Part shown: positions 1-38,377 of the stretch, one piece after another
How positions within the stretch are numbered: the stretch's first letter is position 1
How the letters are laid out: each line of letters starts with the position of its first letter
NCBI GenBank assembly: GCA_035489715.1
Contig: DATHAP010000160.1
Span: 1-38,377 of the forward strand
Origin: Actinomycetes bacterium
GTDB lineage: Bacteria; Actinomycetota; Actinomycetes; JACCUZ01
Length of the DNA: 38,377 bases
Direction: 5' to 3'
Program-made: the position numbers and the translations under genes
Notes under the pieces: generated by a model
The model's input: the letters and a program-made list of their open reading frames with translations, nothing else
What the model was told of the DNA's origin: nothing
Databases searched by the model: none

Positions 1-738
1 CGCATCCCTTACCGGGTGCCATCCGCGGAGGATCTCCCGGTCCGCGTCTCCGGCGTACTCGCCGTGCTGTTCCTCGTCTTCAACGAGGGCTACCTGGCGA
101 CCGGCCCCGACACCGACCCGATCCGTCACGACCTCACCACCGAGGCGATCCGGCTGACCCGTTTGGTGCGTGCCCTCCTGCCGGAGGACGGCGAGGTGGC
201 CGGGCTGCTGGCGCTGATGCTGCTCACCGAGGCCCGCAGCGCGGCCCGGGTCTCGTCGAGCGGCGAGCTGGTCACGCTCGACGAGCAGGACCGTGGGGCC
301 TGGGACGCGGCGCTGGTCGCCGAAGGCCATCAGCTGGTGCGCGAGCGCCTGGGCACCAGGGAGGCCCCGGGCCGCTACCAGATCCTCGCAGCGATCAACG
401 CCGTGCACACGTCGGCGCGCGACGTGCGCGACACCGACTGGTCGCAGGTCGTCGCCCTCTACGACCAGCTCGTCCGGCTGGACCCCACGCCGATCGTCGC
501 CCTCAACCGGGCCGTCGCGGTCGCCGAGCTCGACGGCCCCGACGTGGCGCTGGCCGCCGTCGACCGGCTGGCGGACGCGTTGGCGGGCTACCACGCGTTC
601 CACGCGACCCGGGCCGACCTGCTGCGCCGGCTGGGACGCAGCGGTCCGGCTCGCGCGGCGTACGACCGGGCCATCGAGCTCGCCGGCAACACCGCCGAGA
701 CCGCCTACCTGACCCGTCGCCGCGACCAGCTGGGGTGA
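1..738 (+). CDS. ECF42-type RNA polymerase sigma factor, C-terminal part (5' end outside window)
   Basis: The reading frame is open from base 1, so the gene starts upstream of the window and only about 245 C-terminal residues are visible. The segment around residues 20-30 of the visible part (LAVLFLVFNEGY) and the block ALNRAVAVAELDGP followed by RADLLRRLGRSGPARAAYDRA are characteristic of the long C-terminal extension (DUF6596, with TPR-like helices) of ECF42 sigma factors. The sigma-2 and sigma-4 DNA-binding regions would lie in the missing part. Members of this group are usually encoded next to a YCII/DGPF-domain gene, which would be upstream and cannot be checked here. The first GTG (position 16) is internal, not a real start. 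Family assignment is firm; the regulon is unknown. Confidence 0.88.
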   Translation, partial: RIPYRVPSAEDLPVRVSGVLAVLFLVFNEGYLATGPDTDPIRHDLTTEAIRLTRLVRALLPEDGEVAGLLALMLLTEARSAARVSSSGELVTLDEQDRGAWDAALVAEGHQLVRERLGTREAPGRYQILAAINAVHTSARDVRDTDWSQVVALYDQLVRLDPTPIVALNRAVAVAELDGPDVALAAVDRLADALAGYHAFHATRADLLRRLGRSGPARAAYDRAIELAGNTAETAYLTRRRDQLG

Positions 739-825
739 CCGCACGGTCGGTCGGCACGACCCCGGGCCACCGCCGCCCCCACATGTCGGTGGACCCGTCG
801 CGACGGCCGTGCCAGGGTCGCCGGG

Positions 826-1572
826 ATGACTGCCGAGCTGCCTGACCACTTCGCCGGGGCGATCGCCGAGCGGTACGACGCGCGGTCGCCGGAGATGTTC
901 GCGCCCGCCGTCCTCGGGCCGACGGTCGACCTGCTGGCCGAGCTGGCGGGCGACGGCCCGGCGCTGGAGCTCGCGATCGGCACCGGTCGGGTCGCGCTCC
1001 CCCTGCACGAGCGCGGCGTCAACGTCTACGGCATCGACCTCTCGGGCGACATGGTCGCCCAGCTGCGCGCCAAACCCGGTGGCGACGACATCGAGGTCGC
1101 CATCGGTGACTTCACCACGGCGACCGTTGGACCGAGAGGCGAGTTCACGCTCGCCTACCTGGTCTTCAACACCATCGGCAACCTGACCTCCCAGGACGCC
1201 CAGGTCGCCGCGTTCGAGAATGCGGCACGGCACCTCGCGCCGGGTGGCTGCTTCGTCATCGAGGTAGAGGTGCCCGACCTGCAACGGCTGCCGCCCGGCC
1301 GGACCGACCTGGTGTTCCACCGCGACGCCGACCATGTGGGCGTCGACGAGTACGACGTCGTCCAGCAGCACCTGGTGTCCCACCACTACACCCGGGTCGG
1401 CGCCCACTTCGAGGCGGTCTCCATGCCGTTCCGCTACGTCTGGCCGTCCGAGCTCGACCTGATGGCGCGGATCGCCGGCCTGCGGCTGCGCGACCGCTGG
1501 GCCGGTTGGGCAAGGCAGCCCTTCATCGGCGAGAGCCGCTCCCACGTCTCGGTGTGGGAGAAGACCGGCTGA
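826..1572 (+). CDS. class I SAM-dependent methyltransferase
   Basis: A 248-residue protein with a Rossmann-type methyltransferase core. Motif I, the SAM-binding glycine loop, is LELAIGTGRVALPL at about residues 47-60. The acidic end of strand 2 is GIDLSGDM at about 73-80, and the AIGDF segment near residue 92 would contact the adenine. The middle segment (LAYLVFNTIGNLTSQDAQ) and the C-terminal YVWPSELDLMARIAGL resemble small actinobacterial methyltransferases of unknown substrate. No signal peptide or membrane segment is seen, so it is likely cytosolic. It lies 87 bp after the sigma factor and 92 bp before the reductase gene. The ATG at 826 is preceded only by a weak GGGTCG stretch. The methyl acceptor cannot be inferred. 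Confidence 0.85.
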   Translation: MTAELPDHFAGAIAERYDARSPEMFAPAVLGPTVDLLAELAGDGPALELAIGTGRVALPLHERGVNVYGIDLSGDMVAQLRAKPGGDDIEVAIGDFTTATVGPRGEFTLAYLVFNTIGNLTSQDAQVAAFENAARHLAPGGCFVIEVEVPDLQRLPPGRTDLVFHRDADHVGVDEYDVVQQHLVSHHYTRVGAHFEAVSMPFRYVWPSELDLMARIAGLRLRDRWAGWARQPFIGESRSHVSVWEKTG

Positions 1573-1664
1573 GTCGCGGCGGCGGTCGCCAGACCGATCG
1601 ATGAGTCACGCGGGCAGATCGAGTCTGTACCCACACGGATCAACGGCACCCGAGGAGAAGTTGC

Positions 1665-2240
1665 GTGACCACGACCTACACCTTCGACGTCTTCACCAGC
1701 CTCGACGGCTTCGGCGCCGCCGCCGGGAACTGGTCCGGCTACTGGGGCAAGCAGGGCCCCGAGCTCCTCGACCACCGTCTCGCCTTGTACGACGCGGAGC
1801 AGCGGATGGTCTTCGGAGCGAACACGTATCGGGCGTTCGCGCGGATGTTGGCCTCCAGCACCGAGGAGTCCGAGGTACGCGACCTCTGGGTGACTCGGAT
1901 GAGGAGCTTGCCGGCAACGGTGGTCTCGACGACGCTGGAAGCCCCCCTCGACTGGCCCAACGCGGCCGTCGTGAGGGGCGACGCTGTCGACGTCGTCACC
2001 CGGCTCAAGGAGGAGTCCGAAGTGCCGTTGCGATCCCACGGCAGCCTGTCGATGAACCGGGCGCTGATGGCAGCCGGCCTGGTCGACCGCGTGCAGGTGA
2101 CGCTCTTCCCGGTCATCACAGGTCAGACCGGGCTGGACCGAGTCTTCGAGGACGCAGCCGACTTCGACCTGGAGCTGCTCGAGCACCGGACCCTCGACGG
2201 CCACATCCAAGAGCTCGTCTACCGACCCACGCTGCATTGA
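1665..2240 (+). CDS. dihydrofolate reductase family protein (RibD C-terminal-like)
   Basis: 191 residues. The opening YTFDVFTSLDGFGAA and the later FGANTYRAFA block are hallmarks of the RibD-C/DHFR-like fold that binds NADPH. SHGSLSMNRALMAAGLVDRVQVTLFPVITGQTGLDRVFED matches the second conserved half, which includes the pyrophosphate-contacting loop and the family's final strands. Proteins of this stand-alone actinobacterial type are annotated as dihydrofolate reductase family members, but their real substrates are mostly unknown and it should not be read as FolA. The GTG at 1665 is chosen because GAGGAG lies about 8 nt upstream (1652-1657). It is convergent with the DUF1810 gene, with only 24 bp between the two stops. 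Confidence 0.85.
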   Translation: MTTTYTFDVFTSLDGFGAAAGNWSGYWGKQGPELLDHRLALYDAEQRMVFGANTYRAFARMLASSTEESEVRDLWVTRMRSLPATVVSTTLEAPLDWPNAAVVRGDAVDVVTRLKEESEVPLRSHGSLSMNRALMAAGLVDRVQVTLFPVITGQTGLDRVFEDAADFDLELLEHRTLDGHIQELVYRPTLH

Positions 2241-2264
2241 CCTGTCCGAGCTCGACTGGATCGG

Positions 2265-2699
2265 TCAGGCACCAAGCCGCGTCAGCGTCGCCTGGTCCGC
2301 CTCGCCGTCGAAGAACCTCGCGAGCACCTCGCCGAAGACCGGCTGGTCCGGGTCGGCCGCCGCGAACAGCGTCATCGACGACCGCAGCTTCATCGCGTCG
2401 GTCGAGCCGAGCACCGCGACCGCGTCGTCGGACGGCTGCTCGACGAGTGCCCGTGCCGCCTCGAGGAGTCGCGGGCCCAGGACGGGATGGGCGACGTACG
2501 CCCGCGCCTCGGCAAGGCCGCGCAGACCGAAGTGCTGCGCGGTCGCCGACCTGCCGAGCCCCTCCACCTGCGGGAAGACGAACCACATCCAGTGGCTGCG
2601 CTTGCGGCCTGCGCGCAGCTCGCGCAGCGCCGCCTCGTAGGTCCCCCCGGCGTCCTGCGCGTCGACGAAGCGTGCCAGGTCGGACGACTCAGCCGACAC
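2265..2699 (-). CDS. DUF1810 family protein
   Basis: A 144-residue soluble protein matching DUF1810. The signature RKRSHWMWFVFPQVEGLGRSATAQHFGL lies at about residues 32-59, followed by the conserved YVAHPVLGPRLLEAARAL segment and a DAMKLRSSMTLFA segment. Length is normal for the family. Members are small alpha-helical proteins of unproven biochemical role. The start overlaps the end of ccsB by 11 nt, making it the last gene of the heme/cytochrome c maturation run and probably translationally coupled to it. The positional link to cytochrome c biogenesis is only an inference; it may be an accidental downstream passenger. The ATG/GTG choice at 2699 keeps the full conserved N-terminus (DLARFVDAQ). 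Confidence 0.85.
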   Translation of the reverse strand: MSAESSDLARFVDAQDAGGTYEAALRELRAGRKRSHWMWFVFPQVEGLGRSATAQHFGLRGLAEARAYVAHPVLGPRLLEAARALVEQPSDDAVAVLGSTDAMKLRSSMTLFAAADPDQPVFGEVLARFFDGEADQATLTRLGA

Positions 2700-3723
2700 C
2701 GGCGTAGGAGTGGAAGCCGACCAGCCAGATGTTCACGACCAGGTAGTTGAACAGGAAGGTCGCGTAGCCGAGCAGCGCGACGTAGGACGCCTTGCGGCCC
2801 TTCCAGCCGGCGGTCGCCCGGGCGTGCAGGTAGGCGGTGTAGACCATCCAGGTGATGAACGCCCACGTCTCCTTGGGGTCCCAGCCCCAGTAGCGGCCCC
2901 ACGCGTTCTCGGCCCAGATCGCGCCGGCGATGACGGCGAAGGTCCAGATCGGGTAGGCGAACGCGTGCATCCGGTAGGCCGAGCGGTCCAGCGCCGCGGC
3001 CGACGGCAGCCGGTCCATGAACGACGGGGTGCGCGCCTCGACCGGGCGCTGCTCACGCCGGTCCTGCACCAGGAAGCACACCGTCTGCGCGAAGCCCACC
3101 GTGAGGATGCCCGAGGCGATGATGGCCGCCGAGACGTGGATGACCAGCCACACCGACTTCAGCGCCGGCACCAGCTGCGCCGACTCGGTGTAGAGCACGG
3201 TGACCGCGAGGCCCAGCGTCAGCAGCACCGGCAGCACGACGAAGGTGCCGAGGTAGCGGATGTCGTGGCGGCGCAGCAGCACCAGGTAGACGCCGGTGAC
3301 GGCCAACGCGCCGGTCACCGAGAACTCGAACATGTTGCCCCACGGAGCACGATCCGCCGACAGCCCGCGGGTGACCACCGCACCCAGGTGCAGCGCGAAC
3401 GCGAGCACGGTGAGGCTGACCCCGACCCGGCTCAGCCGGTCGGCGCGCTCCGGCAGGTCCGGCGTCGCGGTGGCGCCACCGGCGGTGTGCTCGACGTCGT
3501 ACGTCGTCGTGCTGCCGCTGCCGCCGACCGCGGCGAGCTCACGGACCTCGGTCGGCTCCTGGACGAGGCCCTGGGTCGTGTCCTCGACCCGCTCCTCCGC
3601 CGGGACGCGACCCGGGCGCGAGAACGCCAGCGACGCTGTGTAGCAGTACATGGCGAGGGCGTAGACGACCATCGCGGAGTACAGCAGGTTGTTGCTCAGC
3701 CCGGCGAGCCCGGCACTGCTCAC
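2689..3723 (-). CDS. ccsB: cytochrome c biogenesis protein CcsB (ResC), heme-handling membrane subunit
   Basis: A 344-residue polytopic membrane protein. It carries the tryptophan-rich heme-binding WWD-type motif (WAENAWGRYWGWDPKETWAF, residues about 265-285) typical of CcsA/CcsB/ResC. There are flanking histidines in VLAFALHLGAVVTRG and SVWLVIHVSAAII, and about eight hydrophobic segments. With ResB it forms the System II complex that exports heme and ligates it to CXXCH motifs of apocytochrome c on the outer face of the membrane. It overlaps resB by 4 nt (ATGA) and DUF1810 by 11 nt. A charged linker (residues 35-90) after the first membrane span is longer than the minimal family core but common in actinobacteria. 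Confidence 0.96.
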   Translation of the reverse strand: MSSAGLAGLSNNLLYSAMVVYALAMYCYTASLAFSRPGRVPAEERVEDTTQGLVQEPTEVRELAAVGGSGSTTTYDVEHTAGGATATPDLPERADRLSRVGVSLTVLAFALHLGAVVTRGLSADRAPWGNMFEFSVTGALAVTGVYLVLLRRHDIRYLGTFVVLPVLLTLGLAVTVLYTESAQLVPALKSVWLVIHVSAAIIASGILTVGFAQTVCFLVQDRREQRPVEARTPSFMDRLPSAAALDRSAYRMHAFAYPIWTFAVIAGAIWAENAWGRYWGWDPKETWAFITWMVYTAYLHARATAGWKGRKASYVALLGYATFLFNYLVVNIWLVGFHSYAGVG

Positions 3724-5339
3724 GTGGACCTCCCGTCCAGCTCGGCCTCGATCCGCCCCGCGAGCGCGGCGACCTCGTCGGCCAGCGCGTCACGGCCCTC
3801 TCCCTCGGTGCGGGACAGGCCGGCGACCTCGACGAGCGTACGCCCGCCGGCTGCTGCGGACGCGCGGACCCAGACCCGCCGGCGCCGCACGAAGAGCGAG
3901 AGCATCAGGCCGGCCAGGGCCAGCACCGACGCGGCCAGGGCCGGGCCGGTGCCGGGGTTGCGCGTCACCTGGAGGGAGGCCCAGCGACTCACACCGTCGA
4001 AGGTGATCGACGACCCGTCCGGCAGCTCCATGGTCGCGCCGGGGGCCAGCGACTGCGCCAGCGGCTGGCCGCTCTCGCCCCTGACCTGGGCCAGCCCCGA
4101 CTTGTCGAGGGCGTAGACCGACTGCGGCGTGCCGTCGTCGATCCCCAGGTCGCCGGTCCACGCGGTGAGTACAGCGCGCGGCAGCCGGAGGCCGGGGAAG
4201 ACCGAGATCGGGCCGCGCTGCGGGTCGAAGGCGGCACTCGGCAGGAAGAAGCCCTCGAAGCCGAGCTGCTGGGGCTGGGCGCTCGGTGCCTTGACCACGC
4301 CGCGCGAGGCCATCGAGCCGTCGTTCGGCAGGAAGGGCACGGGCCCGCGCGACACGACCGCCCCGGTCGAGTCACGGACGGTGAAGACCGGTGCGTAGCC
4401 GTTGCCGAGCAGGAAGATCTTGGTGCCGTCGATGACGACCGGGTGGTTGACCCGCAGGGTGCCCTGCCGGCCCGGGTCGCCGGGCGCCGCCCGCCAGGAC
4501 ACCTGGGCCGTGAAGTCGCGGGGCGCGCCGCGCTGGTCGCCGTCCTGCTGGTAGCGCACGGCCAGGTCGTCGAGGCGGAAGGTGAACGGCCGCAGCTGGT
4601 TGTCGCGGAAGAGCGCGCCCGCCGCGAAGGTGTCGTAGGCGGTAGGGGTGTTGGCGAACCCGCGTCCCTCGACGACGAGCACGTTGGCCTTGAAGCCGAA
4701 CAGGCTGCCCAGCGCCACCGCGACCAGCAGCAGGAGCAGGGCGAGGTGGAAGACCAGGTTGCCGGTCTCTCGCCAGTGTCCTCGCTCGGCCGCCACCGAC
4801 CCGTCGCCGTCGTCGACCCGGAACCGCTCATCGTGCAGCACCAAGTGCGCGGCGGCCAGGACGCCGGCGACGTCGCGGTCGGTCGTCCACGACCGGTGCA
4901 CCGGCAGCCGCGACAGGTTCCGCGGCGCGGCCGGCGGGCGGGCCCGCACCGCGGCCCAGTGCGCCCGGCTGCGCGGCAGCACGCAGCCGACGAGGGACAC
5001 GAATAGCAGCAGGTAGATCGCGGCGAACCACGGCGAGGAGTAGACCTCGAAGAGCGACAGCCGGTCGTACCACGGCGCGAGCGTCGGGTGGTCGGCGGCG
5101 AACTCCTGGGCCCGCAGCGGGTCGACGCTGCGCTGCGGCACCAGCGAACCGGGCAGTGCCGCGAGGGTGAGCAGGAACAGCAGCACCAGCGCCGTCCGCA
5201 TCGACGTGAGCTGGCGCCACGCCCACCGGGCCAGCTCGAGCGGCCGCAGCTGCGAGGGCAGCGGCGGCGCCGGCCGCTGCTCGTCCTCGCCCTCGCTCCC
5301 CGTCTGCGGCTCGGTCACCGCGCGATCGCTGTCGACCAT
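3720..5339 (-). CDS. resB: cytochrome c biogenesis protein ResB
   Basis: 539 residues matching the ResB family. An N-terminal cytosolic tail is followed by a first span (RTALVLLFLLTLAALPGSLVPQ, near residue 48), with the family's conserved LPGSLVPQRSVDP and the W-F-AAIYLLLFVSLVGCVLPR second span. A third span (LALLLLLVAVALGSLFGF) precedes a large extracytoplasmic domain of roughly 230 residues. A last span near residue 470 (LAASVLALAGLMLSLFV) precedes a cytosolic tail rich in Ala and Arg. ResB pairs with CcsB/ResC to present heme and reduced apocytochrome c for thioether bond formation. The gene starts 3 nt after the ccdA stop and overlaps ccsB by 4 nt, consistent with stoichiometric co-translation. 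Confidence 0.95.
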   Translation of the reverse strand: MVDSDRAVTEPQTGSEGEDEQRPAPPLPSQLRPLELARWAWRQLTSMRTALVLLFLLTLAALPGSLVPQRSVDPLRAQEFAADHPTLAPWYDRLSLFEVYSSPWFAAIYLLLFVSLVGCVLPRSRAHWAAVRARPPAAPRNLSRLPVHRSWTTDRDVAGVLAAAHLVLHDERFRVDDGDGSVAAERGHWRETGNLVFHLALLLLLVAVALGSLFGFKANVLVVEGRGFANTPTAYDTFAAGALFRDNQLRPFTFRLDDLAVRYQQDGDQRGAPRDFTAQVSWRAAPGDPGRQGTLRVNHPVVIDGTKIFLLGNGYAPVFTVRDSTGAVVSRGPVPFLPNDGSMASRGVVKAPSAQPQQLGFEGFFLPSAAFDPQRGPISVFPGLRLPRAVLTAWTGDLGIDDGTPQSVYALDKSGLAQVRGESGQPLAQSLAPGATMELPDGSSITFDGVSRWASLQVTRNPGTGPALAASVLALAGLMLSLFVRRRRVWVRASAAAGGRTLVEVAGLSRTEGEGRDALADEVAALAGRIEAELDGRST

Positions 5340-5342
5340 CGC

Positions 5343-6137
5343 TCAGACCGCCGGGGTGAAGCCGTTGACCCAGATCTGCATCTGCACGGTGAGGTCGGCC
5401 CACACGCCGGTGACCAGCAGCACCCCGATCGCGACGAGCATCCCGCCGCCCACCCGCAGGACCGCCAGCTGGTGGCGACGCACCCAGCCGAAGACGGACA
5501 TCGCCCGCCCGAACACCAGCGCGGTCACCAGGAAGGGGATCCCGAGGCCGAGGCAGTAGGCGACCGCGAGCACACCGCCTCGCAGGGCGGTGCCGCTGTC
5601 CAGCCCCAGGGCCATCACCGCACCGAGCGTCGGGCCGACGCACGGCGTCCAGCCGAGACCGAAGAGCACGCCCAGCAGCGGCGCCCCCGCGAGGCCGACC
5701 GCGGGCCGGGCGTGCGGCCGAACGTCGCGCTGCAGCAGCGAGAGCCCGGGCAGGAGCCCCGCGAAGGCCAGGCCGAGCACGATGGTGAGTGCCCCCAGCG
5801 CGACCTGCAGCGGCCGTTCCTGCTCGAGCAGGAAGGTGCCGAGGCTGCCGACCAGCACGCCGGCGCTGACGAAGACGGCGGTGAAGCCGGCGACGAACAG
5901 CGCAGCCCCGGCGAGCAGCCGCCAGCGCCGGGTCGCGGCGTCGTCGAAGACCTCGGCCGCGCTCAGGCCGGTCACGTAGGTCAGGTAACCCGGCACCAGC
6001 GGCAGCACGCACGGCGACAGGAAGGACACCAGACCGGCGGCGACCGCGAGCGGCAGGGCGAGCACCAGCGAGCCGTCGGTGACCGTCGAGCCGATGCTCG
6101 CCACTGTGGTCGAGCCGATGCTCACCGACGTCGTCAC
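5343..6137 (-). CDS. ccdA: CcdA-type thiol-disulfide electron carrier, cytochrome c biogenesis
   Basis: 264 residues with six predicted membrane spans. The two redox cysteines sit in the conserved contexts LSPCVLPLVPGYL (first span, near residue 40) and GWTPCVGPTLGAV (fourth span). CcdA shuttles electrons from cytosolic thioredoxin across the membrane to an extracytoplasmic thioredoxin, here most likely the TlpA-like lipoprotein encoded directly upstream. That keeps apocytochrome c cysteines reduced for ResB/CcsB. The reading frame is open much further upstream, but GTG at 6137 is chosen. It overlaps the tlpA stop as GTGA and yields a normal-length protein with a short polar N-terminus before the first span. 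Confidence 0.95.
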   Translation of the reverse strand: MTTSVSIGSTTVASIGSTVTDGSLVLALPLAVAAGLVSFLSPCVLPLVPGYLTYVTGLSAAEVFDDAATRRWRLLAGAALFVAGFTAVFVSAGVLVGSLGTFLLEQERPLQVALGALTIVLGLAFAGLLPGLSLLQRDVRPHARPAVGLAGAPLLGVLFGLGWTPCVGPTLGAVMALGLDSGTALRGGVLAVAYCLGLGIPFLVTALVFGRAMSVFGWVRRHQLAVLRVGGGMLVAIGVLLVTGVWADLTVQMQIWVNGFTPAV

Positions 6138-6742
6138 GACGGCTCCGCGAGCGCGTCGGACACCAGCGCCCGCAGGGTCGCGGCGGGCACCTGCCCAAGT
6201 ACGCGCGCGGACACCCGGCCCGACCGGTCGAGCACCAGCGTGCTCGGGATCGCCCGCGGCGGAAGGCTGCCCCGCAGCTGCAGCAGCGTCTCGCCGGCCT
6301 CGTCCTCGATGCTCGGGTAGGTGACGCCGAACCGGCGCTCGTGGGCCAGCGCCGCATCCCGGTTGTCGCGGAAGTTGATGCCGACGAACTGCACTCCGTC
6401 GGCCCTCTCGGCCGCCCACACCTCCTGCAGGTCGGCCGCCTCGGCGATGCACGGCGGGCACCAGGAGCCCCAGACGTTGACCACGACGACCTCGCCGCGG
6501 TGGTCGGTCACGTGGAAGCGCGCGCCGTCGAGGGTGCGGCCGGTGAACTCGACCGGGTCGTCCCGGTCGCCCGGCGCCAGCTGCACGACGGTGCCGCGCC
6601 CGGCGATGTAGCCCTGGCCCGCGACGGCCTGCCCGGTGCCGCTGCTGCACCCGCCGAGCAGGAACGGGAGCCCTAGCAGGCTGACGGCGAGAGCGCCGCC
6701 GACCCGCCGGCTGGCGGTCCTGACCGCGGCAGGGGTCGCCAT
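6134..6742 (-). CDS. TlpA/ResA-like thioredoxin-fold lipoprotein
   Basis: 202 residues. The N-terminus has arginines, a hydrophobic stretch and a lipobox LLGGC with the acylated cysteine at residue 32, so the mature protein is membrane-anchored outside the cell. The redoxin domain follows, with the active site WGSWCPPC (cysteines 95 and 98) and the segments VQFVGINFRD and IPSTLVLDRSGRV that contain the cis-proline loop (AIPST). It should reduce apocytochrome c cysteines or other exported thiols, taking electrons from the adjacent CcdA. The ATG at 6742 is chosen over upstream in-frame codons because it gives the signal peptide. It overlaps the histidine phosphatase stop by one base (TGATG). 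ResA or CcsX are equivalent names; I leave the symbol open. Confidence 0.93.
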   Translation of the reverse strand: MATPAAVRTASRRVGGALAVSLLGLPFLLGGCSSGTGQAVAGQGYIAGRGTVVQLAPGDRDDPVEFTGRTLDGARFHVTDHRGEVVVVNVWGSWCPPCIAEAADLQEVWAAERADGVQFVGINFRDNRDAALAHERRFGVTYPSIEDEAGETLLQLRGSLPPRAIPSTLVLDRSGRVSARVLGQVPAATLRALVSDALAEPS

Positions 6743-7413
6743 CAGGCTCCGGCGGCGAACTTCTTGCCGCCCGCGATCGGCGCGGGCAGCAGGTCGCGGG
6801 CCGGCTCCTCGTAGGACACCGTCACCAGGTCGTCGCCCGAAAAGGTGAACGAGGTGAGCGACGCGAGCGCGCACTGCCGCTTGCGCGGGTCGTGCCAGAG
6901 CCGGCGGCCGGTGGCGAAGGACCGGGCGGTCCAGATCGGCAGCTGGTGGCTGACGCACAGCGCCTCGTGACCGCGAGCGGCGTCCCGCGCGGTGTGGACC
7001 GCCGCCAGCATCCGCTCGGCGATCTCGACGTAGGGCTCCCCCCACGACGGCCGCAGGGGGTTGCGCAGGTGCACCCAGTGCTCGGGCTTGCGCAGCGACC
7101 CGTCGCCGACGCCGAAGGTCTTGCCCTCGAACACGTTGGCCGCCTCGATCAGCCGGTCGTCCGTCGCCACCTCGAGCCCGAGCAGCGCGGCCGCGGGACC
7201 CGCGGTCTCCTGCGCCCGCTCCAGGGGCGAAGACACGACGTGGGTGACGTCGGACCCCTCGAGGTGCTCGGCGATGCGCTCGGCCATCGCGCGGCCGAGG
7301 TCGGAGAGGTGGTAGCCCGACAACCGGCCGTAGAGCACGCCGCTCGGGTTGTGCACCTCGCCGTGCCGCAGGACGTGGACGGTGGTCGTCGCCGCGGCAG
7401 CCGGCTCGGTCAT
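6742..7413 (-). CDS. histidine phosphatase family protein (phosphoglycerate mutase-like)
   Basis: 223 residues. The catalytic phosphohistidine motif is RHGE at residues 16-19 ([12 protein letters not shown]). The second-shell elements [29 protein letters not shown] (the conserved S-P-x-x-R-A-x-x-T) and [17 protein letters not shown] (second catalytic histidine) are all present. This is a cytosolic phosphomonoesterase of the histidine phosphatase superfamily. It is not necessarily a glycolytic mutase, and the substrate is unknown. It overlaps hemL by 4 nt and tlpA by 1 nt. The same gene type is commonly found between hemL and the thioredoxin/ccs genes in actinobacteria, so its place in the heme operon is probably conserved even though its role there is not established. 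Confidence 0.9.
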
Positions 7414-8750
7414 CGTGCGTCCTCCGTGGGCAGGGCCTCCGCCGCGGCGCGGGCGGCGGCGGGGAGCGCGTCGACGACCCGGCCGACGGCCTCGTCGTCG
7501 TGCGCGGCGGACAGGAACCAGGACTCGAACGCCGACGGCGGCAGGTAGACGCCGCGGTCGAGCATCGCGTGGAAGAACGCGGCGAAGCGGAAGACGTCCT
7601 GCCGCTTCGCCGACTCGTAGTCCGTCACCGGTGCGCCGGCCGACGACTCGTCGCTGAAGAAGACGGAGAACATGCTGCCCGCGTGCTGCACCCGGTGCGC
7701 AACGCCGGCCGTCGTCAGGGCGTCACCGACCAGTGCCGACAGCTCGGCGGCCACCCGGTCGACCCGCGCGTAGACGTCCGCGTCCGCCCCGCGCAGGGTG
7801 GCCATCCCGGCGGCGGTGGCCACCGGGTTACCGGACAGGGTCCCGGCCTGGTAGACCGGCCCGGCCGGCGCCAGCCGCGACATGACGTCGGCGCGGCCGC
7901 CGAAGGCTGCGGCCGGGAAGCCACCGCCCATCACCTTGCCGAACGTCATGAGGTCCGGCCGCACGCCCTCGAGCCCGAACCACCCGGCCGGCGAGACGCG
8001 GAAGCCGGTCATCACCTCGTCGCTGACGAACAGCGCGCCGTTGTCCTGACACAGCTCGGCCAGCCCGGCGTTGAACCCGGGCTCCGGCGGGACGACGCCC
8101 ATGTTGCCGGCGGCCGCCTCGGTGATGACCGCGGCGACGTCCCCGTCGTACGTCGCGAAGGCGGTCTCGACGGCGGCCAGGTCGTTGTACGGAACGACGA
8201 CGGTGTCCGCGGCCGACGCTCCCGTGACGCCAGGCGTGTCCGGCAGGCCGAGCGTCGCGACGCCCGACCCGGCCGCGGCGAGCAGCGAGTCGACATGGCC
8301 GTGGTAGCAGCCGGCGAACTTCACGACCTTGCCGCGACCGGTGAAGCCACGGGCCAGCCGGATCGCCGACATGGTCGCCTCGGTGCCGCTGGACACCAGC
8401 CGCACCTGCTCGACCGGCTCGACCCGGGCCACGATCTCCTCGGCGAGCGCGACCTCGCCCTCGGTCGGCGTGCCGAACGACGTGCCGCGGGCGACTGCTG
8501 CCTGCACGGCGTCGACGACCGCGGGGTGCGCGTGGCCGAGCAGCAGCGGCCCCCACGAGCAGACCAGGTCGACGTACTCGCGACCGTCGGCGTCGACGAG
8601 GTAGGGGCCCCGGCCGGCCACCATGAACCGCGGGGTGCCGCCGACGGCGCGGAAGGCGCGGACCGGTGAGTTGACGCCGCCAGGCGTGACTGCCTTCGCG
8701 CGGGCGAGCAGGGCCTCCGACGCGGGCGCCGGCGGGAGCGGTGCCGTCAC
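7410..8750 (-). CDS. hemL: glutamate-1-semialdehyde 2,1-aminomutase
   Basis: A 446-residue class III PLP enzyme that converts glutamate-1-semialdehyde to 5-aminolevulinate, the second step of the C5 heme route. The PLP lysine is K272 in [20 protein letters not shown]. Family-specific segments are [18 protein letters not shown] near the start, [33 protein letters not shown] and [10 protein letters not shown]. Length matches the family. GTG at 8750 is chosen: it overlaps the hemB stop as GTGA. The long open frame further upstream is the shadow of hemB and encodes arginine-rich, non-protein-like sequence. Together with hemA in the same run it shows that this organism makes ALA from glutamyl-tRNA. 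Confidence 0.97.
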
Positions 8751-9766
8751 GCGCCGACCCTCCGCAGCAGGCCGGCCGCCTCGACCGCCCAGTAGGTCAG
8801 CACGATGCCGGCCCCAGCGCGGCGGACCGAGGTCAGCGTCTCGAGGATCGTCCGGTCGCGGTCCAGCCAGCCGTTGGCGAAGGCCGCCTCGGCCATCGCC
8901 ATCTCCCCGGACACCTGGTAGGCCGCGACCGGGACACCCAGCCGGGCGCCCTCGTCGGCGACCCGGCGCACCACGTCGAGGTAGGGCAGCGCGGGCTTCA
9001 CCATGACGATGTCGGCGCCCTCGGCCACGTCGAGGGCGAGCTCGCGCAGCGCCTCGTCGAGGTTGGCCGGATCCTGCTGGTACGTCCGACGGTCGCCCTG
9101 CAGGGTCGACTCCACGGCCTCGCGGAACGGGCCGTAGAAGGCCGACGCGTACTTCGCGGTGTAGGCGAGCAGGACGGTGTCGACCAGCCGGTCGCCATCC
9201 AGAGCGGCTCGCACGACACCGACCTGGCCGTCCATCATCCCCGAGAGCCCGAGCACCTGGGCGCCGGCGGCGGCCTGCGCCAGGCCCATCTCGGAGTAGC
9301 GCACCAGGGTGGCGTCGTTGTCCACGGACCCGTCGGCAGCGAGGACGCCGCAGTGCCCGTGGTCGGTGAACTCGTCGAGGCACAGGTCGGACATGACGAC
9401 CGTGCCGTCGCCCACCTCGGCGACCACGTCGCGGATCGCGACGTTGAGGACGCCGTCGTCGTCGGTCCCGCCGGTGCCCGTCGCGTCCTTCGTCTCCGGG
9501 ACGCCGAAGAGCATCAGCCCGCCGACCCCGGCCTGCACCGCCTCGGCCGCGGCCTTGCGCAGCGAGTCGCGCGAGTGCTGGACCACGCCGGGCATCGTCG
9601 AGATCGGCGCCGGCTCGGCCAGCCCCTCCCGGACGAAGAGCGGCAGCACCAGGTCGCCGGGCGACACCCGGGTCTGCGCGACCAGCGAGCGCAGGGCAGC
9701 GGTCCGCCGCAGCCGGCGGGGGCGTCCCGTCGGGAACTGCGCGAGCGGGCCCGTGCCGGTCGGCAT
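8747..9766 (-). CDS. hemB: delta-aminolevulinic acid dehydratase (porphobilinogen synthase)
   Basis: 339 residues. It condenses two 5-aminolevulinate molecules to porphobilinogen. Schiff-base lysines are K205 ([17 protein letters not shown]) and K257 ([13 protein letters not shown]). The metal loop reads [16 protein letters not shown] at residues 127-142. Compared with the Zn-type loop that carries three cysteines, the middle cysteine is replaced by Asp131, while Cys129 and Cys139 remain. This suggests altered or Mg-assisted metal use, as in many actinobacterial and plant-type enzymes. It starts 2 nt after the hemD stop and overlaps hemL by 4 nt. Identity is certain; the metal requirement is inference. 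Confidence 0.97.
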
Positions 9767-9768
9767 CG

Positions 9769-11427
9769 TCAGGTGGCCTTCCGGCGGGCCGTCGGGCGTT
9801 TCTGCGAGGGCCGCAGCACCGGCTCACCGGCGGCCACCGCGGCCGACCGGGCCGAGGCGCCGTACTCGGCGAGCGCGGTGGCGAGCTCGGCCACCGACGG
9901 GTGCGGGGCGAGGACGTCGACGCGCAGCCCGTGCTCCTCCGCCGTCTTGGCGGTGGCCGGGCCGATGCAGGCGATCACCGTCGACGAGTGCGGCTTGCCG
10001 GCGATGCCGACCAGGTTGCGCACGGTGGACGACGAGGTGAAGACCACCGCGTCGTAGCCGCCGGTCTTGATCGCCTCGCGGATAGGGGCGGCAGGCGGGG
10101 CGGCTCGCACGGTGCGGTAGGCGGTCACGTCGTCGACCTCCCAGCCGCGCTCGACCAGGCCGGCGACGAGGTTCTCGGTCGCGATGTCGGCGCGCGGCAG
10201 GAAGACCCGGTCGATCGGGTCGAAGACGGCGTCGAAGGGCGGCCAGTCCTCCAGGAGACCGGCGGCCGACTGCTCGCCGCTGGGCACCAGGTCGGGCTTG
10301 ATGCCCCAGGCGAGCAGGTCGCCGGCGGTCTGCTCGCCGACGGCCGCCACCTTGATGCCGGCGAAGGCCCGGGCGTCGAGGCCGTACTCCTCGAACCGCT
10401 CGCGCACCGCCTTGACCGCGTTGCGTGAGGTGAAGGCGACCCACTCGTAGCGGCCGGTCACCAGGCCCTTGATCGCCCGCTCCATCTGCTGCGGCGTGCG
10501 CGGCGGCTCGACAGCGATGGTCGGCACCTCCTCGGGCACGGCGCCGTGGGTGCGCAGCCTCTCGGCCAGAGCGCCGGCCTGCTCCTTGGTGCGCGGCACC
10601 AGGACCCGCCAGCCGAAGAGCGGCTTGGTCTCGAACCACGACAGCACCTCGCGGGAGCCGACCGTGTCGCCGACGACGGTGACGGTCGGCGGCGCGAGCT
10701 TGGCATCCTTGACGTCCGCGGCGACGCGCTCGAGCGTCGAGACGACGGTGCGCTGGCCGGTCGTCGTGCCCTGCTCGATCATCGCGACCGGCGTCTCCGG
10801 GGCTCGACCGGCGGCCATCAGCGCCTTGGCGGCGTCGCCGATGACCTGGGTCGCCGACAGCAGCACGAGGGTGGCGGAGCCGGCGCCGACGACCGACCAG
10901 TCGACGGTGCCCTCGGCGACGTTGACCACCCGGACCTCGCGGTGCTTGGCCGAGGTGAGGGGGATGCCGGCGTAGGCAGGGACGGCGCTCACCGAGGAGA
11001 CGCCGGGGACGACCTCGAACGGGATGCCGGCCTTGGCGCAGCCGGCGGCCTCCTCGGAGCCGGTGGCGTAGAGGAACGGGTCGCCGTCGAGCAGCCGCAC
11101 CACCGAGCCGCCGGACTTGGCGGCCTTGACCACCAGGCGGGCCCGCACGGCGTGGCTGAGCGGCTGGCCGTCGTCGCCGAGCGAGCCGTCGACGACCTCG
11201 ACGTCCGGGCGGCAGAAGCGGCGGACGAAGGCCTCGTCCTGCGACTCGGTCACGACGACGTCGGCGCGCGCGAGCAGCTCGACGGCGCGCACGGTGAGCA
11301 GCTCGGGGTCACCGGGCCCGGCGCCCACGAACGCGACGCAGCCCAGCACCGGCGACGGCTTCGTCGCCTTGGACACCTTGGTGACCTTCGTCTTCTCAGC
11401 GGAGGTCTTCTTCTTGGGGGCGGTCAC
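9769..11427 (-). CDS. hemD: fused uroporphyrinogen-III C-methyltransferase (CobA domain) / uroporphyrinogen-III synthase (HemD)
   Basis: 552 residues in two domains. After a Lys-rich tail (residues 1-25), the tetrapyrrole methylase domain runs from about 30 to 265. It contains [16 protein letters not shown], the SAM site [15 protein letters not shown] and [21 protein letters not shown]. The HemD domain (about 270-520) contains [69 protein letters not shown] and [17 protein letters not shown]. One protein could therefore cyclise hydroxymethylbilane to uroporphyrinogen III and methylate it towards siroheme or cobalamin. In the methylase half, the segment after LARADVVV reads TESQDEAFV instead of the usual D-x-L-V catalytic stretch, so methylase activity is less certain. 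A short basic tail follows the HemD domain. It overlaps hemC by 4 nt. Confidence 0.93.
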
Positions 11428-12359
11428 TGAACGCGCTCCAACATCAGGTCAGCCGCCCCCTCGGCGAGCAGCTCGGTCGCAAGACCACGACCGATCCGCG
11501 CCGCCTCGTCGAGGGGTCCGGTGGCGGACAGCCGGACACTCGCGGAGCCGTCGACAGCGCTGACGACGGCCCGGAGGTACAGCTGCATGACGTGCTCGTC
11601 GGGCTCGGGCTCGGCTGCTTCCCCGTAGGCACCCACGGGGGCCGAGCAGCCGGCTTCGAGCTCGGCGAGCAGGGTTCGCTCGGCGGTCACGGCGAGCCGG
11701 GTCACGGCGTCGTCGAGGCTGCCGAGCAGCTCGGCGGTGGCGTTGTCGCCGGAGCGGCACTCCACCGCCAACGCCCCCTGGCCGGGGGCGGGAAGCATCT
11801 GGAGAGGATCGAGCACCTCGGTCACGGTGTCCAATCGACCGAGGCGGGCCAGGCCCGCGCGGGCCAGCAGGACGGCGTCCAGCCTGCCCTCGGAGACCAT
11901 GCGCAGGCGGGTGTCGACGTTGCCCCGCACGTCGACGACCTCGAGCCCGAGGCCGAGCGCGCGCAGCTGGGCGGCCCGCCGCGGCGCGCCGGTGCCGACC
12001 TTGGCGCCGGCCGGCAGCTCGCCCAGGGTGAGCCCGTCGCGGGCGACCAGCGCGTCGCGGGGGTCCTCCCGGGGCGGGACCGCCGCGACCAGCACCTCGT
12101 CGGGCTGGCTGGTCGGCAGGTCCTTGAGCGAGTGGACCGCGGCATCGACCTCCCCGGCGGCGAGCGCCTCTCGCAGCGCGCCGACGAAGACGCCGGTGCC
12201 GCCGATCTGGGTGAGTGCGGCCCGCGAGGTGTCGCCGAGTGTGGTGACGGTGACCAGCTCGACCTGGCGGCCGGTGCGCGCGGTCAGCTCGGCCGCGACC
12301 TGCCCGGCCTGAGCCGTCGCCAGGGCGCTGCCACGGGTGCCGATGCGCAGGGCGGTCAT
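11424..12359 (-). CDS. hemC: porphobilinogen deaminase (hydroxymethylbilane synthase)
   Basis: 311 residues. It polymerises four porphobilinogens into hydroxymethylbilane. The dipyrromethane cofactor cysteine is C238 in [18 protein letters not shown], and the catalytic aspartate is D80 in [10 protein letters not shown]. Other family blocks are [18 protein letters not shown] at the N-terminus, [27 protein letters not shown] and [15 protein letters not shown]. All expected catalytic residues are present and length is normal. Both junctions in the run are 4-nt ATGA/GTGA overlaps (hemA upstream, cobA-hemD downstream), supporting translational coupling. Confidence 0.98.
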
Positions 12360-13663
12360 GACGGACGCTCCTCGATGTGCACCTGGGTGACGGCGTCGAC
12401 GGCGGCCTGGTCGAGGCCGAAGAGCTTGGAGAGCGCGTCGGCGTAGCCCTCGCCGCCGGGCTCCCCCGCCAGCTGCTTGACGCGCACCGTCGGGGCGTGC
12501 AGCACCTTGTCCACCACCCGGTGCACGGTCTGCTCGATCTCGACCCGCTCCCTGTCGCCGAGCTGCGGCAGGCGGCCGGCCAGGCGGGTCAGCTCGGACC
12601 GTACGACGCCGTCAGCCATCTCGCGCAGGGCGACGACGGTCGGGGCGACGCTGGCCGCGCGCTGCCAGCCCAGGAAGGCGACGACCTCGTCGGCCACGAT
12701 CGCGCGGGTGGCCTCGACGTCAGCAGCGTGCTCGGTCGCCTCCAGCGCCCGGGCCAGCGTCTCGAGGTCGACGACCGTGACGCCGGGCACGTCGTGCGCG
12801 TCGTGCGCCAGGTCGCGCGGGAGCGCCAGGTCGACGACGACGAACGGCCGCCCGTCCCGCGCCTGCTGCACCCGCACGAGGTCGTCGCGGGAGATGAGGT
12901 GGCCGACCGCGCCGGTGCAGGTGATGACCAGGTCGGCGCCGGCCATCGCGTCGGGCAGGCCGGACAGGGCCACCGCCTCGGCGCCGACGGCCGCCGCGAC
13001 CCGCTCGCCGTGGGCGAAGGTGCGGTTGGCGACCACCAGGTGGCCGATGCCGGCCCGCGACAGCAGGGTCGCGGCCAGCGCGCTCATCGACCCGGCGCCC
13101 ACGACGACCGCGGACAGCCCGGTCACCGGGCCGAGGGTGCGCTCGGCCTCGTCCAGCCCCGCGGTCACCAGCGAGCGGCCGGCCCGGTCGATGCCGGTCT
13201 CGGTGCGCGCCCGCTTGCCCACCCGCAGCGCCTGTTGCGCCAGAGCACCGAGCGTGCGGCCGGCCGTGCCGTGGTCCTGCGCCGCCCTCAGCGCGGTGCG
13301 GACCTGGCCGAGGATCTGGCTCTCGCCGACGACCATCGAGTCGAGCCCGCAGGCGACCGAGAACAGGTGGGCGACCGCCCGGTCCTCGTAGTGGACGTAC
13401 AGGTGAGGGGTGAGCTCGTCGATCGGCACCGAGGATCGGCGCGCCAGCAGCTCGGAGGTCTGGGCCAGGCCGCCGTGGAACTTGTCGACGTCGGCGTAGA
13501 TCTCGACCCGGTTGCACGTGGAGAGCACCATCGCCTCTCCGGCGTGGTCGCTGCCGACGACGTCCGAGAGCAGCTTCTCAGCGCTCTCGCGGGTGAGGGT
13601 CGTCCGCTCGAGCAGGCCGACCGGCGCGGTGCGGTGGGAGAGACCGACGACCAGGACGCTCAC
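12356..13663 (-). CDS. hemA: glutamyl-tRNA reductase
   Basis: 435 residues. It reduces glutamyl-tRNA(Glu) to glutamate-1-semialdehyde with NADPH, the committed step of C5 tetrapyrrole synthesis. The nucleophilic cysteine is C50 in [12 protein letters not shown]. The substrate-binding block [21 protein letters not shown] and the NADPH-binding loop [20 protein letters not shown] are intact. The C-terminal dimerisation helices (from about residue 310) are present. GTG at 13663 is chosen because it overlaps the rex stop (GTGA) and gives the conserved N-terminus [13 protein letters not shown]. It is the first biosynthetic gene after rex, as in Streptomyces rex-hemACD. Confidence 0.97.
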
Positions 13664-14400
13664 GACGTCACCGCCACGCGCGGGTCGGAGCCGGCGTCCA
13701 CTCCCGCCATCGCGGTCATCGGGTCGAGCGCGGTCTTGCGCTGCTCGTGGAAGGCCAGGATCTGCAGCTCGATCGACATGTCCACCTTGCGCACCTCGAC
13801 GTGCTCGGGCACGACGAGCACCGCCGGGGCGAAGTTGAGGATGCTGCCGACGCCGGCTGCGACCAGCCGGTCGCACACCGACTGGGCCACGGTGGCCGGG
13901 GTCGCGATGACGGCGATCGCGATGCCGCGGGACCCGACGAGCTCCTCGAGGTCGTCGATGTGCTCGACCTGCAGGCCGGCCACGAAGCTGCCCACCGTGC
14001 CCGGGTCGCTGTCGAGCAGCGCGCGGACCGCGAAGCCGCGGGAGGCGAAGCCGCCGTAGTTGGCCAGCGCGTGACCGAGGTGGCCGAGCCCGACGATGAC
14101 GACCGGCCAGTCCTGGGTCAGGCCCAGCTCCCGGGACACCTGGTAGACGAGGTACTCGACGTCGTAGCCGACCCCACGGGTGCCGTAGGAGCCGAGGTGG
14201 GAGAGGTCCTTGCGCAGCTTGGCCGAGTTGACCCCCGCGGCCGCGGCCAGCTCCTCGGACGACACGGTGGAGACGCCCTCGTCGGCCAGCGTGCCCAGCG
14301 CCCGCAGGTAGACGGGCAGCCGCGCCACGGTGGCCGCCGGGATGCCCTGGCGGGCCGGCCGGTGGCCGGCCTTCGCGTCGGGTCGTCCAGCGCTCGTCAC
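13660..14400 (-). CDS. rex: redox-sensing transcriptional repressor Rex
   Basis: 246 residues. The N-terminal winged helix (about 20-85) contains the conserved IPAATVARLPVYLRAL, SSEELAAAAGVNSAKLRKDLSHLGSYGTRGVGYDV. The C-terminal Rossmann domain has the NAD(H) loop GLGHLGHALANYGGF (about 104-118) and an acidic residue D130 after strand 2, expected for NAD(H) rather than NADP(H) sensing. Rex represses when NADH is low relative to NAD+ and releases DNA when NADH rises. GTG at 14400 is preferred: GGGAG precedes it by 4 nt, and the alternative upstream codon (TTG at 14472) lies inside the operator. It heads the heme/cytochrome c run and is probably autoregulated through the site at 14455-14472. 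Confidence 0.96.
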   Translation of the reverse strand: MTSAGRPDAKAGHRPARQGIPAATVARLPVYLRALGTLADEGVSTVSSEELAAAAGVNSAKLRKDLSHLGSYGTRGVGYDVEYLVYQVSRELGLTQDWPVVIVGLGHLGHALANYGGFASRGFAVRALLDSDPGTVGSFVAGLQVEHIDDLEELVGSRGIAIAVIATPATVAQSVCDRLVAAGVGSILNFAPAVLVVPEHVEVRKVDMSIELQILAFHEQRKTALDPMTAMAGVDAGSDPRVAVTS

Positions 14401-14443
14401 GGGTCTCCCACTCGCCTCGGCCGAGGTCTGCTCCGGACTCGTC

Positions 14444-14472
14444 AGGCTATGCGCTTGTGAACGTGAGCACAA
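14444..14472 (-). promoter_or_regulatory. putative rex promoter (-35 at 14467-14472, -10 at 14444-14449)
   Basis: Read on the minus strand, TTGTGC is followed after 17 nt by TAGCCT, a reasonable actinobacterial vegetative promoter. Transcription would start near 14436, giving a leader of about 36 nt before the rex GTG at 14400. The -35 hexamer lies inside the Rex-like dyad, so repressor binding would block polymerase. The hexamer matches are seen; activity is inferred. Confidence 0.6.
14455..14472. promoter_or_regulatory. putative Rex operator (ROP site)
   Basis: The 18-bp sequence TTGTGAACGTGAGCACAA has the TTGTG/CACAA arms at the spacing described for Rex sites (TTGTGAANNNNTTCACAA type). 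The left arm is a full match through TTGTGAAC; the right arm keeps CACAA but has G in place of T two bases inside it. It lies 55 bp upstream of the rex start codon, overlapping the -35 hexamer and spacer of the inferred promoter. This predicts autorepression and redox control of the whole downstream run. Confidence 0.72.
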
Positions 14473-14507
14473 AGTGAGCGATCATGCCCCGCGGCGGCCC
14501 GCCACGG

Positions 14508-14792
14508 TCAGCGCTCGAGCAGGGCCGCGCGCAGGCGGTCCTCGCTGACCCGCCAGAAGTCGTGCGGCTCCCCGTCCACCAGGGTGACCGGGATCTGTTC
14601 CCAGTAGCGCTCGTGCAGGGCCGGGTCGTCCAGGATGCTGCGCTCCTCGAAGCGCTCCCCCAGCTCGGCGGTCACCCGGGCGACGACCTCGCGGGCGTCG
14701 TCGCAGAGGTGGCAGCCGGGCTTGCCGATCAGCAGCACCCGGGCAGGCGGCGTCCCGCCGTCTGGTTCGGCCCCGCCGGCCGCTCCGGTCAC
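14508..14792 (-). CDS. glutaredoxin-like (DUF836) thioredoxin-fold protein
   Basis: 94 residues. The active-site-like motif is [11 protein letters not shown] with cysteines at 27 and 30, followed by [39 protein letters not shown]. That segment contains the cis-proline (IPVT) expected in the thioredoxin fold. This is the small glutaredoxin-like family frequently found beside rex/hemA in actinobacteria. The in-frame GTG at 14792 overlaps the ligase stop as GTGA, so it is translated from the ligase message. A cytosolic thiol-disulfide role is likely; the partner protein is unknown. It lies just upstream of the rex promoter (107 bp between coding regions). Confidence 0.87.
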
Positions 14793-16366
14793 TCCAGCGC
14801 CTCCCGCAGCCGGCCCTTGGCGACCTTGCCGGTGACCGAGTGCGGCAGCTCGTCGACGACCTCGACGGTGCTCGGCCGCTTGAAGCGGGCCAGCCGGGTC
14901 GCCGCGTGGGCGAGCACGTCGTCGGGCGTGAGGGTGGTGAGGGTGTTGCCGTCCACCGGCACCACGAACGCGTGCACCGCCTCCCCGGTCTGCGGGTCGG
15001 GGACGCCCACCACGGCCGCCTCGGCGACCCCCGGGTGCTGGACCAGCGCGTCCTCGACCTCGCGCGGGTAGACGTTGAAGCCGCTCACCAGCACCAGCTC
15101 CTTGCGCCGGTCGACGATGACCAGGTCGCCGCGCTCGTCGGTGATCGCGACGTCGCCGGTGGCCCACCACCCGTCGTCGGCCGGCCCGTCGACCCCGTCC
15201 GGCCAGTAGCCGGAGAACAGGTTGTCGCCGCGCACCCAGATCTCGCCCGGGTCCCCCTCGTCGACCGGGTTGCCCTGCTCGTCGAGCAGCCGGGTCTCGA
15301 CGCCCGGCAGCGGGCGCCCGATCGAGCCGGCCAACGCCCCCGGCGACGCCAGGGTGGTCGCCACGACCGGGGCAGCCTCGGTGAGCCCGTAGCCCTCGTG
15401 CACGGTGAGGCCGGTGGCCGCCTGCACCCTGGCCGCGGCGTCGGGGGGGAGCGAGGAGGCGCCCGAGGCGAGCAGGCGCACCCCGCCCAGGGCCTCGAGG
15501 CCCGGCTGGACCGACCAGGCGACGTACATCGGTGGTGCCCCGGGGATGTTCGTGACGCCCTCGTCCCGCACCACCCCGAGCGTCCCCGCCGGATCGAAGC
15601 GGTCGACCAGGACGCCGGTGGCCGCGGTCGCCGCGACCATGCCGAGGCCCGCCTGCAGGCCGTAGACGTGGAAGAGGGGCAGGACGAGGAGTACGACGTC
15701 GTCGGCGCGCATGGGCGGCGGCTCCAGCGCCCCGCACTGGTGCAGGTTGGCCAGCAGCGCACGGTGGCTCAGCATCGCTCCGCGCGGACGGCCGCTGGTG
15801 CCGGAGGTGAACATCAGCACCGCGAGGTCCTCGCCGCCGCGGCCGGCCTCGACCGGGCCGGCACGGCGCCCGCCCGCGAGCACCGAGTCCAGCCCCGCGG
15901 GGTCGACGACCACCCGGTGCGTGCCGGCGACCGCCTCCTCGACCACGGCTGTCGTGGCGTCCTCGCAGATGACCGCCTTGGCGCCCGCGTCGCCGAGCAG
16001 GCCGGCCACCTCCGGCGCGGTGTAGCCGGTGTTGAGCGGCACCACGACCAGGCCGGCCCGAAGCGCGCCGAAGTAGGACGTGACGAAGCCGACGGTGTTG
16101 GACAGCGACAGGGCGACCCGGTCGCCGGGCTGCAGGTGCATCTCGCGGCGCAGGCCGACCGCCATCGCGTCGACGTCACGGTCGAGCTCGCCCCAGGTCA
16201 GCTGGACCGCGGTGCCGCCGGTGCCGCCGGTGCCGCCGCTGCCGGCGGGGACCGGCTGACGCAGCGCCGGGCGGTCGCCCACCCTCCCGGCGGCCGTGCG
16301 CACGAGGTCGGCGAGGTTGGCCCGGTCACCAGGGGCGGCCGTCGTCGTGCCGGCGGGCTCGGACAC
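14789..16366 (-). CDS. AMP-dependent acyl-CoA synthetase/ligase
   Basis: 525 residues of the ANL superfamily. The phosphate loop is [15 protein letters not shown] at about residues 187-201, with Arg where Lys is common before the last Gly. The aromatic/acid motif is [11 protein letters not shown], the ribose-binding aspartate lies in WWATGDVA, and the hinge and A8 region is [24 protein letters not shown]. The adenylation lysine is in [14 protein letters not shown] near the C-terminus. It probably activates a fatty or other carboxylic acid to the CoA thioester; chain length cannot be read. The N-terminal loop carries a (GGT)3 repeat. GTG at 16366 is the start used. It is 36 bp from the divergent HAD gene and overlaps the glutaredoxin-like gene by 4 nt. 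Confidence 0.92.
16211..16237. repeat. 9-bp tandem repeat (three units) inside the acyl-CoA ligase gene
   Basis: The unit GGTGCCGCC is repeated three times in tandem. On the minus strand it encodes Gly-Gly-Thr three times (residues 44-52 of the ligase), in a loop between the N-terminal helix and the first core strand. Unit number changes would stay in frame. Confidence 0.8.
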
Positions 16367-16388
16367 AGCCGCAGTCTGGCACAGGGCC

Positions 16389-16394
16389 TACGCT
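16389..16394 (+). promoter_or_regulatory. -10-like box TACGCT, leaderless context, HAD-IB gene
   Basis: TACGCT ends 8 nt before the ATG at 16403. Transcription starting 6-8 nt after the box would begin at or next to the start codon. No clear -35 and no Shine-Dalgarno are seen. Confidence 0.45.
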
Positions 16395-16402
16395 CTGCGG
16401 TC

Positions 16403-17263
16403 ATGGCGAAGCAGGCCGACCGGGACGCGCTCGCGGCCGGTCGCGCCTCTGCCGCCGCCGCCGCGGTCGAGGCCGCGCTGCAGGTGCCGCCGGACCCGCA
16501 CGCGGCCGCCTTCTTCGACGTCGACAACACGGTGATGCAGGGTGCGTCGATCTTCCATCTGGCCCGCGGCCTCTACGCCCGCGACTTCTTCACCGCCCGC
16601 GACATCGGCCGGTTCGCGTGGGCGCAGGCCAAGTTCCGGGTCGTCGGGCGCGAGGACATGGGAACCGTGCACGAGGCCCGGGAGACCGCGCTGTCCTTCG
16701 CCGCGGGGCACACCGTCGCCGAGCTGACCACGATCGGCGAAGAGGTCTTCGACGAGGTGATGGCCGCGAAGGTGTGGCCGGGCACCCGGGCGCTGGCCCA
16801 GATGCACCTCGACGCCGGGCAGCGGGTCTGGCTGGTCACCGCGACGCCGGTCGAGGTGGCCACGGTCATCGCCCGGCGGCTCGGCCTGACCGGCGCCCTC
16901 GGCACGGTCGCCGAGACCGTCGACGGCGTCTACACCGGCCGGCTGGTCGGCGAGATCCTGCACGGCGAGGCGAAGGCCGAGGCCGTCCGCGCGCTGGCCG
17001 ACCGCGAGGGGCTCGACCTGCGCGCCTGCGCGGCGTACTCCGACTCGGCCAACGACATCCCGCTGCTCTCCCTCGTCGGCCAGCCGTGCGCGATCAACCC
17101 GGACAGCAAGCTGCGGGCGCACGCCCGGGAGCAGGGATGGCGGGTCCGCGACTACCGCACCGGGCGCAAGGCGGCCAAGGTCGGCCTGCCCACCGCCGCG
17201 GGGCTGGGGGCCGCCGCAGGCGCGGTCGCCGCGGCGCTGTCGGCCCGGCGCAGGCGGTCCTGA
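16403..17263 (+). CDS. HAD-superfamily IB hydrolase (SerB-like phosphatase)
   Basis: 286 residues. The catalytic loop is [13 protein letters not shown] (nucleophile in DVDNT at about residues 38-42). Motif II threonine is in [12 protein letters not shown], the motif III lysine is in [11 protein letters not shown], and motif IV is [15 protein letters not shown]. The order and the helical cap match subfamily IB (PSP-like) enzymes, which include phosphoserine phosphatases and lysophosphatidic acid or similar phosphatases. The C-terminus has a hydrophobic Ala/Gly stretch ([19 protein letters not shown]) followed by five basic residues, which may anchor it to the membrane. Gene context (acyltransferase and epimerase to the right, acyl-CoA ligase to the left) would fit lipid phosphate turnover, but this is inference. 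The start codon has no Shine-Dalgarno and may be leaderless. Confidence 0.9.
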
Positions 17264-17287
17264 CAGCGCTCCGGGGCGTCGGCCGAG

Positions 17288-17317
17288 TTGATTACGGGCG
17301 ATGTGCCTGGTTACGGT
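17288..17317 (+). promoter_or_regulatory. putative vegetative promoter TTGATT-18-TACGGT
   Basis: TTGATT (17288-17293) and TACGGT (17312-17317) are separated by 18 nt, one of the best -35/-10 pairs in the window. It points rightwards into the stretch that contains the apparently frameshifted repeat gene. Transcription would begin near 17324, with GTG codons at 17333 and 17337 just downstream. Confidence 0.55.
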
Positions 17318-17332
17318 CGAACATCGCGCGCT

Positions 17333-17667
17333 GTGCGTGACACGTTCGTCGCACCACGGGTATCCCCGAGCAGCTCCTCCTGCCCCTGAGGAGGTCCGGC
17401 GGCTCGGCGGGGACGACAGGCGGCGGCCTCGGCGACGCGTTGGGGGCACGGTCGACGGTGTCGGCGACACGGTTGACGGCGTCGGGGACGCGGTCGGCGG
17501 GGTGGCCGACGGCGTGGACGGCGTGCTCGACCCGGGCACCTCGCCCCTGGTGAGCAGCACCCCGCTGGCGACGAGCGCGCCGCTGCCGAGCCTCGACCCG
17601 TCGACGGTCACCTCACTCACCGCTGCCGACGGTCTGCGACTCGCTGCTCGGCGCCGAGACCTGCTGA
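17333..17667 (+). pseudogene. probable broken small gene with VDGVGD repeats
   Basis: The 456-bp stretch between the HAD and acyltransferase genes has no intact gene, but three pieces look like protein. Frame 1 (17401-17442) reads GGSAGTTGGGLGDAL. Frame 3 (from 17445 to about 17615) reads GTVDGVGDTVDGVGDAVGG, then VADGVDGVLDPGTSPLVSST and a Ser/Pro-rich segment. Frame 1 resumes with PLPTVCDSLLGAETC and a stop at 17665-17667. Joining them needs one added base (at the G5 run 17442-17446) and one removed base (near 17615). I see no signal peptide and no convincing start codon. Either it is a decayed exported or cell-wall protein gene, or the sequence has two compensating indel errors. An uninterrupted 128-codon frame from GTG 17337 exists, but its N-terminal part is arginine-rich and not protein-like. 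Confidence 0.4.
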
Positions 17668-17719
17668 GCCCGGACTGGCGGGCTTGCGGTGCAGATGGTG
17701 CGCCGCTTCCCCGCCAGCC

Positions 17720-19000
17720 CTAGAAGAAGATCGACCGGCGGGCCATCAGCAGCCGGTAGAGGGTGTGCTGGATCGTCTCGCGCACCTGGTCGGTGAGGTT
17801 GAAGACCAGCATCGGGTCGTCGGCCGCGCCGAGGCCGTGGCCGTCGGTCTGGATCGGCTCGCCGAACTCGATGATCCACTTGCTGGGCAGCGGGATCGCC
17901 CCGAGCGGGCCGAGCCACGGGAAGGTCGGCGTGACCGGAACGTAGGGCAGCCCGAGCAGCCGGGCCAGCGTCTTCATGTTGCCGATGATCGGGTAGATCT
18001 CCTCCGCGCCGACGATCGAGCACGGCACGATCGGGACGCCGGCCCGCAGCGCTGCGGACACGAACCCGCCGCGGCCGAAGCGCTGCAGCTTGTACCGCTC
18101 GGAGAACGGCTTGCCGATGCCCTTGAAGCCCTCGGGCCAGACGCCGACCAGCTCGCCCCTGTTCAGCAACCGCTCGGCGTCGGCGTTGCAGGCCAGCGTG
18201 GTGCCGGTCTTGCGGGCCAGCTCGCTCACGACCGGCGTCGAGAACACCAGGTCGGCACCGAGCATCCGCAGGTGGCGATGCCCGGGGTGATGGTCGAGCA
18301 GGGCGATCTGGGTCATGATCGAGTCGAGCGGGATGGTGCCCGAGTGGTTGGCCACCAGGAGCGCGCCACCCTCGACCGGCACGTTCTCCAGCCCGCGGGC
18401 CTCGACCCGGAAGTAGCGCTCGTAGAGCGGCCGGACGAGAGCCAGCAGCACCTTGTCGGTCAGCTCCGGGTCGAAGCCGAACTCGTCCACCTGGACGTCA
18501 CCGGTGAGCCGGCGGCGGGCGAACGCGAGCACCGCGGCCAGCTTGCGCTCCCACTCCGGCAGGGCGGCGGTGGCGGCAGCCAGCGTCGCCTCGGCCGGCT
18601 CGGCCGTCGGCGACGTGCCGGCAGCCGCGTCGGAGCGCGCGGACCGGGGCCGGCGTCGGGACGCCGGCCGCTTGGCCGCCGCTCCGGTCGGTCTTCCGGC
18701 GGACGAGTCGGAGGAGGCGGATGAGCCCGAGGAGGCCGACGAGCTGGACGGGTCCGACGAGCCGGACGACGAGCCGGAGGGGTCCGACGAGGCGGACGGA
18801 GCCGGCGGAGCGGAGGGCGCCGGCCGGCGCGTCTGACCAGGGTCGACGACCGGGTCGTCCCCGGCACCCTCGATCAGCGGGCTGCGCCGCCGGCGCGCCC
18901 GCTCGCCACCGGCACGGCTGGCCCCCGCGGCTACCGCGTCCGCGGCGCGGCGGGAGGGGCGGTCGCCGCCGCCGATCGGGATGACCCGGGCGTCAGGCAC
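17720..19000 (-). CDS. lysophospholipid acyltransferase family protein (PlsC-like) with Ser-rich N-terminal region
   Basis: 426 residues. The first 160 or so are low-complexity, rich in Ser, Asp, Pro and Arg, and probably disordered. The acyltransferase domain follows from about residue 170. Block I reads LLVANHSGTIPLDS, block III GVWPEGFKGIGKPFSERYKLQRFGRGGFV, and block IV GVPIVPCSIVGAEEIYPII. The catalytic His is present, but the next Asp is at His+7 rather than the usual His+5, a spacing variant of this actinobacterial group. It likely acylates a lysophospholipid or related glycerolipid at the inner membrane face; the acyl acceptor is unknown. It overlaps the SDR gene by 8 nt, so the two are probably co-translated. 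The exact start within the low-complexity region is less certain. Confidence 0.87.
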   Translation of the reverse strand: MPDARVIPIGGGDRPSRRAADAVAAGASRAGGERARRRRSPLIEGAGDDPVVDPGQTRRPAPSAPPAPSASSDPSGSSSGSSDPSSSSASSGSSASSDSSAGRPTGAAAKRPASRRRPRSARSDAAAGTSPTAEPAEATLAAATAALPEWERKLAAVLAFARRRLTGDVQVDEFGFDPELTDKVLLALVRPLYERYFRVEARGLENVPVEGGALLVANHSGTIPLDSIMTQIALLDHHPGHRHLRMLGADLVFSTPVVSELARKTGTTLACNADAERLLNRGELVGVWPEGFKGIGKPFSERYKLQRFGRGGFVSAALRAGVPIVPCSIVGAEEIYPIIGNMKTLARLLGLPYVPVTPTFPWLGPLGAIPLPSKWIIEFGEPIQTDGHGLGAADDPMLVFNLTDQVRETIQHTLYRLLMARRSIFF

Positions 19001-20039
19001 GAGTCACCTCGCGGGCTCCGGGCGACCGGCCGACGACGTCGAGCACCGTGCGCTCCACGGCCTCGACGGTGTCTGCCGACAGCGGCCCGTGCAGCCCCTG
19101 CCGCGCCACGAAGTCGTCGAACGCCTCGCGCGTCGAGTAGCGCGGCTCGAAGCCGAGCACGTCGCGCATCCGGCTGGTGTCGACCACCCGGCCGTAGGCG
19201 AGGAAGCGCATCTGCTCCGGCGAGAAGTCCGCGACGCCGAGCCGCTTGAGCGCGCCGCCGATCCACGGCGCAGCGGGCTGCGGGAGCGGCACGGAGGGGC
19301 GCCCGGCGCGGCGGATCGCCTGCGACAGCAGCATTACGCCGTCACCGGCGATGTTGAAGGTGCCCCCGTGGTCGCCGAGGGTGGCCCGCCACAGCACCTC
19401 GAGGCCGTCCCGCTCGTGCACGAACTGCATCCGCGGGTCGAAGCCCAGGACGGTCGGCACGACCGGCAGCGAGAAGTACTGGGTCAGCGGGGTGCGCACC
19501 TTGGGGCCGACGAAGTTGGCGAACCGCAGCGTCGTGACCGCCACGTCGGGGCGGCGGCGGGCGAACCCGCGGACGTACCCCTCGACCTCCACCGAGTCCT
19601 TCGCGTAGCCCGAGCGGGCCAGCGCGTTGGGCTCCAGGTCCTCGGTGAACATCGCCGGGTCGCGCGGCGACGAGCCGTAGACGGCGGTCGACGACTTCAC
19701 GACCAGCTTGCGCACGCTGGGCGCCTTCTGGCACGCGGCGAGCAGCTGCATCGTGCCGATGACGTTGATCTCCTTCATGGTCGCCCGGCCACCCGCGTCG
19801 AGCGGGGTGGAAAGGACGGCCATGTGGACCACGGTGTCGACCTCGGCCTGCGCGATCACCTTGCCGATCACCGGGTTGCGGATGTCGGCGCGCACGAACT
19901 CCGCGTCACCCAGGTCGGTCTTGGGCGGGACGACGTCCACGCCGATCACCCGGGTGATGTCGGGGTCGGCCTGCAGCAGCTGGGTGAAGCGCCCGCCCAG
20001 GTAGCGCGAGACACCGGTGACCATGACCACCCGTGCCAC
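18993..20039 (-). CDS. NAD-dependent epimerase/dehydratase (extended SDR)
   Basis: 348 residues. The nucleotide-binding loop is MVTGVSRYLGGRFTQLL at residues 6-22, the acidic end of strand 2 is GVDVVPP, and DIRNPVIGKVIAQAEVDTVVHMA is typical of extended SDRs. The catalytic region reads VVKSSTAVYGSSPRDP and then SGYAKDSVEVEGY. A tyrosine is present, but the lysine expected four residues later is not; the only nearby Lys is two residues after it. The catalytic step may therefore be altered or lost. GTG at 20039 has a good Shine-Dalgarno (GGAGGAAGGGAG ending 6 nt upstream). It is co-oriented with the PlsC-like gene and the bS22-like gene, an arrangement I recognise as common in actinobacteria. 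Substrate unknown. Confidence 0.88.
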   Translation of the reverse strand: MARVVMVTGVSRYLGGRFTQLLQADPDITRVIGVDVVPPKTDLGDAEFVRADIRNPVIGKVIAQAEVDTVVHMAVLSTPLDAGGRATMKEINVIGTMQLLAACQKAPSVRKLVVKSSTAVYGSSPRDPAMFTEDLEPNALARSGYAKDSVEVEGYVRGFARRRPDVAVTTLRFANFVGPKVRTPLTQYFSLPVVPTVLGFDPRMQFVHERDGLEVLWRATLGDHGGTFNIAGDGVMLLSQAIRRAGRPSVPLPQPAAPWIGGALKRLGVADFSPEQMRFLAYGRVVDTSRMRDVLGFEPRYSTREAFDDFVARQGLHGPLSADTVEAVERTVLDVVGRSPGAREVTRA

Positions 20040-20058
20040 TGCGCGCTCCCTTCCTCCA

Positions 20059-20080
20059 GGCCCGGGCGACGGCCCGGGCC
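20059..20080 (-). other. GC-rich hairpin between the bS22-like and SDR genes
   Basis: A 9-bp inverted repeat (GGCCCGGGC at 20059-20067 and GCCCGGGCC at 20072-20080) with a 4-nt loop lies between the bS22-like stop and the SDR ribosome binding site. There is no T-run after it on the minus strand, so it is more likely an attenuating or mRNA-stabilising stem than a complete intrinsic terminator. Confidence 0.5.
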
Positions 20081-20085
20081 GCGGG

Positions 20086-20184
20086 CTACTTCTTGTTGCG
20101 ACGCTGGACGCGCGTCTTCTTCAGCAGCTTGCGGTGCTTCTTCTTCGCCATGCGCTTGCGGCGCTTCTTGATGACGGAACCCAC
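20086..20184 (-). CDS. bS22-like / AURKAIP1-COX24 domain small ribosomal protein, 32 residues
   Basis: A very short, extremely basic protein: [19 protein letters not shown], then [13 protein letters not shown]. The pattern [17 protein letters not shown] with a basic tail matches the actinobacterial small-subunit protein bS22, related to the AURKAIP1/COX24 C-terminal domain, which mycobacterial ribosome structures show bound to 16S rRNA. Size is as expected (about 32-33 residues). The GTG at 20184 is preceded by AAGG at suitable distance. It lies between a BldC-like regulator and the SDR gene, its usual neighbourhood. It is easily missed by gene callers because of its length. Confidence 0.9.
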
Positions 20185-20266
20185 GAAAGGACCTTCGTTT
20201 CGACGTGTTTCAGGACGATTGCCGTGCGCGGGCGGGCGAGAACACGCCCCGCGCTACCCACCGGTC

Positions 20267-20272
20267 ACTCTA
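20267..20272 (-). promoter_or_regulatory. -10-like box TAGAGT upstream of the bS22-like gene
   Basis: TAGAGT on the minus strand lies about 83 nt before the GTG at 20184. This would give an untranslated leader of roughly 70 nt. No convincing -35 is visible, so this is tentative. Confidence 0.3.
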
Positions 20273-20372
20273 CCCGGACGCCGGAGGACGGCCGACCGGG
20301 GCGGGACCGGCACGGTCGACGTGCCAGTGCACCGTCCACCGCGCCGGCGGACGGGGTCGGTCGCCGATGCCG

Positions 20373-20585
20373 TCAGGCGGTCTCGACGTAGGACTGGTCG
20401 AGGTAGTCGTGCACGGCCTTCTCGGGCACCCGGAAGGACCGGCCGACCCGCACGGCGGGCAGCGTGCCCGCGTGGACGAGTCGGTAGACGGTCATCTTGG
20501 ACACCCGCATGAGCGAGGCGACCTCGGCGACGGTGAGGAACGTGACCTCCGACAGAGGACGTTCGCTGGGACCCTGAGCAGCCAC
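20373..20585 (-). CDS. BldC/excisionase-type helix-turn-helix DNA-binding protein
   Basis: A 70-residue MerR-like winged-helix protein. FLTVAEVASLMRVSKMTVYRLVHAGTLPAVRVGRSFRVPEKAVHDYL (residues 16-62) is the full helix-turn-helix plus wing, the SinR/Xis-like HTH_17 type. Size and build resemble BldC, but sequence similarity to this separate actinobacterial group is closer. No integrase is nearby, so it is a chromosomal regulator rather than an excisionase. GTG at 20585 gives the compact protein; an upstream ATG at 20639 would add 18 residues lying within the likely untranslated leader. A candidate promoter with an overlapping dyad lies at 20652-20692. Confidence 0.9.
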   Translation of the reverse strand: MAAQGPSERPLSEVTFLTVAEVASLMRVSKMTVYRLVHAGTLPAVRVGRSFRVPEKAVHDYLDQSYVETA

Positions 20586-20652
20586 GACGCACCAGACCTT
20601 CAGCACGTGACGGGCCGCCGGCTTCCCCTCCGGCAGCACACAGACGTACGCG

Positions 20653-20692
20653 CTCTGGGGCCAGAGTAGGTGCGGATGTGCCCCATGGGAAA
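20653..20692 (-). promoter_or_regulatory. putative promoter of the BldC-like gene with overlapping palindrome
   Basis: On the minus strand TTTCCC (20687-20692) and TACTCT (20663-20668) are separated by 18 nt. The perfect inverted repeat CTCTGG-GG-CCAGAG (20653-20666) overlaps the -10 box and the expected start site, so a bound protein there would block transcription. Between this and the AlkB stop at 20860 I see no convincing gene. Confidence 0.5.
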
Positions 20693-20859
20693 GGGGTGAC
20701 CGAAATCAGCCGACCCTCGTACGCCGCCAGGTCACCCGTTCGGCGCCATCCCAGGTGCTGGCCCGCCACTCGACGGAGATCGTTTGCGACCTCCTGCAGG
20801 GCGACACGCCGCTGCGATGGTGTGTCGCGGACGCCGACGTCGCAGCGGATCTCGGGACC

Positions 20860-21525
20860 TCAGCGGTAGCGGGTGCCCAGCGGCTCGGCCGGCGGGCGGT
20901 CGCCGTCGAGGTGGGCGGTGTGCCGCAGCGTGATCGACATCCGGGGGCCGACGGCACGGGCGTCCTTGGGCACGGTGTGCTCCCACTCGTGCTGGCAGGC
21001 GCCGCCCATGACGACCAGGTCGCCGTGCCCCGGGTGGAGCTCGAGCCGCGTCCGCCCGCCCACCGGGCGCAGCAGGAAGCGCCGCCGGGAGCCGAGCGAG
21101 ACGGTCGCCACCAGCGGGTTGCGGTGGCTGTGCCGGTTGCGGTCGCCGTGCCAGGCGACGCTGTCGCGGCCGTCGCGGTAGAGGTTGACCCAGATCCGGT
21201 CGAAGGCCACCCGGTAGCGCTCGGAGAGGGCAGTGGCGATGTCGCGCAACGCGGCGGGCAGCTCGTCCGACGTCGCGTCAGTGGTCCAGCCGGCGGTGAG
21301 CCGTGGCTCGGGCAGCCGTCGGTCGTACATCTCGACGGTGCGCTGGGTGAACCGACCGGTGGCGACCAGCTCGGCGAACAGCTCGTCGGAGCCGGCCAGC
21401 CAGCCCGGCTCGTGCTCGACCCAGGACCGCTCGTCCAGGTCGAGACGGCGCAGCCCGGTGAAGCCCCCGTCGACAGCCGGCCGGCCGCCGTCGAAGAGCG
21501 AGCCCTGCAGCCCGATCTCGGTCAT
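20860..21525 (-). CDS. alkB: AlkB-like alpha-ketoglutarate-dependent dioxygenase
   Basis: 221 residues. The Fe(II) ligands are H126 and D128 in SVAWHGDRN and H183 in QHEWEHTVPK. The 2-oxoglutarate salt-bridge arginine is in RMSITLR near residue 195, with a second arginine at 201. The N-x-Y element is VNLYRDGRD, and FLLRPVGGRTRLELHPGHGDLVVMGG fits the jelly-roll core. Such enzymes remove 1-methyladenine and 3-methylcytosine lesions from DNA or RNA by oxidative demethylation. ATG at 21525 is chosen; the TACGGT box 6 nt upstream suggests a leaderless message. The gene sits between a conserved unknown and a BldC-like gene. Confidence 0.93.
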   Translation of the reverse strand: MTEIGLQGSLFDGGRPAVDGGFTGLRRLDLDERSWVEHEPGWLAGSDELFAELVATGRFTQRTVEMYDRRLPEPRLTAGWTTDATSDELPAALRDIATALSERYRVAFDRIWVNLYRDGRDSVAWHGDRNRHSHRNPLVATVSLGSRRRFLLRPVGGRTRLELHPGHGDLVVMGGACQHEWEHTVPKDARAVGPRMSITLRHTAHLDGDRPPAEPLGTRYR

Positions 21526-21531
21526 GTCCCG

Positions 21532-21537
21532 ACCGTA
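21532..21537 (-). promoter_or_regulatory. -10-like box TACGGT, leaderless context, alkB
   Basis: TACGGT on the minus strand ends 6 nt before the ATG at 21525, which would place the transcript start on or beside the start codon. No Shine-Dalgarno is seen between them. Confidence 0.5.
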
Positions 21538-21577
21538 CGTCGCGCGGCCGACAACGACCGGGTGCTCCACCGCGGGG

Positions 21578-22375
21578 TCAGTCCAGACCGGCGGCGGCGA
21601 GCAGGTAGGCGGTGACCGGCTGGTAGAGGTGCGGCGGCACGTTGTCGTCGAGCGGCACCGCCACGGCGACCTTGCCCTCCTTCTCGCCGACGAACAGCGC
21701 CGGGTCGTTCGAGTCGGCGAAGCCCACCGAGGTGACGCCGGCCTCGCCGGCACCCCCCACCCAGCCGTGGTCGCCCACCACGAGGTCCGGCAGGTCAACC
21801 CCCTCGTCGCGCAGCGCCGCGAGGATGCCCTCCATCGGCCGGGCCGAGTGCGTGTGGTTGAGCTCGCCGCGGGTGCTGACCATCGCGACGTCGGCGACAT
21901 AGCGGATCCGCCGGGTGACCCGGCCGACGCGGGTGGTGGTCTCGTAGCCGAAGCCGGCCGCCGGCGTCAGCACCTCGGTGCCTGCTCGCCGCAGCCCGGC
22001 GGCCACCGCGAGGTGCACCGGGAGCAGGCCCGCCGGGTGCCCGGTGGCGACGACCACCCGCGCTCCCGGCCGGGCCGCCGACCGCAGGTGGCCGGCCATC
22101 CGGTCCAGCCCGTCGATCGTCAGGTCCGGGTCGATCCGGTCCGGTCCGCGCAGGTAGCCGGCGTCCGGCGACACCCCCACCCGCTCGGCCATCAGGGCCA
22201 GGATGTCGCCGAGCCCCCACGACCCGGCGAAGGTGAGCCCGAACATCGCCTTCGACACCCCGGCCGCCAGGAAGCCGTACTTCAGCAGGTTGTCCTCGCG
22301 CGAGGTCGCCACGTCACCCGCGATGCGCGACTCGACGAGGTGGGCGCCCAGTGCTGCCCGGTCCGGTGCCGTCAC
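21578..22375 (-). CDS. conserved actinobacterial protein, often annotated as phosphatase; function uncertain
   Basis: 265 residues, no signal peptide or membrane span. Visible blocks are LVESRIAGDVATSREDNLLKYGFLAAG near the N-terminus, GARVVVATGHPAGLLPVHLAVAAGLRRAGTEVLTPAAG in the middle, and DLVVGDHGWVGGAGEAGVTSVGFADSNDPALFVGEKEGKVAVAVPLDDN near the C-terminus. The last contains several conserved Asp, Gly and Asn residues. I recognise it as a conserved neighbour of acuC in actinobacteria that databases tend to call phosphatase, but I see no classical phosphatase motif and do not assert that activity. GTG at 22375 overlaps the acuC stop as GTGA, so it is co-translated with acuC. Confidence 0.8.
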   Translation of the reverse strand: MTAPDRAALGAHLVESRIAGDVATSREDNLLKYGFLAAGVSKAMFGLTFAGSWGLGDILALMAERVGVSPDAGYLRGPDRIDPDLTIDGLDRMAGHLRSAARPGARVVVATGHPAGLLPVHLAVAAGLRRAGTEVLTPAAGFGYETTTRVGRVTRRIRYVADVAMVSTRGELNHTHSARPMEGILAALRDEGVDLPDLVVGDHGWVGGAGEAGVTSVGFADSNDPALFVGEKEGKVAVAVPLDDNVPPHLYQPVTAYLLAAAGLD

Positions 22376-23559
22376 AGTGCGAGCAGCCCGCCGAGGCCGT
22401 GCGACGGGAAGACCGCCCGCTGGGTGGCCAGGACCGCGCGGTCCACCGGGTCGGCCGGGTCGAACCCGTCGTGCCAGTCGGCCCAGGTGGGCGTGCGTCC
22501 GTCGGTCATCCGCTGCGGGGGCGTCAGGCCGTAGCGCTCGACGACGTACTCCCGCCATCCCTCCGGCACGTCGGTCGCCGGGTCCAGCGGCGTGCCGGCG
22601 GCCACCGCCAGCAGGTGGGTCCAGGCTCGCGGCACCACTTGGGCGAGCTCGTAACCGCCGCCCCCACACGCGACCCACCGGCCGCCGGCGTGCTCGTGCG
22701 CGAGGTCGTGCAGAGCGAGGTACGACCGGCGCTGGCCGTCGACGGTCAGGCCGAGGTGGGCCAGCGGGTCGAGCAGGTGGCTGTCGCAGCCGTGCTGGGT
22801 CACGAGCACCTGGGGGCGGAACTCGGCGAGCAGCGGCGGCACCACCGCGTGGAAGGCGCGCAGCCAGCCGGGGTCGATGGTGCCGGGCGGCAGCGCGACG
22901 TTGACGGCCGAGCCGTCGGCGGCCGGGCCGCCCACGTCGTCCGGGAAGCCGGTGCCGGGGAAGAGATAGCGCCCGCTCTCGTGCAGTGACACCGTCAGCA
23001 CCCGCGGCTCGTCCCAGAACGCGCGCTCGACGCCGTCGCCGTGGTGCACGTCGACGTCGACGTAGGCGACCCGCTCGGCGCCCTGCTCGAGCAGCCAGGC
23101 GATCGCCACGGCGGGGTCGTTGTAGACGCAGAAGCCGCTGGCCGCGCCGGGCATCGCGTGGTGCAGGCCGCCGGCGACGTTGACCGCGTGCTCGACCTCG
23201 CCGGCCCACACCGCGCGGGCGGCCTCGACGGTCGCGCCGACCACAAGTGCCGAGGCCTCGTGCATGTCCCGGAACGCCGGGGTGTCGGCGCTGCCGATGC
23301 CGTGCGAGAGGTCGGGGTGCGACGGGTCGGCGCCGGCCTTCTTGACCGCCGCGACGTAGTCCGCGTCGTGCACAAGACCGATCAGGTCGTCCGTCGCCGG
23401 CTCGGGCCGCACCATGCGGACGGCCGGCAGGTCGAGCACGCCCAGGTCGCGGGCCAGCCGCATCGTGAGGTCGAGCCGCAGCGGGTTGAGCGGGTGCTCG
23501 GGGCCGAGGTCGTAGCCGAGGACGGCCTCGTCCCACGGCACCAGCACCGTCCCGCTCAT
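22372..23559 (-). CDS. acuC: acetoin utilization protein AcuC, class I histone-deacetylase fold
   Basis: 395 residues. The zinc-dependent deacetylase motifs are all present: GGLHHAMPGAASGFCVYND (paired histidines 133-134), VAYVDVDVHHGDGVERAFW (zinc ligands D170 and H172), TQHGCDSHLLDPLAHL (third ligand D259) and CGGGGYEL (transition-state tyrosine). AcuC-type enzymes remove acetyl groups from lysines, in Bacillus from acetyl-CoA synthetase AcsA. ATG at 23559 is used; TAGCGT lies 7 nt upstream. It is followed by the conserved unknown gene through a 4-nt overlap. Confidence 0.95.
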   Translation of the reverse strand: MSGTVLVPWDEAVLGYDLGPEHPLNPLRLDLTMRLARDLGVLDLPAVRMVRPEPATDDLIGLVHDADYVAAVKKAGADPSHPDLSHGIGSADTPAFRDMHEASALVVGATVEAARAVWAGEVEHAVNVAGGLHHAMPGAASGFCVYNDPAVAIAWLLEQGAERVAYVDVDVHHGDGVERAFWDEPRVLTVSLHESGRYLFPGTGFPDDVGGPAADGSAVNVALPPGTIDPGWLRAFHAVVPPLLAEFRPQVLVTQHGCDSHLLDPLAHLGLTVDGQRRSYLALHDLAHEHAGGRWVACGGGGYELAQVVPRAWTHLLAVAAGTPLDPATDVPEGWREYVVERYGLTPPQRMTDGRTPTWADWHDGFDPADPVDRAVLATQRAVFPSHGLGGLLAL

Positions 23560-23566
23560 GCTCGTC

Positions 23567-23572
23567 ACGCTA
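23567..23572 (-). promoter_or_regulatory. -10-like box TAGCGT, leaderless context, acuC
   Basis: TAGCGT on the minus strand ends 7 nt before the acuC ATG. There is no Shine-Dalgarno in the remaining space. It lies in the 28-bp gap after the permease stop. Confidence 0.45.
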
Positions 23573-23587
23573 CCCGGGGCCACCTGG

Positions 23588-24772
23588 TCACTCGGTGCGG
23601 AGGGCGACCACCGGGTCCAGGCGTCCGGCCCGGCGGGCGGGTGCGACACCGAAGAAGATGCCGACCGCGGCCGACACCCCGAAGGCGAGGACCGGTGACC
23701 ACCACGCGATGACCGCGGGGAGCGGCGACACCGAGCTCACCAGCAGCGAGGCGCCGACGCCGAGCCCGATCCCGATCAGCCCGCCGACGACGCAGAGCAG
23801 CACCGCCTCGATGAGGAACTGCAGCAGGATGTCGCGCTGCCTGGCGCCCAGCGCCTTGCGCAGCCCGATCTCGCGGGTCCGCTCCCGGACGCTGACCAGC
23901 ATGATGTTGGAGACCCCGACGCCACCGACGAGCAGCGAGATCGCGGCGATGGCGGCGAGCACGAGGGTGAGCAGGCTGAGGATGCGCCCGATGGTGCCGA
24001 GGATCTGGGTCTGCGTGACCGCCGAGAACTCCTCGCCCTGGTAGGTCTCCTTCAGCGCCGACACCAGCTGCGGCCTCAGCTCCTCGACCCGGTCAGCTGT
24101 CGGGGCCTTCACGGCGAGGGCGTCGATCCGGTCCACGCCGAAGAGCCGTTGCGCGGCGGTCACCGGGATGTGCACCTCGGAGTCGCGGTCGACCCCGAAG
24201 GTCGACCCGACCTTCTCGAAGACGCCGATGACCCGGAACCGCACCCCGGCGATCGTCACCTGGCGGCCCAGCGGGTCCACGTCGCCGAACACCTTGGTCA
24301 CGACCGAGCTGCCGAGCACGGCGACGCGGCGGCGGGTGTCGACGTCGGAGGCGGTGATGTACTCGCCGCGGGCCAGCCGCCGGTCGAAGACGTTGGGCAC
24401 GTTCTCGTTGACGCCGTTGACGGTGACGAAGGCCGTACGTCGCCCGACCCCGACCGTCTCGCCCGACGCGACCGACACCGCGACCCGGTCGCGGTCCCCG
24501 ACGACCCGGCCGAGCGTCTCGACGTCGTCGAGGGTCAGCCGGCTCACCGACGGCGCGGAGCCGAACTCGAACTTGCCCGGCACCACGATGATGATGTTGG
24601 AGCCGAGGCCCTCGACCTGCTGCTCGACCTCCTGCTTGGCGCCGGCGCCGAGCGCCACCAGGATCACCACCGCGGCGACGCCGATGACGACGCCCAGCAT
24701 GGTCAGCGCGCTGCGCAGCCGGTTGGCGCGCAACGCGTCCAGCGCGACCCGGAACGCCTCGCCGGTCCTCAC
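23588..24772 (-). CDS. MacB/FtsX-type ABC transporter permease
   Basis: 394 residues with four membrane spans: one near residues 20-42 (LTMLGVVIGVAAVVILVALGAG) and three at the C-terminus (from about 265, 320 and 350). A large extracytoplasmic MacB periplasmic-core domain (about residues 50-260) lies between. The conserved cytosolic loop VRERTREIGLRKALGARQRDILLQFLIEA is the signature of FtsX-like permeases. With the ATPase and adaptor lipoprotein encoded upstream it forms a MacAB-like machine, which in Gram-positives usually exports peptides, lipids or drugs, or drives mechanotransmission rather than transport. The start overlaps the ATPase stop by 4 nt. Confidence 0.94.
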   Translation of the reverse strand: MRTGEAFRVALDALRANRLRSALTMLGVVIGVAAVVILVALGAGAKQEVEQQVEGLGSNIIIVVPGKFEFGSAPSVSRLTLDDVETLGRVVGDRDRVAVSVASGETVGVGRRTAFVTVNGVNENVPNVFDRRLARGEYITASDVDTRRRVAVLGSSVVTKVFGDVDPLGRQVTIAGVRFRVIGVFEKVGSTFGVDRDSEVHIPVTAAQRLFGVDRIDALAVKAPTADRVEELRPQLVSALKETYQGEEFSAVTQTQILGTIGRILSLLTLVLAAIAAISLLVGGVGVSNIMLVSVRERTREIGLRKALGARQRDILLQFLIEAVLLCVVGGLIGIGLGVGASLLVSSVSPLPAVIAWWSPVLAFGVSAAVGIFFGVAPARRAGRLDPVVALRTE

Positions 24773-25506
24773 GACGGCACCGCCGTGCTGCCTGCGTGGG
24801 ACACGCCGCCGTCGTCGGACTCGACCAGCCCGTCCCGCAGGGCGACCCGGCGTCGGGCCATCGCGGCCACCTCGAGGTCGTGGGTGACGACCACGACCGC
24901 GACGCCGCGCTCGGCGTTGAGCCGCTCGAGCACCGCCATCACCTCGGCGCCGCTGCGGGTGTCGAGGTTGCCGGTCGGCTCGTCGGCCAGCAGCAGGGTC
25001 GGCTCGCCGACCAGCGCCCGCGCGATCGCCACCCGCTGCTGCTCGCCGCCGGACAGCTGCCCGGGCCGGTGGCCGAGCCGGTGCCCGAGACCGACCGACT
25101 CGAGGGCGGCTGCCGCCCGGTCGCGACGGGCCGACCCACGCACGCCGCGGTAGACCAGCGGGAGCGAGACGTTGTCCAGGGCGCTGGTGCGGGTGAGCAG
25201 CTGGAAGGACTGGAACACGAAGCCGATCGTGCGGTTGCGCAGGGTCGCCAGCTCGGAGTCCGACATGGTCGACACGTCGCGCCCACCCACCCGCAGGGTG
25301 CCCGAGGTCGGCCGGTCGAGGCAGCCGAGCAGGTGCATGAGCGTCGACTTGCCGGACCCCGAGGGACCGACGATGGCGACGTACTCGCCCTCGTCGACGC
25401 GCAGGCTGACGCCCCGCAGCGCCTCGACCGAGACTCCGTCGAGCTGGTAGCTGCGCCGCACGTCCACGGCCTCGGCGGCCGCGAGCGTCGCGACGGGGCC
25501 GGTCAC
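24769..25506 (-). CDS. ABC transporter ATP-binding protein (MacB/LolD type)
   Basis: 245 residues. Walker A is GPSGSGKST at about 47-55, the Q-loop is in GFVFQSFQLLTR, the ABC signature is LSGGEQQRVAIARAL, Walker B is LLLADEPTGNLD, and the H-loop is VVTHD. The SYQLDGVSVEALRGVSL opening and the GNLD sequence are characteristic of the LolD/MacB subfamily paired with FtsX-like permeases. GTG at 25506 overlaps the adaptor stop as GTGA; the frame is open further upstream, but that part is the shadow of the adaptor gene. It energises the permease encoded next. Confidence 0.95.
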   Translation of the reverse strand: MTGPVATLAAAEAVDVRRSYQLDGVSVEALRGVSLRVDEGEYVAIVGPSGSGKSTLMHLLGCLDRPTSGTLRVGGRDVSTMSDSELATLRNRTIGFVFQSFQLLTRTSALDNVSLPLVYRGVRGSARRDRAAAALESVGLGHRLGHRPGQLSGGEQQRVAIARALVGEPTLLLADEPTGNLDTRSGAEVMAVLERLNAERGVAVVVVTHDLEVAAMARRRVALRDGLVESDDGGVSHAGSTAVPS

Positions 25507-26852
25507 GGGACCTGCTGCCCCTCGCGGACCCGGTCGGCGCCGCGCACCACGATCCGCTCCCCCTCCTCGAGCCCCTCGAGGACCTCGATCCGGCTCTCGC
25601 CCTGCGCCCCCAGACGCACCGGGCGCTGCCGGACGGTGCCGTTGGTCACCGCCCACACCACGTCCCGCTGCCCGTCGCGGAAGACGGCCGGCGCAGGGAC
25701 CGCCACCACGTCCCTGGCGGTGCGCACCCGCAGGTCGACGACCGCGCTCATGCCCGGCCGCGGGACCGGCGCGGTCTCACCGGCCGCGGTGGTGCCGCGG
25801 TCGAGGGAGAGTCGCACGACGTAGCTCACGCCGCCGCGCGTCGACGTGGTCGGCGTCGGGTCGATCGCGGTGACCGTCGAGTCGTAGGTCGCGTCGGGCA
25901 CCGCGTCGAGCTCCGCCGTTGCGACGACGCCCGGGTCGACCAGCAGCACGTCGGTCTCGTCCACCTGCGCGGTGAGCGACAGGGTCGACGCGTCGGTCAC
26001 CGTGACGAGCTGCTGCCCGGAGCTGACCGGAGCCCCTTCGGCGACGGTCGAGGTGACCGTGCTGCCGCCGCTGGAGCCGCCGAGCGCCGCGCCGGCCTGC
26101 GACTGCAGGCTCTCCGGCAGCTGCGAGACCAGGTCGTCGGTGCCCGACGCGCTGTCGCCGTCACCGCCGCCGAGGGACACCGTGCCGGCGATCGGTGCGC
26201 GGACGGTGAGGGCAGCCACCGTGCGGCGGGCCGCCTCGACGGCCGCCCGGGTCTGCACCCGCTGGGCGGCCGAGAGGGCGGCCACCGCGTCGGAGAGCGA
26301 CCCGATGCCGGCCGCGAGCTGGGCGGCGGCCTGGTCGGCCTGGGCGCGGGCCGCGTCGTACTGCGTCTGCGAGACCCGCAGCGCGGCGAGCGCCCGGGCC
26401 CGGGCCCGCGGGTCCGGAATGCGCTCGGCCGCCGCCCGTGCCCGGTCGAACGCCCGCTGCGCGGTGACGTCGGCCGCCGTGGTGCCGGCCAGGGTCGGGA
26501 CCGACCCGCCCGTCCCGGCCGACGCCGCCTGCGCGTCGGCCCGCAGCGCCTGGCGCAATGCGCGCCGGGCCGAGGGCGACTCGATGCGCAGCAGCACCTG
26601 GCCGCGCCGGACCTGCGCGCCGTCACGGACCCGCAGCTCGGCGACCACGCCGTCGGCCGCGGAGCTCACCGACGCGGTGGCCCGCGCCGCCACGACCGCC
26701 GGGGCCTCGACGACCTCGGTCACCGTCGCGCGGCCGACAGCGGCGACCCGCACGTCGGACGAGTCGTCGCCTGAGCAGCCGGCGAGCAGGAGGGCCAGCG
26801 CGACGCCGGTCGCAGCCCAGGGGGCCGCGCCGCCGCGCGCCGGTGGTCTCAT
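25503..26852 (-). CDS. efflux adaptor lipoprotein (HlyD/MacA-like membrane fusion protein)
   Basis: 449 residues. The N-terminus MRPPARGGAAPW, a hydrophobic stretch and the lipobox LLLAGC indicate a lipoprotein. A biotinyl-lipoyl half-motif (VVAELRVRDGAQVRRGQVLLRIESPS) is followed by a long Ala/Arg-rich alpha-helical hairpin (about 115-215). The second lipoyl half (LTVRAPIAGTVSL) and beta-barrel segments then follow, ending in GERIVVRGADRVREGQQVP. This is the extracytoplasmic adaptor of the MacAB-like transporter. ATG at 26852 is used. The gene lies 4 bp after the sulfotransferase stop, but TACGAT 6 nt before the ATG suggests it also has its own start of transcription. Confidence 0.92.
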   Translation of the reverse strand: MRPPARGGAAPWAATGVALALLLAGCSGDDSSDVRVAAVGRATVTEVVEAPAVVAARATASVSSAADGVVAELRVRDGAQVRRGQVLLRIESPSARRALRQALRADAQAASAGTGGSVPTLAGTTAADVTAQRAFDRARAAAERIPDPRARARALAALRVSQTQYDAARAQADQAAAQLAAGIGSLSDAVAALSAAQRVQTRAAVEAARRTVAALTVRAPIAGTVSLGGGDGDSASGTDDLVSQLPESLQSQAGAALGGSSGGSTVTSTVAEGAPVSSGQQLVTVTDASTLSLTAQVDETDVLLVDPGVVATAELDAVPDATYDSTVTAIDPTPTTSTRGGVSYVVRLSLDRGTTAAGETAPVPRPGMSAVVDLRVRTARDVVAVPAPAVFRDGQRDVVWAVTNGTVRQRPVRLGAQGESRIEVLEGLEEGERIVVRGADRVREGQQVP

Positions 26853-26856
26853 CCGG

Positions 26857-27564
26857 TCATCGTAGGTTCGCCCGGAGCCGCCCGAGCAGGCCGCGGCCCT
26901 GGACCCAGCCACGCCGGCGGCGGACGTCCTCGCACAGGTCGAGCAGCCGGTAGTCCTTGTCGTAGTAGCGACGCAGTGCCGCGCGGGCTGTGTCGTCGAT
27001 CTGGTCGCTGGACCAGTCCCCGGTGCGGTTCGCGGTCACCGGGTCGCGCGGCAGCTCGATGTAGTCCGGCACCTGGAGGATCCGCTGGAGGTTCTGCCAG
27101 TCGGCGTCCAGCGTCTCCTGCCGGCCGATGTACACGACCCGGTCGAGCCGGGGACGCAGGTCGGCCGGGCCACCCACGGTCCATGACTGGGACCGCAGGT
27201 GCCGGATCCGGCGCATCGCACGCTGGGCAGCGTGAGCCGTCTCCGGGTCAGGTGACTCCAGCGACACGGCCAGCTCCTGCGCCGAGGAGAACCGGGCGAA
27301 CGCCTCGGCCTCCGCGTCCGTCCAGCGGAAGTGGTAGCGCGGCGCACCGCGCCGCTGACGAGCCGTGAAGCCGCTGAGGAAGCGGTCCACCGGGTCGCGG
27401 ACGAAGAAGAACACGTGCTCCCGCGGCGGCAGCTCGGTCCACCGACGACGGTGGGGGTGCTCCACCAGCGGGCCGTACGGGGTGTCGGGCCAGCCGGCGT
27501 CCCGCAGGGCGTACTTGAGCGCCGACCCTCCGGTCTTGCCGACGTGCAGGAAGTGGAGTGCCAC
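26857..27564 (-). CDS. sulfotransferase family protein (sulfotransferase-2-like)
   Basis: 235 residues. The PAPS 5'-phosphosulfate loop is LHFLHVGKTGGSALKYAL (residues 3-20), and the 3'-phosphate site is FFFVRDPVDRFLSGFTARQR. The protein should transfer sulfate from PAPS to a hydroxyl or amino group of a carbohydrate or small molecule. The acceptor is unknown. It differs from the two other sulfotransferases in the window, which carry the CPRSGTT type of loop. It begins 6 nt after the cold-shock gene and ends 4 nt before the transporter adaptor, so it may be co-transcribed with both. GTG at 27564 has no clear Shine-Dalgarno, which suggests translation by reinitiation. Confidence 0.85.
   Translation of the reverse strand: MALHFLHVGKTGGSALKYALRDAGWPDTPYGPLVEHPHRRRWTELPPREHVFFFVRDPVDRFLSGFTARQRRGAPRYHFRWTDAEAEAFARFSSAQELAVSLESPDPETAHAAQRAMRRIRHLRSQSWTVGGPADLRPRLDRVVYIGRQETLDADWQNLQRILQVPDYIELPRDPVTANRTGDWSSDQIDDTARAALRRYYDKDYRLLDLCEDVRRRRGWVQGRGLLGRLRANLR
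26859..26864 (-). promoter_or_regulatory. -10-like box TACGAT, leaderless context, adaptor lipoprotein
   Basis: TACGAT on the minus strand lies inside the last codons of the sulfotransferase gene and ends 6 nt before the adaptor ATG at 26852. Confidence 0.45.
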
Positions 27565-27570
27565 CGCCGG

Positions 27571-27954
27571 CTAGGCCTCGATGTCGTCCGCGACCGCGCG
27601 CAGCACGGCGGCGGTCTTGCGGGCCACCTGCCGGTCCGGGTAGCGGCCGCGGCGCAGGCCGTTGCCGACCCCGTCGAGCAGCTTGATCAGGTCCTCGACG
27701 ATGACCGCCATGTCGTCGACCGGCTTGCGGCTGCTCGCGGTCACCGAGGGGATCGGGTCCAGCACGGTGACGGTGAGCGCCTGCTCGCCGCGCTTGCCGT
27801 CGACGATGCCGAACTCGACCCGGCTGCCCGGCTTGAGCGCCGGGACACCGGCGGGCAGCGCGGACTGGTGGACGAAGACGTCACCGCCGTCGTCGCGGGA
27901 AAGGAAGCCGAAGCCCTTCTCGGCGTCGTACCACTTCACCTTGCCGGTCGGCAC
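27571..27954 (-). CDS. cold-shock domain protein with C-terminal extension (CspB-like)
   Basis: 127 residues. The nucleic acid-binding OB fold is at residues 1-67, with KWYDAEKGFGFLSRDDGGDVFVHQSAL containing RNP1 (KGFGFL) and RNP2 (VFVHQS). A further 60 residues form a predicted helical extension (KPVDDMAVIVEDLIKLLDGVGNGLRRGRYPDRQVARKTAAVLRAVADDIEA). Typical bacterial cold-shock proteins stop at about 67 residues; the longer form is known in actinobacteria such as the mycobacterial CspB group. The GTG at 27954 is preceded by AGAGG at about 7 nt. The message has a leader of about 60 nt from the TAGGCT box at 28024-28029. Confidence 0.92.
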   Translation of the reverse strand: MPTGKVKWYDAEKGFGFLSRDDGGDVFVHQSALPAGVPALKPGSRVEFGIVDGKRGEQALTVTVLDPIPSVTASSRKPVDDMAVIVEDLIKLLDGVGNGLRRGRYPDRQVARKTAAVLRAVADDIEA

Positions 27955-28023
27955 GGGAGGACCTCTGATCTGTCTGTGCGGGTGGGGGACACGTCCGACG
28001 TACGTCGCCGACGCGGGTCGTCC

Positions 28024-28029
28024 AGCCTA
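28024..28029 (-). promoter_or_regulatory. -10-like box TAGGCT for the cold-shock gene
   Basis: TAGGCT on the minus strand is 69 nt from the GTG at 27954. The leader of about 60 nt would be long for this genome and is typical of cold-shock genes. No strong -35 is visible; the hairpin at 28034-28047 lies where it would be. Confidence 0.4.
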
Positions 28030-28033
28030 ACCG

Positions 28034-28047
28034 GCGGGGAGCCCCGC
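28034..28047 (-). terminator. short GC hairpin after the HAD-LarE gene
   Basis: GCGGGG-AG-CCCCGC, a 6-bp (5-bp if the loop is 4 nt) perfect stem, lies 14 nt after the LarE stop on the minus strand. It is followed by CGGTT rather than a long T-run. It is a possible weak terminator between this gene and the cold-shock operon. Confidence 0.35.
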
Positions 28048-28061
28048 TGCGAGACAGTTGC

Positions 28062-29516
28062 TCAGCGGTAGGGCTCGGGGTCGGCCAGCAGGTCGTTCAT
28101 CGACCCAGAACGGAACGGCTCGACCGACACGGCCTCGAACCCGGCGGCCAGGACGGCCGCAGCGACCCCGCCCTCGGCGGCGACGGACTCGACCAGCCCG
28201 GCGTCGACCTCCAGCCGGGCGGAGTCGCCGAGGTCGCGGACCCGCAGGTCACGCACCGGCAGGCCGGCGGTGGCCAGCGCCTCGCGCGCCGCCGCCTCGG
28301 CGCGGTCGACCCGCACCAGCCGGGCCGGGGTGATCTCGATGCCGTAGGCGACCCGGCTGGACAGGCAGGCGGCCGCCGGCTTGTCCCAGGTGGGCAGCCC
28401 CCAGCGACGACTGGCCTCGCGCACCTGGGCCTTGGTCAGCCCGGCGTCCAGCAGCGGCGTGACCGCCGCCCGCTCCGCTGCGGCCCGGATGCCCGGCCGG
28501 AAGCCGGCGACGGCGTCGTCGGCATTGGTGCCGGTCGCGACATGGGCCAGACCGTGCTCGGCGGCCAGCGGGCCGAGGACGTCGAGCAGCTCGGCCTTGC
28601 AGAAGTAGCAGCGGTCGCCGTCGTTGGCGCGGTAGCCGTCGCGGTCCATCTCGCGGGTGGTCGGCCGCAGGTGGCGCACGCCGAGGTCCGCGCTGAACGC
28701 GGCCGCCGCGTCGAGCTCGTGGCCGGGCAGGCTGGCGCTGACGGCGGTGGCAGCAGCGACGTCGTCAGCACCCAGGCTGCGTACGGCCGCAGCGAGCAGC
28801 AGCGCCGAGTCCGCACCGCCGGAGAACGCGACGAGCACCGAGCCCAGCTCGCGCAACCGCTCGTCGAGGGCCGCCAGCCGCAGCTCGAGGACGTGCTCGT
28901 CGAGCCACTCCGCGAAGCCGTGCAGGTCCTCCAGGACCACGTCGGCGCCGGCCGCGCGCAGCTCGTCGGCGCTCACCGGGCCGGTAGCGACCCCGACGCT
29001 GAGCGCATCGGACGCGCGGGCGCCGGCGACGTCGGCCACGTGGTCGCCGACATAGACCGTCGCACCGTGCTCGCGCAGCGCCTCGCCCTTGGCCGGTCCC
29101 CACCGCCACCCGACCACCTCGTCCGCCTCGATGCCGAGGTGCTCGAGGTGCAGTCGGGCGTTGGGCTCGTACTTCGCGGTCACCACGACGACCCGGCCGC
29201 CGTGTCGGTGCACGGCGGCGACAGCCTCGCGCGCGCCGCCCAGCAACTCGGTCGGCGTGATCGCCAGGTCGGGGTAGAGCGCGCGGAACCGGTCGGCCAT
29301 CGGGGCCACCTGGTCGGCCGGGAACCAGTAGGCGAGCTCCTCGTCCAGCGGCGGTCCGAGCCGGCTCACGGCCGCCGCGCTGTCGATGTGCACGCCGGTC
29401 TCGGCCGAGAGGGCGTCGAGCGCCACCGCGATCCCCGGCCGCGAGTCGATCAGGGTCATGTCGAGGTCGAACCCGACGACCAGCGGCGGGGCGACGTGAG
29501 GGGACGGGCGCGACAC
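28062..29516 (-). CDS. larE: fusion of HAD hydrolase and LarE-type ATP-dependent sulfur transferase
   Basis: 484 residues, one uninterrupted frame. Residues 1-205 are a HAD phosphatase: nucleophile loop VGFDLDMTLIDS (D17, D19), VVVVTAKYEPNA (motif II), a lysine in GPAKGEAL and GDHVADVAGA (motif IV). Residues 212-484 are LarE-like: ATP-pyrophosphatase loop FSGGADSALLL (232-237), NDGDRCYFCKAELLD with C303 and C306, TGTNADD, and KPAAACLSSRVAYG with C384. LarE adenylates and sulfurates the pyridinium carboxylate precursor of the nickel-pincer nucleotide. C384 lies where the sacrificial cysteine is expected; the extra CxxC pattern matches LarE forms proposed to use an Fe-S cluster. No larB or larC is in the window. 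GTG at 29516 has TACGCT 6 nt upstream. The HAD domain's substrate is unknown. Confidence 0.88.
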   Translation of the reverse strand: MSRPSPHVAPPLVVGFDLDMTLIDSRPGIAVALDALSAETGVHIDSAAAVSRLGPPLDEELAYWFPADQVAPMADRFRALYPDLAITPTELLGGAREAVAAVHRHGGRVVVVTAKYEPNARLHLEHLGIEADEVVGWRWGPAKGEALREHGATVYVGDHVADVAGARASDALSVGVATGPVSADELRAAGADVVLEDLHGFAEWLDEHVLELRLAALDERLRELGSVLVAFSGGADSALLLAAAVRSLGADDVAAATAVSASLPGHELDAAAAFSADLGVRHLRPTTREMDRDGYRANDGDRCYFCKAELLDVLGPLAAEHGLAHVATGTNADDAVAGFRPGIRAAAERAAVTPLLDAGLTKAQVREASRRWGLPTWDKPAAACLSSRVAYGIEITPARLVRVDRAEAAAREALATAGLPVRDLRVRDLGDSARLEVDAGLVESVAAEGGVAAAVLAAGFEAVSVEPFRSGSMNDLLADPEPYR

Positions 29517-29522
29517 CCGGTC

Positions 29523-29528
29523 AGCGTA
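29523..29528 (-). promoter_or_regulatory. -10-like box TACGCT, leaderless context, HAD-LarE gene
   Basis: TACGCT on the minus strand ends 6 nt before the GTG at 29516, in the 42-bp gap after the unknown membrane-anchored gene. No Shine-Dalgarno is seen. Confidence 0.5.
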
Positions 29529-29558
29529 TGCGGCCGGGTGGCACCCCCATCACCATGA

Positions 29559-30206
29559 TCAGGTGGTACGTCGCGGCTGCTCCTCGCGCAGGTCGACGCT
29601 GTCGCGACCGGTCTCCTCCGCCCTCGGCTGGTCGGTCGCGATGGTGCGGTCGGCCGGCATGCCCTCGTCGCGGCGGTCAGCGCCGTCGTCGAGGAGCAGC
29701 TCGAACAGCGCCCGGTAGTGCACGAACGCCTGGCGCAGGTCCTCGGTGTCGACCGGGTCCTGCCGGCTGCCGACGGAGTGCGCGGCGCGGTAGTGCTCGA
29801 CCACCTCGGGGTGGTCCGCGGCCAGCATCTGCGACCGGGTGTCGAAGTCGTCGACCGGGTAACCGCGGTCGCGCATCACGGACTGGACGAGGCGGTCGGC
29901 CTCCCGGGTGGCCGCCGTGGGCGAGTCCACGAAGTCCGCCTGCACCCGGGTCCACTCGGCGCCGTAGCGCTCCCGCTCGGCCGGGTCCAGGGGTCGCACC
30001 TCGATGCTGTCGCGGCGGGAGGCCGTGTCGGCCAGCTGCTGCTCGGCCGCCTTGCGGTCGCCGTGCTCGTCGACGGCGCGGTCGTACTCGGGTCCGAAGC
30101 GGTCCTGGAGCCCCTCTCGTCGCTTCGCCTGCTGGGCACGCATCCAGACGGCGACGGCGACGGCGGCGAGAACCAGCAGGATGATGACGATGATCGCAGT
30201 GGTCAT
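29559..30206 (-). CDS. membrane-anchored protein of unknown function
   Basis: 215 residues. A single N-terminal span (AIIVIILLVLAAVAVAVWM, residues 4-22) is followed by RAQQAKRREGLQDRFGPEYDRAVDEHGDRKAAEQQLADTASRRDSIEV. That is a charged helical segment seen in many actinobacterial proteins with RFGPEYDRxV. The central block (RERYGAEWTRVQADFVDSP, then DRLVQSVMRDRGYPVDDFD, then HYRAAHSV) is conserved in this group. The acidic C-terminus looks disordered. By the positive-inside rule, the bulk of the protein should be cytosolic. The ATG at 30206 has an excellent Shine-Dalgarno, GGAGGT, ending 5 nt upstream. I do not recognise a function. Confidence 0.85.
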   Translation of the reverse strand: MTTAIIVIILLVLAAVAVAVWMRAQQAKRREGLQDRFGPEYDRAVDEHGDRKAAEQQLADTASRRDSIEVRPLDPAERERYGAEWTRVQADFVDSPTAATREADRLVQSVMRDRGYPVDDFDTRSQMLAADHPEVVEHYRAAHSVGSRQDPVDTEDLRQAFVHYRALFELLLDDGADRRDEGMPADRTIATDQPRAEETGRDSVDLREEQPRRTT

Positions 30207-30340
30207 GGTGGACCTCCGGTAGCAGGTGTTCTTCCGCTACCCCGGCGGGACGTCGGGCATGCACCGACCGACCGACCGGCGCCTGCCGCGCCCCGCCAAA
30301 CTCGGCTGAGACTGTCGGCCGGCGGTGGAAGGCTTGCCGG

Positions 30341-31648
30341 ATGCCTGCGCAGAGCACCCGCCCGCCGATGCCGCGCAACGCGAGGCTGATGCTGGTCGGC
30401 GTCGCGATCGACGCGCTCGGCGTCGGGCTGGTGCTGCCGTTCCTCGTGATCTACCTGCACGAGGTCCGCGACATCTCGCTGCCGACCGTCGGCGTGCTGG
30501 CCGCGCTGCCCGCCGTCGTGGCGCTCGTGCTGGTCGGGCCGATCGGCATCCTGATCGACCGCCTCGGCCCGCGACGGGTGCAGATCGCCGCGGTGGTCTG
30601 CTCGGGCCTGGGTGCGCTGGCCCTGGCGGGGGCGGAGGGGGTCGGCGTGGCCGCCCTGGCGATGGTGCTGACCGGTGTCGGCCACGCCGCGTTCTGGCCG
30701 GCCAACCAGTCGCTGGTCGCCGCGGTGCTGCCCAGCGAGCAGCGCGCAAGGTTCTTCGGCGTCTCGTTCACGCTGCTCAACGCGGGCATCGGCATCGGCG
30801 GAGTCATCGGTGCCCTCTACGTGTCCGTCGACGATCCCTCGACGTTCACGACGGTCTATGTGCTCGACGCGGTCAGCTTCCTGGGGCCGTTGCTCGTGCT
30901 GTCCTGGCCCCTGCGCCACGTCGGCGGCCCGGTCGCGGTGCCCGACCACGCGGCGGACGGCGGGTCCTACCGCGAGGTGCTGGGCGACCCGGTGTTCCGC
31001 CGGCTGCTGGCCGTGGTCTTCTTCTCGGCGTTCGTCGGCTACGGGCAGCTCGAGGCCGGCTGGACGGCGTACAGCCGGGTGGTCGCCGAGGTGTCGACCC
31101 GCACGATCGGCATCGCCTTCGCCGTCAACACCGCGGTGATCGTGCTGCTGCAGCTGGTCGTGCTCAAGGCGATCGACGGACGCCGACGGACCCGGGTGCT
31201 CGGCCTTTTGGCGATCGTCTGGGCGGTGGCCTGGCTGGTCATGGGGCTGGCCGGCACGGTGCCCGGCACCACCGCGGCCGCCGTCCTCGTCGTGGTGTCG
31301 ATCGGTGTCTTCGCCCTGGGTGAGACGCTGCTCTCCCCGGTCGCGCCGGCCATCACCAACGACCTGGCCTCCGAGCACCTGCGTGGGCGCTACAACGCGG
31401 CGGGCTCGCTGGCCTTCCAGGTGGCGGCGGTCGCCGCCCCCACGTCGGCCGGCTTCCTCATCGGCCACGACATGCCCGTGACGTACGTCCTCACGCTGCT
31501 GCTCGGGTCGGCGGCCTTCGGGGTGCTCGCGCTGCGCATGGAGCCCGTGCTGCCGCCCGCGGCCAACGGGCTGCACGTCGACGCGGCCGAGCTCGGCGCC
31601 ACCGAGGGGCTCACGGCCGGCGCGCCAGCTCCTGCTGCCTCGTCGTGA
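30341..31648 (+). CDS. MFS transporter
   Basis: 435 residues with about twelve hydrophobic spans. The loop between spans 2 and 3 reads GPIGILIDRLGPRRVQIAAVV, the MFS signature G-x-x-x-D-x-x-G-x-R-R. Span 5 (LLNAGIGIGGVIGALYVS) resembles the motif C region of drug-proton antiporters. ATG at 30341 is preceded by GGAAGG. The C-terminus (residues about 410-435) is a soluble tail. The substrate is unknown; a drug, sugar or metabolite exporter is possible. Its 3' end overlaps the convergent sulfotransferase gene by 38 bp. It is not obviously part of an operon. Confidence 0.92.
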   Translation: MPAQSTRPPMPRNARLMLVGVAIDALGVGLVLPFLVIYLHEVRDISLPTVGVLAALPAVVALVLVGPIGILIDRLGPRRVQIAAVVCSGLGALALAGAEGVGVAALAMVLTGVGHAAFWPANQSLVAAVLPSEQRARFFGVSFTLLNAGIGIGGVIGALYVSVDDPSTFTTVYVLDAVSFLGPLLVLSWPLRHVGGPVAVPDHAADGGSYREVLGDPVFRRLLAVVFFSAFVGYGQLEAGWTAYSRVVAEVSTRTIGIAFAVNTAVIVLLQLVVLKAIDGRRRTRVLGLLAIVWAVAWLVMGLAGTVPGTTAAAVLVVVSIGVFALGETLLSPVAPAITNDLASEHLRGRYNAAGSLAFQVAAVAAPTSAGFLIGHDMPVTYVLTLLLGSAAFGVLALRMEPVLPPAANGLHVDAAELGATEGLTAGAPAPAASS

Positions 31649-32615
31649 GCCGGGCCGCGACCGGCTGGGTGGACCGGGCCGCGTCCCGGTCCTCCTCGGC
31701 CCAGCGCCGCCGTGTCGAGACGTGCCGGGCGAGGGCCGCTGCGACGTACCTGCCGAGGCGCACCGGGCCGGGGACGCGGCCGGCACCGCTGGGCCGGTAG
31801 CCCCACCGGGCCATCTTGCGACGCAGGACCAGCTCGATCAGGCCGATCTCCCACGGCTCGAGCTGGGAGCGCCACGCCTCGACCCGCGCCGTCGACACGT
31901 CGGAGCCCAGGTTGGCGTGCCACGTCTTCGACTCGGGCACGACGTGGCGGACCCGGGCCGGCTCGAGCATGGCGTCGTCGAAGTCCTCCTCGAGGAACTC
32001 GCACAGGTCGGTGAGCTCACGGCGCGGGTCGGCGACGAGCGACTCGTAGCGGACGACGTGGTAGGCGTCGGCCGGCAGCCGGCGGCGGTTGCGTCGCAGG
32101 CAGCACTCGGCGTGCGACCAGGTGGCCATCGCGCCGATGCTGTCGAAGGGCCACCACGGCATCCGCTTGAGCGAGGCGACGGTGGCCCGCGGGTCGCGGA
32201 CGCAGTGCACGATCTGCGCGTCCGGGAAGAGCCGCAGGAGGACGTCGACCTCCTGGTAGTAGAGGGGGCGCTTGTCGCCCCACCGCGCCTTGCCCTGGGT
32301 GCGGGCGAACTCGGCGAAGACCGTGCCGAAGGCCGATCCCAGCGTCGCCGGCGCGGCCAGGATCGCCCGCCGGGTGGTCACCCGGTCCAGACCGAGGTGG
32401 GCCAGCCGGGACCCGCGGGTGCAGGACCGCGCCAGCCGGCGGCGCTGCTTGCGCGTCGTCAGGTCACCGAAGGTCGCCCGCTTGCGCCACAGGCGGGTGA
32501 GGAACCGGGTCTCGGGCGGCATCGCCAGCCGCGGGTGCGCGTGGATCATCAGCGAGAGCAGCGTGGTGCCCGACCGGGGGCACCCGACCACGAAGACCGG
32601 GCGGTCGCTGCTCAC
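31611..32615 (-). CDS. PAPS-dependent sulfotransferase (sulfotransferase-3 type)
   Basis: 334 residues. The 5'-phosphosulfate loop is FVVGCPRSGTTLLSLMIHAHPRLAMPPETRFL (residues 8-39). The 3'-phosphate site is IVHCVRDPRATVASLKRMPWWP near residue 150. YHVVRYESLVADPRRELTDLCEFLEEDFD is the typical C-terminal part of the fold. The protein is a clear paralogue of the gene at 35465-36553 over the CPRSGTT, PPETRF, GDK/RP-Y, VRD and RYE(D/S)LV blocks. The acceptor is unknown; sulfated glycolipids or natural products are possibilities. The GTG at 32615 has TAGCCT 7 nt upstream, suggesting a leaderless message. Its last 13 codons overlap the end of the MFS gene on the other strand. Confidence 0.88.
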   Translation of the reverse strand: MSSDRPVFVVGCPRSGTTLLSLMIHAHPRLAMPPETRFLTRLWRKRATFGDLTTRKQRRRLARSCTRGSRLAHLGLDRVTTRRAILAAPATLGSAFGTVFAEFARTQGKARWGDKRPLYYQEVDVLLRLFPDAQIVHCVRDPRATVASLKRMPWWPFDSIGAMATWSHAECCLRRNRRRLPADAYHVVRYESLVADPRRELTDLCEFLEEDFDDAMLEPARVRHVVPESKTWHANLGSDVSTARVEAWRSQLEPWEIGLIELVLRRKMARWGYRPSGAGRVPGPVRLGRYVAAALARHVSTRRRWAEEDRDAARSTQPVAARLTTRQQELARRP

Positions 32616-32622
32616 CGGCGTG

Positions 32623-32628
32623 AGGCTA
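32623..32628 (-). promoter_or_regulatory. -10-like box TAGCCT, leaderless context, sulfotransferase
   Basis: TAGCCT on the minus strand ends 7 nt before the GTG at 32615, in the 56-bp divergent gap shared with the helicase-domain gene. Confidence 0.45.
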
Positions 32629-32658
32629 GACGCCCCGGCCAGTGGGGCCGGCGCGGCG

Positions 32659-32664
32659 TACCGT
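32659..32664 (+). promoter_or_regulatory. -10-like box TACCGT, leaderless context, helicase-domain gene
   Basis: TACCGT ends 7 nt before the ATG at 32672. No Shine-Dalgarno lies between them. Confidence 0.5.
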
Positions 32665-32671
32665 TGTGCGG

Positions 32672-35077
32672 ATGCCCACCCCCGGCCTGAGCGGCCGCCC
32701 GACGCTCGCGGGCGACCTGCGGTCGCGCGACGACGAGTCGCTCGCAGCGCTGCTCGCCGACCGGCCGGACCTCCTCGCGCCGGTGCCGACCGACCTCGGG
32801 TCCCTCGCGGCGCGCGCCACCACTAGGCCGTCCGTCCAGCGCGCCCTGGACCAGCTGGACCGCTTCACCCTGCAGGTGCTCGACGTGGTCGCGGTGTTGC
32901 CCGAGCCGTCGACCGACGCCGACGTCGAGGCGGCGCTCGGAGCCGACCCGACGCGTGCGCTGGCGACCCTGCACCGGCAGGCGCTGGTCTTCCGTGACGA
33001 GGACGGCGGGCTGCTGGTGCCGAGGACCGTGCTCGAGGTCGTGGGGACGCCGGCTGGTCTCGGCCCACCGGCCGACCAGGCGCTGCTCGCGTACGGGCCG
33101 CGGCGGCTGGCGGCGCTGGCGACCGACCTGGGGCTGCCCGCGAGCGGCGACCCGATGCAGCTGGTGGCCTCGGTCGCCGGCCTGCTCGGCGACCCCGACC
33201 AGCTGACCGGCCTGCTGGACCGGACGCACGAGCAGGCACCGGCCGCGAGCGAGGCGCTGGAGCGGATGGTGTGGGGGCCCCCGACCGGGCGGCTCGAGGG
33301 CGCGCACCGCGACGTCGACGCGACGACGGCCACCAGCCCGGTCGACTGGCTGCTCGCCCACGGGCTGCTGGTCGCGACCGACGCCCGGACCGTCGTGCTG
33401 CCCCGCGAGGTCGCGCTGCACCTGCGCGGAGGCCAGGTGCACCGCGAGGTGCAGCCCACGGAGCCGCCCCTCGCCACCACGCCTGCCGACGCGGCCCGGG
33501 GCGAGCGTGGCGCGGCCGGCGCTGCCGCGACCGTGCTGCGCCAGGTCGAGGACCTGCTCGACCTCTGGGCCAGCGACCCGCCCCGGGTGCTGCGCGCTGG
33601 TGGCACCGGGGTGCGCGACCGGGCCCGCACCGCGTCGGCGCTCGACGTGGACGAGCCCACGCTGGTCGTGCTGCTCGAGGTCGCCCACGCCGCGGGCCTG
33701 CTCGCGGCCGGCGACGACGGCGAGGACGAGGTGTGGCTGCCGACGGCAGGCTTCGACGACTGGCTCGACACGCCGCCGGCGGTCCGGTGGCTGGTGCTCG
33801 CCGAGGCGTGGCGCGACACCACCCGGGTGCCCGGCCTGGCCGTCGACGCCACGACCAAGGACCGGGCCGGCAAGCCGCTGGCCCCGCTCGGTCCGGAGCT
33901 GGACCGCACCCTGGCGCCGCTGGTGCGGTCGGCGGTCCTGGCCGAGCTCGCCTCGGTGCCGGCCGGCCAGGTCAGCACGGTCGGTTCGGTCACCGACCGG
34001 CTGCGCTGGCGGGCGCCCCGGCGCGGCGGGCGGCTGCAGGACGACCTGGTGGGCTGGACCGTGCGCGAGGCCGACCTGCTCGGGCTGTCGGCCGGCGGCG
34101 CCCTGTCGGAGGCCGGCCGGGCGTTCGCGACGGGTGACCGCCCGGCGGCGACCGCCGCGCTGTCGGCCGCGCTGCCGCCGCCGCTGGACCACGTGCTGCT
34201 GCAGGCCGACCTGACCGCCGTGGCGCCCGGCCCGCTCGAGGGCGAGCTGGCCCGTGCCCTCCGTCTGGTGTCGGACGTCGAGTCGACCGGCGGCGCGACG
34301 GTCTACCGGTTCTCGGCCGGCAGCGTGCGACGGGCGTTCGACGCGGGGTGGACGGCGGGCGACGTGCTCGAGCTGCTGGGCCGGCACTCCCGGACGCCGG
34401 TGCCGCAGCCGCTGACCTACCTGGTCGAGGATGTCGCGCGGCGGCACGGCCGGGTCCGGGTCGGGGCAGCGGCGTCGTTCGTGCGGTGCGACGACGAGGC
34501 GACGCTCGGCGAGCTCCTCGGTGACCGCCGGTGCGCGGCGCTGCGGCTGCGCCGCCTGGCGCCGACCGTGCTGTCGGCCCAGGCGCCGCCCGACGTCGTC
34601 CTGAGCCGGCTGCGCGAGATCGGCTACGCCCCGGCGGCCGAGTCGCCCGACGGTGAGCTCGTCGTGCGCCGGCCGGAGGCCCGCCGCGCGGCCGGCGGGT
34701 CACGCCGCCCGGCCGCCCGCGTCGTGCTGTCCGCACCGCAGCCGCAGCCGGCGCTGCTCACCGCCGCGGTCCGGGCCCTGCGCGCCGGCGAGCGGGTGGC
34801 GCGGGTCGGCGAGGTCAGCACGGGCGCCGGGTCGTCGCTGGTCAGCCGCCCGGCCGCCGACGTGCTGGCGATGCTGACCGCCGCTGCGGCGTCCGGCGAG
34901 TCGCTGCTCATCGGCTACGTCGACGCCGAGGGCCGCGGCAGCCGTCGGGTGGTCGAGCCGCTGGCGGTCGAAGGGGGCCAGGTGAGCGCGTACGACCACC
35001 TGCGTGGAGCGGTGCGCACCTTCGCGGTGCACCGCATCACCGGCATCACCGCGCTGGACGAGCAGCCCGCGCCCTGA
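32672..35077 (+). CDS. helicase-associated (XPB/Ssl2-like N-terminal, PF13625-type) domain protein
   Basis: 801 residues. The N-terminus LRSRDDESLAALLADRPDLLAPVPTDLGSLAARATTRPSVQRALDQLDRFTLQVLDVVAVL is typical of large actinobacterial proteins annotated as helicase C-terminal or XPB/Ssl2-like. The segment HVLLQADLTAVAPGPLEGELARALRLVSDVESTGGATVYRFSAGSVRRAFDAGWT (about 505-560) is the conserved PF13625 block. The C-terminus ESLLIGYVDAEGRGSRRVVEPLAVEGGQVSAYDHLRGAVRTFAVHRITGI resembles the WYL-like beta-barrel found at the end of these proteins. I see no Walker A or DEAD motif, so it is not itself a helicase. In related genomes it is usually next to a genuine XPB-type helicase gene; none follows here. 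Confidence 0.88.
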   Translation: MPTPGLSGRPTLAGDLRSRDDESLAALLADRPDLLAPVPTDLGSLAARATTRPSVQRALDQLDRFTLQVLDVVAVLPEPSTDADVEAALGADPTRALATLHRQALVFRDEDGGLLVPRTVLEVVGTPAGLGPPADQALLAYGPRRLAALATDLGLPASGDPMQLVASVAGLLGDPDQLTGLLDRTHEQAPAASEALERMVWGPPTGRLEGAHRDVDATTATSPVDWLLAHGLLVATDARTVVLPREVALHLRGGQVHREVQPTEPPLATTPADAARGERGAAGAAATVLRQVEDLLDLWASDPPRVLRAGGTGVRDRARTASALDVDEPTLVVLLEVAHAAGLLAAGDDGEDEVWLPTAGFDDWLDTPPAVRWLVLAEAWRDTTRVPGLAVDATTKDRAGKPLAPLGPELDRTLAPLVRSAVLAELASVPAGQVSTVGSVTDRLRWRAPRRGGRLQDDLVGWTVREADLLGLSAGGALSEAGRAFATGDRPAATAALSAALPPPLDHVLLQADLTAVAPGPLEGELARALRLVSDVESTGGATVYRFSAGSVRRAFDAGWTAGDVLELLGRHSRTPVPQPLTYLVEDVARRHGRVRVGAAASFVRCDDEATLGELLGDRRCAALRLRRLAPTVLSAQAPPDVVLSRLREIGYAPAAESPDGELVVRRPEARRAAGGSRRPAARVVLSAPQPQPALLTAAVRALRAGERVARVGEVSTGAGSSLVSRPAADVLAMLTAAAASGESLLIGYVDAEGRGSRRVVEPLAVEGGQVSAYDHLRGAVRTFAVHRITGITALDEQPAP

Positions 35078-35216
35078 CCGGCACCGGAACTCGAGCGTCG
35101 GTGCGGTGAACCTGGTCGTCACCCGGGACGTCCTTGGTGTCGTGTTTGCCCTGTCCCGGGACGAGGTACAACCGGCCCACCACGGGTCTCGTCACGGGGA
35201 AGACTGGAGGTCCCCG

Positions 35217-35390
35217 ATGCGCCGGGTCCAGGTCATGCGACGTGCTGCACGCCGTCCCCTCGCCGCGGACGAGACGGTGGAGAAGGCCGCCGGCCCCGTC
35301 CCCGAGAGCGCGCTGCACCGGCGCCGGGCCACCCGCGACGCCGACGTGGCCGGCACCGTGAGCCGCATCGACGAGGTCACGGCCCGCTGA
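35217..35390 (+). CDS. small basic protein, 57 residues, unknown
   Basis: The ATG at 35217 has a strong Shine-Dalgarno (TGGAGG, 35206-35211) 5 nt upstream. The frame runs to 35390 with RRVQVMRRAARRPLAADETV, then EKAAGPVPESALHRRRATRDADVAGTVSRIDEVTAR. It has no membrane span or cysteine, and is basic at the N-terminus and mixed-charge at the C-terminus. Upstream, TTTGCC and TACAAC (35170 region) are spaced 16 nt and could be a promoter. I do not recognise the family. The ribosome site and codon bias support a real gene. Confidence 0.55.
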   Translation: MRRVQVMRRAARRPLAADETVEKAAGPVPESALHRRRATRDADVAGTVSRIDEVTAR

Positions 35391-35427
35391 GACGCCCCGG
35401 CGCGGTCCCTGCCGCGGTCCCAGGAGA

Positions 35428-35467
35428 CGGCTCAGCGACGGCTCAGCGACGGCTCAGCGACGGCTCA
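35428..35467. repeat. 11-bp tandem repeat, three full units plus a partial fourth
   Basis: CGGCTCAGCGA occurs at 35428-35438, 35439-35449 and 35450-35460, followed by a partial CGGCTCA at 35461-35467. The partial copy contains the stop codon of the sulfotransferase gene on the minus strand. The unit is not a multiple of three and has no dyad symmetry. Confidence 0.9.
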
Positions 35468-36553
35468 CCCGCGGTCGACGACCGGGCCGCGCAGCTTCGC
35501 CGACAACCGGTCTGCGGTGGCCAGCACCCAGGTGCGCAGCCGCAGCGAGGTGATCGCCAGCCGGTAGCGGGCCAGGTCGGTCGCCGGCACGTGCCCCACC
35601 TGCTCGGGCACCTCGTAGCCGTGGGCGCGCAGCCGAGAGCCGGCGACCCGTTCGACCAGCGCCAGCTCCCGGTCGGTGAGCAGCTCCCCGTAGGTGCCGA
35701 CCCGACGGGGGCCGATGTAGGTGGCCGTGCGCCAGTGCCACTTCTTGCGCTGCCGCCGGGGCAGCTGCTTGGCCAGCTTCTGCGGCCGCAGCATGTCCTC
35801 GCTGAACTCCTCGCCGAGGAAGTCGCACAGGCCGCGCAGCACGGTCGGGTAGTCCTGCACCAGGTCCTCGTACCGCACCTCCACGAACGACCGGTCCGGC
35901 AGCCGTCGCGCGGCGCGGGTGCCGCAGTCGATCGAGTGGACCCAGATCGCGGTGGCCGCGATGTGGCCGCGGGTGAACCACTTCATCCGCTTGAGTGAGG
36001 CCACGCAGTCGCGGCCGTCGCGGACCAGGTGGACGAACTGCGCCTCCGGCCACATCGTGCGCAGCATGTCGATGTTGCGGAAGTAGGTCGGCTGCTTGTC
36101 GCCCCAGCGCGGCTTCCCGTGCTTCTGGGCGTAGGTCCGGTAGACCGCGCCGAACGCCGACCCGATCGTGGGGTCGCCGTCGATGACGGCCTGGCGGACC
36201 TGCTCACGGTCGACCCTCAGGTGGTTGAACTTGCGGCCCTTGCGCGCCACGATCTCGGCGGCCAGCCGGGCCCGGTTGTCGTCGTCGCGCAGGTCGCCGA
36301 ACCTCAGCCGCTGGCGCCAGATCGGCACCAGGAAGCGGGTCTCGGGCGGGATGGCCAGCCGCGGGTGCGACGAGAGCATCAGCGTCAGCAGTGTGGTGCC
36401 GGACCGGGGGCAGCCGAGGATGAACACCGGCTCCGTCCAGCGGGTCGGCCCGGACAGCGCCGCGGGCACGACCCGGGCGGACGCGGTGGCAGGAGCCCGC
36501 GGCCGCTCGGGTACCGGTGACAGCGTGGGCTGGTCGGGCATGGGGTGGTCCAT
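35465..36553 (-). CDS. PAPS-dependent sulfotransferase (sulfotransferase-3 type)
   Basis: 362 residues. The PAPS loop is FILGCPRSGTTLLTLMLSSHPRLAIPPETRFLVPIW (about residues 43-78). The 3'-phosphate site is FVHLVRDGRDCVASLKRMKWF, and VEVRYEDLVQDYPTVLRGLCDFLGEEF forms the following helix. It is a paralogue of the gene at 31611-32615 but has a proline/alanine-rich 40-residue N-terminal extension and different C-terminal third. The extension is not a signal peptide, so it should act in the cytosol. The start is ATG 36553 (ATG 36541 is possible); TACCGT lies 9 nt upstream. The stop lies in an 11-bp tandem repeat. It is divergent from the histidine kinase gene with 60 bp between starts. Confidence 0.88.
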   Translation of the reverse strand: MDHPMPDQPTLSPVPERPRAPATASARVVPAALSGPTRWTEPVFILGCPRSGTTLLTLMLSSHPRLAIPPETRFLVPIWRQRLRFGDLRDDDNRARLAAEIVARKGRKFNHLRVDREQVRQAVIDGDPTIGSAFGAVYRTYAQKHGKPRWGDKQPTYFRNIDMLRTMWPEAQFVHLVRDGRDCVASLKRMKWFTRGHIAATAIWVHSIDCGTRAARRLPDRSFVEVRYEDLVQDYPTVLRGLCDFLGEEFSEDMLRPQKLAKQLPRRQRKKWHWRTATYIGPRRVGTYGELLTDRELALVERVAGSRLRAHGYEVPEQVGHVPATDLARYRLAITSLRLRTWVLATADRLSAKLRGPVVDRG

Positions 36554-36562
36554 CGAGCCAAC

Positions 36563-36568
36563 ACGGTA
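36563..36568 (-). promoter_or_regulatory. -10-like box TACCGT upstream of sulfotransferase
   Basis: TACCGT on the minus strand ends 9 nt before the ATG at 36553. It would give a very short or absent leader. Confidence 0.4.
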
Positions 36569-36598
36569 GCGGGCCTACGTCGCCCGGCGTACCGGCAC

Positions 36599-36604
36599 TA
36601 CGGT
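36599..36604 (+). promoter_or_regulatory. -10-like box TACGGT upstream of the histidine kinase gene
   Basis: TACGGT ends 9 nt before the ATG at 36614, and no Shine-Dalgarno is seen. This favours the 36614 start over the upstream ATG at 36545. Confidence 0.45.
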
Positions 36605-36613
36605 CGCCTCGCC

Positions 36614-37708
36614 ATGACTTCCTGGAGGCGCCCGGACCGTCGTGACATGGCCGTCGCGACGGTCGTCACCGTGCTCGAGGTCCTGGGCCCGCGGACCGGT
36701 CCACCCCGCGACGACCCGTCCGCCACGATCGCCGTCGCGGGGCTCGTCCTCGCGCTGGCTCAGGGCGTGCCCATCGCCTGGCGCCGATCGGCGCCCGAGA
36801 CGGTGCTCTCTGTCGTCACGTCGGCCTTCGTGGCCCAGGCCTTGCTTCTCGAGCCGGTGCCGCCTTACGGCGCGTGGGTCGCTCTGGGATCCCTGGCCTT
36901 GCGCCGGGACAGCCGCACGACCGCCGCTGCCGTGGCCGGCGTGCTGGCAGGTGTGCTGGCCGGCTATCTCGGCGGCTTCGGCCGGACCGACGAGTGGGTG
37001 GTGCCGTCGCTGGTCACGGTCGCGGTGGCTGTGACGGCCCAGCTGGTGCGGGAGCGACGGGCCCGGATCGCCGCCGTCGCGGAGAATGCCGCGGTGCAGG
37101 AGCGCCTGCGCATCGCCCGCGACCTGCACGACTTGCTCGGCCACAGCCTCGGCGGCATCGCCGTGCAGTCGAGCACCGGGCGGCTGGCTCTCGACTCCGA
37201 CCGACCGGAGGTCGCCAGGGACGCGCTGGCGCGCATCGAGGAGGCCAGTCGCTCCTCGCTGGCCGAGGTGCGCACCGTGCTCGGTGCCCTCCGCGACGTC
37301 GACTCGCCCGGGCTGGACTCCCTCGACGACCTGGTCCGCCGCGCAGGCGGCGAGGACCTTGCCGTGCGCCTGGACCGCAGAGGTGAACTCGACGCGGTGC
37401 CGGATGCCGTGGGCGAGGTGGCCTACCGGGTCGTCCAGGAGGCGCTGACCAACGCACGGCGTCATGCATCGCCATGCAGGGTCACGGTAACGCTCGACGG
37501 CTCCGTCGGCACCTTGTCGCTCGAGGTCGTCGACGACGGTGCCGGGTCATCGATCGGTGGCATGGCCCTGCGTGGCGGGCACGGGATCGCCGGCATGCGC
37601 GAGCGCGTCGAGGCGCTAGGCGGCACCCTGGAGGCTGGCCCGGCCACCGGTGCGGGCTGGCGGGTCCGAGCTGTGCTGCCGACGACCGGAGGAAGGGCGC
37701 GCCGATGA
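36614..37708 (+). CDS. sensor histidine kinase, NarL/DesK-type (HisKA_3)
   Basis: 364 residues. About five membrane spans (residues 12-145) form a small sensor without a separate extracytoplasmic domain. The dimerisation helix carries the phospho-accepting H172 in RIARDLHDLLGHSLGGIAVQ. The ATPase domain has EVAYRVVQEALTNARRHA (N box), VVDDGAG (G1) and GGHGIAGMRERVEALGG (G2). It phosphorylates the response regulator encoded immediately after it with a 4-nt ATGA overlap. The start at 36614 removes a 23-residue arginine-rich, unlikely extension. The signal is unknown; such five-span kinases often sense membrane or cell-wall stress, but this is inference. Confidence 0.93.
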   Translation: MTSWRRPDRRDMAVATVVTVLEVLGPRTGPPRDDPSATIAVAGLVLALAQGVPIAWRRSAPETVLSVVTSAFVAQALLLEPVPPYGAWVALGSLALRRDSRTTAAAVAGVLAGVLAGYLGGFGRTDEWVVPSLVTVAVAVTAQLVRERRARIAAVAENAAVQERLRIARDLHDLLGHSLGGIAVQSSTGRLALDSDRPEVARDALARIEEASRSSLAEVRTVLGALRDVDSPGLDSLDDLVRRAGGEDLAVRLDRRGELDAVPDAVGEVAYRVVQEALTNARRHASPCRVTVTLDGSVGTLSLEVVDDGAGSSIGGMALRGGHGIAGMRERVEALGGTLEAGPATGAGWRVRAVLPTTGGRARR

Positions 37709-38367
37709 TTCGCGTGGGCGTCGCCGACGACCAGGCCCTGGTGCGCGACGGCCTGCGCGCGCAGCTCGGTCTGGTCGGCGACATGGAGGTCGTGGGCGAG
37801 GCATCGACCGGCATCCAGGCGGTGGCACTCGCCCGGCGCGAGCTCCCGGACGTCCTGCTGATGGACGTCCGCATGCCCGAGATGGACGGCATCGAGGCGA
37901 CTCGACAGATCTGTGCGGACACTGCTACCCGGTCGGTGTGCGTCGTGGTGCTGACGACCTTCGACGAGGACGAGAACGTCTACGCCGCCGTCCGCGCGGG
38001 CGCGAGCGGCTTCCTGCTCAAGGACGTCACGCCCGAGGCCTTGCACGAAGCGATCCGTGCCTGCGCAGCCGGCGAGGCGGTCGTGGCGCCGGCGGTGACC
38101 CGGCGGCTGCTCGACGAGATCGCCCGGCGGCCGGTGCCAGGTCGAGCCAGCAACCGGCTGGCCGACCTGACTCCGCGGGAGACCGAGGTGCTCGTGCTCG
38201 TCGCAGAGGGTCTGTCCAACAGCGAGATCTCCGGCCGACTCTTCCTCAGCCCCGCCACCACGAAGACGCACGTCAGCCGGGTCCTGACCAAGCTCGGTGC
38301 CCGCGATCGCGCCCAGCTGGTCGCCATCGCCTACGAGACCGGCCTAATTCGACCCACGGACGGCTAA
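37705..38367 (+). CDS. response regulator, NarL/FixJ family
   Basis: 220 residues. The receiver domain (1-120) has the acidic pair DD at 8-9 (GVADDQALV), the phospho-accepting aspartate in LLMDVRMPEMDG (about residue 54), a switch Thr in VVLTTFDEDE and the invariant Lys in FLLKDVTPE. The LuxR-type helix-turn-helix (about 150-215) is LTPRETEVLVLVAEGLSNSEISGRLFLSPATTKTHVSRVLTKLGARDRAQLV. The ATG at 37705 overlaps the kinase stop and follows GGAGGAAGG, a strong ribosome site. It is a transcriptional regulator paired with the kinase. Target genes cannot be read from this window; the gene ends 10 bp before the window edge. Confidence 0.96.
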   Translation: MIRVGVADDQALVRDGLRAQLGLVGDMEVVGEASTGIQAVALARRELPDVLLMDVRMPEMDGIEATRQICADTATRSVCVVVLTTFDEDENVYAAVRAGASGFLLKDVTPEALHEAIRACAAGEAVVAPAVTRRLLDEIARRPVPGRASNRLADLTPRETEVLVLVAEGLSNSEISGRLFLSPATTKTHVSRVLTKLGARDRAQLVAIAYETGLIRPTDG

Positions 38368-38377
38368 CCCCTGCCTC

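Follow-up and report, generated by a model that had tools for sequence, protein, structure and literature searches.

Does a phosphatase that shares a polypeptide with LarE also share its reaction, or do two independent enzymes occupy one chain? The question is raised by a single open reading frame in the window analysed here, a 38,377-nucleotide stretch of DNA from an actinomycete genome, in which an intact HAD phosphatase domain and a complete LarE domain are fused in frame (Table 1). An earlier note on this DNA had described the frame in these terms, naming no strand, with D17 and D19 as the catalytic aspartates, and the Pfam and TIGR00268 matches within the one frame bear it out. The product is best read, with a probability of roughly two in three, as a bifunctional protein of two autonomous enzymes, derived from a conserved cluster of HAD, LarE and cold-shock-domain protein (Csp) genes.

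Table 1. Features of the fusion locus, with positions in the window
Feature	Position	Strand	Remark
HAD-LarE fusion protein, 484 aa, GTG start	28062..29516	minus	One open frame; same architecture in 8/8 family genomes and dozens more
HAD phosphatase domain, residues 13-205	28902..29480	minus	Pfam PF12710/PF13419/PF00702 above cut-off
HAD motif I, D17-L-D19-M-T21	29454..29468	minus	D17, L18, D19, T21 invariant
Predicted single helix, residues 198-224, HAD end to LarE start	28845..28925	minus	AlphaFold2 model
LarE domain, residues 213-476	28089..28880	minus	TIGR00268; PDB LarE by sequence and by fold
PP-loop S232-GGAD-S237	28806..28823	minus	Invariant in alignment of 21 fusions
CxxC, C303 and C306	28599..28610	minus	Both invariant in 21-fusion alignment; CXXC-C motif of PMC9283937
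Third cysteine C384	28365..28367	minus	Invariant in 21-fusion alignment
Cold-shock-domain protein (Csp), directly downstream	27571..27954	minus	PF00313; conserved neighbour of HAD, LarE or both
Helicase_C_3/WYL protein, upstream, divergent	32642..35077	plus	PF13625 and PF13280; second conserved neighbour

The LarE half scores 267.9 bits against NCBIfam TIGR00268 (cut-off 150), with residues 215-474 covering positions 4-259 of the 259 in the model. The solved LarE of L. plantarum, a sacrificial sulfur transferase (PDB 5udq), shares its fold and aligns over its whole length to fusion residues 212-478, and the phosphate-site residues Ser180, Arg212 and Arg214 of that enzyme (PMC9283937) correspond to S387, R425 and R427; unlike the fusion, however, the L. 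plantarum enzyme has a single sacrificial cysteine, with neither a CXXC nor a HAD domain. A fold search of the PDB with the AlphaFold2 model of the fusion also returned LarE as the top match, and since LarE alone appeared among the matches listed, this search is silent on the HAD half. Across an alignment of 21 diverse fusions the SGGxDS loop, C303, C306, C384, S387, R425 and R427 are invariant. C384 aligns one residue past the position of L. plantarum Cys176, and the same shift of the third cysteine is found in T. maritima LarE, where three cysteines bind a [4Fe-4S] cluster (PMC9283937). The T. maritima protein resembles the fusion further in its CXXC-C cysteines and PP-loop, but it has no HAD domain described and it has a fourth cysteine, Cys174, which adjoins the motif and is dispensable for the cluster (PMC9283937). 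We infer from the sequence that the LarE half of the fusion would likewise hold a [4Fe-4S] cluster. The earlier note had recognised the CxxC and the late cysteine as the set of [4Fe-4S]-type LarE (PMC9283937), and correctly so; because most LarE homologues have the CXXC-C motif (PMC9283937), this three-cysteine form is the majority and normal type rather than something special.

The Pfam HAD, HAD_2 and Hydrolase models match the other half within residues 14-169, all above their cut-offs, and the HAD motif set is complete: DxDxT in motif I, T or S at position 113 in motif II, K143 in motif III, and D158 and D162 in motif IV. In motif I, D17, L18, D19 and T21 are invariant in 21 fused proteins and also among 19 fused, split and free HADs, and the catalytic set D17, D19, T21, K115, K143, D158 and D162 shows no variation whether the HAD is fused, split or free. 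Because the catalytic residues are the same in all three forms, the domain is very probably active. The earlier note had named loss of the active site in orthologues, coupled with a genome lacking larB and larC, as grounds against its proposal; the site proved conserved in every orthologue aligned. In its core motifs and in a cap insertion between motifs I and II, the half is like HADs of the phosphoglycolate phosphatase/PpaX type (TIGR01449, PRK13288; PDB 3mc1, 2ah5), but it is not an orthologue of these, since it reaches only 45.1 bits against the phosphoglycolate phosphatase model TIGR01449 (cut-off 180) and 22.4 bits against the pyrophosphatase PpaX model PRK13288 (cut-off 218). Phosphoglycolate phosphatase, PpaX and other known families were all rejected as names for it, every score being far under the cut-off. 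Free HADs from Streptomyces, Nocardioides and Frankia-like genomes, mostly 54-67% identical, have the same catalytic residues and occupy the same slot adjoining Csp, but without LarE attached. Structure prediction of one free HAD from its single sequence gave a pLDDT of 36.6 and an unusable model.

Structure prediction of the domain interface had been suggested as a check, and the AlphaFold2 model of the fusion (pTM 0.83; mean pLDDT 88.6, about 96-97 over most of residues 198-224) predicts one continuous helix spanning the joint. Among 297 Actinomycetes genomes (the class sample), HAD and LarE matches lie in one frame in 37, and the gap between them is 6-15 nt in 36 of these; the linker that connects the halves is short and almost constant. 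Both domains share one open reading frame at 65 loci. At the locus L097 from Nocardioides sp. B-3, the HAD-LarE gene is in three pieces, either through sequencing errors or as a young pseudogene.

The search for HAD-LarE architectures and for co-occurrence with other lar genes, also suggested beforehand, found a recurrent fusion and a LarE that travels with LarC. In the class sample, with the HAD counted at E below 1e-20 and LarE as TIGR00268 matches at E 1e-35, LarE is present in 76 genomes, LarC in 73 and a fusion-type HAD in 131. LarE and LarC occur together in 70 genomes, LarE without LarC in 6, LarC without LarE in 3 and neither in 218 (Fisher p about 8e-57, n = 297). Because LarE tracks LarC almost perfectly (70/76), the LarE half very likely serves synthesis of the nickel-pincer nucleotide (NPN). 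The HAD and LarE co-occur slightly above chance (p 0.003, n = 297, by a statistic that ignores relatedness); 45 genomes have both, in one frame in 37, adjacent as separate, out-of-frame genes in 3, and apart in 5, and hence fused or adjacent in 40/45. The HAD is found without LarE in 86 genomes, none of which has LarC, and LarE without a fusion-type HAD in 31, of which 30 have LarC. Three genomes (G018, G040 of f12, and G099) have LarC above cut-off with no TIGR00268 match at E 1e-35, and a control Corynebacterium glutamicum genome has LarC with LarE not above cut-off.

LarC is present in 35 of the 40 fused or adjacent genomes. It is missing from the other five, namely the window's genome, G002 (in which larB is cut by a contig end), G006 and G064 (77-78% completeness), and G151 (93% complete, in about 850 contigs). 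All eight genomes of the window's family (G000-G007) carry the fusion. When 396 genomes of the phylum were sampled, the matches listed from outside the class were nearly all to LarE alone; one was to the HAD alone, and none spanned the full query. The HAD-LarE fusion is an old and common arrangement in actinobacteria. A literature search of incomplete coverage found no HAD-LarE fusions, and the arrangement may be undescribed so far; it is a new architecture variant within the known LarE family.

In the window's own genome (G000), larB, larC and larA were not found. In the family relatives larB and larC form a tandem flanked by PheA and by an SDR/ArcA pair (names read from the sequences of the flanking genes), away from the fusion locus. 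When the assembly was searched with PheA, larB, larC, SDR and ArcA, only weak SDR paralogues and one short weak ArcA match were recovered, and the LarB model found no PurE match either; completeness is nevertheless given as 98.5% despite the lack of a good match to this block. Because the whole conserved flanking block is missing and the relatives carry larB-larC elsewhere, the absence is apparently an assembly gap, which is the simplest reading; a real deletion of the entire PheA-larB-larC-SDR-ArcA block is conceivable. Loss of larB and larC alone was judged less likely, since PheA, SDR and ArcA are also without a good match. The earlier note had observed the absence of larB and larC, and for this assembly that observation stands, but its suggestion that LarE might therefore have a different substrate is weakened by the same findings. 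None of the eight family genomes gave a Lar_N (PF09861) match at E 1e-6, though five have LarC, and G007 gave only a weak match at E 1e-4. The NPN-using enzyme of the family may be something other than a recognised LarA, or a LarA too divergent to be matched. LarA-like Lar_N matches (about 81-115 bits) without LarC or LarE occur in G043, G090, G121, G161, G224, G233, G268 and G276 (f17 g40).

The two halves come apart in one genus of the sample (g44), which was matched to Nocardioides by identical sequences. Seven of its genomes are fused, all with LarC, and seven have only the HAD, all without LarC. The HAD is intact in six of the latter seven and stops close to the former junction; none of these six loci retains a LarE remnant, and at four of them Csp follows downstream. 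In the seventh, G135 (L162), the HAD frame is broken, by sequencing error or as a young pseudogene. In the HAD tree the HAD-only Nocardioides are nested among the fused ones, so that seven changes are needed, at least four of them forced by well-supported branches, and the HAD-only G287 groups with a fused Nocardioides with support of 99/92. The dN/dS of HAD-only pairs is about 0.2-0.4, a rough value given the extreme base composition, and the HAD-only copies are therefore still under selection. Conversely, LarE occurs with no adjoining HAD in Nocardioides luteus, N. albus and Nocardioides sp. YR527.

Where the available sequence extends far enough, Csp adjoins most of the loci, and the Helicase_C_3/WYL gene is seen at HAD-only and fused loci. 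The arrangements HAD-LarE-Csp, HAD-Csp and LarE-Csp share one chromosomal slot, often together with the Helicase_C_3/WYL gene, and in the Streptomyces loci a small unrelated frame separates the HAD from the Csp that follows it. The likeliest order of events, the direction of its first steps aside, is that adjacent genes of an old HAD-LarE-Csp cluster fused in frame and that either half was then lost repeatedly; the LarE tree has too little resolution to place the fusion in time. Near the fusion the window also encodes two sulfotransferase-family proteins (26857-27564 and 31611-32615, minus strand; PF03567, PF13469), and a third frame at 35465-36553 is sulfotransferase-like in appearance. Farther off, on the minus strand, lie a heme cluster of porphobilinogen synthase, a fused uroporphyrinogen methyltransferase/HemD and HemC (8747-12359) and a histone-deacetylase-fold protein (22372-23649; PF00850, 280 bits).

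If the two halves are autonomous enzymes, then the LarE half would adenylylate the carboxylates of P2CMN and insert sulfide from its [4Fe-4S] cluster, as T. maritima LarE does, yielding P2TMN for NPN (family knowledge; PMC9283937, PMC11796402). The HAD half would be a general actinobacterial phosphatase, capped and phosphoglycolate-phosphatase/PpaX-like, with a small phosphoester outside the NPN route as its substrate, and what fusion would provide is joint expression in equal amounts, not a common reaction path. Because the HAD-only genomes lack LarC and the LarE-only genomes mostly have it, the HAD does not follow NPN synthesis. The same counts (86 and 30/31), together with the persistence of the Nocardioides HADs, tell against the proposals of the earlier note that the HAD acts on an NPN intermediate or is coupled to thiolation. 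Against autonomy stand the retention of the fusion across many families, the nearly constant joint and the continuous helix of the model, as well as the fused or adjacent arrangement in 40/45 genomes with both genes and the slight excess of co-occurrence (p 0.003, relatedness ignored). Long-kept fusions often indicate a functional link. A second, NPN-related job for the fused HAD, such as removal of PPi or of a stray pyridinium nucleotide beside the LarE site, would make the protein a coupled thiolation-dephosphorylation enzyme of an as yet undescribed kind; this is unlikely.

Products of LarE could likewise be substrates for a general phosphatase. PPi and AMP are both set free by LarE (PMC11796402), and a HAD coupled to it might hydrolyse one of these after P2CMN adenylylation and so pull the reaction forward, an idea that gains from the weak relatives of the HAD, which include PpaX and an inorganic pyrophosphatase of the HAD type with a solved structure, as well as from the nearly fixed joint and predicted helix. 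It is nonetheless rather improbable, because the 31 LarE-only genomes manage without the HAD, the 86 others keep it without LarE or LarC, all scores for pyrophosphatase families fall far below cut-off, and the catalytic residues do not differ between fused and free forms. The HAD could instead strip the 5'-phosphate from pyridinium mononucleotides, either to repair intermediates that have been damaged or to keep the NPN pool in check; as mononucleotides, P2CMN and P2TMN both carry such a phosphate (PMC9283937, PMC11796402) and the HAD is of the small-phosphoester kind, but it persists where no NPN is made and a phosphatase against the protein's own product would be wasteful, so this role is distinctly doubtful. 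That the fused HAD is a catalytically dead scaffold aiding LarE assembly would suit the continuous helix of the model, but is very improbable given the invariance of all catalytic residues in the 21 diverse fusions. There is next to no chance that the joint is an assembly artefact, a possibility the earlier note had named, or a recent accident of one genome: the window's genome is assembled in 231 contigs and lacks at least one block, but the fusion recurs across family and class genomes (8/8 and 37/297) and in dozens of independent assemblies, some of them single-contig chromosomes, which excludes that candidate.

LarE with an extra phosphatase domain is thus an ordinary form in actinobacteria. 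The autonomous-enzyme reading also carries a caution, in that fusion is no proof of a shared pathway, since genomes without NPN genes still retain the phosphatase. The fused, split, HAD-only and LarE-only relatives are a ready comparison set for the role of the HAD, and the survey points to an actinobacterial family that has NPN genes but no recognised LarA.
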